DNA of 64,000 bases, taken from contig NZ_CP150269.1 in the NCBI RefSeq assembly GCF_037976825.1, forward strand, positions 3,857,501 to 3,921,500, written 5' to 3'. Positions 1 to 64,000 of the stretch are shown piece after piece. The DNA comes from Paenibacillus sp. FSL K6-1330. GTDB lineage: Bacteria; Bacillota; Bacilli; Paenibacillales; Paenibacillaceae. Made by a program: the position numbers and the translations under genes. Each line of letters opens with the position of its first letter. Position 1 is the stretch's first letter. The notes under the pieces are model-generated. The model worked only from the letters and a program-made list of their open reading frames with translations, was not told the origin of the DNA and did no database searches.

Positions 1-321
1 TAGGAAATACCTTAACCCATATACTGGTCCTAAAATAATTATTCCTACTGGTATTGAAAAAAGTATTGAATCTATAAGATACATTACAAAAACACATGCA
101 ATAGAGACAAGATAGTAAATGGAGCTGAACTTAAGAAAACGAATGCTCAGTTTATCCCTATAGTTTTTGAAACCTCCCCATGACATCCACAAAATTAAAA
201 AGAGAATAGTACTCACTAAGTTTATAGTTGATGGTGTGTTGCCTTTTAGGTATGCACTGAAATTAATAATCGTAAACGGTATACTAAGAAGTAAAGCGTA
301 GAATAATTTCAAAATAATCAT
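1..321 (-). CDS. Membrane protein, partial (runs off left edge)
   Basis: A minus-strand frame is open from an ATG at 321-319 to base 1 (107 codons) with no stop. The product has at least three hydrophobic stretches, including LVSTILFLILWMSWGG and YYLVSIACVFVMYLID, so it is an integral membrane protein. The same frame extends upstream of the ATG (NHNFEHGYNPQKA...) until a TAA near 370, with no other start codon and no convincing ribosome binding site. The 5' end may therefore be damaged. I do not recognise the family, and the gene may itself be a remnant. Confidence 0.45.
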   Translation of the reverse strand, partial: MIILKLFYALLLSIPFTIINFSAYLKGNTPSTINLVSTILFLILWMSWGGFKNYRDKLSIRFLKFSSIYYLVSIACVFVMYLIDSILFSIPVGIIILGPVYGLRYFL

Positions 322-487
322 GGCTTTTTGAGGATTATAGCCGTGCTCAAAGTTATGGTTTCTATAAATTTAGACATCTTCACTTTTCCGTCCCCTTCCT
401 TGCATGGAGGTTATTTCCTTCAACTGAGTAAACACCAATAAAGCAAAAAAAGTTACATAACAAAATTCATTCTTTTCTGAATGATGG

Positions 488-714
488 TTATAAAAGTGAA
501 AATCTGGCGTCCCATAAGACACGTTCTCCTTCAATCTTTATATCTGCAATATCCATATGTTTGTTCTCAACATGTAAGTGTACGTTCGAGTCAGGAGCCT
601 TTGGATATGGTTCCTTAATCTCCAACTTATACCTTTGATCCGTGTGAGATGGTGCAAGTAGTTTGAAATCGGCAGCATTTTGTAATTTGTATGAATGATA
701 AATTCACATATAAT
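488..714 (-). pseudogene. C-terminal fragment of unrecognised protein
   Basis: Minus-strand translation gives about 70 residues of protein-like, charged sequence (for example FKLLAPSHTDQRYKLEIKEP and HVENKHMDIADIKIEGERVL) ending in TAA at 490-488. There is no start codon or ribosome binding site, and a TGA closes the frame just upstream. I read it as the 3' remnant of a deleted gene of unknown function. Confidence 0.4.
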
Positions 715-718
715 GTGT

Positions 719-756
719 GAAAAAAAAGGGACCCATCCACATCGGACGGGTCCCTT
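719..756 (-). terminator. Rho-independent terminator after the sigma/anti-sigma pair
   Basis: The arms AAGGGACCC (726-734) and GGGTCCCTT (748-756) form a perfect stem. Read on the minus strand it is followed by a run of T, immediately after the anti-sigma stop codon. Confidence 0.85.
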
Positions 757-767
757 GCTTCTTTTTC

Positions 768-1271
768 TTACGGCTTGGCGGCTCCGTTAATCTTCTCGAA
801 GAACGGGGCCAGCATGGAGACGAGCTGCTCAAACTGCTGCTGTTCTTCTTTGGTCAGCTTTTCCTCATGTTTGATTCCTTTTTCATCGGTCATCTTCAGC
901 TTTAATTGCACCATCTGCTTGAACAACTCCATAAACTCCTTCAATTCGTCTTCCGTGAGCTTGTCTTTTGCTACTTGAAGCATTCCCTCAATCTCTTGAT
1001 AACTTTCCTGTGAACCGCCGTGCTGTTCAATGGTTTTAACAGATCCGAATATTTCATCGGCTAGATAGGAAGAAGCAAATACGGCAGAAGGAATCAAGAT
1101 TGCTACAGCGGCAATACTTGCGAGCATGCGTTTTTTCATAGGAGATCTACCTCTCTTTTCGTTCACAAAATGTTGGTAGGACTGTCGGACACGTCCATAC
1201 AAATCGGGTGGACAGTGCATCGAATCTGCCACCTGGCGAAGCTCTTCACGCAATTCCTTATCAATGGACAT
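768..1271 (-). CDS. Putative anti-sigma factor, single-pass membrane protein
   Basis: A 167-residue protein. Residues 1-45 form a charged cytoplasmic segment, about 48-69 a transmembrane helix (MLASIAAVAILIPSAVFASS), and the rest is an extracytoplasmic charged helical region rich in Lys and Glu. This layout, and an 11-bp overlap with the upstream ECF sigma gene, are typical of a membrane-bound regulator that holds its cognate sigma factor. The N-terminal segment lacks the HxxxCxxC zinc motif of ZAS-type anti-sigma factors; the C-terminal part resembles DUF3600-like proteins. Translation is probably coupled to the sigma gene. The role is inferred from position and topology, not from a clear family match. 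Confidence 0.65.
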   Translation of the reverse strand: MSIDKELREELRQVADSMHCPPDLYGRVRQSYQHFVNEKRGRSPMKKRMLASIAAVAILIPSAVFASSYLADEIFGSVKTIEQHGGSQESYQEIEGMLQVAKDKLTEDELKEFMELFKQMVQLKLKMTDEKGIKHEEKLTKEEQQQFEQLVSMLAPFFEKINGAAKP

Positions 1272-1824
1272 ACGCGTCTCCTCCCGTCATTTCGAATCGT
1301 TTCCGGAGTTCTTTCAGTGCCAGATGATGCCTGGATTTCACTGTACCAACGGGGATCTGCAGAACTTCTGCGATTTCTTCCAGAGAATAGTCGTGAAAAT
1401 AGCGCAGGATGACGACCACACGTAGTTTGTACGACAACTGGCGGACAAGGCTGAACAGCTCATGCTGCATTTCGAACTGCTGGACTGCTTTGTCCGTCCA
1501 GTCGAACTGTTCACAAGTCATCTGGCGGTTTCGTTCAAAGAGGCGAATTCGTCGCCAGGCCTTTCTTTTCCAATCCTGGACAAGACGGATAGTGATCCCG
1601 TGCAACCAAAACCGAAACGGCCGGTTCGGGTCGTACTTGTGAAACGACCGCCACATGCGCATGTAAACTTCATTCACGATATCCTCAATGTCCTGTTTGT
1701 TGTAGACGAGAAAAGCAACCGTCCGATAGACGTCTTGGTGAGTCGCCTGATAGACAAGCTGAAAGGCCGACTCGTCGCCCAACGTTGCTTTTTGAAGCCA
1801 CGGAAGTAACTCTTTATCATTCAT
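1261..1824 (-). CDS. ECF RNA polymerase sigma factor
   Basis: A 187-residue sigma-70 family protein. Region 2 carries DIEDIVNEVYMRMWRSFHKY, the core-binding and -10 recognition helix pattern. Region 4 carries the helix-turn-helix YSLEEIAEVLQIPVGTVKSR. The open frame begins at 1917, but the ATG at 1824 is preceded by GGAGGGG at good spacing, so I place the start there. The stop overlaps the start of the downstream membrane protein, its likely anti-sigma factor. The pair resembles Bacillus SigV/SigW/SigY-type systems that answer envelope stress; the actual signal is not visible here. Confidence 0.9.
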   Translation of the reverse strand: MNDKELLPWLQKATLGDESAFQLVYQATHQDVYRTVAFLVYNKQDIEDIVNEVYMRMWRSFHKYDPNRPFRFWLHGITIRLVQDWKRKAWRRIRLFERNRQMTCEQFDWTDKAVQQFEMQHELFSLVRQLSYKLRVVVILRYFHDYSLEEIAEVLQIPVGTVKSRHHLALKELRKRFEMTGGDAYVH

Positions 1825-2235
1825 AGGGGCCCCTCCTGAACGTGTTACAACCCTTAATTCGCTCCCGTGGAGAAAAAGGTTCAGTAAGAGAATAAACTTT
1901 TTGATGATACTCACCATTTTAGGAACTTCTTAAGGTGTATCGCCAATTTTTTTGCACACGGTTACCCCTGTTGTCATGGACGCTGGTACTCCTCCAATGA
2001 AAAGCGCATTGCCCTTCAAGTAGAACAATCACATGAACTTTCTCTTTAATGGAATCTTATTAAAGGTTTTGGACTATTCTGCCCGTTAGCTTAGCACCAG
2101 GCAGGACATATGTACCAAACAACTTATTTTGTGAGCATGTAAAAAAGAGCTACTTTACGGCAGCTCCTTCAGTGTTTCTGTTGCAGACTTCCTTATTGAA
2201 TTATCGTACCCGTTTGTTCAGCTACGAGAAACAAT

Positions 2236-2418
2236 CTACTTCGAAATATATGTTTGATGTTTGATTGTAAACTCGGGCTTATTTACGTAGTCCGCATAGT
2301 TTACGGCTCCGTTAAACTCCAAATAAGCCTGATGGCGAAATCGAACACTTGGCTGTGTAATCAAATCGAGAACTCTATCCTTCGCTACCCAACGGCTGTC
2401 GGTTGTTTCTTCAGAGAA
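2236..2418 (-). pseudogene. NUDIX hydrolase, C-terminal fragment
   Basis: About 60 codons ending in TAG at 2238-2236 read SEETTDSRWVAKDRVLDLIT followed by a region ending in KPEFTIKHQTYISK. This matches the C-terminal part of Bacillus-type NUDIX proteins (SEET..WV....VLDLI). The catalytic NUDIX box is absent and a TAA closes the frame upstream, so only a non-functional 3' remnant remains. The rest of 1825-2592 holds short repeat-like motifs (see 2060-2215) but no gene that I can support. Confidence 0.6.
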
Positions 2419-2457
2419 AGATTATAATTCCCCACCAATAGACGTAAAAACGAGTAT

Positions 2458-2488
2458 AAAAAAGGCTAGCCAGAATTTCTGGCTAACC
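2458..2488 (-). terminator. Terminator downstream of the secreted hypothetical gene
   Basis: Inverted repeat GGCTAGCCAGA / TCTGGCTAACC with an A-run on the left, which gives T's on the minus strand. A closely similar hairpin lies at 7907-7938, so this terminator sequence is itself repeated in the window. Confidence 0.7.
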
Positions 2489-2592
2489 CGATAATCCGTA
2501 AATGCCGAATTATCGAATTCTCAAACGACAATTGTTAAGACTCGAGGCTTGCTGTAGAACTGATAATTCCGAGTGGCCGGTTCATCAACCAA

Positions 2593-3741
2593 CTATCTAT
2601 AAATCGTTGCCAAGAAGATTTGTCCATCCTCTTCCTCGTAATGAAATGACAGCTTGCCTGAACCAAAGTTGTAAATCATGTCATACACGCCATCAGCCTC
2701 ATTGAAAAATTCATCATTCGGTTTGCCAAGCCACAATTTAACTGTTGACGGGTACAAATTTCGCTTTTCGGCAAAAAGGTTGAATATCATAAGTCTTGAG
2801 CTGGAATCCAGCTCATGGAGATAGGAATCGAAGCCTATCGCATAGTTCTGATAGACATAAAATGCACCCCATTCACCGTTTTCCCGCAGCTTGGCTTTTT
2901 TAAGTGTACTTTGGAGCGATTTATGAGTCATGCCGAGCTTGATTCCTGGCTGGTCGGGAAGAATCCCTTTCTTGGCAGCAGCCTTCAGGCTTTCGAGATA
3001 AGCGCGGTCACCGATTCCTGAATTTGGCCAGGATGGATGATCATAATCCATGTATCGCGTCTCCGTCAAACGCAATTCCAGCTTGCTCACGTTAAGTTTG
3101 AACGTATTAACGGCATACTTGAAAACAGCGTTATTGTAAAACTTGAACTGCACCCGTGCATCTGACAGCATGCGAACTCCGTCTTCCCGTCCTGCAGGAT
3201 AGTAGTTATCCATTTTTTTGCCTTTATGATCGCCGAACTTCACGGGCATCAGCGACCCCGAACGAATAATGAAAGGGGTAACCAGATTGAAATTAGATGT
3301 CCCCCATTCTGTAATCATCAGAATATCCGGTGTGCCCTTTTCTTTGCTTCGAATCGTATAATGCCAGGTCTGGGGCAGCGTAACCGAATGCAGGCCAAGG
3401 TTCACGGATTGTATCGTACCATACGTCGCTCCTTTTTTGACGAGAGCTGCTTTATATGTACCTGTGTATTGCTTGTCCCCCGGCTTATTTCCGGTCCAGT
3501 AGTCCATTTCGGTCAAGGTTGATGATTTTTCATCTTGAGCGTAAATATAAACCGTATAGGAGTTCTGATACGCATCCCTTAAATTAAAAGACAATCTGCT
3601 TATCTGTTTTAATTTCTCAACAGGCATGCTCTTCCCCTGTGCCTGTGCGGAATCTGCTGAAATGAACATGCAAAGTCCTGCCAAAAAAATCGCCAGCAGA
3701 AAGGCGCACAGCCATGTTTTGTTGCGATAGTACTGAATCAT
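2593..3741 (-). CDS. Secreted hypothetical protein
   Basis: A 382-residue protein that starts with a clear Sec signal peptide: a basic N-terminus (MIQYYRNKTW), a hydrophobic core (LCAFLLAIFLAGLCMFISA) and a likely AQA cleavage site near residue 35. The mature part is rich in aromatic and charged residues, with no lipobox, membrane helix or cell-wall sorting motif. Residues about 265-382 (PGIKLGMTHKSLQSTLKKAK onward) resemble a small extracellular domain that recurs in Bacillus secreted proteins, but I cannot name it. It is a single gene with its own terminator. Function unknown. Confidence 0.75.
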   Translation of the reverse strand: MIQYYRNKTWLCAFLLAIFLAGLCMFISADSAQAQGKSMPVEKLKQISRLSFNLRDAYQNSYTVYIYAQDEKSSTLTEMDYWTGNKPGDKQYTGTYKAALVKKGATYGTIQSVNLGLHSVTLPQTWHYTIRSKEKGTPDILMITEWGTSNFNLVTPFIIRSGSLMPVKFGDHKGKKMDNYYPAGREDGVRMLSDARVQFKFYNNAVFKYAVNTFKLNVSKLELRLTETRYMDYDHPSWPNSGIGDRAYLESLKAAAKKGILPDQPGIKLGMTHKSLQSTLKKAKLRENGEWGAFYVYQNYAIGFDSYLHELDSSSRLMIFNLFAEKRNLYPSTVKLWLGKPNDEFFNEADGVYDMIYNFGSGKLSFHYEEEDGQIFLATIYR

Positions 3742-3892
3742 CCTTCGATTTCCCCCTGTTAATAGAGATGATATGTAGTTTATGTCGTATTTAAGTGTAT
3801 CATCTCCCTAGGGTATTTCCCACCCAAAAAACGTCGATTATTCATTGTTATAATAATAGTTTGTAATCCATACCCACTACTATTTTGCATTG

Positions 3893-3921
3893 CAAAATCC
3901 GCCACCAATCGGAGGCGGATC
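3893..3921 (-). terminator. Terminator after the small XRE gene
   Basis: Stem ATCCGCC / GGCGGAT. Read on the minus strand it is followed by TTTTG, downstream of the gene at 3984-4217. Confidence 0.65.
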
Positions 3922-3983
3922 AATCCATTGCTCAGCTTAATGGATCACATTTGTAGTCTTAACGCAACCTACCACTTATTCCA

Positions 3984-4217
3984 TTAATTCCCCTTTACTT
4001 CATTATCGTTCGGAATTAATTCATACAGGGCACGAACATCACAACCGATGGAATCGGCGATCGATATGGCAATTTTGAGTGGCATCACTCTTTTGTTTTC
4101 AATAAAGTCGTAAACTCGTTCCGGTTTAAAAAGCAAGTCTTTTGCCAGCCATTCCGCTGACTTTCCGGATTCCATCAATCGTTCATTCAGTAAGCAACGT
4201 CCTAGTTCAAATTTCAA
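3984..4217 (-). CDS. Small XRE-type helix-turn-helix regulator
   Basis: A 77-residue protein made of little more than one Cro/C1-type DNA-binding domain: LLNERLMESGKSAEWLAKDL is followed by the recognition helix region LLFKPERVYDFIENKRVMPL, then KIAISIADSIGCDVRALYEL. No sensor domain is present. Proteins of this size act as stand-alone repressors or as partners of unlinked operons. The neighbours are remnants, so no target can be named. Confidence 0.75.
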   Translation of the reverse strand: MKFELGRCLLNERLMESGKSAEWLAKDLLFKPERVYDFIENKRVMPLKIAISIADSIGCDVRALYELIPNDNEVKGN

Positions 4218-4409
4218 GAAGCGACGACCTCCCGCATAAGATAATACTTAACCTTAAGCGTTGTCCATTGCCAGCATGAATATACTTAATAAAGGGCCCC
4301 ATAACGAAGGATTTCCCCATGCGTCTGGCCAATTTGTTGGGCGAGTTCCATCGCCGGGTTATCGTACCCGTTAGTGAAGCATTTCCTGTTCTTAGAACAC
4401 AATGATGAA

Positions 4410-4580
4410 TTACATAAATACATCTTTATACCATAATCCCGCAAAGAAGATGATGCCAAATAAGCACATAAGAGCAAATAACGATAATATACCGACCACA
4501 GAAATCATGAATACTATTTTTGTGAGTTTCTTAATGGTCCATCCCCACCCATTCCGCTTAATTAGCCATTTGTTAGACAC
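4410..4580 (-). CDS. Small membrane protein (56 aa, GTG start)
   Basis: A short minus-strand frame from GTG at 4580 to TAA at 4410. It encodes a basic N-terminus with NGWGWTIKKLTK, followed by one long hydrophobic helix (IVFMISVVGILSLFALMCLF...) and a short aromatic tail. The amphipathic-to-hydrophobic pattern is convincing as protein, but the start codon is non-ATG with only a weak ribosome binding site. It lies just downstream of the SRPBCC remnant. It could be a real small membrane peptide or the end of a larger lost gene. Confidence 0.45.
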   Translation of the reverse strand: MSNKWLIKRNGWGWTIKKLTKIVFMISVVGILSLFALMCLFGIIFFAGLWYKDVFM

Positions 4581-4607
4581 ACTTATCTTGTAATTAGTTC
4601 TTCATCT

Positions 4608-4880
4608 TCATTCCTTTCCAGCTAACCCTGCCCGATACTTCAATGAATAGTAGAAAGTGTCCGGTTCCTTGAATTTCAATACATGTCCCTTATCGGTAAT
4701 TTTTTTTCCGTCCCATGATAATGAAAATGAAAATGTGATCGGACTCTCTTCTCTCCAATCCGTTTCAATAGGTACACCTAACCAATCTCTAATGTAATCA
4801 GGATCAGTTAATACGTTCCAAACAACTTTCTTACTTGCATTTATATCTCTGCAATACTTGTATCTTTGCTCGTTAGTTCA
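4608..4880 (-). pseudogene. SRPBCC/AHSA1-family protein, truncated
   Basis: About 75 codons ending in TGA at 4610-4608 read INASKKVVWNVLTDPDYIRD, then WLGVPIETDW, then FSLSWDGKKITDKGHVLKFK. This is the N-terminal half of an AHSA1/START-like ligand-binding protein (usual length about 140 residues). There is no start codon: the 5' end abuts a GAACTAACGAG motif at 4870-4884. The C-terminal half is missing. Both ends are lost, so it is a remnant. Confidence 0.6.
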
Positions 4881-4984
4881 GCAAGAAAAAGTTCCACGTC
4901 GAAGCAGCCGACAAATGTTTGCCGGCTACATCTTGTGCTCAGTATATATTCGTCTGGCAGTGCCAAGCCGTGGTGGCCTGGCAG

Positions 4985-5536
4985 TTAACGAACGGGCGTG
5001 TAGCGGAGCACTACGACGCCGGAGCCGAAGGATTTGGTCTCGGTCAGCTTCAGATTCAGTCGATCACGAACTCCCCCCAATAATTGGGGGCCACGTCCGG
5101 CAACGATTGGCTGTACCAGGAAGTGATACTCATCCACCAAGCCCAGTTGTGCCAGGGTGGAACCGAGGCCGGGACCGCCGTTAACGACTAGGTTCTTCCC
5201 TTCTGCCGTAAGCTGTGGCACCTCCTCGGAAACAGGCCCCTTCAACAAGAAAGAGTCCTGCCACGACACGTGATCCAGCGTCCGCGAGAAGACGTACTTG
5301 GGTTTCCGATCGAGCTTGCGTGCGAAGTCGACCAAGAGCTGAGGTCCGTCGCCGCTACTGGCAATGGCTGGCCAAGCACTTTCCATCAACTGGTAGATTT
5401 CACGTCCGAAAAGCAGACTGTCAGACTGGTCCATCAGGTCCACCGTATACTGGTGGAGATCCTCATCCGCAATCACCTGCGTGTGGTCACAACAACCGTC
5501 CAGTGTCACATTCATCATCAGGATTATACGTCCCAT
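4985..5536 (-). CDS. Dihydrofolate-reductase-fold protein (RibD C-terminal domain family)
   Basis: A 183-residue protein with the pattern of YyaP/YwjB-type DHFR-family proteins: N-terminal MGRIILMMNVTLDGCCDHTQ, then LLFGREIYQLMESAWP, and NLVVNGGPGLGSTLAQLGLV, which binds nucleotide cofactor in the RibD_C fold. It ends with the family's FGSGVVVLRYTP. The start at 5536 is fixed by AAGGAGG six bases upstream. It probably binds NADPH and reduces a small substrate, but members of this family rarely have a known substrate and it should not be called folate DHFR. A second, truncated member of the family is at 12120. Confidence 0.85.
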   Translation of the reverse strand: MGRIILMMNVTLDGCCDHTQVIADEDLHQYTVDLMDQSDSLLFGREIYQLMESAWPAIASSGDGPQLLVDFARKLDRKPKYVFSRTLDHVSWQDSFLLKGPVSEEVPQLTAEGKNLVVNGGPGLGSTLAQLGLVDEYHFLVQPIVAGRGPQLLGGVRDRLNLKLTETKSFGSGVVVLRYTPVR

Positions 5537-5660
5537 ATGCAGCCTCCTTATGTCTACATTTTATCATCCAAAAGCAGGCCCAGTTTCTCATGTATTGCTA
5601 ATGTGCACAGTGCGGGCCAGACCGAATTCAACTTTTGTGATACGGAGGATAATGATTAAA

Positions 5661-5761
5661 CAATTCTTCCCGTTAGCTTAATGAAATTGCATGAAACATA
5701 GTTAGATACTTATTGAATCGGTAATCGGCTCATGTTCTTGTCCTTTTCGGCAATCGGTACA
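5661..5761. repeat. Dispersed intergenic repeat, copy 1
   Basis: This stretch aligns with 36003-36120 over about 85 bp, sharing CCGTTAGCTTAATGAAA, GAAACATAGTTAGATA, GGTAATCGG and CTCATGTTCTTGTCC with few differences. Parts of the same sequence recur at 48352-48412. Confidence 0.7.
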
Positions 5762-5779
5762 TCTTTATATGTGAAAACA

Positions 5780-5805
5780 AAAACGGCGGCCAAGCAGCCA
5801 CCGTG
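5780..5805 (-). terminator. Terminator after the multicopper oxidase gene
   Basis: Stem CGGTGGC / GCCGCCG (one mismatch). On the minus strand it is followed by TTTTTG, just past the oxidase stop codon. Confidence 0.7.
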
Positions 5806-5812
5806 TCTTATA

Positions 5813-7273
5813 TTAATGGTCATGACTTCCCTTGCTTAACTCTTTCGAAACTTGGGATTCGGTGCCTGGTTCGACAATGACAAACTGCCCCATCATACCG
5901 CTATCCTCATGATACAACAAGTGACAGTGATACATGTACGGCGTATCGGGATCAGGATAGCTTCCAAAGTCGACGGCCAGTCTGACTGTAGTGCCATTCG
6001 GAATAAAGACCGTATCTTTTCTCCCACGCTCATATAATGGTGGCAATTCTCCATTTTTGTCCATTACGGTGAATGCTGCATCATGAATATGGAAGTTATG
6101 ATCCCACCCCTTATTCGTGATCTGCCATATTTCACGTGCGCCAGCCGGAACAACCTCATCAATACGATTCATGTCCATTTCCTTGCCATTAATTGCAGAT
6201 TTCGTTGTAAGTTCAAATTTTCGTAGCTTTACATTTTCGGGCACATCGATGAGCGGCTCAGTGGTAAGGTGATTCGGGAGCTGCGACGAAGCCGATAAAC
6301 TTGTATCCGCGATAATCTTTACGATATCAAACTCCCCATTCTCAATCCCGTCTTTTCCTGCAAAGCTGTGCAAGATCGTTTCTTCGCCAGCTTCAAACTC
6401 CACCACGATCTCAGTACGTTCACCCGGACTTAGCAACAAACGATCTAGTAAAACGGGTTCGGGTAAAAGCCCGGCATCATTGCCGACTAGATAAAATGAA
6501 CGATTATCCGAAAAGCCGATATTATAAGCTCTCGCATTCGAACCATTCAGTAATCTAAAACGAACCTGACTTGCAGTGATCTCCAGGTAAGGATCGTATG
6601 TCCCATTGACTAAGATTTGATTGCCTAACAATCCAAACGGAGTCATACTCATATTTTCGTTAAAAGAACCGTCGCCCTTAAATAACTTATCCTGGATGAT
6701 AATCGGGATGTCGTTAACACCATATTCCGAAGGCAACTTTTTAGATTCCTCATCCTCAACGATAAATAATCCTGCAAGACCGCGATAAACGTGCTGCGCT
6801 GTCTTCCCATGCAAGTGGGGATGATACCATGTAGTCGCGGCAGGCTGCTCGATGGTCCAATAAGGTTCCCAGGTTGCTCCTGCTTCGATCATCTGATGCG
6901 GTCCGCCGTCCATTACTGCTGGTAATCGCATCCCATGCCAATGCAAGGTTGAGCTTTCATTCAATTGATTGATCACATCGAAAGAAACTTGGTCGCCGCG
7001 CGAAACTCGGAGGGTCGGCCCTAAATAAGATCCGTTAATCCCCCAAGTGGGTGTCTGCTTGCCTTCCAAAAACTCAGTTGATCCTGACTGCATGGTTAAG
7101 GCAAAGTGTTTCTTACCCTCTGACTCCGTCATTGGCTCAAGTATTGGCGGAATTTGCAATGGATTTTTAAATTCGAGCTTACCGACGTTAGTGGTCGTAT
7201 CCCCTTCACATCCGACTAAAGAAAATGCTGATAAAATGAGCAGCAGCGTGAGCAGTTGAAGGTATTTTTTCAT
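5813..7273 (-). CDS. Multicopper oxidase lipoprotein
   Basis: A 486-residue secreted oxidase of the three-cupredoxin laccase/CueO type. Residues 1-22 form a lipoprotein signal with lipobox LVGC (Cys22), so it is probably anchored to the outer face of the membrane. All four copper motifs are present: HWHG at 111-114, HPHLHG at 151-156, HNFHIH at about 392-397 and HCHLLYHEDSGMM at about 449-461, with His-Cys-His and the axial Met. It should couple one-electron oxidation of metals or phenolics to reduction of oxygen to water. The C-terminus ends in GSHDH. It is encoded alone with its own terminator. The substrate (Cu(I), Mn(II) or phenols) cannot be told from sequence. Confidence 0.93.
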   Translation of the reverse strand: MKKYLQLLTLLLILSAFSLVGCEGDTTTNVGKLEFKNPLQIPPILEPMTESEGKKHFALTMQSGSTEFLEGKQTPTWGINGSYLGPTLRVSRGDQVSFDVINQLNESSTLHWHGMRLPAVMDGGPHQMIEAGATWEPYWTIEQPAATTWYHPHLHGKTAQHVYRGLAGLFIVEDEESKKLPSEYGVNDIPIIIQDKLFKGDGSFNENMSMTPFGLLGNQILVNGTYDPYLEITASQVRFRLLNGSNARAYNIGFSDNRSFYLVGNDAGLLPEPVLLDRLLLSPGERTEIVVEFEAGEETILHSFAGKDGIENGEFDIVKIIADTSLSASSQLPNHLTTEPLIDVPENVKLRKFELTTKSAINGKEMDMNRIDEVVPAGAREIWQITNKGWDHNFHIHDAAFTVMDKNGELPPLYERGRKDTVFIPNGTTVRLAVDFGSYPDPDTPYMYHCHLLYHEDSGMMGQFVIVEPGTESQVSKELSKGSHDH

Positions 7274-7322
7274 TTTCTATACTCGCTTTCCTCATCGTTG
7301 ATGAAATCAATTTAAATTTTGA

Positions 7323-7711
7323 TCATTTTTTTATTGCTGTTGCAATCAACTCCTGAGCATAATCCCCAAATGGCATTGATAACAAGCACACTGACCATGG
7401 CAAAAGGATCCGTGCCAGGGCCCTGCAGCTAACGTGGAAGAATAGGTGATAGAATCGCATTGAGTACAATCACCCAGCGCAAAAAGTTCGGAAGCTTTCC
7501 CGTAAACGAAAGGAAGAGCATTAGAATCGGAAACAATTCAACAACCCGAACAAATGGCTTTGCCAGTATGACGAATCCATTAAAGAGCTCCGATGAACGT
7601 AACCGGAAACGTGTTCATTTGCCGCAACACAATCCGCACGATGAATTCAAAAAGTATAAACCCTCCTAACATGCCAACAACAAAAGTGAGAAACAGCGTT
7701 CCCTTCTTCAT
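7323..7711 (-). pseudogene. Small multi-pass membrane protein gene, frameshifted
   Basis: The minus strand opens with ATG at 7711 and reads MKKGTLFLTFVVGMLGGFIL up to a stop. It continues in another frame as GFVILAKPFVRVVELFPILM and NFLRWVIVLNAILSPILP, then in a third as DPFAMVSVLVINAIWGLCSG. A further single-base shift gives IATAIKK and a stop at 7325-7323. Together these would form one membrane protein of about 125 residues, broken by at least two or three frameshifts. The family is not recognised. Confidence 0.6.
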
Positions 7712-7906
7712 TCCTATGTCTCCCCTATGTCTCCTTTTATTCTCAATAGAACATGTGACTCGTTCATGTAATGATCATATTAGATGAATATTGTGAACTT
7801 ATGACGAAAGGTTGCGGTACCTGTGAATTTTCAAAAAGATATTTCACGAGATCATTTCCCCTAAAGCCGCTACGTTCTCCCGGCTCCCCCATCGTAAAAC
7901 GACAAC

Positions 7907-7938
7907 AAAAAAGGCCAACCAGAAGATTCTGGCTAACC
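7907..7938 (-). terminator. Terminator hairpin, relative of the one at 2458
   Basis: GGCCAACCAGA / TCTGGCTAACC inverted repeat with T-run on the minus strand. It lies about 150 bp beyond the stop of the VOC gene at 8090. Between them is A/T-rich sequence that shares short pieces with other intergenic repeats. Confidence 0.6.
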
Positions 7939-8089
7939 TGATAAACGAACCGCTAAAAAATAGTAACTTTCAATGGAACAGTGTTTTTTGTCCTCCGACA
8001 CATTTACATAACTTTCTTATTCGATGTGTCACCTACTCGAACTCATCTGTAGAAGATTTTGAAATGCAACTTTTTGCTCATTTTATTTT

Positions 8090-8440
8090 TTAAAGATGGA
8101 TAAGAATATTGATAAGTTTCCCGAATGGGTCCCTAACAAAAAAACGTCGAACCCCCCATGGCTCCTCAGTTGGTCCATACTCAATTGGAATTCCTGCTTC
8201 TTTGATCCGAGTTAACGCGTCATCAAGATCATCAACCTCAATTGACAGATCAGGCACAGGTGCCCCAGAGCCTCCCTCTAATAGGAAACTAATCTGAGTG
8301 CCCATTTTCTCATGCGAACCGTATGTTGCAATAAATCCCATATCCATTAGTTGATCAAGTCCAAGTACTTCCCCGTAAAAATAAGAAGCTTTGGAAATGT
8401 CCTGCGTCTTAACATTTGCAACTATTCGTTTGATCTTCAT
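8090..8440 (-). CDS. VOC-superfamily protein (glyoxalase/bleomycin-resistance fold)
   Basis: A 116-residue single-domain protein with the vicinal-oxygen-chelate pattern: beta strand MKIKRIVANVKTQDISKASY, FYGEVLGLDQLMDMGF, a central DLSIEVDDLDDALTRIKEAG, and C-terminal WGVRRFFVRDPFGKLINILI, where the family's last metal-ligand Glu is replaced by Asn in the NILIHL tail. It probably works as a dimer. The start is supported by TAGGAGG before the ATG. Members range from dioxygenases to antibiotic-binding proteins; no substrate can be inferred. Confidence 0.85.
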   Translation of the reverse strand: MKIKRIVANVKTQDISKASYFYGEVLGLDQLMDMGFIATYGSHEKMGTQISFLLEGGSGAPVPDLSIEVDDLDDALTRIKEAGIPIEYGPTEEPWGVRRFFVRDPFGKLINILIHL

Positions 8441-8562
8441 TTTTCATCCTCCTAAAGTTTTAATATCAAAAATCGATTTCGCTCTATCCATGTAGACGAT
8501 TGGGAAATTGGAATATAGACGTGAATTAATGTTTTTTAGCTTTTGCTTTATTATTGTTTATG

Positions 8563-8605
8563 GCAAATTTATAGGCTGTCCCCACAGGATCGCCTATAAA
8601 TTTGC
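8563..8605. repeat. Perfect 14-bp inverted repeat with 15-nt loop
   Basis: GCAAATTTATAGGC (8563-8576) and GCCTATAAATTTGC (8592-8605) are exact reverse complements. There is no T-run on either side, so it is not an obvious terminator. It lies in the gap between the DUF6220 gene end and the VOC gene start at 8440. Confidence 0.7.
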
Positions 8606-8646
8606 TTAATCTAATGAATTTTGTTACAGATGCTGTCTACGCTAAT

Positions 8647-8745
8647 CTATCCTTTCGTCATCTCCCTCATTATCAACAACGCGTTCAAGAACAAGCCTAG
8701 CGAGATGACGGGATGTGCCGCTGCGGCAAATCCGATTTCTTCCTA
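8647..8745 (-). other. In-frame continuation of the DUF6220 gene beyond a TAG codon
   Basis: After the TAG at 8745-8743 the same frame stays open for 31 sense codons (EEIGFAAAAHPVISLGLFLN, then ALLIMREMTKG) to TAG at 8649-8647. The segment is hydrophobic and fits the missing last helix of this protein family, so the first TAG looks like a nonsense mutation. Confidence 0.6.
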
Positions 8746-9054
8746 GAAGACAGCCGTCGCGAAGATCAAAAGGATTAGGCCGATCAACACCAAACTCTTC
8801 ATTTTAATGCCCTTGGGCAGTCTGGCCGGAAAAGACAATATAAACAACAATACGGGGATAGGCGCGAAGTACATGGCGAAATTACCGTGCATCCCCCATT
8901 GTGTCGAATCTACGAAGAGCGCGAATCCAGCCAAGAAGACCTGTACCGCGATGCAGATCGCAAAAAGCACGTTCAATATGCTAAAACCTAGCCGCGCGTA
9001 TTGAGCGGAAGCCGGCAGCGAAGAGCGGGTTACGGTCATTTTTTGTACTTCCAT
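8743..9054 (-). CDS. DUF6220-type membrane protein, probably truncated by a stop codon
   Basis: 103 residues with three hydrophobic helices: GFSILNVLFAICIAVQVFLA, FAMYFAPIPVLLFILSF and LVLIGLILLIFATAVF. The segment FVDSTQWGMHGNFAMY matches the conserved loop of DUF6220 proteins. Family members are usually about 130 residues, with a fourth helix. The matching sequence follows in frame after the TAG, so the annotated product is short. It is the last gene of the operon with the ECF41 sigma factor, 15 bp after the VOC gene, with GGGAGG before its ATG. Function unknown. Confidence 0.7.
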   Translation of the reverse strand: MEVQKMTVTRSSLPASAQYARLGFSILNVLFAICIAVQVFLAGFALFVDSTQWGMHGNFAMYFAPIPVLLFILSFPARLPKGIKMKSLVLIGLILLIFATAVF

Positions 9055-9069
9055 TCTTTAATTCCTCCC

Positions 9070-9792
9070 TTAAACCAGCCTTTCGGAAACCGCCCGAATA
9101 AAGTAAGGGTACGGGTCCAATTGAAACTCCCCTTCTTTAGGATCGAGAATGGTCATTCGAATAGGATGAACTTCCGGAATCTTCATCGAAGGATACCATC
9201 CGATGGCCAAATCCCCCAGGATGAACATACCGTGCTCGTCACCGAGCATCTGAAACGTCTTTCCGTCCCCGATATAACGCATGACGTCAAATCGAGAATC
9301 TAAGCGCTGAATGGCCTCCGATACGCTGCCGCGAAGCGGAAAACCGATCTCGCTGACATTCAGAATGGATTCGTGATTGAAAGGCTCTGTTGAAGCATTG
9401 TCCATTCGATGTCGGGCGATGAACTCCACCAGATTCCCCGAAGGATCTTCGAAATAGAAGGCATGGGCATCCGTCCCTTCGAAATAAGCGATATCTTCGT
9501 TTGCCTGGATCCCTGCATATGGAAGCGGCTTAGCGGAAAGCACCTGACAGCCTTTGGCCAGAAGCCAGCTTTTCGCTTCGCGAATTTGGTTCTCTGGGAT
9601 ATTCATTGCCAAATGATAGGACGGCAGTATCCCTCCCTCCTCTTCGTGGACGAAAGTCAATCGCGTTTCTCCGGCAATGATCGTGACTGAATGTTCCGTT
9701 ATATCTGCTAGAGCCAATCCAAGTCTTTCTGTGTAGAACACCTTCATTTCAGCTAACCGGGCGGTTCTCAGTTCCAATTCGATGATTCTCAT
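9070..9792 (-). CDS. Two-domain VOC-family protein (CatE-like)
   Basis: 240 residues holding two vicinal-oxygen-chelate modules. The first (1-130) contains VFYTERLGLALADIT, the strand YHLAMNIPENQI and FYFEDPSGNLVEFIAR, with the usual Glu metal ligand. The second (about 140-240) is more divergent (LNVSEIGFPLRGSVSEAIQR, FILGDLAIGWYP). The order is like catechol 2,3-dioxygenase-related YfiE/CatE proteins. The start overlaps the sigma factor stop by 4 bp (ATGA), so the two are translationally coupled. That link suggests it is part of the ECF41 regulon. Substrate unknown. Confidence 0.82.
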   Translation of the reverse strand: MRIIELELRTARLAEMKVFYTERLGLALADITEHSVTIIAGETRLTFVHEEEGGILPSYHLAMNIPENQIREAKSWLLAKGCQVLSAKPLPYAGIQANEDIAYFEGTDAHAFYFEDPSGNLVEFIARHRMDNASTEPFNHESILNVSEIGFPLRGSVSEAIQRLDSRFDVMRYIGDGKTFQMLGDEHGMFILGDLAIGWYPSMKIPEVHPIRMTILDPKEGEFQLDPYPYFIRAVSERLV

Positions 9793-10676
9793 CTTACTAC
9801 CTCCTCCACATTCTTGAGTTTGTCAGGATTTGCAACTACATAGATGGAATGAATCCGACTGTCCGAAGCCTCGAACGAATAAACGTATGCAATGCGTCCA
9901 TCGATCACCATGACGATTCCCGGGCTTCCGTTCACTGTAGTGATGATATAGGAATAGTCGCTGTCCGGACGCCCGAACCAATCCATCCATTGCATATAAA
10001 ACGGAATGACTTGCGCCGCTCCGACGACGGGCTGCTGCGCGGCCGGCGCCTTGCCGCCTCCATCTGTATAATGGACGGCGTCAGGCGACAACAACTGCAA
10101 CAGCCGGTTCGCATCCCCCGTGATCACGCTTTGGATGAATTGCCGCACTTGCGTCTCCGTAACGGTGCTCGTTGCTATATCCAGCGGTTCATGGCGGATA
10201 CCTTTCTTGGCCCGATGGAAAATTTGCCTGCAATTGAAACTGCTTTTCCCCACCATGCCTGCAATCTCGTCGTACGGATATTGAAATATTTCCCGCAGGA
10301 GGAACACGGCCCGCTCAACCGCGCTTAGCTGTTGCAGAAGCATCAAATAGGCCGTTGAGATCGTTTCCTTTTGTTGATAAATTTCAGAGGGGTCCAAGCT
10401 TGCGTCTTCAAGTTGCACGAGCGGCTCCGGCAACCAAGTCCCCACGTAAACTTCCCGTTGTTTCGCGGACGACTGCAACAGGTTCAGACAACGGTTCGTT
10501 ACGATTTTGCACAAGTATGCCTTTACGTTCCGGATATTTGCGTCCGAAGGCAATTGGTTCATCGCCAGGAAAGCATCCTGCACGATGTCTTCCGCATCCA
10601 TAACGCTTCCCAGCATTCGATAGGCCAGTGAGAACAATAACGTCCGATAAGTTTGATATAGTTGTTCCGTGTCCAT
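9789..10676 (-). CDS. sigJ: ECF41-type sigma factor with SnoaL-like C-terminal extension (SigJ-like)
   Basis: 295 residues. Region 2 (LLFSLAYRMLGSVMDAEDIV) and region 4 (YPYDEIAGMVGKSSFNCRQI) are followed by a C-terminal SnoaL/NTF2-like domain of about 110 residues. All three hallmark motifs of the ECF41 group are present: the linker WLPEPL, DGGGK in the extension, and the terminal NPDKL. In this group the extension itself modulates activity in place of a separate anti-sigma factor, and none is encoded here. The gene sits between an FAD oxidoreductase and a VOC gene, similar to the oxidoreductase-type neighbours known for ECF41. GAAAGGAGG precedes the ATG. The inducing signal is unknown. Confidence 0.9.
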   Translation of the reverse strand: MDTEQLYQTYRTLLFSLAYRMLGSVMDAEDIVQDAFLAMNQLPSDANIRNVKAYLCKIVTNRCLNLLQSSAKQREVYVGTWLPEPLVQLEDASLDPSEIYQQKETISTAYLMLLQQLSAVERAVFLLREIFQYPYDEIAGMVGKSSFNCRQIFHRAKKGIRHEPLDIATSTVTETQVRQFIQSVITGDANRLLQLLSPDAVHYTDGGGKAPAAQQPVVGAAQVIPFYMQWMDWFGRPDSDYSYIITTVNGSPGIVMVIDGRIAYVYSFEASDSRIHSIYVVANPDKLKNVEEVVR

Positions 10677-10705
10677 ACAGACCTCCTTTCCGAATATTCG
10701 TCTGT

Positions 10706-11980
10706 TTAGTGCGCGAGAATATGGAGTGCAGCTCGCTTCGCGCTTGCTGCCGCCCCGCCTGCCAAATATTCACCGTGCGACACCCAATCTCCAGCCACGT
10801 ATAAGCCCTTGATCTGAGGAACGGCAGGCCCCGGATTCTCGACCCGCTTCATATGTGGAAAGTCATGAACGACCGTCATCTTGGGCAAATACTGCTCCGA
10901 CACCACTTCCCGTCTCCAACCGGGATGAACGAGATCCATGGCTTGTTCAAGTTGTCTGCGGTCTTCCTGGGCATGGCTTCCTTGCACTTGGAACTTGATC
11001 ATTTGAAACACTTGAACATCATCGTTCTCGCTGAGTTCCAGCCCTTTGATTCGGGATGAGTTGATCATAAGGACCGGCCGATCGATGCCGTAGACGAATT
11101 GGTGCTGAGGCGCGGGAAGTCGGCGGAGACCAATATCCAAGCAAGCGGCCGTGATCGGAATGGCCTGCTGCTCCCACGTCCGCAGCGAAGTCAGTTCGGC
11201 TGATGGAACCAGCCTGCTTGATATCTTCGGCGATGTCGTCAGGATCACGTAAGGAGTCTCAATCGTTTCGCCATTCTTGCATCGAACTCGCTGCACCCGC
11301 CCGTCATCATGCTCAACGGCATTGACTTTCCTGCCTGTAATCAAGACAACGCCGAGCCGACGTGCTTCCGAACACATTTCCTCGATCAGGGATCCCCAGC
11401 CTTTCTTCAAATAATACACTCCAGTGATGGAACGCTGCATCTGTCTGAACAAGGATCCCGCCACTTGTAAATCCGGAGCTTGCACATATGTTCCTCCTCG
11501 GGCCAGTACGTACAGAAGATGACGTACCATCGGGCTTCCCACGTGCTGTTCCATCCAGTCTCGCAGACTCATGTGTGGAATCGCGGCCGTGTCAAGCTTG
11601 AGGATCTTCATGAGGATAGCTCCGAACCTGTATTTGTCCGCAGCCGATAACAAGGGAGTCTTAAGCAGCGAACGGACCGCAGCCGGAAAAGGGTGCACCT
11701 GCTCTTTCCAGATTCCGTACGGGGTGAACTCGTCGACTTTTCGAAAAATATTCGGATTTACGTTCAATTCCCGGAAAATGTCGTACGCATCCCCGGCATA
11801 GAGTGCATGCGAACCCAAATTGAAGCGTATTCCGTCCTTCTTGTTTGTGATCGCCCTTCCCCCCATCTGATTCTGACTTTCCAAAACGACGACGCGTTTT
11901 CCTCCTCTTGCTAAATAAAGAGCTGCGGTCAGTCCGGCAATACCTCCACCAACAACGACCACATCATACTTTGCAATCAT
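10706..11980 (-). CDS. FAD-dependent oxidoreductase (flavin amine oxidase/phytoene desaturase-like)
   Basis: 424 residues with an N-terminal Rossmann dinucleotide fold, VVVVGGGIAGLTAALYLARG (GxGxxG), and an acidic residue that binds the FAD ribose in VVVLESQNQMGGRA. The C-terminal FAD motif is GLYVAGDWVSHGEYLAGGAA. The middle region is that of NAD(P)/FAD proteins related to carotenoid desaturases and protoporphyrinogen oxidase. It is the first gene of the ECF41 operon, 29 bp upstream of the sigma gene, with a strong GAAGGAGG. A redox role tied to the sigma factor is likely; the substrate is not evident. Confidence 0.87.
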   Translation of the reverse strand: MIAKYDVVVVGGGIAGLTAALYLARGGKRVVVLESQNQMGGRAITNKKDGIRFNLGSHALYAGDAYDIFRELNVNPNIFRKVDEFTPYGIWKEQVHPFPAAVRSLLKTPLLSAADKYRFGAILMKILKLDTAAIPHMSLRDWMEQHVGSPMVRHLLYVLARGGTYVQAPDLQVAGSLFRQMQRSITGVYYLKKGWGSLIEEMCSEARRLGVVLITGRKVNAVEHDDGRVQRVRCKNGETIETPYVILTTSPKISSRLVPSAELTSLRTWEQQAIPITAACLDIGLRRLPAPQHQFVYGIDRPVLMINSSRIKGLELSENDDVQVFQMIKFQVQGSHAQEDRRQLEQAMDLVHPGWRREVVSEQYLPKMTVVHDFPHMKRVENPGPAVPQIKGLYVAGDWVSHGEYLAGGAAASAKRAALHILAH

Positions 11981-12119
11981 TCGAAGAAACCTCCTTCATG
12001 CGCTCTCATTAAACAAGACAGGAAGGAGGCCGAAAATGTGACAAAATAAAAACGGCGATGCAGTAAAAAGAGCAACCCGAATAACGCTGCCCCATTGAGT
12101 TACAAGAAAATATTTTACT

Positions 12120-12233
12120 TTAAAGAAAAAAGCCGCATATTATGCGACTTTCAAAGTATTCCATGTTATTGCCGCGCTCGTCCTCAATGTAACCGTCCAA
12201 AGATACGTTAGCAGCATAGATCAGTTTAGCCAT
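12120..12233 (-). pseudogene. DHFR-family protein, N-terminal remnant ending in a repeat
   Basis: GGAGGG and ATG at 12233 open a 37-codon frame, MAKLIYAANVSLDGYIEDER then GNNMEYFESR. The first 25 residues are the N-terminus of a RibD-C/DHFR family protein. The remaining codons lie in a copy of the dispersed repeat (TTTGAAAGTCGC...GCGGCTTTTTT), which brings the stop. The body of the gene is gone. The rest of 11981-12619 contains no gene that I can support. Confidence 0.65.
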
Positions 12234-12619
12234 TTCAATAACTCCCTCCAATTTTCAGTTTCCAACGAGACCAAGGCCTGCCCCTCTGAATTTGAATAAA
12301 GAAATATCCATTTCGATATTAACACATATTGGAAGTGTTCTGCCCGTTAAAACTTAATTAAGCGACTTTCTCGCACTGCCTTTTTTAATGGATTACGGCC
12401 TGCCGTGTTCATTATTATTTTCGCCTTTTCTCGGACCTACCCGTTGGAGCAACTGATACATAATGCTGCGATTCATTCGGCCAGTTCAGATTCTCTAGTG
12501 TGTAATACCTCTTCCATTCAAAGCTAAAAATGGGACCTAACTAATGGAAAACAATGCAAAAGACAAGTCTTCCTATTTTTTTTATCCCTATATTATTTAG
12601 GTTAGGAGAGTGATGACAG

Positions 12620-14437
12620 ATGGAAACATTAGAAGTGTGGAAAGAGTTCCTTCGTCCGTATGATAGTTCAAACGATTATGTTAAAGAAATTATCAAAACT
12701 GGTCGTCATTTAAGTCGATCTGGAGCAGTCTACAATTATAGCCATGATGAAAAATCAATTCAAGCAAGTGTTGCTGGTAAAAGCGGTGGACATGAAGTGA
12801 AAATTCAAGAGTTAAAATACAGTTGTACATGTTCTGTAGCTTCGTTTTGTGAACATATAACGGCTACCTTTTTTTATACAGAACGTATGCAAAATCCCGG
12901 ACAGTTAGGCGAATTTTTTGATTATTGGAAGACGATCGAAAAAAGAAGCGTATCTTCAGATCGCACGGAAAATCCATTATATAGTGACCAAATGAAGGCT
13001 ATCAAAAAAAGAAAGACTCCTTTAAAGAAGACTACTGAGCTAACCTGTACATTACGACAATATCAATTAGAGGGTGCTGAATGGTTAGTACATTTAAATA
13101 AACATAAAATCGGAGCTTTATTAGCAGATGATATGGGATTAGGAAAAACCATTCAAACCATCGCTTTCTTTAATGAAGTACGTCACATACAAAAAATTTC
13201 ATTAATTGTTGTACCTACTTCATTAATAGCTAATTGGGAAAAAGAAATCAGTAAATTCGCTCCCAATATTAAAGTCCACATTCACTATGGAACCGAAAGG
13301 GAAAAAGATAGCTTCAAAATGTATATAGATAAATTCGATATAATCTTAACAACTTATAGCACACTTACAAATGACCATATTCTCTTCAAGAACATGAATT
13401 GGCATATTATTTGTTTGGATGAAGCTCAGCATATAAAAGATGTCCAAACAAAAAGATCCAATATTATACGCTCTTTGAACTGTGAGGGTAAAGTTGCCTT
13501 AAGTGGGACTCCTATTGAAAATCGTCTAATGGAGTTATGGTCACTTGTTGAGTTTTTAAATCCAAAGTTTCTGGGTACAGAAGCAGTATTTAAGCAGCTA
13601 TATGTCCAACCAATCGAACGTGAGCATAATCAAGAAAAGACACAACAGTTACAACAACTCATTCAGCCTTTCATTCTAAGGAGAACAAAAAGGGATGAAA
13701 AAATAAAAGGTGATCTACCTGAGAAAATAGAACAAAAGCAATACTGCTCATTAACTGATGAACAAGAAGAGTTATACAAAAAATTGATGCATGAAGTAAA
13801 AGAAGAAGCAAAGAAGTTAACGAGGAAAACACGGAAGCCATATATGATGACTATGATTGGAAAATTAAAGCAATTGTGTAATCATCCTGGATTATACTTA
13901 AAAGAAGAAAACATAACGAAAATCGCAGAACGTTCTAATAAAGTAGCCCTAGTTGATGAACTGATTAGTACTATTCTTGAGGCAGATGAAAGTGTAATTC
14001 TTTTTACTCAGTATGTAAAAATGGGAGAGTTACTACAGCAACATTTAACTGAAAGATTTGATGTCCATGTTCTATTCTTGAACGGTAGTACCTTACAAAA
14101 GGAACGGACGAAGATGGTGGATGATTTCCAAAGCAAAAAAACACCTATTTTTATTCTTTCATTGAAAGCTGGAGGAACAGGTTTGAACCTAACAGCAGCT
14201 AACCATGTTATACATTTTGATCGTTGGTGGAACCCAGCAGTTGAAAATCAAGCCACCGACCGTGTACACCGCATAGGACAACAAAACTTTGTACAAGTCC
14301 ATAAACTAATTACTATCAATACATTAGAAGAAAAAATTGATAACATCTTAAGTTATAAACAAGAATTGAGTGAATCCATGTTATCATCTTCGGGTACAAA
14401 TTCGATCTTTGAGGAAGTTATCGATAATTTAATTTAA
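12620..14437 (+). CDS. SWIM zinc-finger SNF2-family helicase
   Basis: 605 residues. An N-terminal SWIM zinc finger has its ligands at Cys69, Cys71, Cys77 and His79. The SNF2 ATPase core follows: motif I DDMGLGKTIQ (171-180), motif II DEAQHIKD (about 267), motif III LSGTPIENRLMELWS, motif V LKAGGTGLNLT and motif VI DRVHRIGQ. All are intact, so it is a plausible double-strand DNA translocase. It is shorter than the Bacillus YwqA type (about 900 residues) and closer in size to YqhH. Base use is visibly richer in A/T than in the flanking genes, and it stands alone on the plus strand, which suggests horizontal transfer. No methylase or nuclease partner is adjacent, so a defence role is only a guess. 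Confidence 0.93.
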   Translation: METLEVWKEFLRPYDSSNDYVKEIIKTGRHLSRSGAVYNYSHDEKSIQASVAGKSGGHEVKIQELKYSCTCSVASFCEHITATFFYTERMQNPGQLGEFFDYWKTIEKRSVSSDRTENPLYSDQMKAIKKRKTPLKKTTELTCTLRQYQLEGAEWLVHLNKHKIGALLADDMGLGKTIQTIAFFNEVRHIQKISLIVVPTSLIANWEKEISKFAPNIKVHIHYGTEREKDSFKMYIDKFDIILTTYSTLTNDHILFKNMNWHIICLDEAQHIKDVQTKRSNIIRSLNCEGKVALSGTPIENRLMELWSLVEFLNPKFLGTEAVFKQLYVQPIEREHNQEKTQQLQQLIQPFILRRTKRDEKIKGDLPEKIEQKQYCSLTDEQEELYKKLMHEVKEEAKKLTRKTRKPYMMTMIGKLKQLCNHPGLYLKEENITKIAERSNKVALVDELISTILEADESVILFTQYVKMGELLQQHLTERFDVHVLFLNGSTLQKERTKMVDDFQSKKTPIFILSLKAGGTGLNLTAANHVIHFDRWWNPAVENQATDRVHRIGQQNFVQVHKLITINTLEEKIDNILSYKQELSESMLSSSGTNSIFEEVIDNLI

Positions 14438-14851
14438 TTTATCTGAATGAACATATCCGATGAAATACTATAGGGGGTACTTTTTAACTCAAGTACGGTC
14501 AGGCGCGAACTAGTAAGGATGGGTTTAAATTTTTAGCGCTATTTCGTTAGACACAGGGTGGTAAACCGTATCTTATTCTCAAATATCATGGCTGCACTAA
14601 CCTACCCCTTTAGTTGAGAAAAGACTGCCGCCCTTGCGATGTATTTTTATTGTCCGGAGTCACCGCTTCGCTTCATCGTTTTCCGCGCAGGATGAACCGA
14701 GCGTTCGCTCGTTATCCAAAAACAATAATTTTCATTGTTCTTTCCTCTTCTTCAACAGACCCCTCTTATTTGATTAGCTCAAACTTAGCATCACTTCAAA
14801 CTGATGTTAAGAACCCACTTTAAAGTAGGGTACTTACTTAAAAGCAAGCAT
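14438..14851. other. Gene-free stretch after the helicase
   Basis: No supported gene. It includes short repeat-like words (ACCTACCCCTTTAGTTGAG) and an imperfect palindrome around 14807-14833 (AACCCACTTTAAAGTAGGGT) that resembles HxlR-type operators. No intact target gene follows it. Confidence 0.35.
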
Positions 14852-14886
14852 CAAAAAAAGCTGCCCGAATTCCCGTGGCAGCTTTT
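14852..14886 (-). terminator. Terminator after the HxlR gene
   Basis: AAAAGCTGCC and GGCAGCTTTT form a perfect 10-bp stem with T's on both sides. It can serve the minus-strand regulator and perhaps plus-strand transcripts too. Confidence 0.8.
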
Positions 14887-14930
14887 GCTTTCAGTGGATT
14901 GTAATTGTATACAAGTTCATTGAACCATGT

Positions 14931-15272
14931 TTATGATACGGACTCTTCATATTTCCGCTTATTATGATTTTTTCCCCAAGCACACATGACTTCTGCTACC
15001 GGAATCAATGTTCTGCCGTATTCGCTAAGAGAATATTCTACCTTGGGAGGGATCGCAGAGTAGACCGTTCGATCGACGATACCCTCCCATTCTAAATCTC
15101 GGAGATGTTGTGAAAGCATTTTTTGTGAAACATCAGGTATAAGCTTTTCCAGATCGTTGAACATCTTCTTGGATTCAATCAAATGCCATAAAATCATGGG
15201 CTTCCATTTGCCAGCTAAAACATGAATGAGTGTCTCAACTGGACATTCACGCCATTTCGAAATATGTAGCAA
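14931..15272 (-). CDS. HxlR-family transcriptional regulator
   Basis: 113 residues: a winged helix-turn-helix with the family signature CPVETLIHVLAGKWKPMILW (Cys10), then FNDLEKLIPDVSQKMLSQHL for the recognition helix and a wing around VYSAIPPKVEYSLSEYGRTL. Such proteins often respond to aldehydes, quinones or hypochlorite through the conserved Cys near the N-terminus, which is kept here. They usually control a divergent reductase gene. Here the upstream neighbour is a TetR gene on the same strand, so the natural target may be lost. Confidence 0.88.
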   Translation of the reverse strand: MLHISKWRECPVETLIHVLAGKWKPMILWHLIESKKMFNDLEKLIPDVSQKMLSQHLRDLEWEGIVDRTVYSAIPPKVEYSLSEYGRTLIPVAEVMCAWGKNHNKRKYEESVS

Positions 15273-15319
15273 TTGTATTTTGGTGTTTTGTGATGATGTT
15301 GATAGGGAGCAATCAAGGA

Positions 15320-15913
15320 TTAACTGACGATAAGGTCTTTGGCTCCGTTCATTACTAAGGGCATAGATTGTTTAACGAATGATTCCGCACTTATTAGACG
15401 CCCCTCATTGTTCCAAACGTAAGCCGCCCCATACATCCCCCAGCTTAACATGATAGAAGCTGTATTTATTAAGAGTTGCGAGTTTGGACTCGATTGCATC
15501 TTGTCTTTGTCTATAAAGGAAAGAAGTATCGTTTGAATTTTTTCCTTTATTTGAATTTCAAATACAGCTCCAAGCGATGTATACCTTCTTTTGCACATAG
15601 TGCTTAGATCTTTGTGAAAATCGCATACACCCAGAAAAATACTCTGAATGGTTTCTTCATTTAATACTTCGTGACCGCTTATTCTACTATTTATGATTTT
15701 CATAAAGGATTCCATTAGTCTGGCCTCTAGAATTTCGAATTTATCTACAAAGTGCGCATAAAAAGTCGCTCTGTTAACAGTAGCCCGCTCTGCAATATCC
15801 TTAACGGTTATCGATTCAAAGTCCTTATCTTGAATTAATGAAGCAAAAGCGTCTTGAAGCAGTCGCCGTGTACGTATCACTCGAGGATCAGCTTCATTCT
15901 TTTTAATTGTCAT
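15320..15913 (-). CDS. TetR/AcrR-family regulator
   Basis: 197 residues from the ATG at 15913, which is preceded by AGGGGAG; the frame is open further up to 16045 without a better start. The N-terminal helix-turn-helix is typical: RTRRLLQDAFASLIQDKDFE, then SITVKDIAERATVNRATFYA, then HFVDKFEILEARL. The C-terminal helical ligand-binding domain is of the DUF/TetR_C_7 style (WGMYGAAYVWN). Two GTTGT/ACAAC palindromes upstream are likely operators. The neighbour it should control, at 16100 on the plus strand, is broken. Confidence 0.88.
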   Translation of the reverse strand: MTIKKNEADPRVIRTRRLLQDAFASLIQDKDFESITVKDIAERATVNRATFYAHFVDKFEILEARLMESFMKIINSRISGHEVLNEETIQSIFLGVCDFHKDLSTMCKRRYTSLGAVFEIQIKEKIQTILLSFIDKDKMQSSPNSQLLINTASIMLSWGMYGAAYVWNNEGRLISAESFVKQSMPLVMNGAKDLIVS

Positions 15914-15954
15914 GGTTAAGATCTCCCCTAATAAAACGACATTATAGAAATGGT

Positions 15955-15968
15955 GTTGTCTATACAAC
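15955..15968. promoter_or_regulatory. Secondary TetR operator candidate
   Basis: GTTGT-CTAT-ACAAC inverted repeat, sharing its half-site with the larger palindrome at 16021-16058 and lying upstream of the TetR start codon. Confidence 0.5.
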
Positions 15969-16020
15969 GGTTTATGGTTATTGATGATTGCGCACCATTC
16001 GGTTGATATTATAGCATATA

Positions 16021-16058
16021 AATACAACATGTGTTGTTCAAACAACTATTGTTGTATT
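16021..16058. promoter_or_regulatory. Palindromic TetR operator candidate
   Basis: The outer arms AATACAAC and GTTGTATT are perfect. The inner arms GTTGTT and AACAAC flank the centre at about 16040. It lies between the divergent TetR gene and the broken gene at 16100. Confidence 0.6.
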
Positions 16059-16099
16059 GCAATGCAGAATGCCACTTTTCTAAAAGGAGGAGAGAACCC

Positions 16100-16369
16100 A
16101 TGTCGGTTTCACTAACGTCAGTAACGATGGAGCACCAACTTTCTTATGATGTTATTCGAGAACACCGGTCAGTTCGGATCCCGAGATCAAGATTTCGCAG
16201 GAGGAATTGACCGAAACATTGCGGTACTCGGAGATTTGGAGCGTTATAAATTGCCGAGAAAATTTACTAAATGGCGGTCCATGCGGGTCACATGCCTGCA
16301 GAGACGGCTAAATCGTTCGTGGAATGCTATAGGAGTCAGTCAACAAGCTGGGGGGCTCCTTTGATTTGA
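16100..16369 (+). pseudogene. Broken gene divergent from TetR, possibly alpha/beta hydrolase
   Basis: AAAGGAGG and ATG at 16100 open a frame reading MSVSLTSVTMEHQLSYDVIR that soon ends. Sequence in other frames follows (DRNIAVLGDLERYKLP), then VHAGHMPAETAKSFVECYRS ending at TGA 16369. The start and end resemble the two ends of an alpha/beta hydrolase (final AGHMP with the catalytic His) with most of the middle deleted and frames disrupted. Its promoter carries the TetR operator, so it was probably the regulated gene. Confidence 0.4.
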
Positions 16370-16528
16370 GGATTACACCGAACCAATATATGAGTATATG
16401 CTCAAATAATGGCATAGTCCTGGCTTTTTATATTTTACCAAACCGAACGTCAGAATGCTTTGTTTTTATATTTCGATATTATTTTTAAAAACATGGTTGT
16501 TATTTAAAACACATCAGGAGAGTGAATT

Positions 16529-17701
16529 ATGAAGAGTATATGGAAAGTTTACGTTCTAGCCTTGATCAGCTTTTTAGTTGGAACATCCAATTACATCATT
16601 TCCGGTATATTGGACCGGATCGCAGAGACGTTGGGAACAAGCGTCGCGACAGCAGGCCAGCTCATTACGGTCTATTCCCTTGCCTATGCGGTCGGCACGC
16701 CTATTTTGATGGCGATGACGGCCAAAATGGACCGGCGTAAGCTCCTCCTTTATTCGCTTGGCCTCTTTATTGCCGCAAATCTACTTACATTTATATTGTC
16801 CGGCTTCGGTCTCTTCATTACCGCCAGAATTATTACGGCGTTAGGCGCCGGGGTGGTCACCGTTAACGCGCTCAGCATTGCCGCCAAAATCGCTCCGCCA
16901 GGCAAGCAGGCCAGCGCCATCGCCAACGTCACCATGGGCATCACCGCTTCGCTCATCATCGGCGTCCCGCTCGGCAGAATGGTAGCCTCGGCTTTTGGCT
17001 GGAAAGCGGTATTTCTGGCCATCGCAATTGTCGGGGTCATCGCCATGTTTGTCATTGCTGCGGTTTTTCCACGGATGCAGGGCGACAAGCCCGTCCCTTT
17101 GATCAAACAATTTGCTTTGTTAAAAAAACCTCAGGTTTTGGTTGCTCTAGCGATTACTTTTTTCTGGTTGGGAGGATATTCCCTCGCCTACACTTACATA
17201 TCCCCTTTTCTGCTAGAGGTGACTCTTTTAAATGATTCTTTGATTAGCGCAGCTCTGTTCGTGTTCGGCGTTGCCAGTTTGATTGGCTCGAAAGTCGGCG
17301 GCTACACCGCGGATAAAAGGGGCATCAAATACACGCTCGTTTCAGGGATGGTGCTTCACGTCATTTCATTGATTTTGCTATCCTTAGTCGGACAGTCGGT
17401 CATTGCCGTATTCGCCATTTTGATCCTCTGGTCTTTTGCTGCCTGGTCATCCGCTCCGGCGCAGCAATTTAACCTGGTTTCGCTTGTTCCTGAATCCTCG
17501 GGCGTCATGCTGAGCTTGAACAGTTCCATGATGCAGCTTGCCATGGCTGTCGGCGCAGGAATCGGCGGGCTGATCGTTAACCGTGTTTCTTTGGCATCCA
17601 TTACCTGGTTCGCGGCACTCGGCGTAGTCATCGCCATCATTGCCGCGTTTGTATTGTCCAGCATGGCATCACGGCATTCGGCGGAGCAGTCAGCGGATTA
17701 A
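16529..17701 (+). CDS. MFS drug/sugar efflux transporter (AraJ/YdhP-like)
   Basis: 390 residues with about 12 hydrophobic helices and the 12-TM drug:H+ antiporter-1 pattern. The motif between helices 2 and 3 appears as MTAKMDRRKLLLYSLGLFIA, and GVPLGRMVASAFGWKAVF is typical of helix 5 (motif C-like region). It acts as a proton-coupled exporter in the cytoplasmic membrane. The start is fixed by CAGGAGAG before the ATG at 16529. It stands alone on the plus strand after the broken gene; the TetR operator is about 470 bp upstream, so control by that TetR is possible but not shown. Substrate unknown. Confidence 0.88.
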   Translation: MKSIWKVYVLALISFLVGTSNYIISGILDRIAETLGTSVATAGQLITVYSLAYAVGTPILMAMTAKMDRRKLLLYSLGLFIAANLLTFILSGFGLFITARIITALGAGVVTVNALSIAAKIAPPGKQASAIANVTMGITASLIIGVPLGRMVASAFGWKAVFLAIAIVGVIAMFVIAAVFPRMQGDKPVPLIKQFALLKKPQVLVALAITFFWLGGYSLAYTYISPFLLEVTLLNDSLISAALFVFGVASLIGSKVGGYTADKRGIKYTLVSGMVLHVISLILLSLVGQSVIAVFAILILWSFAAWSSAPAQQFNLVSLVPESSGVMLSLNSSMMQLAMAVGAGIGGLIVNRVSLASITWFAALGVVIAIIAAFVLSSMASRHSAEQSAD

Positions 17702-17773
17702 GGGTATGCTAAACATGGAATATTTGTTAAAGGACTCTACTCACTAAGTTGATCTCTCGGATCTTATTCATTC

Positions 17774-18277
17774 TTAACAAAAAAGGAGACTGCAAATGAA
17801 CTGCACCCCAATTGTTGGACCAACAATGCGGTGTGGTTTCTTGTTGTTTAGGAAAATGGGCCGAGGTCTCGATGGAAGATAAAAAATCGTTTGAATCCAG
17901 CGCTTCAGCCATCTTTTTCGAACCTCATTCAGCGCGATGGCGATAATGATTGGCGCGGGAAAACCGAAGATCAGATTCAGAATACTTAAGGAGAGGGTAT
18001 TCCAGATGATCTGCAGCGTAGCGTCGGACTGAAATAAAATCTTGAAATACTTGAGTCCCACCCAAGGGCTAGACAAAATGCCATCGCGGAAATTGTAATC
18101 CTTGAAAGCGATCACAAGCCCGCCCATAGGAAAATACCGGAATATCACGTAATACAGGATCCCCGGTACGAGCATGAGGAACAACGGAATATTCTGCCGA
18201 AACCTCTTGGTCTCGTAAAAGGCTTGTTTGGCCATCGGCACACTGTCCGTTTCGGCGGTCGCAGGTGTTGTTGGCAT
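17774..18277 (-). pseudogene. LplB-like sugar ABC permease, truncated at its 3' end
   Basis: The first 135 codons encode the N-terminal part of a carbohydrate permease: IPLFLMLVPGILYYVIFRYF, MGGLVIAFKDYNFRDGI, PWVGLKYFKILF and the segment APIIIAIALNEVRKRWLKRW, ending IQTIFYLP. In intact relatives, including the one at 28591, this is followed by about 170 more residues with the EAA loop. Here the reading frame runs instead into non-homologous sequence from an IS end (see 17797) and stops. The product could not form a channel. Confidence 0.8.
17797..17872. mobile_element. IS3-like element end, remnant
   Basis: TGAACTGCACCCCAATTGTT begins at 17797 and is followed by GGACCAACAA. This TGxxCTGCACCCCAA pattern is typical of terminal sequences in IS3-family (IS150-type) elements. 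No transposase remains here. The sequence stops exactly where the permease at 18277 loses homology. Confidence 0.5.
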
Positions 18278-18400
18278 GTTCTAACCTTCTTTCTTGGTTA
18301 ATTGCTTTTCGATGATGTTTATACTGTATCGCAGTCCCTCCGGTGCATACCTTAAGAATCTCTAGGTTTTTCTATAGATTTTTTTGTTTTTCGCGTACAG

Positions 18401-18437
18401 AAAAAAAAAGGACGCGTATTCGCTCGCGTCCTTTTTT
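18401..18437 (-). terminator. Terminator after the GH43 gene
   Basis: GGACGCG / CGCGTCC stem with a run of A on the left (T's on the minus strand) and TTTTTT on the right. A strong, possibly bidirectional terminator. Confidence 0.85.
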
Positions 18438-18503
18438 GGCGCTTCCCTTTCCCGTTTGCGTTAGCTTTTCATTTAAATGCCAGAGCTTAATGCTTCCTTC
18501 AAA

Positions 18504-21500
18504 TTATTGCCGGGACAACAAGAAGCGTGCGTCCCTAAGTAAATAGTTTGCCGCATCGTTCGATATGTGTTTTCCGTCTTGCGCCCGCACCTCGTTAACA
18601 AAACTGTTCAAATTGCCATTCTCCAGTTTTTTCTGCAGGCTATTGGCAATTCCGGCATTATCGATCTCCTTGCTCTCGGCAAAACGCGTCACTAATGCCT
18701 TTAGCGAATGGATATTTGCTACGGTATAGAACACAACGGTTTTATTGCCTGAGTTGCCGGCTAGATCAACTGAAGACACCACAAGCTCATGCCTTCCTAG
18801 CGGCAATGAAAAGAGTGGGATCGTGGTGCCGATCGGATAGGAATACGTATCCAGCGTCACCGTCGTCTTGCTGTTGTCGACCCCTGATGCCGTATCCAGC
18901 GTAGTCACTAAAGGGGTCAAATCCTCGCTATCTTCATAGGTGCCGCCATCTCCAGGAATGACAACTTCTATAGTCGGGTCTTTCGTATCCAGCTTAAAGC
19001 TGACGGCTTTCGCCATCTCCTCATTCCCTGCTGGATCAACCGAACGATAGGTAACTGTGTAAGTGCCGTCTTGGCTGAATGTGATTGGTGCCGTATAGGT
19101 TTGCCAAGTTGTCCCGCCGTCCAGACTGTAGTCGGTTTTTGCAACGCTATCCCGTGGAGCTTTTGCTGACAAACTTACCGTTACCGGATGCGTATACCAG
19201 CCATTTTGGCCATTCGGAACTTCTGGCGAAAGAGTCGCGGATGTGATCGGCGCAGTTTTCGATCCTCCCGTAACCATGACTTTGAAATCGTCGAAGTCGA
19301 TTGAAGCGTTAGCGTAACCGTCGATGCCGAACAGCTGGCCGGTCAACTTACTGCCGCCTGTATGGCGGAAGAGGAAGTCAGTAGCCGCCGGAACAGGATC
19401 ATCGTTAATATAAACGGTATAAGTCTTGGCGTCCCAGTTTGCCACCATTTTAATTTTGTACCATGTATTGTATGAAGTGTTCTTGACCGGCTTCTTGGAC
19501 CCCCCATTCTGTACGATGATTTTACCCGTATCGAAAGCTGTGACCATGGAATAATTGCCGGTGCCGCTGTCATTTCTCACCATGGCACCATTGGCGTACT
19601 GAAAGCTGCTGTTTAATCTGGCACAATATTCGATGACGATGCGCTGATCCGCTTCTGCCTTGACCTCGCCTGCAAACGGCAGGAACAAATTTGCCTTGCC
19701 CGCAACAGCGGTTGTGGTCAGTCGAAGGAACTTATTCCCGTCCTCTTCTTGCACAGTGGCAGTAGCGCCATTGGTTAGAGCTTCGATGGTAATGCCGTAA
19801 GGGTACTTGCCCGTCTCATCGCCGGAGAAATCCCGGTAGGCGTTATAGGTCACGCCATCCTCGGTAAGGTTAAGTGAGCCAAGCAGGGCTACTTCCGCTT
19901 CAGCAAGGCGATCCAGCGCCTCCTCAAACTGCTCTTCACGCAGATCAGGGTCTACAGACATCTCTTCCGCATGATCCAGCTCAGCCAAGAGAGCATTATA
20001 CGCATCTTGACTATAGGTTCCCAAGCCTTCGCCCAGCGGATAAGAGAAACCGACTATCCTGCTGCGCATGTTATCTACAATCTCATCAAGACCCCATCCA
20101 GGGATCACTTCTACGGAAACGGCAGCAGGAATCTTCTCGCCATTCAGTGTTAATATGACAGGTACCTGAATCGTGCCAAGTGAGTTGAAGTGTATTCCTT
20201 CCAGCTTCCAGCTGACCTCGGCGATGCTTATCTCACCCTTGTAATTGACGTCAATAACGCCGGGCAGCCTCGGTGTCACTCCGGAGGGAGTTTTTACTTG
20301 AGAAATAATCTGAGGAACCTGAGACGGATCGGGTGTTACCGTTAAGTTGAATTTTGCTTCCTTGCCGCCGTATACGGCTGTAATCACCGTATCCCCCGGC
20401 CCAGTGTCATATACCTGACCGGTGACCGTAACCTTGGCCACGTCTGGTTTGCTGCTGAAGTACGTGGCGTCAGCCGACACATCCTGGACTTCATAGGTGT
20501 TGTAGCGAGCTGTTAACTGCAGTTCCCCTGTCAGCCCGCTGGTCAGGATGTTGTTCAATCCGCTGATGGCAATGGACTGCACAGACTTAGGTTCAGCGGC
20601 AACGGTAACCGTGGCTGTGGCCGTCTTTCCGTTATATGTCGCGGTGATCGTGGCGCTGCCTGTCTTGAGTCCTTTGACCCCCATCCCATCAATATCAGCG
20701 ACCTCTTTGTTGGAAGAACTGAAGGAAACTCCGCTGTCCACAGGGGAATAGGTAGTGCCTGTTACCGTATACACGGGCAAACTGCGGCTTTCACCTAACC
20801 CCAGCGTGTACCCCGGAGAATCGAATAGAATTTCCGACGCAACATCAAGCTTGAATATATCCATGCTGTCAATTTCGGCAAGGTTGGCACCCGTCGAGAA
20901 ACGGATGGTATTGTTGCCTTGTTTAAGATAGACTTTCACCGTGGAGGCTCCCCAACGATTCCAGCCGGAATAGACGATGTTCAAACGGGCGCCGGAACTG
21001 CCGTTAACCGACAAGATATGTGAAGCATCCACCCCATTCGATGAGCCGTTGGCATTGCGCACAGACAGCACATAAAATCCCGCCTCTGGCACGTTGACTG
21101 TAAACTGGGCATAATCATTGGCGTTCTTGATATTGGCGATCTTCTTCCCGTCGGAAGCGGTACCTTCCCACCAAACGCCGGGGCCGGTTCCGCCGCTGGG
21201 ATCTTTCACCAACAGGGCTGCTTCCGCCTCATAGCGCTGACGTGCCGGCTCCCCTGAAGGCTTGGCAATCGGTTTGTTTGGATCGACGGGCTCTCCCAGG
21301 TTTGGCGTTCCGTCTGCGTTCCAGATGAATTTCTGCGCTCGGACATTGCGGGTCCACCCTGATCCTGGCCAGCGGGCGGAATGGTAGATAATCCAGTCCT
21401 CACTGCCGTCGGGAGAAGTGGTGAGACTGTGGTGACCCGGGCCATAAACGCCGTTGGCGCTGGAGAAAATCGGATTGTCCTGTTTTACCCAGGAGCTGGG

Positions 21501-22355
21501 GTTCATCAAATCATCGCCAATCTTGGCCGTGATCAGTCCGAGGCAGTAACTGTCTGTCCAGCTTCCGTTTGCGGAATAGACCAAGTTGATGGTGTTACCG
21601 CGTATATTGACTTGGGGACCTTCGTTGATCCTGCCCGGGGACGTTTCCCAATCATGGTCAGGCGTCGAAATCAATACCCGCTGCGAGCTGATGGTCCGTG
21701 GATCGCTCATTTCCGCTATATATAGATTTTGGAAACTCCCATCCGTTTCCTCCCATCCGGACCAGATGAAATAGTGTTTCTCATTTACAGTCAGGACAGT
21801 GCCGTCGATCGCCCAGCGGTCCGTGGAATCGGTTATTTTCCCTTTGAACTCCCAGGTTCCGCTCATCGGACTCTCACTGGCGTTCTCCAGCACATACATG
21901 CGGTGGTTTGCGTTGGTTCCGTTGTCAGCCGCGAAGTAAATATACCATTTGTATTTGCCATCGATATCTTTGAGATAGTGCATTTCGGGTGCCCAAACAT
22001 TGGAACTGTACATTGTACCCTTAACCGGTGTCCAGGCTAGGCTCCTCTCGCCCGCTTCAATGCCGGTGATGGTCATCGATCTGCGGATCATGATGCCGCT
22101 GGCGTTGACAAAGACGTTGTAATAATAGCCGTCCGTATGCTTGTAAACCCAAGGGTCGGCCCCTGTCTGCATGATAACATTGTAGAAATCAGACACATCC
22201 TTTCCCTCCTGCCGGGATGCCAAATCCGCCCTATCTGGCGTTTGCTCTGCCGCCATAGCCGCTCCGCTCCATTGCGGCAGCATCAGCAGCACCGCGAGAC
22301 AAAGCAGCAGGTACCTGAATCTTTTCCTATCCCATAAAACCGCTTTCAACTTCAT
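18504..22355 (-). CDS. Secreted multidomain GH43 glycosidase with CBM6, Ig-like and FIMAH-like domains
   Basis: 1283 residues from the ATG at 22355, chosen because AGGGGG precedes it; an in-frame ATG at 22394 lacks a good site. A signal peptide (LLLCLAVLLMLPQWSGAAMA) is followed by a GH43 five-blade propeller. Its catalytic triad is visible: Asp67 in TGADPWV, Asp184 in WAIDGTV and Glu245 in INEGPQV. Then come a CBM6 (RYEAEAAL onward), two BIG2-type Ig domains (about 520-680), further Ig-like and FIVAR-like segments, a laminin-G-like region, an OmpL47-type domain (TDYSLDGGTTWQTYTAP) and a C-terminal helical FIMAH-like domain. It is likely an extracellular arabinan- or xylan-cleaving enzyme. 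It lies downstream of the sensor kinase of the same cluster. Confidence 0.9.
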   Translation of the reverse strand: MKLKAVLWDRKRFRYLLLCLAVLLMLPQWSGAAMAAEQTPDRADLASRQEGKDVSDFYNVIMQTGADPWVYKHTDGYYYNVFVNASGIMIRRSMTITGIEAGERSLAWTPVKGTMYSSNVWAPEMHYLKDIDGKYKWYIYFAADNGTNANHRMYVLENASESPMSGTWEFKGKITDSTDRWAIDGTVLTVNEKHYFIWSGWEETDGSFQNLYIAEMSDPRTISSQRVLISTPDHDWETSPGRINEGPQVNIRGNTINLVYSANGSWTDSYCLGLITAKIGDDLMNPSSWVKQDNPIFSSANGVYGPGHHSLTTSPDGSEDWIIYHSARWPGSGWTRNVRAQKFIWNADGTPNLGEPVDPNKPIAKPSGEPARQRYEAEAALLVKDPSGGTGPGVWWEGTASDGKKIANIKNANDYAQFTVNVPEAGFYVLSVRNANGSSNGVDASHILSVNGSSGARLNIVYSGWNRWGASTVKVYLKQGNNTIRFSTGANLAEIDSMDIFKLDVASEILFDSPGYTLGLGESRSLPVYTVTGTTYSPVDSGVSFSSSNKEVADIDGMGVKGLKTGSATITATYNGKTATATVTVAAEPKSVQSIAISGLNNILTSGLTGELQLTARYNTYEVQDVSADATYFSSKPDVAKVTVTGQVYDTGPGDTVITAVYGGKEAKFNLTVTPDPSQVPQIISQVKTPSGVTPRLPGVIDVNYKGEISIAEVSWKLEGIHFNSLGTIQVPVILTLNGEKIPAAVSVEVIPGWGLDEIVDNMRSRIVGFSYPLGEGLGTYSQDAYNALLAELDHAEEMSVDPDLREEQFEEALDRLAEAEVALLGSLNLTEDGVTYNAYRDFSGDETGKYPYGITIEALTNGATATVQEEDGNKFLRLTTTAVAGKANLFLPFAGEVKAEADQRIVIEYCARLNSSFQYANGAMVRNDSGTGNYSMVTAFDTGKIIVQNGGSKKPVKNTSYNTWYKIKMVANWDAKTYTVYINDDPVPAATDFLFRHTGGSKLTGQLFGIDGYANASIDFDDFKVMVTGGSKTAPITSATLSPEVPNGQNGWYTHPVTVSLSAKAPRDSVAKTDYSLDGGTTWQTYTAPITFSQDGTYTVTYRSVDPAGNEEMAKAVSFKLDTKDPTIEVVIPGDGGTYEDSEDLTPLVTTLDTASGVDNSKTTVTLDTYSYPIGTTIPLFSLPLGRHELVVSSVDLAGNSGNKTVVFYTVANIHSLKALVTRFAESKEIDNAGIANSLQKKLENGNLNSFVNEVRAQDGKHISNDAANYLLRDARFLLSRQ

Positions 22356-22524
22356 CCATCCCCCTGTCATTGATTTTTTCAGCCATGTCCTCATTCTACT
22401 TTCAGAGAAAATTTATAAAATGTACTATCTTAAATTGTTTTGGTAACCGTTTTAGAAAAAGTGTCTTGACCTTCGGATTATACTTAACCCTCTCAACGTC
22501 TGATTGATATTGCCGGGAATTCGA

Positions 22525-22564
22525 AGAAAAAAAGGACACAATCCCCAATTAAGGTATGTGTCCT
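22525..22564 (-). terminator. Terminator after the YesM-like kinase gene
   Basis: AGGACACA / TGTGTCCT stem followed on the minus strand by a T-run. It separates the kinase gene from the GH43 gene, which therefore probably has its own promoter in 22356-22524. Confidence 0.8.
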
Positions 22565-22613
22565 GAAGAAAAACATTACATTGTAGGTAGTGTGTTAACG
22601 TATCGACATAACC

Positions 22614-24443
22614 TTACTCTTCCGAAGGTTTGCTGTTGTTTAACAGCTTTGGAATCCTCACGGTCACTGTCGTCCCATGGCCGAGCTGGCTTTCTATGGC
22701 GATCCCGTAACCCTCTCCGAACAATAGCCGGAGCCTGTTATGGATATTGGATAGTCCAATGCTTGTAGCAGGTTGGCCATCTGGTGCAGGTTCAGGGGAT
22801 GCCATGCTCAGCTTAGCCTGAAGGGAAGCCAATTGCTCCGGCTCCATGCCCTTCCCGGTATCCGTGATCTGGAAGCACACGTCCCCATGCGCATCTATGC
22901 TCCCGGTTACTTGAAGCCGGCCCCCTTGATCCATCCGTTCCAGCCCATGATAGACCGCATTCTCCACAATGGGTTGGAGAATCATCTTGGGGGTTTGCAT
23001 CTCCAGGAGTCCCTCGTCCACATCGATGTCAATGATAAATTTATTCTCGTACCGGATGGCGATAATGTTCATATAAGCCTGAATACTGTCCAGTTCATCC
23101 CTTATCCACACAAGATTATCTTTTTTTATACTGTACCGGAATATTTTGGACATGCAAGATGCAATTTGCGCGATCTCCCTGCTTCCGTATTCCAATCCGA
23201 TGCTGCTGATGCAATTGAGCGTATTATAGAGAAAATGGGGGTTGATCTGGCTTTGCAGGGCAGAAAACTCCGCCTGCTTCTGACTCAGCTCAGATTCGTA
23301 TAATCTGGCTTGGGTATTGATCATATCTCTTGCCATCTCTTCCCTTTCATTGATTACCCGGTTAATGTCGCAGGCCAGCATGCCTACTTCATTGGTAGAC
23401 CGGACTTTAATGCGGAAGCTCATGTCCCGGCTCCCCACTCTCTTCATATCCAGAACAAGTCCCATCACCGGACGCATCAGATTGTTCATAAAGAAACTGC
23501 CCATGATAAGCATGCTTAGAATCATCCCAATCCCCACGATAATGCTGACTTTCCGTATAGGGTTCATGTCTGCAGTAAGCTCTTGCACTGGAATCATACT
23601 CACAACCCGCCACCCGTCTGCCTGCTCCAAATCCTTAACCTGGACAAGAATATCTTCCCCATCGATAGTTGTTTTGACCCCGTTAAGCAGGATGCCCTTA
23701 TCCATAGACAGAACTTCCCTGAATAACGCACCTCGGGCATTGGAATTGGTGGAAGCAATCACCTCATCCCGGCTATTCAGAATGTACAAGGTAGAGTTGG
23801 GCGTTAATTCCGTATTTTCTACAAGCCCCTGCATTTTGTCCATATTGACCAAAACGGTACAGTAACCCGTTATTTGGGAGAAATAGATTCCCCCGATGGC
23901 CTCCACAATCGGCGCTATATAAAAGAACTGTTCCGTTCCTGTTCTGTCGTCTTTTAGAATCGAGGTGAACATCCCCTTGTCCCGCAGCGAAGGATCTTCC
24001 TTATACTTCTGGATAAAGGTATCGTAACGATTGAGAAAAAAAATATCTCCGCTTGCTGATGCCAAACTGTAAAGCCGTCTTCCCCGAATATCATTAATTA
24101 CAATTCCGTCCACGTACGAATTAAAGGATCTCATATATTCCATGAGATCCAATGCATTTGGACCGCTATTAAACGCCCTTTTGTAATCATCATCCACTAC
24201 AGAAAATTCCTGAACCCGTCTGCTATTGACCGCAATGCTGGTGCTGACCCTGATATCACTAAATGCAGAATCAATTTTGCGGCGTGTTTGTTCTATCATC
24301 TGGTTACTGTAATGGGCGGCTCTCTTCTGGGTTAAATTAGAGAAACTATAATAATAATAAAATTCCATGAAAGTAAAAATGATGATTGAGAAAAAAAAGA
24401 TAAGCCATATCTGATGCTTCAATTTCAGTTTACTGATCTTCAT
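22614..24443 (-). CDS. Sensor histidine kinase, YesM-like
   Basis: 609 residues. A first membrane helix (IWLIFFFSIIIFTFMEFYYY) is followed by a large extracellular sensor domain of the double-Cache type, a second helix (IIVGIGMILSMLIMGSFFMN) and HAMP. The His_kinase domain has INPHFLYNTLNCISSIG (phosphorylated His near residue 400). The ATPase domain has N-box and G-box motifs (PIVENAVYHGLE, DTGKGMEPEQL, GIGLSNIHNRL with Thr/Ser variation). It senses an extracellular sugar signal, probably through the adjacent binding protein. The start is 20 bp after the response regulator stop, in the same operon. Confidence 0.93.
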   Translation of the reverse strand: MKISKLKLKHQIWLIFFFSIIIFTFMEFYYYYSFSNLTQKRAAHYSNQMIEQTRRKIDSAFSDIRVSTSIAVNSRRVQEFSVVDDDYKRAFNSGPNALDLMEYMRSFNSYVDGIVINDIRGRRLYSLASASGDIFFLNRYDTFIQKYKEDPSLRDKGMFTSILKDDRTGTEQFFYIAPIVEAIGGIYFSQITGYCTVLVNMDKMQGLVENTELTPNSTLYILNSRDEVIASTNSNARGALFREVLSMDKGILLNGVKTTIDGEDILVQVKDLEQADGWRVVSMIPVQELTADMNPIRKVSIIVGIGMILSMLIMGSFFMNNLMRPVMGLVLDMKRVGSRDMSFRIKVRSTNEVGMLACDINRVINEREEMARDMINTQARLYESELSQKQAEFSALQSQINPHFLYNTLNCISSIGLEYGSREIAQIASCMSKIFRYSIKKDNLVWIRDELDSIQAYMNIIAIRYENKFIIDIDVDEGLLEMQTPKMILQPIVENAVYHGLERMDQGGRLQVTGSIDAHGDVCFQITDTGKGMEPEQLASLQAKLSMASPEPAPDGQPATSIGLSNIHNRLRLLFGEGYGIAIESQLGHGTTVTVRIPKLLNNSKPSEE

Positions 24444-24463
24444 GGCCCGCCGCTCCGTTCATA

Positions 24464-25906
24464 TCAACTTTTTCTGAATTTGGTGGGGGTCATCCCGCAA
24501 TGCTTCTTGAACACTTTATTGAAATAATAATAATCGACATACCCGGCCTTAATGGCCACTTCTTCAATGGATAGATCCGTCCGCTTCAGGAGCTCACGGG
24601 CTTTCTTGATCCTCAGCTCCGACACATATTCAGAGAAGGTTTTGCCCAGGTTTTTTCTGAATAATTGACAGCAATACACCTGGTTAATGAAAAATTGGGC
24701 AGATAAATCCTTCAAATACAATTTCTGCTCAAAATGATGGTTGATATAATTGATCATCCTGTTGAAGCAGGACTGGATGTCCCCTTCCTGCAAAGAGCGG
24801 CTGTTTCCTATCCTGATGGAGTCGAGAACCTCATGTAAAAAGCTGCATAGCGACTCAAAGTGTTCAAATCGTTCCTTGATCTCGGAATAATTCAGGAATT
24901 CCAGTTCCATATCCTTCAATTCCTCAGAATATGCTTTTATAAGGATCCCGACGGCTTGATTCCACAGGTAGACAACCTCAGACATGCCCAGATGATGATC
25001 CCTGAAATATGCCTGCAGCCCTTTAATGTACGCTTCCACATCGTCAAATTGATTTCCTTGAAGGATGTGGTGGATTTCATCGATACATGGCTTCACCAGA
25101 TGAAGCTTCGGCTCGTAGTGAACGACGCCCCCAGCTTCTTCAAGAAAAACCTGGGAAGCGGACAGGTCTGCTTCTTTAATCAGCTTGCTCATGTGCTTTA
25201 GTTGATTAGAGATGCTGCTGACGCCCATAACATGGATACCTGTCTTATTCAGAACCCGCTTATCCGAATGTCCTTCCAGACAAGCCCTATGCTCCGTCAT
25301 CAGGACAACTAGCATTTTTCGGGCTCCAGCTTCAACTTCCACAACATGAACAGGCTTTCCCTCCAAGGAAAGCAGGTTCCTAATATTTTTATGTTCTCCC
25401 TCGAAATAGATGGTCAACACCTGATAATAGTACACAGCTGCATCATCGGGAAGCGGTAGGAAGCTCTTTATCTCGTCCTCTTTCGCCGAGGTCATTGCAT
25501 CCAGAAGGAGTTGGTTGCGTGCTGTGCTTCTTCGGGAGAAGTGCATGGCCAGCTTCGCGATGAAGGGGTCAGCCTTATCGATATCCAGAGGCTTCAGGAA
25601 ATAATCCAGCGCGCCGTAGCGCAGCGCTTCCTGGGCGTATTCAAATTCCGCATATCCGCTTACGATGACAAACTCAATGTCCAGCCCTTCTACTTTAGCC
25701 CTCCTCATCAGATCCAGTCCGGATAACTCAGGCATACGGATGTCCGTAAATACCAAATCGGGTTTATCCGCTTTTATGGCATCCCATGCTTTGTAAGCGC
25801 TTTTAAATTGTCCGATAATTTCAAATCCATATTTATCCCAATCGAAGGCGTTGCGGATTCCTTTAATTGCCCACGGCTCATCATCTACAATCATGACCTT
25901 GTACAT
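24464..25906 (-). CDS. AraC-type response regulator, YesN-like
   Basis: 480 residues from the ATG at 25906, which follows TCAGGAGG; the frame is open to 25948. The N-terminal receiver has the acidic pair DDE at 8-10 and the phospho-acceptor Asp55 in VFTDIRMPELSG, with Lys in YFLKPLD. After a long helical linker, the C-terminal AraC DNA-binding domain has two helix-turn-helix units (LYLKDLSAQFFINQVYCCQL and LSIEEVAIKAGYVDYYYFNK). It partners with the kinase at 22614 and should activate the permease/binding-protein operon and perhaps the GH43 gene. Confidence 0.93.
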   Translation of the reverse strand: MYKVMIVDDEPWAIKGIRNAFDWDKYGFEIIGQFKSAYKAWDAIKADKPDLVFTDIRMPELSGLDLMRRAKVEGLDIEFVIVSGYAEFEYAQEALRYGALDYFLKPLDIDKADPFIAKLAMHFSRRSTARNQLLLDAMTSAKEDEIKSFLPLPDDAAVYYYQVLTIYFEGEHKNIRNLLSLEGKPVHVVEVEAGARKMLVVLMTEHRACLEGHSDKRVLNKTGIHVMGVSSISNQLKHMSKLIKEADLSASQVFLEEAGGVVHYEPKLHLVKPCIDEIHHILQGNQFDDVEAYIKGLQAYFRDHHLGMSEVVYLWNQAVGILIKAYSEELKDMELEFLNYSEIKERFEHFESLCSFLHEVLDSIRIGNSRSLQEGDIQSCFNRMINYINHHFEQKLYLKDLSAQFFINQVYCCQLFRKNLGKTFSEYVSELRIKKARELLKRTDLSIEEVAIKAGYVDYYYFNKVFKKHCGMTPTKFRKS

Positions 25907-25968
25907 GGGTATCCTCCTGAACATATGGATTTGCCCGAATAATAGCAAAATTATTCGGGAACAGCAAC

Positions 25969-26002
25969 GAAAAAAGGATAAACCACAGACTGGTTTATCC
26001 TT
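25969..26002 (-). terminator. Terminator after the binding-protein gene
   Basis: AAGGATAAACCA / TGGTTTATCCTT, a perfect 12-bp stem with T's following on the minus strand. A second hairpin (CCGAATAAT / ATTATTCGG, 25935-25957) lies next to it, upstream of the response regulator. Confidence 0.85.
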
Positions 26003-26012
26003 ATGCCATGGA

Positions 26013-27614
26013 TTACTTGCTCTGTGCTTTGATATCTCTATAATTCTTTATATTCTCATCCTGAACAGCCTGACCGCCGGCGTCCATATATTCTTTCACC
26101 AGCTTGTCATACAAGGCGTCGAACTCTGCCGGCTTGGTAACGACCAGCCTGTCACTCATTTGCTTGTTCATGTCACCCAACGTTTTGCCGTACTTGATAC
26201 TAGCTTCGTTCGAGACGCCGTAATAGAAGCCTGTATAACCATCCGTCGTATTGATCTTGTATGAATCGACAGCCAGTTTTTCATAGCTCTGATCTCCGGC
26301 TGCTAAGGCTGCTGCGTACGTTCGGACATTCTTTTCGGTATCGCCCAGCTCTGCACCGTTTACAATTAGAGTATAATCCATATTCAGATTGCTCGTTTGC
26401 ATATTTTCGCCGGTTTGCGCAATCCCTTGCGGGATGCCGTTTACAAGCTTATGGTTGACGCCTTCTTCACCAAACTGAAGGAAGAACAACACCTCCGGAT
26501 CAGCCATCCAGTTCAGATACTTTATGGCCAGCTCCGCATTCTTGCTGCTTTTCGGGATGAATGAGAAAATCCCGTTTTCATTGTATATCTCTTTCAGGTA
26601 TTTCCCCTCATCGTTTTTGAAGGTATCTACAGCAACATAGTTGGCATCAGGTGCATTTTGCTTCAGTGGTTCACGAATTTTTTGTGAAAGTGGATAATCC
26701 CAGTTGGCAGCGTAGAAGCCTACCTTGCCATTGGTCACATCGGCATCCGCTTGTTTGGTTGTTTTATCCAGCGCAAAGTCGGGGCTGATCAGCTTTTCAT
26801 TGTACAGTTTGTTCAGCCATTTATAAGCATCCTTAGTGCCGGGCTTCAGCCAATTGGTGGTGGTAACGAATTCCTCCTCCGACATCGGACCCCAGAACGA
26901 AGGAATCAGGTTGCCAAAGGTGTAGTTCATGCCGGAAGCCGCTGTTGCCCACGGAATGACACCATCCACATTACCCGGGTTCTTGTCACGGAAAGCAACG
27001 AGGGTATTATATAATTCATCCCGATTCGTTGGAGCAGGCATTCCCAGCTTATCCAGCCAATCCTTGCGAATAAACATGCCGTTCCAAGCAATCAGAGTCC
27101 GCTTACCTGGGATCGAGATTTGATTGCCCTCATATTTCCCGTAGGAAAGAACTTTCTCGCCCAGATAAGACTTTAATTGCTGGCCGTGCTTCTCCAACAA
27201 TTCATCCAGTGTATAGAGGCCACCGCTTTTTGCGAAACGGGTTACGGTATTCCCGTCATAGGTGAAGGAAATATCAGGAGCCTCGTTGGCAGCCATCAAC
27301 ACATTCAGCTTGTCGACTTCTTGGGAACGGGGGACAGGAACAAATTTTACAATGGCGTTATTAGGCTTCCCGAATTTTTCGTTGACATATTTGGTCCACG
27401 TGTTGTTGTTCAAGTCCGGTTGTCCCTGAATACCTCTGTCAAACACTTCCACTGTCAAGGTTACTGGGGAACCGGAGCCCGTTTCCGATGCGTTGGACCC
27501 TTTTGATACCGTCTCCCCATTGTTATGGCCTGCGCCACCACAGCCTGCCACTCCTACGGCTAGAAGCACTGTGCTAAATAGAATTGCTGCTTTCTTCTTT
27601 ATGCCCTTATACAC
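26013..27614 (-). CDS. Extracellular solute-binding lipoprotein of a sugar ABC transporter
   Basis: 533 residues. Lipobox AVGVAGCGG places the protein on the outer membrane face as a lipoprotein. The mature part is a family 1 solute-binding protein of the large LplA/YtcQ type: VTLTVEVFDRGIQGQPDLNN, then WTKYVNEKFG, and MFIRKDWLDKLGMPAPTNRD, with a Trp-rich sugar-binding region. I chose the GTG at 27614 because the GTG at 27623 abuts the AAAGG site. The two permease genes lie upstream on the same strand and no ATPase gene is present, so it must use a shared MsmX-type ATPase encoded elsewhere. Confidence 0.92.
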   Translation of the reverse strand: MYKGIKKKAAILFSTVLLAVGVAGCGGAGHNNGETVSKGSNASETGSGSPVTLTVEVFDRGIQGQPDLNNNTWTKYVNEKFGKPNNAIVKFVPVPRSQEVDKLNVLMAANEAPDISFTYDGNTVTRFAKSGGLYTLDELLEKHGQQLKSYLGEKVLSYGKYEGNQISIPGKRTLIAWNGMFIRKDWLDKLGMPAPTNRDELYNTLVAFRDKNPGNVDGVIPWATAASGMNYTFGNLIPSFWGPMSEEEFVTTTNWLKPGTKDAYKWLNKLYNEKLISPDFALDKTTKQADADVTNGKVGFYAANWDYPLSQKIREPLKQNAPDANYVAVDTFKNDEGKYLKEIYNENGIFSFIPKSSKNAELAIKYLNWMADPEVLFFLQFGEEGVNHKLVNGIPQGIAQTGENMQTSNLNMDYTLIVNGAELGDTEKNVRTYAAALAAGDQSYEKLAVDSYKINTTDGYTGFYYGVSNEASIKYGKTLGDMNKQMSDRLVVTKPAEFDALYDKLVKEYMDAGGQAVQDENIKNYRDIKAQSK

Positions 27615-27700
27615 TTTAACCACCCTTTCGTTCTTGTGATTGATTCTCTTAAATCATCCGCGAGGCCGGGATCCCCCCTTCATCATAATCTGTTTCCCCC

Positions 27701-28597
27701 TCAACCCTTGATAGCCCCAGTCATCACACCATCCACGAAATACTTCTGCAGTTTAGGATAGATCAGCAAAATCGGAATCGTTGTAAACATGACACTGGCC
27801 GCTTTCAAAGATTCAGGGACAATATAGGAGCCGACACTTCCTTCTCCTCCTTGTTGGCTATCCAACTGCTGATTGGCCGATATGATCTGGTATAGCTTCA
27901 TCTGCATAGGGTACAGCTCTTTTTTCGTAATGTAGAACAGCGCATCCTGGAATCCATTCCATCTGTCCACCGCATAGAAAAGGCTTAATGTGGCGATCGA
28001 TGGCAACGAAAGGGGGAGCACAATCTTGATGAGAATGCCCAGATCCGAACACCCGTCAATTGCTGCTGATTCCTCCAGGCTCTCCGGAAGATTGCTGAAG
28101 AAGGTTTTTAAGATGATCATATTAAACACGCTCATGGCACCCGGCAAAACCAGGCTCCAAACCGAATTCATCATGCCCAAGTTTTTAACCAGAATATAAG
28201 AGGGAATTAAACCGCCGCTGAAATACATGGTGAAGACCAACGCCGTCAAAATAAAGTTTCTTCCCTTCAGCCGCTTCTTCGTTAACGGATACGCTGCACA
28301 TATGGTCAGGAACATGCATACCAAAGTGTAAAATATCGTAAGCACAATACTGTATCCAAGCGTATAAAGCATATCCATATCGCTCAATATGGTTTTGTAC
28401 GTTTCTGCTGTGAAGTCTACTGGCCACAGTCCGACCTTTTGAGAAATAATCGCTTCGTTGGAACTGAAAGAAAGCGCAATCATGTACAGAAACGGTACGA
28501 TACATGTGAAGGACAATGCCACGATAAATACAATGATGGCAATATCCGCTACAGTCATTTTTTTCATCTTGCCCTTATTGCTCGCCACCCTCACCAT
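27701..28597 (-). CDS. Carbohydrate ABC transporter permease (LplC/YtcP type)
   Basis: 298 residues with six predicted membrane helices. The first is IAIIVFIVALSFTCIVPFLY. The EAA loop that contacts the ATPase is LPESLEESAAIDGCSDLGIL followed by KIVLPLSLP. The C-terminus has VDGVMTGAIKG, characteristic of YtcP/LplC proteins. Its start overlaps the end of the LplB-type gene by 7 bp, so translation is coupled. It forms a heterodimer channel with that protein for oligosaccharides or acidic sugar polymers. Confidence 0.93.
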   Translation of the reverse strand: MVRVASNKGKMKKMTVADIAIIVFIVALSFTCIVPFLYMIALSFSSNEAIISQKVGLWPVDFTAETYKTILSDMDMLYTLGYSIVLTIFYTLVCMFLTICAAYPLTKKRLKGRNFILTALVFTMYFSGGLIPSYILVKNLGMMNSVWSLVLPGAMSVFNMIILKTFFSNLPESLEESAAIDGCSDLGILIKIVLPLSLPSIATLSLFYAVDRWNGFQDALFYITKKELYPMQMKLYQIISANQQLDSQQGGEGSVGSYIVPESLKAASVMFTTIPILLIYPKLQKYFVDGVMTGAIKG

Positions 28598-29541
28598 ATC
28601 CCATCCTCGCCTAATTTTTTCGCAACAAAGTTTGCAGATAACAGCAGGATCAGGCCGACCACGGATTGGAACAATCCTACCGCCGTTGCCTGGGAGAAAT
28701 CACCCGAACTAATACCAACTCTATACACGAAAGTACTGATAACATCAGAGTAATCGCTAACCAGTGAATTCCCCATCACAAAGGGACGGTCAAATCCGAT
28801 AGAAACCATTCTGCCTATTTGGAGAATCAACAAAATATTGATGGTTGACTTAATGCCAGGCAGTGTAATATGCCACATTTTGCGAAGCCTGCTGCAGCCA
28901 TCAATATCGGAGGCCTCATACAACTCCCTATTGATTCCGGTAATGGCCGCCAAATAAATGATGGTGCCCCATCCGATATTTTGCCATATGCCAACGGTAA
29001 TATAAGTAATCAACCAAGGTGTTTTCTGCGACAGAAACTCGATTCTTTCAAAACCAAAGCCCGACAGGAAATTGTTGATCATGCCGCCGTTAGAAAACAT
29101 CAGATAGACCATACCGCCAATAATAACCCAGGATAAAAAGTGGGGCAGATACAACACGGTCTGGGTCATTTTCTTGAATTTTGCTTGTCTTACTTCATTG
29201 AGCAAAATCGCCAGAAGAATGGGCGCTGGAAAACCAGCGATCAAGTCCAGAACATTCAGGACCAGCGTATTCTTCAATGCACGGTAGAAGCTGTCCTGCT
29301 CAAAAATAAACCGGAACACATCCAGTCCTACCCATTCGCTCCCTCTAATTCCTTCAAAAATGTTGTAATCCTGGAATGCCATCACAAGGCCATAGATGGG
29401 TGCATACTTGAAAATCAGGATATACGCCATAGGCAGCAGCAAAAGAAAATATAACAGACCGTCTCTTCTGATATAGTACAGAAAGTTATTTTTCCTTTTT
29501 GTTGCGCCGTACTTTCGGGAGCTGTCTAAAACCGCTTTCAT
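28591..29541 (-). CDS. Carbohydrate ABC transporter permease (LplB type)
   Basis: 316 residues. The sequence LLYFLLLLPMAYILIFKYAP, then YGLVMAFQDYNIFEGI and WVGLDVFRFIFEQDSFYRAL, is the standard start of LplB permeases. The EAA loop is ELYEASDIDGCSRLRKMWHI. The start is put at 29541 because the in-frame ATG at 29550 abuts GGAGGG with no spacer. First gene of the transport operon. The truncated gene at 17774-18277 is a relative of this one. Confidence 0.92.
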   Translation of the reverse strand: MKAVLDSSRKYGATKRKNNFLYYIRRDGLLYFLLLLPMAYILIFKYAPIYGLVMAFQDYNIFEGIRGSEWVGLDVFRFIFEQDSFYRALKNTLVLNVLDLIAGFPAPILLAILLNEVRQAKFKKMTQTVLYLPHFLSWVIIGGMVYLMFSNGGMINNFLSGFGFERIEFLSQKTPWLITYITVGIWQNIGWGTIIYLAAITGINRELYEASDIDGCSRLRKMWHITLPGIKSTINILLILQIGRMVSIGFDRPFVMGNSLVSDYSDVISTFVYRVGISSGDFSQATAVGLFQSVVGLILLLSANFVAKKLGEDGIW

Positions 29542-29550
29542 TTTTCCCAT

Positions 29551-30001
29551 CCCTCCGACTGTAATAAGGAGCTCTCATGTTTATCATTTTACCTTCAGGA
29601 TTAAATAAAAAAATGTACTCCCTTAAATCAATTTGGTAATAACTTAAAAAGGTAGTTGTATGTAAACTGTAGAGTGAGGAATTAGTCAGGTAAAGCGCTG
29701 GGAGTATTGGATTTGGTGGTAATTTCCTTTTCCGTTGAGGCATTACAAACAAAATAAAGAACCAGAGACCATTTGGTCCTGATTCATTTAAATAGGTAGC
29801 TTGCCTCCAAAAATACATAAAATGAATTTTTAATACATGTAACACTGTCGGCTTCCCCTTGCAACAAGAAACCCCATCTTTAACTGTTTTGGAATCCAAA
29901 AAACAGTGAAAAGTGGAGTTGCCTCGGAAAAATATTGATTTATGGTTTATCTTTAGATTAAACCTCGACATTGTAAAAAGAAGAGCCCTGAAGGAACGCC
30001 T
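29551..30001. other. Gene-free region upstream of the sugar permease operon
   Basis: Holds the promoter region of the permease operon. A minus-strand open frame crosses it, but it runs into the permease gene and its composition is not protein-like. A short inverted repeat near 29770 (GACCATTTGGTC) is the only structure noted. Confidence 0.4.
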
Positions 30002-31243
30002 CTAATTGGTCGGTCTACCGTTATTTGTGCGCATATTAGCAGGCAGCTCGAATCGACTGTAGCCCTCCATCCGGAACGGCCGGGTCGGCGTCGCCCAAGG
30101 AAGCGGATATTCACTGTACAGTTGCCGCTTCGCTGCCGCTTCTCTCATCTTCTCGGACAAGCTGGGCAGCAAGCGCACGGTGGAATCTCCATCCTCCCGC
30201 TCGGTCACGAATCGGCCGGGGATGGCACGAACGGCGCGAGCCGACTCATAGGCGCCGTTGGATACAAGCACGAAGCTTCGGCTTGCCTTGAGCGGCGAGA
30301 AGAGTGGTTTCCCTGGGGTTTCAATCGCTTCCATCAGGTTCAGATACATGCTGCACATCAAATCGGTCGGACCAAACGCCAAATCCTCTTCGGCGTCCTG
30401 TGCGCGAATTGTCAGCTTGTTCTGGTAATTCCAATGCGCTTCCCCTCGCGTTCCGTACACGGCAATCGAAGGCACTTCGCTTACTTCGTGACAAAGCATG
30501 GCGTAAAAATGAACGCTCACACCGTTAGCCATAACGGCGCGAATACAGGAGACATCGTCCCCCTCGATGTCATTGACGTGGTAAAGCTCGGCCTGCACCG
30601 ATTCCGGGTACAAGTCTGCGGCGCTTCCTCCGGCCGTCAGCAAGCTATGGTGCAGCAAGTGGGCGAACGGATTGTTGAACGTCCCGTCCAGCACATACTG
30701 GCCGTCGCTGACCAGTTTGCCGGCCCAGCGGGTTCGATCGTAGTAAGAGCGAAGCCGTTTCCACATGCCAATGCCGACCACATGCTCCACCTGGCCGAGC
30801 ACACCGGAGCCGATCCTTTCCAGCAGCGTTCGGAACGCCTGGCCCGACGTATTCTGGAAGTTCACCTGGCACAAGCGCCCGGTCTCCATTTGCACCGCGA
30901 TCATCTCGTCCAAGTCCTGAATCGTTACCGCCGGGGGCTTCTCCACCAGCACGTGAAAGCCCATCCGCATCACCTGGATGCACATCGGCTTGTGGGAGGA
31001 GATCGGCGTGACGATGACGACGAAATCGATATCCGGATGCAGCGTGAGCATCTGCACGTAGTCTATATAATGGACAGCCCCAAGCGCGGTCAGCTTGCCG
31101 TAAGACTCCTGATGAGCGCCGACATTCGGCTCCGCAAAAGCAGCAACCTGCAGGCTACCCTCGTCGACCAGCTTCTGCATGATATTCACATGTTCAGCGC
31201 CGAATCCCCCGATCCCGATCAGCGCGGTGCGATAAATCTTCAC
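30002..31243 (-). CDS. Gfo/Idh/MocA-family sugar dehydrogenase
   Basis: 413 residues from GTG at 31243, preceded by GGAGGG seven bases upstream. The N-terminal Rossmann fold begins YRTALIGIGGFGAEHVNIMQ. The conserved EKPP (HVLVEKPPAVTIQDLDEMIA) is the Lys-Pro of this family. The C-terminal domain has an HHSLLTAGG segment. It oxidises or reduces a sugar or cyclitol hydroxyl with NAD(P). It is the last gene of an operon with a TIM-barrel isomerase, a DUF993 protein and a second dehydrogenase of the same family. Substrate unknown. Confidence 0.88.
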   Translation of the reverse strand: MKIYRTALIGIGGFGAEHVNIMQKLVDEGSLQVAAFAEPNVGAHQESYGKLTALGAVHYIDYVQMLTLHPDIDFVVIVTPISSHKPMCIQVMRMGFHVLVEKPPAVTIQDLDEMIAVQMETGRLCQVNFQNTSGQAFRTLLERIGSGVLGQVEHVVGIGMWKRLRSYYDRTRWAGKLVSDGQYVLDGTFNNPFAHLLHHSLLTAGGSAADLYPESVQAELYHVNDIEGDDVSCIRAVMANGVSVHFYAMLCHEVSEVPSIAVYGTRGEAHWNYQNKLTIRAQDAEEDLAFGPTDLMCSMYLNLMEAIETPGKPLFSPLKASRSFVLVSNGAYESARAVRAIPGRFVTEREDGDSTVRLLPSLSEKMREAAAKRQLYSEYPLPWATPTRPFRMEGYSRFELPANMRTNNGRPTN

Positions 31244-31319
31244 ATTCCTTCCCTCCAAAGCTATGCCTTGACGTGCCGGGAACGATTCTCCCGGCCCGCC
31301 AAAGCTGCAAATTTATAAT

Positions 31320-32141
31320 TCATACATGCTGCAAATAACGTTCCTTGATGAGCGTGAGCGCCTCGTCTCCCGGCATATCCCATACCTGCCGGTTGAAGAT
31401 TTCCACTTCGATCGCCCCCACGTAACCGGCCGCTTCAACGGCATGACGCATCCGGCGCAACTCGATAACGCCGTCCCCAATCATCCCTCTGCCCATCAAC
31501 AGGTCGGGTACCGGCACGATCCAATCGGAGACGTGGAAGCCGAGTATACGCCCCCTGGCCCGCTCAATTTGCGCGTACAGCTCGGGGTCCCACCAGACGT
31601 GGAACGCATCGACGACGACGCCGACGTCTTGCGAGTCGTGCTGCTCCGCGAGCGTGTTGGCTTGCGCCAGCGTATTGATGACGGAGCGTTCAGCGGCGTA
31701 CATCGGGTGCAAAGGCTCGATGCCGAGCTTGACTCCGTGCGAGCGGGCGAACGGTACAAGTTCCGCGATCGCTTCTTCGACCGTCTTGCGGGCGAAATCG
31801 ATATCCCGGTCTGGCGCCGGTCCGCAAACGAGCACGAGTACATCGGTGCCGAGCTCGGCCGCTTCCTCGACAGCGCGGCGATTGTCGTCCATCCGCTCTT
31901 TGCGCGCAGGCGCGGTGGCCGCCGGAAAATAACCCCCACGGCACAGGCTGGAGACGCGCAGGCCCGCGTCCCGCACAAGGCGCTTGCTCTCGGCCAGGCC
32001 GGTCTCGGCCACTTTATGCCTCCACAGCGCGATCCAAGGCACTTCGGCGTGAACACATGCTTCCACGGCCTCGCGCATAACCAGCCGATCGGTCGTAATC
32101 TGGTTCAAGCTGAGTCTGTCTATGGAATGAAGCGGTTCCAT
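31320..32141 (-). CDS. Sugar phosphate isomerase/epimerase (AP endonuclease 2 fold)
   Basis: 273 residues of the xylose-isomerase-like TIM barrel. Metal-binding positions fit: the Glu in LGIEPLHPMY, Asp and His in VVVDAFHVWWDPEL, His in ILGFHVSDW and the terminal Glu in GAIEVEIFNRQVW. It probably isomerises or epimerises a keto-sugar made by the neighbouring dehydrogenases. It begins 38 bp after the DUF993 gene stop and is followed by the dehydrogenase at 30002. Confidence 0.87.
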   Translation of the reverse strand: MEPLHSIDRLSLNQITTDRLVMREAVEACVHAEVPWIALWRHKVAETGLAESKRLVRDAGLRVSSLCRGGYFPAATAPARKERMDDNRRAVEEAAELGTDVLVLVCGPAPDRDIDFARKTVEEAIAELVPFARSHGVKLGIEPLHPMYAAERSVINTLAQANTLAEQHDSQDVGVVVDAFHVWWDPELYAQIERARGRILGFHVSDWIVPVPDLLMGRGMIGDGVIELRRMRHAVEAAGYVGAIEVEIFNRQVWDMPGDEALTLIKERYLQHV

Positions 32142-32179
32142 GCTGATCCCTCCCGGATTTCAAATATTGCTATACATGA

Positions 32180-33349
32180 TTACGGCCGAATACCCGCTAG
32201 CGCCAAGACAGGCTTCATCCGTTCGGCGGCAAGCTCTGGATCGGCCAATAGCCCTGCCCGGTCGGCAAGCACGAACAGCTCGGCCAAATGGACGATCGAG
32301 CGCGATCCCTCAGCTCCCCCGATCATGCGGAAATGCGGTTGGTGGCCGTTCAAGTAGGCCATGAACACAATTCCGGTCTTGTAGGCGTACGTCGGCTTCT
32401 GGAAAATATGACGCGACAAGGCAACGGTAGGCTCCATAATCGCCTCATAACTGACCAGATCGCCTGCGTCTAGGGCATGAAGCGCCTGGGCGGCGGCCGG
32501 CGCGATCGCGTCGAATATGCCGAGGAGCGCATGGCTGTAGCCCTGCTCATCACCTTTGATCAGCTCCGGGTAGTTGAAGTCGTCGCCGGTGTACATTTTG
32601 ACGCCTTCCGGCAGTAGCCGACGCATCTTGATTTCTTTACCGGCATCGAGAAGCGAAATTTTAATCCCGTCGACCTTGTCCGCGTTTGCCCGAATGACGC
32701 GCAAACAAACGTCCATCGCCTCATCCGGATCGTCCTTGCACCCCCAATAGCCGGCCAGAGCGGGATCGAACATGTCGCCGAGCCAATGCAGGATGACCGG
32801 CTGTTTCACTTGTCCCAAAATGCACCCATACACCCGCTCGTAGTCCTCGGGCCCTTTCGCGCAAGCGGCAAGTGCGCGACTCGCCATCAGAATGACTTGA
32901 CCGCCCTCGCCTTCGATGAAGCCGACTTGCTCTTCATAGGCGGCTTCCACGTCGGCGATCGTGACCGACGGTCCCGGAAACAGATGGTCGGTTCCTGCGC
33001 CACAGGCGATTTTGCCGCCGACTGAGCGCGCTTCCGCGATCGAAGCGCGGATAAGCTCCTTCGAGCGGTTCCAATCGAGGCCCATGCCGCGCTGCGCGGT
33101 ATCCATCGCTTCCGCCACGGCCAGACCGAGCGACCACAAATGGTGCCGGTAGGCGAGCGTCGAGTTCCAATCAATCTGCGAATGATGCAGCGGATCTGCG
33201 TCCGCAAACGGATCGCAGACGACATGGGCGGCCGAGAAGGCGATGCGGCCCGTAAACGGCTTGGCCGGCACGGAGAACGAGCCTGCTTTGCCCGGAGTAT
33301 ATTCATACAACGCTCCCCCTGCGCGGGGGAGGAGCAGCGATTGGGTCAT
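32180..33349 (-). CDS. DUF993 / dihydrodipicolinate synthase-like protein
   Basis: 389 residues from ATG at 33349, set by AAGGAGGGG upstream; the open frame extends to 33397. The sequence (IDWNSTLAYRHHLWSLGLAV, then AEAMDTAQRGMGLDW, then GVKMYTGDDFNYPELIKGDE) is that of DUF993, a TIM-barrel group named for a distant link to DHDPS aldolases. A Lys in DGIKISLLDAGKEI is a candidate Schiff-base residue, by inference only. Its operon partners suggest an aldol cleavage or related step in sugar or cyclitol breakdown. Confidence 0.82.
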   Translation of the reverse strand: MTQSLLLPRAGGALYEYTPGKAGSFSVPAKPFTGRIAFSAAHVVCDPFADADPLHHSQIDWNSTLAYRHHLWSLGLAVAEAMDTAQRGMGLDWNRSKELIRASIAEARSVGGKIACGAGTDHLFPGPSVTIADVEAAYEEQVGFIEGEGGQVILMASRALAACAKGPEDYERVYGCILGQVKQPVILHWLGDMFDPALAGYWGCKDDPDEAMDVCLRVIRANADKVDGIKISLLDAGKEIKMRRLLPEGVKMYTGDDFNYPELIKGDEQGYSHALLGIFDAIAPAAAQALHALDAGDLVSYEAIMEPTVALSRHIFQKPTYAYKTGIVFMAYLNGHQPHFRMIGGAEGSRSIVHLAELFVLADRAGLLADPELAAERMKPVLALAGIRP

Positions 33350-33376
33350 CTGTACTCCCCTCCTTAAGAGGTAATT

Positions 33377-33537
33377 AAAAAATCGGCTTTTGATCACGAA
33401 GTATAGCTATGAAGCTTACTCGACGTCGAATCTTGAATTCAGCCGGGCCTTCCGCTACTCACGTAGGCTCACCTACGCTGCGTTGCTCAGTCCCTAGCTT
33501 CATCCAACCTTCTCGGTGCTGAAAAGCCGATTTTTTT
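33377..33537. repeat. MITE-like element with perfect 15-bp terminal inverted repeats, copy A
   Basis: The ends AAAAAATCGGCTTTT and AAAAGCCGATTTTTT are exact reverse complements. The 130-bp interior (TTTTGATCACGAAGTA, CGAATCTTGAATTCAGC, CCAACCTTCTCGGTGCTGAA) is shared with 52547-52717. It codes for nothing. It lies inside the sugar-oxidation operon, between the two upstream genes, and could act as a hairpin in the mRNA. Confidence 0.8.
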
Positions 33538-33548
33538 AGTATTTATTT

Positions 33549-34700
33549 TTACAGGCTCAGCTTCGGCACGTCGATCCAGCGGCGTTCCTGCCACGACTTC
33601 AAGCTGAGATCGGCAAGCTGGGTGCCCTTCGCGCCTTCGAGCAAATCCCACGGAAACGGCGTGCCGATGACGACATGCTTCAAGAAGATCTCCCATTGCA
33701 CCTTAAACGCGTTGTCGTATGACGCGTTGTCCGGCACCTCCACCCATTGGTCACGGAACTGGAACGGGTTCGGAATGTCCGGATTCCATACCGGCTTCGG
33801 CGTGTTGACCCGATGCTGCGTCTTGCAGTCCCGCAAACCCGCCACGGCGCTGCCTTCGGTGCCGTCGACCGTAACCGTGAGCAGATCGTCGCGGTCTACG
33901 CGCACCGCCCAGGACGAGTTGGCCTGCACGATAATGCCGCCTTCCAGCTCAAATATGGCGTACGCCGCATCGTCCGCCGTACAATCGTACGGAACGCCCT
34001 GCTCATCCAGACGTTTCGGAATATGTGTAGCGGCAAGACAGGAAACAGCCTTCACTTCCCCGAACAAATTCTCGAGAACATAGCGCCAGTGTGCAAACAT
34101 GTCGACGATAATGCCGCCGCCGTCTTCCTTGCGGTAGTTCCACGATGGCCGCTGACCCTGCTGCCAGTCGCCCTCGAACACCCAATAGCCGAACTCCATC
34201 CGCACGGACAGGATACGCCCGAAGAAGCCAGAGTCGTTTAAGCGTTTCAGCTTGAGCAATCCTGGCAAAAACAGCTTGTCTTGCACGACACCGTTTCTCA
34301 CCCCGGCCTCAGCGGCGATGCGGGCCAGTTCAAGCGCCCCTTCGAGATCAACGGCCGTCGGCTTCTCGCAATAAATATGCTTGCCCGCGGCAATCGCCTG
34401 CTTGATGCTTTCCGCGCGGCGCACCGTCGTCTGGCTGTCGAAATAAATTTCATTGTACGGATCGGCGAGGCATGCTTCAAGATCGGTGCTCCAACGCTCG
34501 ACGCCGTGGGCGGCGGCCAGCGACTGCAGCTTGCTCTCCTGCCGACCGACCAGAATCGGGTCGGGCATGATGACGTCTCCGCCTGGTAGCGCGACGCCCC
34601 CCTGCTTGCGAATCGCAAGAATCGAACGGATTAAATGCTGGTTGGTTCCCATCCTTCCGGTAACTCCGTTCATAATAATGCCGATGTTGCGAACTACCAT
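33549..34700 (-). CDS. Gfo/Idh/MocA-family dehydrogenase
   Basis: 383 residues. Rossmann start IGIIMNGVTGRMGTNQHLIR, the family motif HIYCEKPTAVDLEGALELAR, and a C-terminal domain with WRYVLENLFGEVKAVSC and TADDAAYAIFELEGGI. It resembles the glucose-fructose oxidoreductase branch. It is the first gene of the operon read towards 30002; the repeat at 33377 separates it from the DUF993 gene. Two dehydrogenases of one family in one operon suggest an oxidise-then-reduce sequence, such as formation and later reduction of a 3-keto sugar. Confidence 0.9.
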   Translation of the reverse strand: MVVRNIGIIMNGVTGRMGTNQHLIRSILAIRKQGGVALPGGDVIMPDPILVGRQESKLQSLAAAHGVERWSTDLEACLADPYNEIYFDSQTTVRRAESIKQAIAAGKHIYCEKPTAVDLEGALELARIAAEAGVRNGVVQDKLFLPGLLKLKRLNDSGFFGRILSVRMEFGYWVFEGDWQQGQRPSWNYRKEDGGGIIVDMFAHWRYVLENLFGEVKAVSCLAATHIPKRLDEQGVPYDCTADDAAYAIFELEGGIIVQANSSWAVRVDRDDLLTVTVDGTEGSAVAGLRDCKTQHRVNTPKPVWNPDIPNPFQFRDQWVEVPDNASYDNAFKVQWEIFLKHVVIGTPFPWDLLEGAKGTQLADLSLKSWQERRWIDVPKLSL

Positions 34701-34810
34701 CGTTCATTGCCCCCTTCGCTTCGTATAACCGTATTGTAGTCGATGCGAAACCGCTTTTCTTACGATTACGGGAACACGATTCTCAATTTTGGAAGCGAAT
34801 TATTCGAGCG

Positions 34811-34849
34811 AAAAACAAAATCCCCGCCGACGTTTAGCCGATGGGGGAT
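34811..34849 (-). terminator. Terminator after the AraC gene
   Basis: CATCCCCC...GGGGAT stem with TTTTGTTTTT following on the minus strand, 110 bp past the AraC stop codon. Confidence 0.55.
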
Positions 34850-34958
34850 GAAGGGGAAAATATGTTTCAATCAATCGGCCGGTCGTCCTTTGATCGTTAT
34901 CTTGTTCGTTTGATCGCACATTGTGCACTCGCTGTCCATTTGACGGAAGGATCCCTGC

Positions 34959-35795
34959 CTACTCAGCTTGCGCGGGCGCGTTCAGCTCCCGGTACGTTTT
35001 TGGTGACAGCTTGGCGACAGCTTTGAACGACCGGTAAAACGTAGACACGGAATCGTAGCCGACCTCGAAGCAGATCGATATAATGTCCTTACCCGTTTCC
35101 ACCAGCAACTTCTGGGCGACGCGGATGCGTACCTCAGTCAAATATTGCATCGGTGTCATGTTGTACCGTTCCTTGAAGATGTTGTTCACGTGCCGCGTGC
35201 TGATGTCCAGCTTGGAGGCGATGTCCCCAGCGGTCAGCGGATCAAAATACTTCGAATCGATATAGCTGCGAATTTTCTCGGCACGCAGCTTGTTGGAGCT
35301 GGAGCCCGCTCCGGCGGCCTCCGTTCCGGCCGATCGAACCAGCAAGAGCAGCAGCTGAGACAGCTGTACTTTGAGCGAAAGCCGAACGAGCGGCGACAGC
35401 TCCCTGGACTGCTCGAACAGCATTTTCCTCAGCAGCTGCCGCAGCTCGCTCGCGGCAAACAATCCCGGCTTCATCAGACAGGAAGCCGGGAAATAGGCGT
35501 GGAGCAGTTGCGCCCTCATATCCGGATCGAGCACCACCTCATCAAACGCCAACACTAGCAAGGTCAGCCTGGAGTCAGACATGACCGAGTGGACGGAATA
35601 CGGCACGATCAGCGCCGTATCGTCGACCGCCAGCTTCCGTACTTCCCCCCCCAGCCGGATAGTTCCTTCGCCCTCCAGCACAAACAGCAGCTGGTGCGTC
35701 TGGTGATAGTGCTCGGACATAAGATGTCCGCCCGTATGCTTCTGCTCGTATAAATCTATCGCATTCCTGGACAAGTCAATCCATTTCATTGTCAC
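34959..35795 (-). CDS. AraC-family regulator with N-terminal cupin sensor
   Basis: 278 residues. An N-terminal cupin (LMSEHYHQTHQLLFVLEGEG, DDTALIVPYSVHSVMSD) binds a small ligand. The C-terminal double helix-turn-helix is TAGDIASKLDISTRHVNNIF and DIISICFEVGYDSVSTFYRS. The GTG at 35795 has GGGGG at seven-base spacing; an ATG two codons later is the alternative. It lies just upstream of the sugar dehydrogenase operon on the same strand, so it is the likely activator of that operon. Confidence 0.9.
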   Translation of the reverse strand: MTMKWIDLSRNAIDLYEQKHTGGHLMSEHYHQTHQLLFVLEGEGTIRLGGEVRKLAVDDTALIVPYSVHSVMSDSRLTLLVLAFDEVVLDPDMRAQLLHAYFPASCLMKPGLFAASELRQLLRKMLFEQSRELSPLVRLSLKVQLSQLLLLLVRSAGTEAAGAGSSSNKLRAEKIRSYIDSKYFDPLTAGDIASKLDISTRHVNNIFKERYNMTPMQYLTEVRIRVAQKLLVETGKDIISICFEVGYDSVSTFYRSFKAVAKLSPKTYRELNAPAQAE

Positions 35796-36002
35796 GGCGA
35801 AGCCCCCGTTTTTTTGAGCGTTACATTTAAAGCCATTTTAGCGCGATCGGCGGCTTCTATACAACATTTTAGAATAAGCGCAGCCCGGACACCGCAAGTC
35901 CCCCCCCCCAGTTGCAGCCTTATTGCGGTCTTCAGGTCCATCTATCCATGCCGTTCGCTCCTTTTTTTCGCGGCAAAAGAATAAAGGGCGATCATTAACG
36001 TC

Positions 36003-36175
36003 ACATTCCTGCCTGTTAGCTTAATGAAACTGCATGGAAACATAGTTAGATATACTTATCTAGCCGGTAATCGGTAGGCTCATGTTCTTGTCCTCAACTC
36101 GGGATAAGAACTTGTACCGATAAAACAAAAAAGCCGCTAAACTAGCGACTTCCAATGGGATAATATTCTTGTCCC
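36003..36175. repeat. Dispersed intergenic repeat, longest copy
   Basis: The left part matches 5661-5761 (CTGTTAGCTTAATGAAACTG, GGAAACATAGTTAGATA, GGTAATCGG). The right part, AGAACTTGTACCGATAAA then GCCGCTA/TAGCG hairpin and ACTTCCAATGG, matches 40938-40990 and 12126-12157. The hairpin with T's on the minus strand may end transcription from the MarR gene. Confidence 0.75.
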
Positions 36176-36293
36176 TCGACACCCCTTGGCTTCTATATGT
36201 TTTTCCTCGTCGTAAGCGTATAAAATTGGGACAAGCATATTTTGAAAATGTCTCCATAATTTCATTGGAATCATCTTCTTTATATGCGCTCAT
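36060..36293 (-). pseudogene. Small ORF truncated by the repeat
   Basis: The ATG at 36293 overlaps the end of the MarR gene by 14 bp. The first 40 codons (MSAYKEDDSNEIMETFSKYA, then CPNFIRLRRGKTYRS) look like protein. From about codon 40 on, the frame is inside the dispersed repeat and ends in repeat-derived residues (LFYRYKFLSR). Probably the 5' remnant of a gene once co-transcribed with the MarR gene. The family is not recognised. Confidence 0.3.
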
Positions 36294-36708
36294 TGATTTT
36301 AATCAACAATTTCTTTAAGACTTGTTTCTCCTCGTCGGTAAGGACTTGAACGATTTCTTCCTCCACCTTTTGGAATGAGTCTTGAAAGTCTTCAATCAGT
36401 TCAATCGCTTTTGGCAATACATATATATTTTTTTGCCGTTCATTATTGGCCGGGATTTTGCGCTCGATGAACCCTTTTTGCTCTAGACCTTGAAGCATGC
36501 TTGTAATGCTGGCCCCACGTAGATGAAACCGATCTGCAAGGTCCTTTTGAATAAAATGATTATGTTGGTTCTCGTAAATATAGTCGATTACTTTTCCTTG
36601 TTGAGCGTTTAACCCCAGTTCTTTTATACTCTCGTCCGCTCTTTTCTTTAACTTAAGACCGATAATCTGAAACAAATCCAGATAAGGCGTATCCTTTCGG
36701 GATTGCAT
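36280..36708 (-). CDS. MarR-family transcriptional regulator
   Basis: 142 residues with a MarR winged helix: LNAQQGKVIDYIYENQHNHF, then IQKDLADRFHLRGASITSML as helix-turn-helix and GFIERKIPANNERQKNIYVL as the wing with the family's DxR-like loop. N- and C-terminal helices form the dimer. It is divergent from the amidohydrolase gene, and a GTTAGA/TCTAAC palindrome lies inside that gene's promoter (36800-36828), so it probably represses the amidohydrolase gene until a phenolic-type ligand binds. Confidence 0.9.
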   Translation of the reverse strand: MQSRKDTPYLDLFQIIGLKLKKRADESIKELGLNAQQGKVIDYIYENQHNHFIQKDLADRFHLRGASITSMLQGLEQKGFIERKIPANNERQKNIYVLPKAIELIEDFQDSFQKVEEEIVQVLTDEEKQVLKKLLIKINERI

Positions 36709-36799
36709 GATCGTCCCCCCTTGTGATTGTTAGGAAACTAATTGTAAGCAAATAAACTATACAATGATCCTATAGGCTTGTCAAACAAATATTAGTTTA

Positions 36800-36828
36800 T
36801 TGACAGTTAGACATCTAACAGTTATACT
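36800..36828 (+). promoter_or_regulatory. SigmaA promoter with MarR operator in the spacer
   Basis: TTGACA at 36800-36805 and TATACT at 36823-36828, with a 17-bp spacer. The spacer contains the palindrome GTTAGA-CA-TCTAAC (36806-36819). Binding there would block RNA polymerase. Confidence 0.75.
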
Positions 36829-36866
36829 CCGGATTGTTGGACGACAAACACTTGGGAGGAATTCAA

Positions 36867-38177
36867 ATGGAGAAGATAACTCAAAATGCTGCGTTAGAAC
36901 AAGTTACGGCGATTACAAATGTACGTATCTTTGATGGAGATCAAATTATTGCACCCAGACATGTTGTCATTAAAGGGGAATCCATTATTTCAGTGGGCGG
37001 AGACCTTCCGGCCGATGCAACGATTATCGATGGAGAAAATGGGACTCTAATGCCTGGTCTGATTGATGCACATGTCCACACCTCAATCGGCGGATTACGA
37101 GATGCCTTAAAATTCGGTGTTACAACAGAACTCGAAATGAACGGCGATTTTACTAAAAGAGGGCGCGAGATTCAGTTGAAAAATGTAAATGACGTCGCTG
37201 ACGTCCGTTCTGCCGGCACAGCGATCAGCGCTCCGGGTGGACACCCAGATGAGTTACTGCCCGATGGAGATGAAATACCGGAATTCGTATTGAAGGAGCT
37301 AGAGAAGTTATCCGAGGAAGACCGTGAAGCGATGTTGGCCGCATACGCTCACGATCACGAAGAAATCCCGCAAGTGACGACGGTGGAAGAAGCGATTAAG
37401 CATGTGCATACCCAGGTGGAGAATGGAGCCGACTATATTAAGGTCATGATTGAAGAAGGAACGGTCATGGGGGCACCTGGCCTGCCTGTACTAAGCGACG
37501 AGATTTTAAAAGCAGCCGTGAAAGAAGCCCACAAGTTGGATAAGCTGGTCATTGCCCACGTCTTGACGGCTCTTTCATCGCAAGAAGCTATCGATTTTGG
37601 AGTCGACGGTTTAGGCCATTTATTTATCGACAGACCCGAGTACACATCCGACTTAGTGAAGTCCATAGCGGGTTCAGGCGCTTTTGTTATACCGTGCTTG
37701 GTGTTGAATTCATCGATTATTGGAAATCCGGCATCGGAATTGGCGAATGATCCACGTGTTCATTCCAAATTAAGTCCGGACTGGATCGATATTTTGAACT
37801 CAAGCTTCAATACGTTTCCGCAAGGTAATATGGAAAACAGCTTTCAGAATGTGATGGATCTTCACCGTGCCGGAGTTGATATTCTGGTAGGGACGGATGT
37901 CGCGCCGGTTCCCGTTCCGAACCTTGGCGGTCTTGCTCATGGGGCCAGTGTCCACCACGAAATGCAACTGCTGGTGAAGGCCGGGTTCACTCCGATCGAA
38001 GCTCTTCAGTCGGCTACTATCAAACCGGCCCGTTGCTTTGGTCTTCACGATCGCGGCCGTATTACCGAAGGTGCGCGCGCTGATCTTATTCTTGTAAACG
38101 GTGATCCGACCACTAATATTTCGGATACCTTGTCGATCAAATCCGTATGGTTCAATGGTTCGCAGCAGCTAGGTTAA
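36867..38177 (+). CDS. Metal-dependent amidohydrolase
   Basis: 436 residues from ATG at 36867, fixed by TGGGAGG; the frame is open from 36834. The amidohydrolase fold is clear: the composite sandwich start, then GLIDAHVHTS with metal ligands His69 and His71, a candidate bridging Lys in ADYIKVMIEEG, His in LVIAHVLTAL, and the catalytic Asp in LVGTDVAPVP. The C-terminal RGRITEGARADLILVNGDPT is typical of the imidazolonepropionase/prolidase-like branch. It probably hydrolyses a cyclic amide or N-acyl compound in the cytoplasm. Controlled by the adjacent MarR protein, by inference. Confidence 0.88.
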   Translation: MEKITQNAALEQVTAITNVRIFDGDQIIAPRHVVIKGESIISVGGDLPADATIIDGENGTLMPGLIDAHVHTSIGGLRDALKFGVTTELEMNGDFTKRGREIQLKNVNDVADVRSAGTAISAPGGHPDELLPDGDEIPEFVLKELEKLSEEDREAMLAAYAHDHEEIPQVTTVEEAIKHVHTQVENGADYIKVMIEEGTVMGAPGLPVLSDEILKAAVKEAHKLDKLVIAHVLTALSSQEAIDFGVDGLGHLFIDRPEYTSDLVKSIAGSGAFVIPCLVLNSSIIGNPASELANDPRVHSKLSPDWIDILNSSFNTFPQGNMENSFQNVMDLHRAGVDILVGTDVAPVPVPNLGGLAHGASVHHEMQLLVKAGFTPIEALQSATIKPARCFGLHDRGRITEGARADLILVNGDPTTNISDTLSIKSVWFNGSQQLG

Positions 38178-38203
38178 TCAGATGCGATATCCCTGTATAA
38201 GGA

Positions 38204-38238
38204 AAGCTAAAACTCCATGCCAAAGCATGGAGCTTTAG
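38204..38238 (+). terminator. Terminator after the amidohydrolase gene
   Basis: CTCCATGC-CAAA-GCATGGAG stem-loop, extended by A/T pairs (CTAAAA/CTTTAG). Confidence 0.65.
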
Positions 38239-38462
38239 TTGATTTAATTGATTATTTTAAGTCGATGCTCATTGCTCATCGCAGGGAGCGGTTTGGACTT
38301 TGCCGCCCCGCTTCTCGTTGACCCGAATGCATTTCGGGATGAGGCGTACGGCCCGGCAACAATTCCTTCATCCTATTCTCCCCCTTCTAGTCTTATATTT
38401 CGCACTGGTAGTATCAGTATGTTAGAGACATTGATGGAATCTATTCGATTGAATCAACCATG

Positions 38463-38499
38463 AAAAATAAGCCCGCCGCTCTTTGCAAGCGGCGGGCTT
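38463..38499 (-). terminator. Terminator after the LPMO gene
   Basis: AAGCCCGCCGCT / AGCGGCGGGCTT, a perfect 12-bp stem with T's on the minus strand, directly after the LPMO stop codon. Confidence 0.85.
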
Positions 38500-38521
38500 C
38501 CTGCTCATCTAAAGCACGCGT

Positions 38522-39871
38522 TTACGGTTGTAGCTGCCAGAGCGCGGGCACGTTACTCGGCTCCCAACCCGGCAAGGAGGTATGGGGCTGGATGCATTTG
38601 TACACCTTGCCGTCATAGGATACAAGCGCATTGACCTCATAAGCGGTATTTGGCGCCCATGGCGTTGCACTCGGCCCGTCAGGCGTTGACACTGTCACGG
38701 CATTGCTGTCGCCAGATTCATTATTCGACGGGTCGTAAGCGCGGACCGTAAACGTATATTGCGAGTTCGGCGACAAACCGGTAATGACCTTCTCGGTTGC
38801 CGTTCCAGTGACGGTAGCGATCACCGTGCTGCCGTTGTAAATCCTGTAACCAGCGATGCCGGAATCATCTGTGGATGCATTCCACATCAACGTGACTGAT
38901 GTCGACGTCGGGGTGCCCATCACATGCAGGCCGGTCGGATTGGTCGGCGGCGTCACGTCAACCGGTAACTGCGTGGTCGTAAACTGGACACTGTTGCTGC
39001 TCGGCGATCGATTGCCGGAAGCGTCGAACGCCTTCACAACTATGTTATAAGTCGTGCCTGCCAATAGATTGGTGAGATTGGCGCTCGTCTGATTGGCAGG
39101 TATGGTGGCGATGACATTGACACCGTTGTACACCTCATAACCCGTGACGGCATTGTTGTCCGTCGAGGCCCCCCAAGTCAGCTTGGCCGTCGTTGTGCCA
39201 ACGTTGCTGACGGCCAAATTAGTCGGCGCCGTAGGCGCAATGCTGTCGCCAGGACCGAATTGGGCATCGATGACGATGTACCAGGCATTTTGGGTATCCG
39301 CGATATCCCATACGCCGAGGATGACATTGTAACCGTCTCTTTGCGGCACGTTGCAGGTATGGGTTAACGTGGCCGGCGGCTGCTGGCCATTCCCGTTAAT
39401 CGTGCAGAACGGAGTCAGATCAAACTGGGCGCGAGTCAACGGTGCATTGGGATTCCAATCCGGCTTGGTGATGAAATAACGGTAGCTTGTCGTGGCATGA
39501 CGAGCGGTAAAAATCCAAGTGAAGTTGTTGGTGCCGCTCGTCATGTTCACCTTGTTCCAGCGCGTAGCTGATTGCTGGTCAAGCTGAGCGAAGCCGGCAA
39601 GGCCGGCGCTGGCGATTTTGCCGTCAGGGGGTCCGGCAGCAGGAAAACCTTTCGGCCCCTCCAGGCTCTGAGGCTCATAGATGATCGGGCCGCAGTTGGT
39701 ATTCAATCCGTTTTTACACTGGATCGCGCGGCTAGCCGGATCATTAATATATCCGTGGGCTGACACGGTCTTCGAGAACGCGAACATACAAGCGAATACG
39801 AGCAGCAATCCGCCGCCAATCAGCATGAATCGCAGGATGAAACGGGAATCCGAACGAGTTTGAAACATCAT
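38522..39871 (-). CDS. Secreted lytic polysaccharide monooxygenase (AA10) with FnIII and chitin-binding domains
   Basis: 449 residues from ATG at 39871, chosen for GGAGG at seven-base spacing over an upstream ATG. The signal peptide is cut before His39 ([13 protein letters not shown]), so His39 becomes the N-terminal half of the copper histidine brace. The second ligand is His125 in [13 protein letters not shown]. Residues about 39-213 form the catalytic domain. Two fibronectin III modules follow ([20 protein letters not shown] and [20 protein letters not shown]). A CBM5/12-type tail is present ([20 protein letters not shown]). It cuts crystalline chitin or cellulose oxidatively outside the cell. 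Confidence 0.94.
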
Positions 39872-39886
39872 CACATTACCTCCCAT

Positions 39887-40486
39887 GATTTGGTTTGGTC
39901 ATGATGCGCCTTTCGTTTTTCGACACCATCTTTAATCGCGATCTTTTGAGCTGCCTCCTCTCTTGAAAATGATCCTCTCAAAGCTGTGCATAACCGTTAT
40001 CGTGCGGGCATCCGCTCCTTTTTAAGCCGATTTATACAAACTCCTTAGAGCTTATATACTCGTACAAAGTCATGAAAAACAATACCTAATCACATTGTGA
40101 GAAGCGTAAAGACAAGCGGGTTAGAAATCTGGGAAGGGGAAATTAAACGTGAGCAACTCTGCTCTACTATATAGAATCAGCTATGTAAACTGCTGATGAA
40201 TGCTGACATTCATAGTGCGCAACGATGTAGAGATCAAAACCAAGTAGGTACGCTTATGGGTGAAGCCACGGAGGGGATAGTAATCATGTCTTAATATGGA
40301 GGAATCTATATATAGGCATAATCTAGTTTCGTCAAAATTGGAGTCGTGTTAGCGGAGTGTCATGAAGACAATCGAAGTTGATGTATGGTTAAACAGAAAC
40401 GAAAGATATATTACCAGTAATTGGTTGTATATAATTATTGAATAATAACCAAATCATGTCAAGGGTGTAATTTATCTACTCTTTGC
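39887..40486. other. Gene-free region
   Basis: Between the LPMO promoter and the LysR remnant. No supported gene, RNA or repeat. Scattered motifs near 40200-40290 (CCACGGAGGGGATAG) do not form a recognisable intron or RNA. Confidence 0.4.
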
Positions 40487-40937
40487 TCAAGCTCCTGTGA
40501 AGGAGTTTGAATTTATCCTCATATTGCCCATTTTTCATACCGATTGGGTGAACGAAAAACTTGTGGCAAATCACCAATTTTCGCAGTGGAGTTCAGACAT
40601 TTTCCATCCATCACTTTCTAATACTAATGCAATATCGATTTCACCTGTTTTAAGACTGGTCATAATGTCTAGGAAATCAAACGCGATAAATCATAAGTGA
40701 TTCTGATACACCCAGCGTAAGGCCACCAATAGGTTCGTTGTCTGTCGTTAAAGCTTGATCATATAGTTCAATGATTTTAAAAGCGTAGGGAAGAAACTGC
40801 TCTACGTAGTGGGTTAGTATCATTTTTTTACCCAAACGATCAAAAACAGGCTTTCCGACCTCAGCTTCAAGCTGCTTGATATGTGCAGTAACGGAGGACT
40901 GGGCGTAACCTAGATGCTCAGCAGCTTTTTTAACTCT
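40487..40937 (-). pseudogene. LysR-family regulator, truncated and frameshifted
   Basis: Minus-strand codons from 40937 read VKKAAEHLGYAQSSVTAHIK, then QLEAEVGKPVFDRLGKKMIL, then FLPYAFKIIELYDQAL. This is a LysR helix-turn-helix and linker helix, followed by GGLTLGVSESLMIYR, the start of the effector domain. The frame then breaks; later pieces (IDIALVLESDGWKMSELH, VFRSPNRYEKWAI) continue in another frame. The first 15 or so codons are missing because a dispersed-repeat copy abuts at 40938. Confidence 0.75.
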
Positions 40938-41173
40938 GACAAGAACTTGTACCGATAAACAAAAAAGCCGCTAAAATAGCGACTTTCAATATCACGGATT
41001 ACTTGTTTCGTATTAAATCCAATTTGCTCTAAATCCTGTGCTATCTCCGATTCATTTGAAAAATGCTTTGTTTTCCTACTCGGACAAAATCCTCGAATTT
41101 CGCTAAATCTCAATGAGTCAAATGCGTTTTCGATTCTCTCGGCATCCTTGCCCAGCCAGATCTTTTTCAGCAT
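40910..41173 (-). pseudogene. Unrecognised ORF truncated by the repeat
   Basis: ATG at 41173 starts 63 codons of protein-like sequence (MLKKIWLGKDAERIENAFDS, ...SNESEIAQDLEQIGFNTKQ). The frame then enters the dispersed repeat and ends after repeat-derived FVYRYKFLS. It lies 25 bp after the stop of the NRPS fragment on the same strand. No thiolation-domain motif is present, so it is not the missing carrier. Family unknown. Confidence 0.3.
40938..40990. repeat. Dispersed intergenic repeat, partial copy
   Basis: GACAAGAACTTGTACCGATA, then the hairpin GCCGCTAAAATAGCG, as in 36100-36157. It separates two gene remnants and truncates both. Confidence 0.7.
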
Positions 41174-41198
41174 TTGCTGCGTCGTTTAGCGGTTCGTC

Positions 41199-43352
41199 TC
41201 AGTTGACAAGCATCAGAAGATCAGGGTCCGGCAGAGCTTTTTTATCGACTTTCCCGTTAGGGGTGAGCGGCAAACTTTCCATCTGTACCACAAGAGAGGG
41301 CAGGAAATATTCAGGCAAATTACGGGCTAAATACGCTTTGACATCTGTATCGGACAAAACCTGTTTCGCAACAAAGTACGCGCATATTATCGGATTGCCA
41401 CTCTCGTCGGCTTTGACGGCTACCGCGGCTTTCGAGATTCCGTAGTGTTCCAGCAGCCGAGCCTCGATTTCTCTCGGTTCTACTCGATACCCTCTGATCT
41501 TCACTTGATCGTCGATTCGCCCGATAATTTCGATATTGCCATCCGGCAGCCACAGGGCCATATCCCCCGTTCGATATAACCTTTCCCCGAGGAGCGGATG
41601 TTCCACAAACTTTGCTTCTGTCAATTCCAGTTGGTTCAAATACCCCCGCGCGATACCGTCCCCTCCAACGCAAAGCTCTCCCACTACTCCGATGGGCTGA
41701 AGCTTCAACTGTTTGTCAAGGATATAAGCGGAGGAATTGCATATTGGTCTGCCAATCGGAATGGCGGATTCGAATTCACGTTCAATCGGGAAGTAAGTGG
41801 AGAATGTCGTGTTTTCCGTCGGACCGTATATATTGACCATCCGCAGATCGGGACACGTCTTACTTACGGCGTTTACGAGCTTCGGCGACAACGCTTCTCC
41901 GCCAACTAGCAAGGTGTTCAACGTACGAAAGATGTCAGGATCCTGTTCGGCCAGATTATGGAACAAAGCTGTAGTCAGAAACCAAGCCGTAATGCGGTGG
42001 CCGATGATGGTTTCCTTCAATTTGAGAAGTTCTAATAGATCCTTATCCTTCATCAAATACAAGGTAGATCCGTTCAAAAGGGATCCCCAAATTTCAAAGG
42101 TTGACGCATCGAATGCAATTGCGCCGGTTTGCAAAATTCGATGATCAATGGAAAAATTGAAATAATTAGTATTCTTGACCAGTCTTACGATGTTGCGATG
42201 TTCAACCATGACTCCTTTCGGTGTCCCCGTTGATTCGGAAGTATAGATGATATACGCTAGACTTTGCGAGGTTACTGCAGATATCGTATGGGGACAGCTG
42301 TCATGGTAAAGGTGCGCGTTGTCCCAATAAATTAATTTTCCTTCAAATGCAAAGTCAGGTTTCCAACTGGAAGGGGCCAGCAAAAATCCCGCCCGACTGT
42401 CCTCGAGCATATATTCGAGTCTTTCGCACGAAGAATCGGCTTCGATGGGCATATAAGCGCCACCCGCCTTCAATATAGCTGTAAGCCCGACGATCATACT
42501 GATAGACCGATCCGCGACAATGCCAACGACGCTCTCCGGCTTTACGCCGTGATCCTGTAGGGCTTTTGCAAGCTGATTCGCGTGTTCGTTCAATTCCCGA
42601 TAGGACATCTGATGGTCCTCGGTCATGACCGCCGGGCGATCGGGGGTTAAGCGGACCTGTTCCTCAAACAAGTAATGGACCGTTTTGCTGGAAGGATAGT
42701 CCGTCTTAGTTCCGCTGAAAGCCTGAATCTGTCTCTCCTCTTCTTCGGACAACAAGTGTATGTCGGCAATCACTTTCTCGGGAAAATCGGCAACATCCTG
42801 CACAATACGGCTCAAGTGGTCGCCCATCTGCTCAATCGTTTCCTTTCTGTACAAGCGGGTCGCATAATCAAGGTGTATCATGAGAGATTCCTTCTTAAAA
42901 GCTGTCAAAGCAAGCTCAAACATCCCCAACTGATCGGATTTCAAAGGAGTGGTGTTGGCTTTTTGCCAAGTAAACGCCGCTTTGATGAACGGATTGCCGC
43001 TCAGATTCTTACGCATATTCCGATCTTCGAGTGCTTGCATCGTGGTATGCTTAACTTCTATCAGAAACTTACCTAATGGCTTATGTACAGTAGGAGAATA
43101 TCGTATAGGAAGCATCTGGCTTTCCAACGAATACCCAATTACAGGGTCATCCTCGCCGGTATATTTGGCAAGCAGGATTACATAACAAGCCATAAGTGCC
43201 ATATCCACAGTTATTCCGAAATTGAACGCAAGTTGATAGAGTTTTCGGGTCGTTACAGAATCAAGGCAAAAACTAACCCGGCTTCCTTCATCGTTGGTCC
43301 ATTCTCCCCACGGAAATTCGTCAATTGATACTTCACATGTCGTTTGTTCCAT
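41199..43352 (-). CDS. Truncated NRPS: condensation C-lobe and adenylation domain, no carrier
   Basis: 717 residues from ATG at 43352, preceded by GGGAG. Residues 1-200 are only the C-terminal lobe of a condensation domain (no HHxxxDG). Residues about 205-700 are an adenylation domain with A4 FDASTFEIW, A5 NIYGPTENT, A7 YRTGDMA, A8 GRIDDQVKIRGYRVE and A10 NGKVDKKALP. Manual alignment to PheA numbering gives the code DAFFLGITFK, one residue from a published Ile code. Core A3 reads YTSESTGTPKG: Gly is replaced by Glu373 (GAA for GGA), which probably harms ATP binding. The protein stops where a thiolation domain should begin. It is preceded by a c-di-GMP riboswitch. Likely a relic. Confidence 0.85.
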   Translation of the reverse strand: MEQTTCEVSIDEFPWGEWTNDEGSRVSFCLDSVTTRKLYQLAFNFGITVDMALMACYVILLAKYTGEDDPVIGYSLESQMLPIRYSPTVHKPLGKFLIEVKHTTMQALEDRNMRKNLSGNPFIKAAFTWQKANTTPLKSDQLGMFELALTAFKKESLMIHLDYATRLYRKETIEQMGDHLSRIVQDVADFPEKVIADIHLLSEEEERQIQAFSGTKTDYPSSKTVHYLFEEQVRLTPDRPAVMTEDHQMSYRELNEHANQLAKALQDHGVKPESVVGIVADRSISMIVGLTAILKAGGAYMPIEADSSCERLEYMLEDSRAGFLLAPSSWKPDFAFEGKLIYWDNAHLYHDSCPHTISAVTSQSLAYIIYTSESTGTPKGVMVEHRNIVRLVKNTNYFNFSIDHRILQTGAIAFDASTFEIWGSLLNGSTLYLMKDKDLLELLKLKETIIGHRITAWFLTTALFHNLAEQDPDIFRTLNTLLVGGEALSPKLVNAVSKTCPDLRMVNIYGPTENTTFSTYFPIEREFESAIPIGRPICNSSAYILDKQLKLQPIGVVGELCVGGDGIARGYLNQLELTEAKFVEHPLLGERLYRTGDMALWLPDGNIEIIGRIDDQVKIRGYRVEPREIEARLLEHYGISKAAVAVKADESGNPIICAYFVAKQVLSDTDVKAYLARNLPEYFLPSLVVQMESLPLTPNGKVDKKALPDPDLLMLVN

Positions 43353-43554
43353 GACCATCAACTCCCGGATTATCGATTCATTAATGTCTTATTAATAACG
43401 AACAGAAGAATCCTCTTCGCATTCTGCGATGAAGAAGTATCCCCCCTCCTGAGCCAATTATGACTGTGGCCTTATCTAACCCCAAACTTAGTTTTTTCTT
43501 ACAGCGAAGCTAGCCGTTGTTTTTTGGAACGTCAAAAAACCCCCTTTCTTCAAA

Positions 43555-43579
43555 TGAATAAAACGGAGGTCTCCCGTTG
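43555..43579 (-). terminator. Attenuator-type terminator beyond the riboswitch
   Basis: AACGGGAG / CTCCGTT hairpin followed by TTATT on the minus strand, directly after the aptamer and about 200 bp before the NRPS start. Together they form a plausible transcriptional switch. Confidence 0.55.
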
Positions 43580-43582
43580 TAT

Positions 43583-43675
43583 TCGGCAACTGGCTGGCAT
43601 CGCGGTCGCAGTAGATCCCGCATTAGCCCCTATAGCTTTGCGTCGCCACCTTTCGGCGGGTTTGCTATTGTCGTA
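43583..43675 (-). ncRNA. Cyclic di-GMP-I (GEMM-I) riboswitch aptamer
   Basis: Read on the minus strand, the hallmark words are in order: AATAGCAAACC, the P1b stem with GAAA tetraloop (CGCCGAAAGGTGG), GACGCAAAGC, TATAGGGGCTAATGC, and the 3' receptor and closing strand GATGCCAGCCAGTTGCCG. This is the GEMM-I consensus, including the conserved A's and G that hold c-di-GMP. It lies in the leader of the NRPS fragment. Sequence shows the aptamer well; whether it turns the gene on or off is not certain. Confidence 0.93.
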
Positions 43676-44373
43676 CAAAACTGGTATTAAATTGTAAATC
43701 ATGTTCATATTATGTATTCGATTTACATTTACTGTATCTTGTTTCCAAATGAAAATCGATAGGTCTTTTGTTCAATATTGTCTTTCTAGAATTGTTTTGA
43801 TGATATTGATAACCATCATGAAACTCTAGGTCATGATAGTTAATCTTTACTAATTTTTGCTTTCGGCGACTTCACTCTACTTCACTTAACTACCTATTAA
43901 AACTATTATATTCAAAAGACAGGATATGTTTTACACACAAAAATCGATTAAGAACAGAGATATACACACGTTTTTGTCCCTCGGCAGATTTCCGCAAAAT
44001 GACGCCATTACTCTAATAGATTCAGTATTATCTGTCTCCTATCCCTGTCTATTCTTCTATTATTACTTGGATATTGGATGTTGGCTGATTAAGGCAATTG
44101 TTCCTATTTTTCAACTTCTACCCTATATCCATTGCCCTAACTACGACTACGGACATCATTGGAACCACTACTTTTGTTTCTTGTAATATGGGACAAAAAT
44201 ACCAACGTCAGTAGTATGTTATAACTGGTAACGATATCTCGCTTCCGAAGAGTGGAGCACTCGAAACACAGCACTAATTTTCACAACCATCGGAATCATC
44301 TCCTGTAGGGAGATTGAATGCAGCTGTTGTTAAACTAGCCCATTACGGTCCCGTCCATGATTAGTAATTTCCT
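43676..44373. other. Gene-free A/T-rich region upstream of the riboswitch
   Basis: It should hold the promoter for the riboswitch transcript. A plus-strand frame at 43926-44186 is not protein-like in composition and has no ribosome binding site. No other feature is supported. Confidence 0.4.
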
Positions 44374-44478
44374 TCAGGATCCTGTCAATCTGATGGTAGC
44401 CACTAACAATCGATTCACCTGATTCGCTGCCTGGTCCTGCGGTCCTCCGCATGCACTGATCGTCATCAGTAGCATCAT
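44374..44478 (-). pseudogene. Lipoprotein N-terminal fragment
   Basis: ATG at 44478 starts MMLLMTISACGGPQDQAANQ and ends at TGA after 34 codons. TISAC is a good lipobox after a short hydrophobic stretch. The rest of the protein is absent. An in-frame GTG at 44487 may be the true start. The family cannot be told. Confidence 0.4.
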
Positions 44479-44529
44479 GCTCGCCACTATGAACGATGAC
44501 CGCGTCCATCAAAGCCCATGATGTGGGGT

Positions 44530-44720
44530 CTATCTTGCTGCTGGAGGAGCTTCCGTTTCCGGACTTTCCTGGACAGCTGGAATCGTGGTCGATGGAGCAC
44601 TAGATTGAGTTGGCGCTGCGCTCTTCACTGCAGCGGATGGAGATGCAGGAGCGGCGGATGGTTGTCTTGAGGCTGTCTTCCCGGTGAAGGCGTTGGCGTT
44701 ACAACAGGTTCCGTGTCTTG
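44530..44720 (-). pseudogene. Pro/Ser/Ala-rich C-terminal fragment
   Basis: The minus-strand frame ends SAAPTQSSAPSTTIPAVQES then PETEAPPAAR at 44530; a second frame just upstream reads EPVVTPTPSPG. Together they look like a frameshifted low-complexity linker of a surface protein. Low confidence. Confidence 0.25.
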
Positions 44721-44800
44721 AGATCGAGAGAATACCTCCCCTCAAGGTTGACATCTCCGCTAACGATTTTCTAATCGCTGAAATAGGTGTCAATGAAAGT

Positions 44801-45319
44801 AAGCACTTGCATCAGGACGATTGGGGTTCGGCCCTGGGATTTGATTGGGCGTACCGCCATTCGGAGGCCGTTAAAGGAATAGCCTACATGGAGGGAATCA
44901 TAAAACCTCGTAATTGGAGCGAGCTCCCGGAACCTGGACGGAAAACTTTCCGTGCATTACGATCCGTAGAAGGTGAACAGATGGTATTAAAACACAACTC
45001 TTTCATCGAGACTAATCTCCTTCCAATCGGCATTCTGCGTAAGTTGACGGAGGAAGAAATGACGGAATATCGCTGGACACTCTCGCTGCCTGGCGAAGGA
45101 CGCCGACCGACGTTAACCTGGCCGCGACAACTTCCGTTTGATGGAGATCCGGCTGATGTGACGGACATTGTTATCACGTACGGAGAGTGGTTAGCAGAGA
45201 GCTCCGTCCCGAAACTCAACTGTGATCCGGGCACTTTGCCGACATCTCATGTTGAGTTTTGTCGTAATTGGCCAATGCAAACGGAGATCACCGTACGTGG
45301 ACTTCATTATCCCCAGTAA
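44801..45319 (+). pseudogene. Haloalkane dehalogenase, truncated and degenerate
   Basis: The frame reads DDWGSALGFDWAYRHSEAVK, then GIAYMEGIIKPRNWSELPEP, then MVLKHNSFIETNLLP and RRPTLTWPRQLPFDGDP. This follows haloalkane dehalogenases of the DhaA/LinB group closely: the nucleophile Asp in DWG, the acid Glu in YMEG and a C-terminal His in RGLHYPQ can be matched. The first 100 or so residues, with the HGxP oxyanion region, are missing and replaced by unrelated sequence. The region before EFCRNWP is shortened, and the protein ends right after the His. It should be inactive. Confidence 0.75.
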
Positions 45320-45360
45320 TCGACCTCAAGACCGCTTTTGTCAGACGACAAAGCCCATAA

Positions 45361-45401
45361 AAAACAGGGAGCATACCACCGACAACACTGCTCCCAGTTT
45401 T
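45361..45401. terminator. Inverted repeat / terminator near the dehalogenase end
   Basis: GGGAGCA / TGCTCCC stem with AAAAC and GTTTTG flanks, about 45 bp after the dehalogenase stop. Confidence 0.6.
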
Positions 45402-45523
45402 GATGGCATTCGGCTAGAGCAAATCGACTGTTTTTTACAAGCAATCTATTAAGATTGTCGCAACCCGCACCAGACATTAGATAACCATCTAATCGGACAA
45501 GTAATCAAAAGGGATATAGAAAA

Positions 45524-45563
45524 CAGCGGCATTGTAGGACACAAATATCCTAGAATGCCGCTG
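45524..45563. repeat. 16-bp imperfect inverted repeat
   Basis: CAGCGGCATTGTAGGA / TCCTAGAATGCCGCTG with one mismatch and an 8-nt loop, about 65 bp beyond the universal stress gene stop. It may end minus-strand transcription, though no T-run follows. Confidence 0.5.
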
Positions 45564-45628
45564 TATGATTCATCTATAACGTTCCCCGTTAGTAAAACAA
45601 TGCATCATTTCTGCAGTTCCCGAAGGAG

Positions 45629-46069
45629 TTAATGTACAATCAGGACTGGGCAACTTGATAGCTGTGAAACCTTGTGGCTGACACTTCCAAGCATCATTTC
45701 TTTTATGCCCCTTAGCCCACGGCTTCCGATAATAATAAGTTGCTGCTCGGTATCCTTTGCATAATTTAATATTTCACGTGCAGGGTCTCCCTTAAGATGA
45801 ACTGTTTCCGTGTTAATCCCCGCAGATTTTAATTTAGATTTGGTTTGTTGCAGCTGTTCCAAACTCGCTTTCTCCATTTCGTTCAATAATTCTTCCAAGA
45901 AATTCTCGGGTACATATGTCATGCCATTTGACACATAATCCTGGCTGACATTAACCAAGGTAACTTGAGTTTGTTTATTTTGGGCTATTTCAACGGTTGC
46001 ATCAAGGAGTTTGTTCGTTATTTCAGATTTATCAATGGCCACCATAATTTTGTCAAACATAGTTATCAT
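45629..46069 (-). CDS. Universal stress protein (UspA family)
   Basis: 146 residues with the Usp alpha/beta fold: start MFDKIMVAIDKSEITNKLLD, and the ATP-binding motif G2xG9xG(S/T) as GSRGLRGIKEMMLGSVSHKV, followed by CPVLIVH. The motif is intact, so it should bind ATP. The start overlaps the MFS stop by 4 bp, so the two are translated together. A stress-survival role is usual for the family; its pairing with an exporter is less common. Confidence 0.92.
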   Translation of the reverse strand: MITMFDKIMVAIDKSEITNKLLDATVEIAQNKQTQVTLVNVSQDYVSNGMTYVPENFLEELLNEMEKASLEQLQQTKSKLKSAGINTETVHLKGDPAREILNYAKDTEQQLIIIGSRGLRGIKEMMLGSVSHKVSQLSSCPVLIVH

Positions 46070-47298
46070 CCTTTCCGTGGCAGTTCGTAACCATCTCGAC
46101 TACCTACAACACGATTACTCGCTGCTCCTATACCAACTAAAAAGAGTAAGACCGAAGCCCCAAGAAGAATGAAAAGTGGCAGGTTCCAACTATTTGTTGC
46201 ATCGTGCAGATATCCTATAAGGGCTGGACCGATTGCGGCAAGAAGATATCCGATCGATTGGGCCATGCCAGATAGTTCCGCTGCTTGATGCGCATTTTCA
46301 GTGCGTAACCCGAAAAACATCATGGCCAAACTAAAGGCGAAGCCTCCACCAATTCCGAGTATGATGATCCACAACAGAATGACATTGGAACTTCCGTAAA
46401 GAAGTCCGAGCGTCCCCGTCAAAAGCAAAATGGTTGTGATGACCACTAACAAACGTTGGCTAGACATACGCCCAGCAATAACAGGGACAATAAAGGTAAA
46501 TGGAAGCATCGATAACTGCATGATCGAGAGGAACCATCCAGATTGGTTGGAGTCAATTCCTTGCTGCTTTAAAATTTCAGGCAACCATGCGATCAACACA
46601 TAGAAAACCATAGACTGTATACCCATAAACAAGGTTACTTGCCAAGCAAGCGGGGATCGCCAAACATTCACATCGTTACTGACCATCTTTTGACTTGTCT
46701 TGGCTGTTTGATTCGCTTGATTTCTTAATTGGGGTAACCAACAGAGGATCGATACAAAGCTTAGAATCCCCCATATTCCCAATGCTCCCTGCCATTTTAG
46801 CCCTGCGTTCATGGCTAGCGGTACACTGATTCCCGATGCGATTGCTCCACATAAATTCATTGAAATGGAGTAAACTCCTGTCATGGAGCCAATTTTATTT
46901 GGGAAATCCCGTTTGATTATACTGGGCAATAATACATTACATATGGCAATGGCGAATCCAAGAACTGCTGTTCCAATAAACAGATTAACTGAGCCAGATA
47001 AAGATCGTATTACAATACCAACAGTCAGAAAGATTAGGGCAATCAAAATGATACGCTCAACCCCATATCTTCGTCCTAACTTTGGTACTAGAGGCGATAA
47101 TAAAGCAAAGGCAAGCAAGGGTACCGTTGTGATCAGGCCTGCTAATGTATTTGAAATATGAACGTCATCCCTTATAAAACTCACTAAAGGACCAACTGAG
47201 GTTAAGGGAGTACGTAAATTAGCTGCAATAACAATAATGCCGAGAATGATCAGCCCTATTGAGGATGGTACGGCTTTTTTGTTTTGTTTGTTCGGCAT
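46066..47298 (-). CDS. MFS transporter, CynX/NimT family
   Basis: 410 residues with 12 hydrophobic helices. The family start (IGLIILGIIVIAANLRTPLT, then SVGPLVSFIRDDVHISNTLA) and LVPKLGRRYGVERIILIALI are typical of CynX/YycB proteins, with a shortened A motif. Members move cyanate, 2-nitroimidazole or similar small anions. It is co-transcribed with the universal stress gene. The XRE-cupin regulator gene lies upstream on the same strand, a frequent arrangement for this family. Confidence 0.9.
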   Translation of the reverse strand: MPNKQNKKAVPSSIGLIILGIIVIAANLRTPLTSVGPLVSFIRDDVHISNTLAGLITTVPLLAFALLSPLVPKLGRRYGVERIILIALIFLTVGIVIRSLSGSVNLFIGTAVLGFAIAICNVLLPSIIKRDFPNKIGSMTGVYSISMNLCGAIASGISVPLAMNAGLKWQGALGIWGILSFVSILCWLPQLRNQANQTAKTSQKMVSNDVNVWRSPLAWQVTLFMGIQSMVFYVLIAWLPEILKQQGIDSNQSGWFLSIMQLSMLPFTFIVPVIAGRMSSQRLLVVITTILLLTGTLGLLYGSSNVILLWIIILGIGGGFAFSLAMMFFGLRTENAHQAAELSGMAQSIGYLLAAIGPALIGYLHDATNSWNLPLFILLGASVLLFLVGIGAASNRVVGSRDGYELPRKG

Positions 47299-47456
47299 TC
47301 TTCATTTCTCCTTCCTGAACTCATACGTAGTGTTTGTTTCCTGCTGATTGAAAAAAACTATGCAATAACATCCGCGCGAACAACAAAAGTATAGTATAAT
47401 ATAATATAAATAACAAGAAGTATTTTATAACATACGTTAACTCATCTGAAAACAAA

Positions 47457-47498
47457 AATACAACTCTGAATTCCCGTCATGGAATTCAGAGTTGTATT
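47457..47498 (-). terminator. Terminator after the XRE-cupin gene
   Basis: AATACAACTCTGAATTCC / GGAATTCAGAGTTGTATT, a perfect 18-bp stem with a 6-nt loop. Confidence 0.8.
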
Positions 47499-47519
47499 GA
47501 ATAGTGGCATTTTCGATTT

Positions 47520-48080
47520 TTAGAAACCATACTTTAAGGATATATGGAGCACTGTTTCGTTATTCGTATGATTGGTATAAGAGTGAGGAAAATCTGCACG
47601 AAAACTGATCGTATCATATTGATTCAATGTGTAAATCTCTCCATTGAGTTGAATATCAATGGAACCCGTCATTACTGTTGCAATTTCAGTTGTATTCACA
47701 TGATGACCTTCAGGGTGATAAGAGCTATTTGGCTGTAAGTAAGCCCGACACATTTCAATATCGTTGCTTTTAAAGACTGGTTCAATGATCCAATTTTTTT
47801 GATCATTAGAAAACCGCAGTCCTTCGCCTGCTCGATACAAACTAACAGGGTCTTCTGATTTGAACAAAGCCAATAACGGTAAAGATATGCCTTTTGAAAT
47901 TTTCCATATAATCGCCAAAGTTGGATTTGTATCGCCACGTTCGATATTCCCCAGAGTAAGTTTGCTTACGCCAGTTAATTCCGCTAAGTCGTCTAAACTC
48001 ATGTTTTTTTCTTTTCTGTACTTTTTCAAGGCACCGCCGATTTGTAATACAATTTGTTTTGATTCATCGACTTCATCCAT
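47520..48080 (-). CDS. XRE-family regulator with C-terminal cupin
   Basis: 186 residues. The helix-turn-helix is in the first 70 (IGGALKKYRKEKNMSLDDLA, ELTGVSKLTLGNIERGDTNP). The cupin domain follows (IEMCRAYLQPNSSYHPEGHH, IATVMTGSIDIQLNGEIYTL, DTISFRADFPHSYTN) with His and Glu positions that could hold a metal. Such proteins sense small effectors and often control an adjacent transporter. Here the next gene on the strand is the CynX-type MFS. GAGGTG precedes the ATG. Confidence 0.9.
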   Translation of the reverse strand: MDEVDESKQIVLQIGGALKKYRKEKNMSLDDLAELTGVSKLTLGNIERGDTNPTLAIIWKISKGISLPLLALFKSEDPVSLYRAGEGLRFSNDQKNWIIEPVFKSNDIEMCRAYLQPNSSYHPEGHHVNTTEIATVMTGSIDIQLNGEIYTLNQYDTISFRADFPHSYTNHTNNETVLHISLKYGF

Positions 48081-48351
48081 TTGATATTCACCTCAACAAA
48101 TAACTTTATAGCTAGTATATTGTTTATCTAGACTCTTTTCCATAAGATTAGTATTTGATGGTGGACTACACTCCTATGAAAAATTCTAACATCTATGTAT
48201 TAATATTCCTGTTAGCGTAATCTGCTGGGAAGTTGGTACAGTGTAGTATTCTGTTACTCTAATATTTTTCTGATGAAGAAGTTCTTTAACGATATCTAAT
48301 GGTAACTTCTCAGTCTGCACCGCGTGTGCTGCAAAGGCATGACTAAAATAC

Positions 48352-48412
48352 TAATTGGTAATCGGCTTATGTTCTTGTCTCTCAGCAATTTTCTTGTCCT
48401 CCGACATTTGTC
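48352..48412. repeat. Dispersed intergenic repeat, partial copy
   Basis: TTGGTAATCGGCTTATGTTC and TTGTC, then TTCTTGTCCTCCGACA. This overlaps the pattern of 5725-5750 and 36068-36092. A CCGTTAGTTCAATGA motif follows at 48444-48458. Confidence 0.55.
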
Positions 48413-48467
48413 GCTTCAGCCTAAATCAATTAATCTATCGCCTCCGTTAGTTCAATGACTACATCAA

Positions 48468-48497
48468 CAAAAGAACGGAAAAAATGCCGTTCTTTTG
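48468..48497 (-). terminator. Terminator after the alpha/beta hydrolase gene
   Basis: CAAAAGAACGG / CCGTTCTTTTG, a perfect 11-bp stem immediately after the stop codon. Confidence 0.75.
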
Positions 48498-49424
48498 TTA
48501 TTGCACGAATTTTTTATCATCCATATTTGCTTGTTTAACGTCCAACCAATTTGTATTATGCAACATCTCCGAAGAATCCCCATGAAATGCCTTCATGGCT
48601 TCCTGATCATCAAACAGCCGATATCTCATCCAAGCCGTCAAGTAACCCCTATGATTGCCACCATTACCTTCAATCGCAGTATGAGCTGCACCTTTTGCCA
48701 TCCCCATCATAACAGGCGTACTTGCGTTAGTACTATGCAAGGCTAATTGATTCGTTGATACCGGTGAGATTAGAAAATCTCGTGTACCGCCCATAATGAA
48801 GAAAGGAACAGTAATGCGTGCTGTATCGTACATATCTTCTGGATCACAATGCTTCAAATCCGGGAGAGCGATGGATACAACCGTCTTAATCAAGGATCCA
48901 CTTATATAGTTGGTATGAGCATTAATGACCCCAGTAGACCCTTGAGAATGTCCAGCTACACCAATATGTTCCATTTGTATTCTTTGATAAAACAAGCTGT
49001 TTGCTAGTTGGTTTTCATTTTTCAAATAATCAATAGCCTCCACAATTTCTTTGCCTGTTCCTGTTGTCTTGCTATAGGAATCTATTACAATGAATCCCCA
49101 GCTAGCAAGATGAGTTAAGAGCTCATCATAACGATCTGGCGTGGCATCTGTTCCATTCCCCCAAGAAATAATAGGATAGGATTCGTCTCCTTGAAATGCT
49201 GGGTAGTAAATTCTAAATAAAGCCTCACCGCTCGTACTCTTAACTTCTTCTACCTTTACATGATAGCTTCCTTGCTGTGCATAACGCTGCTCAATGCTTC
49301 CTTCTGCAAGTTCTGGTACATTAGAATGAATGATTATTTGCATGAAAATTGTTATTGGAACTGCAACGATAAGGACTAAAGCTGACAACCATAAAATCCA
49401 CTTTCGTTTTTTCAAAACCGACAT
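48498..49424 (-). CDS. Membrane-anchored alpha/beta hydrolase
   Basis: 308 residues from ATG at 49424, seven bases after GAGG. The N-terminal helix WILWLSALVLIVAVPITIFM is an uncleaved anchor or signal. The core has the oxyanion-side GNGTDA segment, the nucleophile elbow GHSQGS and the strand TVPFFIMGGTRDFLISP with a candidate Asp. The His of the triad lies in KGAAHTAIEG. It resembles chlorophyllase/PET-hydrolase-like (dienelactone hydrolase-related) esterases. It is probably surface-exposed. Substrate unknown. It stands alone. Confidence 0.85.
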   Translation of the reverse strand: MSVLKKRKWILWLSALVLIVAVPITIFMQIIIHSNVPELAEGSIEQRYAQQGSYHVKVEEVKSTSGEALFRIYYPAFQGDESYPIISWGNGTDATPDRYDELLTHLASWGFIVIDSYSKTTGTGKEIVEAIDYLKNENQLANSLFYQRIQMEHIGVAGHSQGSTGVINAHTNYISGSLIKTVVSIALPDLKHCDPEDMYDTARITVPFFIMGGTRDFLISPVSTNQLALHSTNASTPVMMGMAKGAAHTAIEGNGGNHRGYLTAWMRYRLFDDQEAMKAFHGDSSEMLHNTNWLDVKQANMDDKKFVQ

Positions 49425-49614
49425 CACGTGACCTCTACGATAGTCTATAGATTTCTCTATCGTTTTCTCTGTTAAAATATAGAACTAAAGGGATATACGT
49501 GAAAGATGTAGTTATGTTTCATTAAACAAGATGCTAGATTGAAAAATAGATACGGAGGACCGAGAATAGCTTAAAAAATACGATTTGCTGTAAGTGCAAT
49601 AGACTCGAAGTTGA

Positions 49615-49818
49615 TCACCAAAGAGATGTGATGGTTGATACTCCGATGCTTGAGTGAATACAACGCTCGTTATAATAATCAATATAGGACGTGACCACGC
49701 TATAAGCTTCTGCTTTGTTAGTAAATAAATTCGAATGTCGTTGCTCAGGTTGATAACCTTCTTCGTTGAAACACCTAATCGACAAAGGTCCTCCACAATG
49801 CACCCAATTTTGTGTCAA
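49615..49818 (-). pseudogene. IS3-family transposase, C-terminal remnant
   Basis: A 67-codon frame with FTNKAEAYSVVTSYIDYYNE then RCIHSSIG. This is the end of the integrase core of IS3-family OrfB (typically YI.FYN..R.HSSLG). The DDE residues further upstream are absent, except possibly the last Glu region. The sequence before it (GGPLSIRCFNEEGYQPEQ) does not continue the transposase. Remnant only. Confidence 0.65.
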
Positions 49819-49865
49819 AATCCTACAATAGGTATAAAAAAAAGCCCAGTGAATCAGGCTTTAGT

Positions 49866-50089
49866 ACTGTTCGTAATGTGGTCACATTGGTCTCATTAGA
49901 CATCATCCCGCAGAATACAAGGATTGTATCAGGAGATCCTGCCCGCCGGTCGGGAATTATTCTGGCAGCTAGTCCGCTCGAAATTGGTACCGGGGCATCG
50001 CTAAAGCCCCGGTTCTGAAACCATGGAGCCCGGAGTATACGTACATTACTGTTGCGGCGGTTTCGGTTTCGGATTTCTCCGGCGAGTAG
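49866..50089 (+). pseudogene. Possible phage-derived small protein, frameshifted
   Basis: The plus strand reads VRNVVTLVSLDIIPQNTRIV, then SGDPARRSGIILAASPLEIG, to a stop. A shifted frame continues SPEYTYITVAAVSVSDFSGE and stops at 50089. The pattern (QNTRR..., ...YAV.....VSV) resembles small phage head-fibre or tail-associated proteins. There is no start or ribosome binding site. Low confidence. Confidence 0.3.
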
Positions 50090-50100
50090 AAATTAGAATG

Positions 50101-50559
50101 TTACGCTTGTTCTGCCCAGTTAGCCGGATATGTTACATAGATAAATCGTGCATATTCTGGCACAGAAAATTGAATCCTGCTTCCATTTGGAATCAGGATC
50201 ACTTCTCCTGGTCCAGCTGACACCTTTGTACCATCGATGATAACGTCCAGATGTCCCTCAATCACATAATCAATTTCATCGTAGTTAAGTGTCCAGTCAA
50301 AGGTTGTTTTTTTCATCTCCATGATACCGCAGCCAAGTCTTGGACTTTCCTTTAGCGAAAAAAGATCTTTACAATAGACGATATCATTAGTGTTGCCTGT
50401 ATCGAGACGATCCTCTTCTGTTACTTTCATATTTGGCACTTTAATAGAAGTAATCCCTCCTGGACCTCTATGAACGTTCTGTTCAAAAGCATCAGCCCCT
50501 ACTTTTTCCATGATGACTTTACGAACCATCTCTTCAATCATCTTTTTATCGATACTCAT
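50101..50559 (-). CDS. EutQ-like cupin protein
   Basis: 152 residues. The N-terminal part (MSIDKKMIEEMVRKVIMEKV) is the helical tag common to Eut shell-associated proteins. The cupin part has DLFSLKESPRLGCGIMEMKK, FDWTLNYDEIDYVIEGHLDV and PGEVILIPNGSRIQFSVPEY, as in EutQ acetate-kinase-like cupins (the Glu and Asp in YDEIDYVIEG kept). In ethanolamine gene clusters it works with microcompartments, but no other eut gene is visible in the window except a doubtful fragment upstream. GAGGAGGG precedes the ATG. Confidence 0.82.
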   Translation of the reverse strand: MSIDKKMIEEMVRKVIMEKVGADAFEQNVHRGPGGITSIKVPNMKVTEEDRLDTGNTNDIVYCKDLFSLKESPRLGCGIMEMKKTTFDWTLNYDEIDYVIEGHLDVIIDGTKVSAGPGEVILIPNGSRIQFSVPEYARFIYVTYPANWAEQA

Positions 50560-50578
50560 GGGTACCCTCCTCTACTTC

Positions 50579-50701
50579 TTAGGTGCAGTTTTTTGGAACC
50601 ATTTTACTTGCAATGAGCATAGCAACCATTACAGCCGTGATACACTTTTGAACATCGATTCTGTTCTCGACTAAAAGAGGTGTGAAACAAATTTTTGCCA
50701 T
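50579..50701 (-). CDS. Small ORF upstream of eutQ-like gene
   Basis: Forty codons from ATG at 50701 to TAA at 50579, just 20 bp before the EutQ-like start. MAKICFTPLLVENRIDVQKC is followed by ITAVMVAMLIASKMVPKNCT, with one hydrophobic stretch. A weak GAGG lies close to the ATG. It may be the last part of a lost membrane protein such as EutH, or a real small peptide. Low confidence. Confidence 0.3.
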   Translation of the reverse strand: MAKICFTPLLVENRIDVQKCITAVMVAMLIASKMVPKNCT

Positions 50702-50733
50702 TTCCTCATCTCCCATACCAGAGAATAAACACA

Positions 50734-50794
50734 AAAAGGCCTAAAGTTATACCGCTTCCTAACAAGTAGGAATGCTATAACCTTAAGCCTCTTT
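50734..50794. repeat. Long imperfect hairpin
   Basis: AAAAAGGCCTAAAGTTATA pairs with TATAACCTTAAGCCTCTTT, and inside it TTCCTA pairs with TAGGAA. It is terminator-like. The remainder of 50795-51057 contains nothing that I can support. Confidence 0.5.
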
Positions 50795-51062
50795 GCTTTA
50801 GTAAGACTACGCCTTTGTAGTCCTCTATTACATTTTAAACGTGAATGAAACGTTTGTTTCACACGCTGTAGATTCAAATTGCATGCTCCCTTAAGTTTAT
50901 CCTCTACATAGCTATTTACAATAGATAAAACTAAACTTTTTTGTGAACATTCTTCAACGTTGAATCCTTTGCCATCATCTATAACTCCAATCGTGCAAAA
51001 GCTGTTGTTGGCAACTCATAGAAATAACGATGTGTCCATGCTCACAATCTTGAAAAGCTATG

Positions 51063-51103
51063 CAAAAAAAGCGCTTGAAATGGCCATTTGCATTTCAAGC
51101 GCT
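51063..51103 (-). terminator. Terminator after the M20 peptidase gene
   Basis: AGCGCTTGAAATG / CATTTCAAGCGCT perfect stem followed on the minus strand by TTTTTTT. It ends the biosynthetic operon. Confidence 0.88.
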
Positions 51104-51148
51104 AATAAAATTGTAAATATGCGAATATTCAAAACGTTTTAAAAGGCA

Positions 51149-52522
51149 TCATGGCATCGCTCCGTACCGTTCCAGCACCCGGTAAATCGCATCCGTGCCG
51201 AACCCGACCGCTTCTACAGGAATGCGTTCATCAGCCGCATGAATCAGTTTGGTAAACTGCATGTCCTTGGGCAGCGGCATTGGCAGGAAACCGTAGGTTT
51301 GGATGCCGAGCCTCGCAAACCATCTTCCGTCCGTTCCTCCGGGCAGCAGCATCGGCACCGGAACGGCCTCCTTATCCGCTTCTTTCAGCACGTCGGACAG
51401 CAACCCGAACATCCCCATGTCGGGAGCTTCGGCGCATGGGTCATGACGCAGCACCTCCAGCTCGATCGAATCATGAATCGCGAATCGGCGCAGCTCGTCC
51501 ATAAATTGCTGCGGAGTGACGCCCGGCAGCGTTCGGCCGTCGAGCTCAACCGTAATTTCGCTTGGATGAACGTTGATTTTCTCGCCGCCGCGAACAACGG
51601 TCGCGCTGATCGTATTACGCAGAAGAGGGGCGAATGTCCCTCCCTTTTCCCCCAGCAGCTTCAGGATGAGGCCGCACAGCCGGGGACGCAGCAACCCTCT
51701 CAGCAGCAGCGCCGGCAGCAGCGGCAGTGCGGCGGCCATGCCTTCAATCATCAACCGCGCCGCTGGTGTCACACGTATCGGCAGCTTATTCCTGCTAAGC
51801 GATTGAAGCATGTTCCCCAATTGCGCCATACAGTCGGCTCCAGGATTGCCCATGGAGCCGTGGCCACCATCTCCTCGAATCGTCGCTTTGAGCCAACAGA
51901 GCTGCTTCTCCGCCACCATAATCGGATAAAAGGTTTTTCCCAGCGCATGAAACGAGAAGCCGCCGAATTCGCCGAGCGCATACTTGACGCCCGCAAAATA
52001 ATCGGCATGCCGCTCTACCAGGAAGGAAGCCCCGTATTCGCCCCCTGCTTCCTCGTCGCTGACAATCGCCAGAATGAGATCGCCACGCAGCGGCAGCTTG
52101 CGTACATGCGCGCGGAGGAAAGCCGATACGAGCATCGCCAGGCCGCCTTTCATATCAAGAGCGCCCCGCCCCCAGACGAAGCCGCCCTCGATGTTGCCCC
52201 CGAACGGGTCGCGGCTCCAGTCTTGCTTCCCTGTGCCAACGACGTCGACATGCCCGTACAGCAGCAGCGGCGGTGCCTCCCCGCTGCCCTTCATCCTGGC
52301 CAGCAGATTGGGCCGGGCCGGATCAAGCGAACAGGTCCGTGTCTCAATGCCCGTATCCTCAAGCAGTTGCCGGATATACATGATGCATGCGGCTTCCTCA
52401 CCCGGCGGATTTGTTGTGTTAAAGCGGATCAATGCCTGCAAAATCTCCACGGGAGACGGCAGCTCTTCCGGGCGCTTGACTCCATCTTGATCCAACTCGT
52501 CATTGTTCAGCCGGATCCCCAT
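51149..52522 (-). CDS. M20-family metallopeptidase (ArgE/DapE/CPG2 type)
   Basis: 457 residues from ATG at 52522, with AAGGAG upstream. Zinc ligands and catalytic residues are in place: His91 and Asp93 in YGHVDVVG, the bridging Asp123 in GRGALDMKGG, and Glu-Glu in VSDEEAGGEYGA. A dimerisation insert (about 200-330) and the C-terminal His in KLIHAADERIPV complete the fold. It hydrolyses an amide bond in a small peptide or N-acyl amino acid. As the last gene behind the NRPS cluster it may remove a protecting group, or inactivate or mature the product. The MITE-like copy B lies just upstream. Confidence 0.88.
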   Translation of the reverse strand: MGIRLNNDELDQDGVKRPEELPSPVEILQALIRFNTTNPPGEEAACIMYIRQLLEDTGIETRTCSLDPARPNLLARMKGSGEAPPLLLYGHVDVVGTGKQDWSRDPFGGNIEGGFVWGRGALDMKGGLAMLVSAFLRAHVRKLPLRGDLILAIVSDEEAGGEYGASFLVERHADYFAGVKYALGEFGGFSFHALGKTFYPIMVAEKQLCWLKATIRGDGGHGSMGNPGADCMAQLGNMLQSLSRNKLPIRVTPAARLMIEGMAAALPLLPALLLRGLLRPRLCGLILKLLGEKGGTFAPLLRNTISATVVRGGEKINVHPSEITVELDGRTLPGVTPQQFMDELRRFAIHDSIELEVLRHDPCAEAPDMGMFGLLSDVLKEADKEAVPVPMLLPGGTDGRWFARLGIQTYGFLPMPLPKDMQFTKLIHAADERIPVEAVGFGTDAIYRVLERYGAMP

Positions 52523-52546
52523 GACCCCGCTCCTTCCTAATAAGAG

Positions 52547-52717
52547 GTTGTTCAAAAAGTCCGCTTTTGATCACGAAGTAACACTGAAAGCATATTCGAC
52601 ATCGAATCTTGAATTCAGCGGGCCTTCCGGTGCTCACGTACCCACTACGTACGTTCCGCTCCTCTGACCCTAGCTTTATCCAACCTTCTCGGTGCTGAAA
52701 ACCGACCTTTTTGAACA
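52547..52717. repeat. MITE-like element, copy B
   Basis: It matches copy A at 33377-33537 along its length (CGCTTTTGATCACGAAGTA, ATTCGACATCGAATCTTGAA, TCCAACCTTCTCGGTGCTGA). The ends GTTGTTCAAAAAG and CTTTTTGAACAC form terminal inverted repeats that extend beyond those of copy A. It sits between the acyltransferase and peptidase genes. Confidence 0.8.
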
Positions 52718-52721
52718 CGCA

Positions 52722-54002
52722 CTATAATGGACTGCCCGCGTATGGCCGGTCGGCAGGAGAAACGCCCGGCAAGCTGCGCAGGCCGAACTCATCGCACAGC
52801 CTTGCGAGTCGCCGCTCCTGCTCATCGGCGGACGTGCCTTTGGTGCGAAACACCGATTCCAGCATCGCCAGCGCTTGCCGAACATGCGCTTCCGCCACTT
52901 GCTCTCCCGTCTCCCGAAGCCGATCAACCAAGCGCTGCACGCCGCGGTAAGGCGAAACGACGCCTTGTTCATATTCGGCCGCGTTCCAGTTGCGGTTGCG
53001 GACGCACGTAGCGATAGCCAGACAACGATTCAGCAGATCAATCGAATAAGCGTCCGTTTGCCGGCTTGCGGCAACCAGTTGCGCTTCATCCTCCTTGTCG
53101 TCAAAAGCGAATACGCGTAGTCCGTCCGCTGGCGCCAGCCGTTTCAATACATTGCCCGGACCCAGTTCTACGGCAGAGGCAACGCCAATACTTTTCTGAA
53201 AGGCAAGGACAGCCGGCCAATTGACAGGGTCCGTCAATCCCCTTGCCAGCATACCCGCGATCTCCGCCGTATTTCCGTATGGCAGACCCGTCAAGGAGGA
53301 AACGACGGGAAAATCCATTTCTCCAAACGAGACGCGGCTCAGCACTTCGGCAAATTGTGCCGCCGCCGGCGCCATCAACGGACTATGGAACGGCGCGCTT
53401 ACCTGCAGCGGAATGACTGCGGCCCCATGGGCGGACAGTCTTTCGGACGCTTCATGGACAGCCTCTTTGTGGCCCGAAATCACCGTTTGCCGGTCTGAAT
53501 TCATATTCGATACCACAACAATACGGCTTCCGTCCGTGCAGCTTGCGCTGATTTCCAAGCATACTTTGGCGACAACATCGGGACTCGGCCCGTTCACGGC
53601 GGCCATTGTGCCGATCCCTGCAGCGGCGGCCCCTTGCATCAACTCGCCGCGGCGGCGTACGAGCCTGAGCGCATCCGGGAACGTTATGGCTCCCGCGCAG
53701 GTTAAAGCGGTAATCTCGCCCAGGCTGTGGCCGGCTGCCATCGCAGGCAGGTATCCCCATTCACGACTGTAGACGCTGTACATTGCCACACCAAGCGCAA
53801 GAATAGCGGGTTGGGCATTGTCCGTCCTCGTCATCTCCGTTGTCGGTCCCTCATACATCAGGCTGTCAAGGCGCATGCCCAGCGCTTCGTTCGCTTCCTC
53901 CATCGTCGCTTTGACAACCGGATACCGCTCGCTCAGCATTTTTCCCATCCCGACGCGCTGCGATCCCTGACCGGGAAACCATATCGCATGTTTGTTCAGC
54001 AT
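52722..54002 (-). CDS. Discrete malonyl-CoA:ACP acyltransferase (trans-AT type) with C-terminal extension
   Basis: 426 residues. The first 300 are FabD-like: GQGSQ at 11-15, the nucleophile Ser93 in GHSLGE, Arg of the RRRGELMQ helix (117-120) that binds the malonyl carboxylate, and His206 in APFHSPLM. These features favour malonyl-CoA. Residues about 300-426 form a helical extension (CLAIATCVRNRNWNAAEYEQ, VAEAHVRQALAMLESVFRTK) that FabD lacks. In this cluster it is likely to load malonyl units in trans onto polyketide carrier domains, which must lie outside the window. It starts 22 bp after the thioesterase stop. Confidence 0.9.
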   Translation of the reverse strand: MLNKHAIWFPGQGSQRVGMGKMLSERYPVVKATMEEANEALGMRLDSLMYEGPTTEMTRTDNAQPAILALGVAMYSVYSREWGYLPAMAAGHSLGEITALTCAGAITFPDALRLVRRRGELMQGAAAAGIGTMAAVNGPSPDVVAKVCLEISASCTDGSRIVVVSNMNSDRQTVISGHKEAVHEASERLSAHGAAVIPLQVSAPFHSPLMAPAAAQFAEVLSRVSFGEMDFPVVSSLTGLPYGNTAEIAGMLARGLTDPVNWPAVLAFQKSIGVASAVELGPGNVLKRLAPADGLRVFAFDDKEDEAQLVAASRQTDAYSIDLLNRCLAIATCVRNRNWNAAEYEQGVVSPYRGVQRLVDRLRETGEQVAEAHVRQALAMLESVFRTKGTSADEQERRLARLCDEFGLRSLPGVSPADRPYAGSPL

Positions 54003-54024
54003 CTTCCATCACGCTCCTTACGGG

Positions 54025-54741
54025 TCAGATCGGGGCAGGCGCCTCGGTCAGCTTTTTGTTAATCACCGCTACAACATCGGATTCCCACTCATGCAGGAAA
54101 AAATGTCCGCCTTCAAACAGCATCAGCTCGCAGCCTCCCGTCGCGTACCGCTCCCATTCGCCGAGCGGGCCTTTGACGCAGCCGTCATCTTTACCGCTCA
54201 AGATGGTGAGCCGGAGCGGCAGCGGCGGCCGCATTCGATGCTCGTATTCGCCGACAAGCTTGAAGTCGGCTCTTAGGATCGGCATAAACATATCCAGCAG
54301 CTCCCGATGCCGGAACAGCTCGTCCGGCATGCCGCCAAGCCGCTTCACTTCCTCGAGAAACTCGTCATCCGGAAGCAGATGGGTCCGGCGAGCCTCCTTC
54401 TGCTCGCAATGCGGTGCCCCTCTGCCGGAGAGGAAGACTGCCGCAGGCAGCGGGAATCCTTCTTCCCGCAGCGCATGCAGCACCTCATACTCGAGCAGGC
54501 TGCCCATGCTGTGGCCGAATAAAGCATAGGAGTCTGAGCCAAGCGCCGTCTCTCTTACCAGCGGCAGCAAATCCCGCACGGCCTCCGCCGCGTCCGCATA
54601 GAACGGCTCGTCCATGCGGCTTCCCCTGCCCGCCAGTTCGGCCGGCACCAGACGCACGCCGGGATGCAGCCGGTTCGTCCAGCGTTTGTACACTTGAGCG
54701 GAGCCCCCTGCATATGGCAAACAAATTAAAGATATCGTCAT
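54025..54741 (-). CDS. Type II thioesterase (GrsT/SrfAD family)
   Basis: 238 residues from ATG at 54741, placed by GGGAGG; the open frame starts at 54798. The pattern is standard for NRPS/PKS editing thioesterases: start SLICLPYAGGSAQVYKRW, LAGRGSRMDEPF, the nucleophile Ser78 in FGHSMGSLLEYE, the Asp in LSGKDDGCV and the His in FEGGHFFLHEW. It removes wrong or stalled acyl groups from carrier proteins of the assembly line. Coupled closely to the acyltransferase downstream and the BtrH-like gene upstream. Confidence 0.93.
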   Translation of the reverse strand: MTISLICLPYAGGSAQVYKRWTNRLHPGVRLVPAELAGRGSRMDEPFYADAAEAVRDLLPLVRETALGSDSYALFGHSMGSLLEYEVLHALREEGFPLPAAVFLSGRGAPHCEQKEARRTHLLPDDEFLEEVKRLGGMPDELFRHRELLDMFMPILRADFKLVGEYEHRMRPPLPLRLTILSGKDDGCVKGPLGEWERYATGGCELMLFEGGHFFLHEWESDVVAVINKKLTEAPAPI

Positions 54742-54781
54742 AACGCCCGCCTCCCGGGTAACATGTTGACGCAAGCGGCTT

Positions 54782-55753
54782 TTACGCGCCGGCGACAAGC
54801 ATGGTCCAGAACGTTTTTTCCTTCGCGAACAAATCGTCCGCGAGCGCCAGCTCTCTGCCGCGTTCGAAGTCCCCCGTCACAAATCGGTCCTTCACCAGAT
54901 CCCATCCGTCCCTCACTGCGCCAAGCTGACCGGACAGCGACTCATGCAGCGCTTCGCCGATCAGCCCCTTCTCCCGCAGGGAGCGGAGCAGCGACGTGTT
55001 GGCGATATGCCGGTTGCAAATGATGTTGACGCCGACAAGGCCATAGGTCAAATGAGCTTGCTTCTTCTCCGGGTCGGAATCTACATTCCACATGCCCTCT
55101 ATGGAGAACTCGCCAAGCTCCCTCGCCAGCCGCTCCGCATTTTCCACCACTTCAGTCAGCTTCAACTCATAGGGCTGAATTTTTTCCTGCAAGTTGTATA
55201 CGTAGAAGGCAGGCCCCAAATAGCTCGGGTTCACGTTGTATTCCGAGTTGCCGTACGCCTTGAGCAGCCTTTCCTCCGGCACCTCGTGCTCCTCGTAGCC
55301 GGCAAGCGTATCGTCAATGACGTAGAAGACGCCGCGCTCCTTGTCGTATCCATTAAACAGCGAATAATGATACCAATGGAACCTTTTCCAGGCCATACTG
55401 CCCGGCAGCCAGTCATACAGATCGACGTTTACGCTCAAGTTGCGTCCGCCCTCCAGCATCGCCCTGATTTCCTCCGGCACCGTCTCCATGCTGCGGAAAT
55501 GACCGGGCTCGATATAGCGGATCACCTGCGACAGCGGGAATCTGGCCGGATCGTCCATATAATACAGCGTGTCAATAGTCGGATAGCGGAAGTCTTTGTC
55601 GGTTGCGGCCTCCCAAGGAAAGTACCGGTAAATGTTCAAATACGCCGCATCCCTGTAGCTGGGATCCTCGGACACCGCTATGGAAAAGGCCTGGTTCAGC
55701 ATGCAGTTCATCCAAAACTCGTTAAACGGTTTCCTTTTCATTGACAGCTTCAT
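54782..55753 (-). CDS. BtrH-like cysteine acyltransferase/peptidase-fold protein
   Basis: 323 residues. Near the N-terminus Cys17 (FWMNCMLNQAFSIAVSEDPS) begins a helix, and the middle has WYHYSLFNGYDKERGVFYVI followed by DD: His129 and Asp147 could complete a Cys-His-Asp triad of the BtrH_N/papain-like fold. BtrH moves an acyl chain from a carrier protein onto an amino group in butirosin synthesis. Here, 33 bp after an NRPS that ends in a condensation domain, the same type of acyl transfer or release is plausible. The match is by pattern and context and is not certain. Confidence 0.6.
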   Translation of the reverse strand: MKLSMKRKPFNEFWMNCMLNQAFSIAVSEDPSYRDAAYLNIYRYFPWEAATDKDFRYPTIDTLYYMDDPARFPLSQVIRYIEPGHFRSMETVPEEIRAMLEGGRNLSVNVDLYDWLPGSMAWKRFHWYHYSLFNGYDKERGVFYVIDDTLAGYEEHEVPEERLLKAYGNSEYNVNPSYLGPAFYVYNLQEKIQPYELKLTEVVENAERLARELGEFSIEGMWNVDSDPEKKQAHLTYGLVGVNIICNRHIANTSLLRSLREKGLIGEALHESLSGQLGAVRDGWDLVKDRFVTGDFERGRELALADDLFAKEKTFWTMLVAGA

Positions 55754-55786
55754 GGTTCGCCGCCCCCTTAGGCTCAGAATTTTGGT

Positions 55787-58700
55787 TCAAGCAAGCTTGC
55801 TTGCCGCAAGCACAGCACTGATTTTTTTCTTTGCTCCGTCTTCGACCAGCGCGTGTATGATCGCCGTATAATCATCCGCCAGCGCCCAGGCATTTTCTTC
55901 GTGGAAAAGACTTGTCGCATATTCCAGCGTAAAGCCGATCTTGCCGTCCTGCTCCACCGCTTCAAGCGTCAAATCGAATTTGCTGACGCCCGGATCGAAC
56001 TCTTTGGGGTCAAATTCAATGCCGCCCGAACGGTAAGCGACGCGATCGATATTTTGCAAAATAAACATCGTAACGAACAGCGGGTTGCGGCTGCGGTCCT
56101 GTTCGATTCCCAGCTTTTGCACCAAATCCTCAAACGGGTAATTCTGGTGTTCCAGCGCCCGCAGTACATCCTCATGCAGTTCGGTCAAATAGTCGCCAAC
56201 GGTCCGGTACGATTCCGGGAAGCTGCGAATCGCGACCGTATTGACGAACATCCCGATCAGCCCTTCCAGCTGCGCATGATTGCGGCCTGCTACCGGTGTG
56301 CCGATAATGATATCCTCGTCACCGCTCCATTTGCTCAGCAGCATCGCATAAGCTCCGAGCAGAACGGTGTACAACGTCGTGCCGCGCTCGCGCGCAAACG
56401 CCTTGATCTGGAGCGTCAGCCCCTCATCCAGTCTGAAGTTGATCAGACTGCCCTTGAAGTTTTGCAGTTCCGGTCTTGGCAAGGAAGTCTTGAGCTCCAG
56501 CGTTGGCAGTTCCCCTTCGAACGCCTCCAGCCAGTAGCGCTCATGCCCCATATAGGCCTCGCTGCCGATTTGTTCTTCTTGCCATACCGTGTAATCCCGG
56601 TACTGGATATCCAGCTCTGGCAGCTCGCCGCCGCCGTACAAAGTGGTCAGTTCCTGCAGCAGGACGCTGACGGAGACGCCGTCGGTAATAATATGATGCA
56701 AGTCCAGCAGCAGCAAATGGCGCTCCTCGCCAAGCGGAATCAATCCGGCACGGAACAGCGGGAGACTGCCGAGATCGAACGGACGGATAAAGCGCTCCAT
56801 CAGCGCGCTGATGCCGCCGAATAATCCTTCGTCTCCGCCTTCCGCGAGCAGCTTGCCCGCCGCCATTCTCAGCTTAGCGCCCCGCTCCAACGAAAACACC
56901 GGCTCCGCATGCACGCGCTGGCGGAACTCGTCCTCCTCGTGATGGAACGTCGTCCTGAGCGATTCATGGCGGCGCATTATTGCAAGGAAAGCTTCCTCCA
57001 ATCGCTCCACATCGAGCTTGCCCTGCATATGCACGGCGAACGGCACATGGTACATCGTTGCCTCGCCCGAGATCAGCCCCATCATAAATTGGCGGCGCTG
57101 CGCCCTCGACATCGGGTAATGCTCGCACTCCGGCTGCTTCGGAATGCGTGCGGCCGCCACGGTTCCGCTAGTGTCCAGATGGGCCGCTAAACCTTCAAGC
57201 GTAGGGTTCATAAAAATATCACGCAGCGGCATTTGGATGCCAAAGCGTTCCGCAATGCGGCTGATCATGCCCGCCGCCTTCAGGGAATGGCCTCCAAGAT
57301 CGAAAAAGCTGTCCTTGGCGCTGATCGCATCCGTACCGAGCAGTTCCTTCCAAATCTCCGCCAGCTTGCGCTCGGTATCCGTCGACAGCGGAACAAGCTC
57401 TCGTGTGCCAGTGTCGGCTGGTCCCGGCTTCGGCAGCGACCTTCTGTCGATTTTGCCCGTTGGCGTAAGCGGAATCGCATCCAGAACGACCATGAAGGCC
57501 GGAACCATATAAGAAGGCAGCTTGTCCCCGAGAAATTCGCGCAACTGCGCGGTCAACCGGCCGGATGGCGTGTCGTCGTCTTGCTCTGCATCTGCTGCTG
57601 CGACGTTCAACATGACGACATACGCGCAAAGCGCATATTCCCCATCCTCTTCCTCGAATGCGGTAACGACCGTTTCCTTCACCTGCTCATGGCGAAGCAG
57701 CAGCTGTTCAATTTCACCGATTTCAATCCGGTGACCCCTGATTTTCACCTGGAAATCGCGGCGTCCCGCGTAGGCGAACTCGCCATTTTCAAGCCTGCGC
57801 CCAAGGTCGCCCGTGCGATACATGCGTTCGCCCGGCGCATACGGATTCGGCACAAAAGCGACATCCCATTCGGGATGGCTGAGATACCCGCGCCCGACGC
57901 CCGGCCCGCCGATGCAAATTTCGCCCGTCACGCCTGTCGGCTGCAGCTTCAGTCCTTCGTCAAGCACCATCATGAGGGAACCTTCGATCGGCGTACCGAT
58001 CGAAATCTCCTCGCCTTCGGTCACTTCCCGCATTGAGGTCCACACCGTCGTCTCCGTCGGACCGTACAAATTAAACAATCTGGCTCCGGTAGCGGCGCGC
58101 AGCCTGCCGAGCACATCGGCCGTGAGCGGCTCCGCCCCGATCATCAATATGTGCAGCTGTTGCAAACCGTCCGTTTCGCCTCGCTGGTTCATCCACCATT
58201 TGAAGCGCGACGGCGTAATTTGCAGCACATCGATGCCGTACGTGTCGATCAGGCCTTGCAGCAAGGCGGCGTCGCCCCGTTCCTCTTCGCTCGCGAGTAC
58301 AATCCGCATACCCAGCGTGAGCGGAAGCAGATTTTCAACGACAAAAATATCAAAGGAGACCGATGCCATCGCCAGGATGCTCTGGCCCTTCTCAAACGGA
58401 ATCCGTTCTCGGAAGCCGCTGATGAAATGCGCCAGCCCGCGATGCTCGATCATCACTCCTTTGGGACGCCCGGTCGAGCCCGACGTATACAGCACATACG
58501 CCAAATGGTCCGGCTTATGGACTAACTCCGGATTGCCTCTGTCTGCCGCATACAGCTCCGGATCGTCCAGATACCACTCGGCAACGGCTCTCGTTACGAC
58601 TCCTGCATATGCTTTTTCCGTCAGCAGAAGCGCTTCGCCGCAATCCTCAAGCATCCAGTCGATCCTCTCTTTCGGATAAGCGGGATCAATGGCGACATAT

Positions 58701-61700
58701 GCGCCTCCGGCTTTCAGAATCCCCAAAATGGCGACAAGCAGCAGCGGGCTGCGGGACGCCATCAGCGCGACAATGCGCTCAGGCCCCACACTCTTCGCCC
58801 GCAAGGAATGGGCAAGCCGATTCGCGCGTTCGTTCAGCTCGGCGTACGTCACCGTCTCCGTGCCGAATTGAATCGCCGCCGCATCCGGCGTGCGCGCCGC
58901 CTGGCGCTCCACCTCCTGGACAAACCCCGTCCATTCCGTCGTGGCTTGCGAGGAAGCCGTCGCATCTCCTTGCTGGTCCGTCGTGTCTTTCTCGGCTCGA
59001 GTTTCCATCCTACCATTGCCCCCCTCTCTGCTAGCGGCCAGTACCGGCATGCTTCCTCCGGCCAACAGAGCCAGCAATTGATCCCGCTCGCTTTCACTCA
59101 TCAGCTCAAGCTCGCCGACCGTGCGATCACGAGATCTGCACATCTCCCTTACGAGTACGGTATAGCTTTCCGCCATGCGGCGCGCGGTTTCTTCATGAAA
59201 CAAATCCGTTGCGTATTCCAGTTGAAGCTCGATTTCCGCTTCCCGTTCCACCGCTTCCAGAGTCAGGTCAAATTTGCTTGTCCTCGTCTCGAACGGCATC
59301 ACACCAAAGACGAGCCCGCCTGCTTCCATCACCGCCCGGTCCATATTTTGCAAGACAAACATGGCGTCAAACAAAGGATTGCGGCTTCTGTCGCTATCTG
59401 CCTTCAGCCCCTCGACCAGCTCCTCGAAAGGATACGTCTGGCGCGAAAGCGCCTCTACGACATGGTTATGCAGCTCCGCCATGTAGGCCCTTACCGTCTT
59501 GTCTCTTGCCGGCCTAGTCCGCAGCGCCAGCGTGTTGACGAACATGCCGATCATGCTATGCGTATCGGCATGTTCCCTGCCGGCGGCGGGAGTGCCCACA
59601 ATCACTTCGGCCTGCCCGCTGTATTTGGCCAGCATCGCGGCAAAAGCGCCCAGCAGCACCGTATACAGCGTCGTCTTGGCTTCCCGAGCCAGCTTTCGCG
59701 CCGCTGCCGTTGTTCGCGCGTCGAGACGGAACGAATATCGGCGGCCCTTATAGCTCGGCAGAGACGGGCGCGGCCGATACGTCGGCAGCTCCAGCACAGA
59801 AAGCTTGCCTTCGAAGATTTCCATCCAGTATTGTTTATGTTCCTCATATGTGCCATTTGCAAATCCGGTTTCCTGCCACACCGCATAATCGCTGTATTGC
59901 ACGCGTAACTCCGGCAGCGCTTGTCCGGCATACAGCTGCGACAGCTCATTCACCAGCAAACCGGAGGATACGCCGTCCGTAATAATGTGATGAACATCGA
60001 GCAGCAGCAGATGATCTTCCTCATTCAGCCGCAGCAGCCCCGCCCGCAGCAGCGGCAGCTTGTCCAGATGGAACGGGCGCTGGAAAACTTCCATCAGCCT
60101 CGTCACCTCGGCGCCGTCCGGCGGTGCTCCCCGCAGCGCTTCGTCTCCGGTCGACGCGGCACGATCCAGCGTCTCCAGCTTGAACGCATACGGCGGATGA
60201 ACCATTTGCCTGAACTCGTCCTTTGTCATATGGAAGGTCGTCCGCAAGCTTTCATGGCGCGCGATCAGAGCCGTAAACGCGTCTTCCAGCCTCGCCGCAT
60301 CCAGCCTGCCCTGCAAGCGGAGCGCAAACGGCACATGATACATGGTGGCGTCTCCGGCCAGCATCTGCATCATATATTGGCGGCGCTGGGCGCGCGACAT
60401 CGGATACCAATCGCGGCGCTCCGACTTCGGGATCGGCTCGGCCGCCACAGCGGCACCGTCCCGCTCCTTCAGCCAGGCGGCTATTTCCGCAATGGAGGTA
60501 AGCTCGAATATCAGGCTAAGTGGAACCAGGGTGCCCGTCGCCTGCTGCAGCTTGCCCGCCAGCACGGCAGCCTTCAAGGAATGGCCGCCAACCTCGAAAA
60601 AGTCGTCGTGAATACCAATTGGTCCGGCCGTATCGCCCAACACTTCCTCCCAAATGGCGGCGACGCGCTCTTCCATCCCGTCTCGCGGCAGCTCCGGCTT
60701 TCCCCGCTCCCCGAAGTCCGGCTCCGGCAAGGCGCGCCGATCCACTTTCCCGTTCGGCGTCAGCGGTATCGCATCAATTGCCGCGATATAGGCCGGAATC
60801 ATCGCTTCCGGCAGTTTGTCTTTCAGCTTTCTTCGCCATTCCCGCGAAGGGAGCTTGTCCGAAGCGACTACATAAGCGCACAGCTCCCTGTCGCCGCTTG
60901 CCTGCTCGCGGGCGACCACTACCGCATCCTCCACCTCGGGAAGGGAAATCAATTGCGAGCGAACCTCGTTCATTTCAATCCGCACGCCTCTGATTTTTAC
61001 CTGCTGATCGGCCCGGTCCACATACACAGCGTTGCCGTCAGGCAGCCACTTTGCGATATCGCCGGTGCGATACATGAACCGGCCCTCGTTGTACGGATGC
61101 GGCAAAAAGCGCTCAGCTGTCATATCCGGTTTGTTCACATAACCGTCGGCAAGGCCGCTGCCGGCAATATACAGCTCCCCGGCTGCACCGATTGGAGCAA
61201 GCTGGCCGCCATAGCCGAATATATAAATTTCGACATTGTGCATCGGCCCGCCAATCGGCACATAGCCGCCGCGATAAGCGCCCGGCTTGTATGCGTACAT
61301 ATTGGAGCAGACCGTCGCCTCCGTAGGGCCGTAGCCGTTAATAATCCGCATCCCGGGATTAAGCTTCGTATACAGCTCCAGCGTTTCGTCTTTAATCGGC
61401 TCTACCCCAACGAGCATTTTGTCCAGCGTAATCGCGGAAGCCGATTGTTCCAGCAGCCGCGCAACCTCTTTCAGCAAAGACGGCGGCAAATAAGCGAATG
61501 TAATCCGCTCTTCCGCAATCACTTCGGCAATTCGCCGCGGATCAAGCAATTTCGGCTCCGGGTAAAGCACCGTGCACGCCCCGAACATAAGCGGCATAAA
61601 CAGCTCCGCTACGCTGACGTCAAACGAAATATTGGTGAGGCTGAGGCATCTGTCACCCTCGCCGTATTGTCCGTCAAAAAACGTCCTGAGCGAATGTCCG

Positions 61701-64000
61701 AAATTGTAAAAGCTGCGGTGCGGCACCATGACGCCCTTCGGCTGACCCGTTGAACCTGAGGTATAGATGACATACATCGGGTCATCAGGATCCTGTGCCC
61801 CTGCGGCGGCAGCATCGTCTCCGCCGGAGAACAGCGTCTCATCCGTTATGTCCAGCACCTGCAAGGAGGCCGGCACGACGGTCGTAGATCCGGAACGCGC
61901 GCCGTCCGCGATTACCAGCTCCGCGCCGCTGTCCTCTAGCATATAGCGGATGCGCTCCTCTGGATGATGCGGATCTACAGGCAGATAAGCGCCTCCGGCT
62001 TTCATAACGGCGAGCATAGCGGTCAGCGTGGGGATGGAGCGCTCCGCCATGATGCCGATTACGCTGCTGCGTCCCACACCTTTGGCGCGCAAGGTTCGCG
62101 CCAGCGCATCGGTACGGCGATCCAGCTCCCGATAGGTCATGGATTCACCGCCGCAAGCTACGGCCGGCAGTTCGGGAACGGCCAGCGCCTGTTCCTTAAA
62201 GCAATCATGCAGACAGCGCGGCGGCGAAAAGTCCGCTTCGCGTCTCCCCAACGCCAGCATGTGCAGGCGCTCCTCCTCCGTCAGCATCTCCACTTCGCCT
62301 AGTGTGGCGTCGGGACGGAGCGTCACGCTGCGCAGCAGCTGCACATAATGCCGCATGAACCGCTCGGCTGTCGCGCGGCGAAACAAATCGGTATTATATT
62401 CCACGACAAGCCGCAATTCCGCACCATTCTCCACAGCCTGAATCATTAAATCGTATTTGGCGGTTCCATGCTCAAAGCGCTGGTGGCGATACGACAACCC
62501 CTCAGATGAAGCGTTTGGAATACCCAGGTTTTGCATGATGAACATCGTGTCAAACAGCGGACTCCGGCTGGCATCCCTTCTGTCCATCCATTGCGCAATT
62601 TCCTCGAATGGATAATCGGCGTGGGCGTAAGCCCCAGTCGCCATCTCTTTCACTTCGGACAAAAAAGCTCTGAACGGCTTGTCCGCGAGCGGATAAGCGC
62701 GCAGCGCCAGCGTGCCGGTGAACATGCCCGCGATCGCTTCTAGCACGCGCCTATTCCGTCCAGCAATCGGCGTGCCGACGGCAATGTCCTCGGCCCCTGT
62801 ATAGTGGGCGAGGAACGTGTAATATGCCGATAGCAGCACCATAAACGGAGTCGTGCCCGATTCGGCCGCTAGGCTGCGCACAGCCTTCGTCAAACCAGCC
62901 TCGACGTAGACGTCGAACGTTTCGCCGCGATTGCCTTTGACGAGCGGCCGCGGGGCATCGGTTGGAAGCGCAAGCGTCGGCCAGTCTCCCCGGCATTGCT
63001 CGCGCCAATACCGTTCGGCGTTCCCAGAGAGCGGCCTGCTCTCCTGCCATACCGCATAATCCTTGTATTGCAGCGGCAGCGGCGGCAGCGAACCTCCCTG
63101 ATATAAAGTCATCAGGTCGGACAAAAGAATGCCCGCCGACATGCCATCGGATGCAATATGGTGCATATCAAGAAACAGCACATGGCGCTCCGGCCCCAGC
63201 GTCAGCAAAGCTGCGCGGAGCAGCGGAGCCGTATCGAGCCTGAACGGCCGGAACAAGCTTTGCAGCACGGTCTCCGCTTCCGCTTCATCGGCCTCCATGC
63301 GAATCAAGCGGAAAGAAATGGCGTCGTGAACACGCTGTCTGATCTCTCCGTCGATGACGTGGAAGGTGGTACGAAGCGTCTCGTGACGCTCTACAATGGC
63401 TTGCAGGACGGCCTCCAGCCGATCTGCATCAATAACCCCGTCCAAGTGCAACAATTCAGGCAAATTATAGCTGCGATCATCCGGAATCGCCTGCTGTTGC
63501 AAATACATACGTTTCTGCGGCGATGAAACCGGATAATGCTCTTGCGGAGCCGCCTTTGGAATCGGCTCCAGCGTATCGCCGAACAAAGAGTCGGACACTT
63601 GGCCGGTCCATGGCCCGTCCTGCACTCTGGTTACTCTTGATCCGCCAACACCTCCAGCCGCCGCTTGCCCGTCACGAGTACCGTACGCCATTTTCCCGTC
63701 AATGGTGCTGGCTACCGCTTGCCCGCCGTTCGCCTCTTTCTCGCCGATCCCAACGCCTGCCCCTTGTCGATCATGCCCTGCGCTTGTTCTTTGCGCTGTC
63801 ACCGCGCCGCTCTCCCTGAGACGCTGCTCGATCAGCGCTGTGAACGAAGGCAGATCCGCATGTCCCAGCAAATCCGCCGCCTGAATGCGTACGCCCACAA
63901 GCTCGCTGACCCGGTTTACTATTTTGAGCGCAATAATGGAATCTCCGCCCAGCTCATAAAACCCGGCATTCGCAGGCAATTCGTCATAACCCAGTAGCTC
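55787..64000 (-). CDS. Multimodular NRPS, partial (T-C-A-T-C-A-T-C)
   Basis: 2737 codons are visible and the frame is still open at the right edge (ELLGYDEL precedes the first listed residue). Numbered from TTG at 63979: T1 (GGDS, Ser14), a Gly/Ala-rich linker (about 58-145), C1 (HHIASDG at 273-279), A1 (from about 590), T2 (GGHSLKAA near 1130), C2 (HHIITDG near 1329), A2 (YTSGSTGRPKGVM near 1835), T3 (GGHSLKAA near 2230) and C3 (HHIITDG near 2428). There is no thioesterase. Manual PheA numbering gives code DVAYLGGVCK for A1 (no prediction) and DIVQMGLVWK for A2, close to the Gly code DILQLGLIWK. All catalytic motifs look intact. The final C domain has no partner in this window. Confidence 0.95.
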   Translation of the reverse strand, partial: ELLGYDELPANAGFYELGGDSIIALKIVNRVSELVGVRIQAADLLGHADLPSFTALIEQRLRESGAVTAQRTSAGHDRQGAGVGIGEKEANGGQAVASTIDGKMAYGTRDGQAAAGGVGGSRVTRVQDGPWTGQVSDSLFGDTLEPIPKAAPQEHYPVSSPQKRMYLQQQAIPDDRSYNLPELLHLDGVIDADRLEAVLQAIVERHETLRTTFHVIDGEIRQRVHDAISFRLIRMEADEAEAETVLQSLFRPFRLDTAPLLRAALLTLGPERHVLFLDMHHIASDGMSAGILLSDLMTLYQGGSLPPLPLQYKDYAVWQESRPLSGNAERYWREQCRGDWPTLALPTDAPRPLVKGNRGETFDVYVEAGLTKAVRSLAAESGTTPFMVLLSAYYTFLAHYTGAEDIAVGTPIAGRNRRVLEAIAGMFTGTLALRAYPLADKPFRAFLSEVKEMATGAYAHADYPFEEIAQWMDRRDASRSPLFDTMFIMQNLGIPNASSEGLSYRHQRFEHGTAKYDLMIQAVENGAELRLVVEYNTDLFRRATAERFMRHYVQLLRSVTLRPDATLGEVEMLTEEERLHMLALGRREADFSPPRCLHDCFKEQALAVPELPAVACGGESMTYRELDRRTDALARTLRAKGVGRSSVIGIMAERSIPTLTAMLAVMKAGGAYLPVDPHHPEERIRYMLEDSGAELVIADGARSGSTTVVPASLQVLDITDETLFSGGDDAAAAGAQDPDDPMYVIYTSGSTGQPKGVMVPHRSFYNFGHSLRTFFDGQYGEGDRCLSLTNISFDVSVAELFMPLMFGACTVLYPEPKLLDPRRIAEVIAEERITFAYLPPSLLKEVARLLEQSASAITLDKMLVGVEPIKDETLELYTKLNPGMRIINGYGPTEATVCSNMYAYKPGAYRGGYVPIGGPMHNVEIYIFGYGGQLAPIGAAGELYIAGSGLADGYVNKPDMTAERFLPHPYNEGRFMYRTGDIAKWLPDGNAVYVDRADQQVKIRGVRIEMNEVRSQLISLPEVEDAVVVAREQASGDRELCAYVVASDKLPSREWRRKLKDKLPEAMIPAYIAAIDAIPLTPNGKVDRRALPEPDFGERGKPELPRDGMEERVAAIWEEVLGDTAGPIGIHDDFFEVGGHSLKAAVLAGKLQQATGTLVPLSLIFELTSIAEIAAWLKERDGAAVAAEPIPKSERRDWYPMSRAQRRQYMMQMLAGDATMYHVPFALRLQGRLDAARLEDAFTALIARHESLRTTFHMTKDEFRQMVHPPYAFKLETLDRAASTGDEALRGAPPDGAEVTRLMEVFQRPFHLDKLPLLRAGLLRLNEEDHLLLLDVHHIITDGVSSGLLVNELSQLYAGQALPELRVQYSDYAVWQETGFANGTYEEHKQYWMEIFEGKLSVLELPTYRPRPSLPSYKGRRYSFRLDARTTAAARKLAREAKTTLYTVLLGAFAAMLAKYSGQAEVIVGTPAAGREHADTHSMIGMFVNTLALRTRPARDKTVRAYMAELHNHVVEALSRQTYPFEELVEGLKADSDRSRNPLFDAMFVLQNMDRAVMEAGGLVFGVMPFETRTSKFDLTLEAVEREAEIELQLEYATDLFHEETARRMAESYTVLVREMCRSRDRTVGELELMSESERDQLLALLAGGSMPVLAASREGGNGRMETRAEKDTTDQQGDATASSQATTEWTGFVQEVERQAARTPDAAAIQFGTETVTYAELNERANRLAHSLRAKSVGPERIVALMASRSPLLLVAILGILKAGGAYVAIDPAYPKERIDWMLEDCGEALLLTEKAYAGVVTRAVAEWYLDDPELYAADRGNPELVHKPDHLAYVLYTSGSTGRPKGVMIEHRGLAHFISGFRERIPFEKGQSILAMASVSFDIFVVENLLPLTLGMRIVLASEEERGDAALLQGLIDTYGIDVLQITPSRFKWWMNQRGETDGLQQLHILMIGAEPLTADVLGRLRAATGARLFNLYGPTETTVWTSMREVTEGEEISIGTPIEGSLMMVLDEGLKLQPTGVTGEICIGGPGVGRGYLSHPEWDVAFVPNPYAPGERMYRTGDLGRRLENGEFAYAGRRDFQVKIRGHRIEIGEIEQLLLRHEQVKETVVTAFEEEDGEYALCAYVVMLNVAAADAEQDDDTPSGRLTAQLREFLGDKLPSYMVPAFMVVLDAIPLTPTGKIDRRSLPKPGPADTGTRELVPLSTDTERKLAEIWKELLGTDAISAKDSFFDLGGHSLKAAGMISRIAERFGIQMPLRDIFMNPTLEGLAAHLDTSGTVAAARIPKQPECEHYPMSRAQRRQFMMGLISGEATMYHVPFAVHMQGKLDVERLEEAFLAIMRRHESLRTTFHHEEDEFRQRVHAEPVFSLERGAKLRMAAGKLLAEGGDEGLFGGISALMERFIRPFDLGSLPLFRAGLIPLGEERHLLLLDLHHIITDGVSVSVLLQELTTLYGGGELPELDIQYRDYTVWQEEQIGSEAYMGHERYWLEAFEGELPTLELKTSLPRPELQNFKGSLINFRLDEGLTLQIKAFARERGTTLYTVLLGAYAMLLSKWSGDEDIIIGTPVAGRNHAQLEGLIGMFVNTVAIRSFPESYRTVGDYLTELHEDVLRALEHQNYPFEDLVQKLGIEQDRSRNPLFVTMFILQNIDRVAYRSGGIEFDPKEFDPGVSKFDLTLEAVEQDGKIGFTLEYATSLFHEENAWALADDYTAIIHALVEDGAKKKISAVLAASKLA

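Follow-up and report, generated by a model that had tools for sequence, protein, structure and literature searches.

The question raised by this locus is what its assembly line makes and how the finished chain is released. The window, i.e., the whole stretch of DNA analysed here, spans 64,000 nucleotides (positions 3857501-3921500 of a 7.43-Mb single-contig genome), and a first-pass annotation had read five tightly spaced, same-strand genes in it as the downstream end of an assembly line. An ORF check confirmed the place of all five on the minus strand between 51149 and 64000, and the gaps measured from the second synthetase (NRPS2) to the M20 gene (33 nt, a 17-nt overlap, 22 nt, and 166 nt) bear out the tight spacing. 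When the window numbering is carried on past 64000 (extended positions), these genes prove to be the 3' part of a ten-gene set reaching from 51149 to extended position 81261 (Table 1), which corresponds to genome positions 3908649-3938761. The view from the window had excluded panD, the first synthetase with its FAAL-like domain, and three CPBP membrane proteins, all of which lie upstream.

The ten genes are likely to form a single operon, because neighbouring genes are at most about 170 nt apart and a hairpin-T terminator follows the M20 gene; the terminator scan overall gave 4 terminator-like sites versus 5.7 in shuffles. A promoter scan performed no better than shuffles, and an Rfam search near the operon start gave nothing above the gathering score. 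Neither a transporter nor a regulator was identified in the ten-gene set, and PADLOC returned no match with four proteins.

Table 1 Features of the cluster. Extended coordinates continue the window numbering beyond position 64000
Feature	Position	Strand	Remarks
Intrinsic-terminator-like hairpin, 13 pairs, at operon 3' end	51103-51070	-	after M20
M20 metallo-amidohydrolase	51149..52555	-	
Discrete malonyl acyltransferase (trans-AT)	52722..54002	-	GHSLGE
Type II thioesterase	54025..54798	-	PF00975, GHSMGS
BtrH-like / CtaG-CcbD-fold protein	54782..55753	-	
NRPS2, in-window part	55787..64000	-	frame open at window edge; start at extended 66088 (genome 3923588)
Terminal condensation domain, approximate ends	55829..57121	-	HHxxxDG intact
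A5 adenylation domain	57452..58909	-	pocket code DIVSMGLVWK, presumably Gly-like; beta-alanine candidate
A4 adenylation domain	60725..62197	-	pocket code DVASLGGVCK
CPBP3	extended 66103-66852 or longer	-	start uncertain
CPBP/Rce1-like membrane protein, second of three	extended 66903-67712	-	
CPBP/Rce1-like membrane protein, third of three	extended 67717-68589	-	
First NRPS, 4063 aa	extended 68658-80849	-	
panD (cluster copy)	extended 80878-81261	-	

A scan of genome contigs returned 38 loci, 23 of which (L014-L033, L035, L036, and L038) were counted as relatives. Left out were L034 and L037, whose contigs end inside the cluster, L039, with no synthetase within 10 kb, the two Cohnella loci L040-L041, which were treated apart, and the distant L042-L051. 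All ten genes were intact and in the same architecture in 14 of the 23 relatives (one PCP went undetected in L023). The three CPBP genes and the BtrH-like gene occurred in every relative, and panD was an intact ORF in 22, being split into two pieces in L031. The M20 gene was also present in 22 (not found in L038), and the first NRPS was a single ORF in 21 (split in L019 and L022). The domain order of NRPS2 was the same in 20/23, with shorter ORFs in L022 and L031; there are four C-A-PCP modules in L033 and L035 and three in L036. The cluster is thus conserved across many Paenibacillus species, without a product found in the open-licence PMC literature.

Two further genes were seen beside some of these clusters. 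An extra protein of about 1070 aa (half-C, A-PCP, and a further tail; code DVHMMGVVWK or DVHMIGVVWK) is encoded between the thioesterase and the acyltransferase in L033-L037, and those with full context (L033, L035, L036) have it alongside the longer NRPS2 with repeated A5 codes. A family-2 glycosyltransferase gene lies on the same strand about 0.4-1.9 kb upstream of panD in 18/23 relatives (L014-L032 except L021), although L019 and L031 have it as two fragments. It was rejected as a pathway gene, as this genome holds no ortholog (best match 36% over 100 residues).

NRPS2 is a hybrid of 3433 aa with the order KS-ACP-C-A-PCP-C-A-PCP-C, based on Pfam and seed searches. From the discrete acyltransferase (AT), the first-pass annotation had deduced a polyketide module without its own AT, had noted that none lay in the window, and had proposed looking past 64000. 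No KS was found within the 64-kb window; it lies at about extended 64874-66001, about 0.9 kb past the edge and in the same open frame, in a module consisting of KS, linker, and ACP. No profile match to an AT, KR, or DH was obtained anywhere in the 3433-aa protein. The deduction of an AT-less module was therefore correct, and the union of KS-ACP with NRPS modules in one protein agrees with the hybrid peptide-polyketide that had been suggested. The exact KTNIGH pattern (second KS His motif) is matched by 17 of 26 KS-bearing proteins, including this NRPS2.

The first NRPS has the order FAAL-like-PCP-(C-A-PCP)x3-half-C. We call its acyl-ligase domain FAAL-like because its best matches are fatty acyl-CoA/AMP ligase subfamilies, namely PRK07768 (339.9 bits, cut-off 572) and PRK09192 (339.3 bits, cut-off 600), none of the NCBIfam matches listed being above cut-off. 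Its PDB matches include several fatty-acid--AMP ligases. In a profile-profile comparison (hhalign probability 95.6, E 1.2e-8), the last approximately 210 residues match condensation domains over their second half. This half-C tail is without the HHxxxDG half and directly precedes the hand-over to the KS; it is present in 23/23 relatives, and the Cohnella proteins, judged by eye, end similarly. Together the two synthetases hold seven carrier domains.

Adenylation codes were read at positions that we take to follow PheA numbering. Those of the three modules of the first NRPS, DGFALGVVFK and then DVWSFSLVDK twice, are identical in all 23 relatives and would read as Ile/Val-like, Ser, and Ser. The A4 code varies as DVASLGGICK (L021, L032), DVSMLGGVCK (L033, L035), DVCTLGGICK (L036), and DVCTLGGVCK (L038), while A5 changes only in L038, to DIVSLGLVWK. 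The second LgrA A domain is the best PDB match of both A4 and A5, so PDB neighbours do not discriminate their substrates.

The reading towards which we lean, with modest confidence, is that this probable single operon makes an acylated hybrid peptide-polyketide, with roles for its release enzymes, panD, M20, and CPBP proteins as follows. The FAAL-like domain would start the chain with a fatty acyl group, and the first NRPS would build acyl-Ile/Val-Ser-Ser. The last Ser would be extended to a beta-keto unit, the discrete AT serving the KS-ACP module with malonate, and a residue X and a small residue would follow. No domain was found after the terminal C domain of NRPS2. As the searches turned up neither a type I thioesterase nor a reductase domain, the chain would be released onto an amine by the terminal C domain and/or an amide synthase. 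PanD would supply beta-alanine, as the A5 substrate or as the releasing amine, and the M20 enzyme would trim or deacylate the product. The CPBP trio would have a role at the membrane in maturation, export, or self-protection, one that does not involve canonical glutamate/histidine hydrolysis. Several observations weigh against this reading: none of the A domains has the presumed beta-alanine code, two relatives (L017 and L018) keep the KS without AT and thioesterase, and 9 of 26 KS-bearing proteins do not match the exact KTNIGH pattern.

Judged by its gene content, the locus is a variant trans-AT hybrid NRPS-PKS cluster that has apparently not been characterised before. The domain list of iturin synthetases includes an aminotransferase domain for the beta-amino fatty acid. 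In common with the iturin and mycosubtilin systems, the present one begins with an acyl ligase and pairs a single AT-less KS-ACP module with a discrete malonyltransferase. However, the KS here follows three amino acid modules instead of being placed on the fatty acid, the aminotransferase profile is absent from both synthetases, a terminal thioesterase domain was not found, and panD, three CPBP genes, an amide synthase candidate, and M20 are present. The first-pass annotation could match no named compound, and we likewise found no matching described cluster or named product in the open-licence PMC literature (MIBiG lay outside this scope). Within that scope, neither outcome that the first-pass annotation had named as refuting it occurred: a polyketide module lies beyond 64000, and no close match to a described cluster emerged. 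It is unlikely, although open-licence PMC papers were all the literature covered, that the product has already been described in another paper or in MIBiG. In its favour, a 2015 genome-mining study lists iturin-like heptapeptide synthetase variants for Paenibacillus sp. HGH0039, which is our L014 and carries this cluster, and an 'incomplete NRPS' for P. pini (PMC4397504). That study may have seen the cluster in part; yet a figure legend in it gives iturin-type clusters the aminotransferase domain that was not found here (PMC4397504).

Which enzyme could release the chain? The first-pass annotation had named a BtrH-like acyl transfer protein. The family label fared poorly, as the protein scores 16.2 bits against PF14399 (BtrH_N; cut-off 29.7), the best of five BtrH-like proteins scanned reaches 24.6 bits (L032), also below cut-off, and only one of 21 relatives (P0008) has a precomputed Pfam BtrH label. 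The acyl-transfer part is supported by fold: in a fold search, the predicted model matched CtaG and CcbD over its full length, at identities of 12-13% to CtaG and 9-10% to CcbD/LmbD. The fold search alone worked, since neither the protein nor an 18-row profile gave any match in a PDB sequence search. Judged by an alignment including 17 of the 21 relatives, the order of the Cys-His-acid motif (proposed triad C18-H129-D147) and its conservation fit amide synthases. We thus propose that the BtrH-like protein may be a carrier-protein-dependent amide synthase.

The logic of the protective-acyl strategy of butirosin biosynthesis (BtrH/BtrG) is comparable: there, an acyl chain is moved to an amine, and a separate hydrolase then removes a cap. 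The present cluster differs in its sub-threshold BtrH_N score, in having no aminoglycoside genes among the ten, and in that the hydrolase is an M20 enzyme. With CtaG (closthioamide) and CcbD/LmbD (lincosamides), the protein shares fold, size, and motif order, whereas its gene adjoins those of a modular NRPS-PKS that ends in a C domain; the solved members of the class come from quite different pathways. Like the pathway proposed here, closthioamide biosynthesis draws on beta-alanine, for which a decarboxylase encoded in its own cluster is a possible source (PMC6772006). In contrast to that NRPS-independent pathway, the present one has modular NRPSs and no ATP-grasp or AANH thioamide synthetase among the ten genes. 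Four Paenibacillus genomes (L042, L043, L045, and L046) hold a different cluster, in which BtrH-like genes of 35-42% identity lie close to another FAAL-like gene.

A further panD, outside the cluster, lies at genome position 2806315. The sequence YVGS, which we take to be the pro-enzyme Gly-Ser site, is kept in 23/23 aligned panD rows. In a set of 100 same-genus genomes, a closely matching BtrH-like gene (E below 1e-100) was found in 10. A second panD was present in all 10 genomes with the cluster (frameshifted in G062) versus 3 of the 90 without it (G020, G035, and G079); cluster-less G003 has a sub-cut-off panD fragment. Fisher p values for this association were 2e-11, 6e-11, or 1e-9 under three countings, uncorrected for kinship. 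In 9/10 genomes, the extra panD and the BtrH-like gene share a contig and lie 25-30 kb apart; in G023 they are on different contigs.

The related clusters of two Cohnella genomes (G126 and G127) offer a contrast. In G126, the order is PPTase, FAAL-like NRPS, CPBP2, CPBP3, AT, CPBP1, and KS-PCP-C-A-PCP. There follow an SDR-like gene (by eye), AMP ligase, BtrH-like, KASIII, a weak second KASIII-like gene, M20, MFS, type II thioesterase, and what may be another BtrH-like gene (14.8 bits). Its first three A codes are nearly the same, the third being DVWPFSLVDK. G127 was covered for synthetases, CPBP, AT, BtrH-like, M20, and thioesterase genes only. Neither cluster has the A5 module or the terminal C domain, and neither has a panD nearby; each genome has one panD, that of G127 lying about 150 kb from the cluster on the same contig. 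As the end of the assembly line and the nearby panD are missing together, beta-alanine supply would seem to track the chain end, the contrast resting on two related genomes, i.e., one lineage.

This leaves the question of where beta-alanine would enter. A possible but less favoured alternative is that it is simply the A5 residue, with the terminal C domain as final condenser or cyclase and the BtrH-like protein doing something else, e.g., a side-chain acyl shift. The co-occurrence of panD with the A5 code speaks for this, as do L033 and L035 with three copies of that code and L036 with two, panD being still present in each of them. The A5 code itself argues against it, since it retains Asp235 and shares 6/10 positions with what we take to be the Gly code; the presumed beta-alanine code is carried by none of the cluster's A domains. 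We consider it improbable that panD merely boosts CoA and pantetheine supply for the carrier proteins of a product without beta-alanine. Beta-alanine is a pantothenate precursor and the seven carrier domains would create a demand, but the G126 cluster has six carrier domains and no panD nearby, with a PPTase instead. With beta-alanine in the product, as we prefer, the panD link would be a simple labelling handle for finding it.

Pfam and NCBIfam profiles back the malonyltransferase, thioesterase, and M20 assignments. The discrete AT scores 272.1 bits against TIGR00128 (cut-off 260.9) and is the second FabD-like gene of the genome, a stronger, housekeeping match lying at 4955202. The thioesterase ORF was listed from a TTG, and its true start may be further downstream. 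Both genes are present in 21/23 relatives and missing in L017 (Paenibacillus sp. FJAT-26967) and L018 (P. lutrae), which keep the KS module; L018 retains an AT remnant of 44 residues. This suggests that the AT may be replaceable or that these two clusters may be dying. The M20 protein is closest to PRK07906 (349 bits, below the 382 cut-off) and to the ArgE/DapE and aminoacylase-1 families. The residues that we take to be metal ligands and catalytic are intact in 27/27 rows, and no signal peptide was evident in it by eye. The first-pass annotation had suggested that tailoring enzymes transfer or unmask the acyl chain; we infer that the M20 enzyme would be a better candidate than the CPBP proteins for removing an acyl cap.

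The CPBP proteins raise a further alternative. DidK, a CAAX-like hydrolase, cleaves an N-acyl-polyglutamine leader and is required for secretion, and didK homologues beside NRPS/PKS genes have been proposed as a way to find prodrug systems by genome mining (PMC10811503). By analogy, CPBP proteins would cut an acyl-peptide leader around export. Like the didemnin system, the cluster combines an N-acylated NRPS start, here FAAL-like, with CPBP membrane proteins; all three exceed the PF02517 cut-off of 22.4 bits (CPBP1, 2, and 3 at 52.1, 49.3, and 44.6 bits), and their genes are found in 23/23 relatives and in Cohnella. CPBP2 and CPBP3 gave no PDB sequence match. However, the cluster has three copies, and each of them lacks the motif-2 His, which DidK cannot do without and whose loss impairs MmRce1 activity (PMC10811503). 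By eye against DidK F233xxxH237 (motif 2) and H274xxxN278 (motif 3; PMC10811503), the motif-2 His is replaced by Gln in 26/26 CPBP1 rows, by Phe in 24/24 CPBP2 rows, and by Phe or Leu in 24/24 CPBP3 rows. The motif-3 His is Gln in 26/26 CPBP1 and 23/24 CPBP2 rows and is kept in 23/24 CPBP3 rows; CPBP2 counts cover valid rows only, two Cohnella CPBP1 rows being left out. The Cohnella proteins agree with the motif loss by eye. As all three proteins lack the motif-2 His, their residues do not support a DidK-like leader hydrolase. Cleavage by them is doubtful on these motifs, M20 offers an alternative cutter, and we regard a didemnin-type prodrug as an unlikely explanation.

We only tentatively suggest, as a rather doubtful extension of the acylated-hybrid reading, that the locus embodies a new mode of release and maturation. 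It would combine a terminal C domain with a CtaG/CcbD-type cysteine amide synthase acting onto panD-derived beta-alanine, a half-C hand-over from NRPS to KS, and a non-proteolytic CPBP trio. Three paralogues that have the domain without the known catalytic His would make non-canonical roles of CAAX-like proteins in natural-product pathways testable.

Finally, we considered the origin of the cluster. Paenibacillus sp. EZ-K15 (L019) appears to be the same species, its FabF being 100% identical. Cluster GC is 57.7% versus 46.2% and 45.1% in the flanks, and it exceeds the flanks in 19/19 relatives measured, by less than 5 points on at least one side in L027-L029. Cluster identity and FabF identity correlated poorly across 19 relatives (Spearman 0.23 and 0.25, p 0.35 and 0.30). 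The GC step and the FabF mismatch raised a simple recent horizontal transfer, which we do not claim, given the GC excess in all 19 and the flanks that also lie near the cluster, with rearrangements, in 3/4 genomes (EZ-K15, P. solani, and DMB20; not P. tuaregi). The cluster is probably old in the group and has probably been exchanged between species, with allele exchange possible.

Elsewhere in the genome, five KS matches and as many AT matches fall in a separate modular type I PKS region at 6464290-6487903. An NRPS relic (window 41199-43361, minus strand), some 8 kb beyond the downstream end of the cluster, is made up of a second-half C and an A domain (code DAFALGITFK) with no PCP. It is 29-37% identical to the C-A regions of the cluster, and by eye the sequence after its stop resembles a decayed carrier domain.
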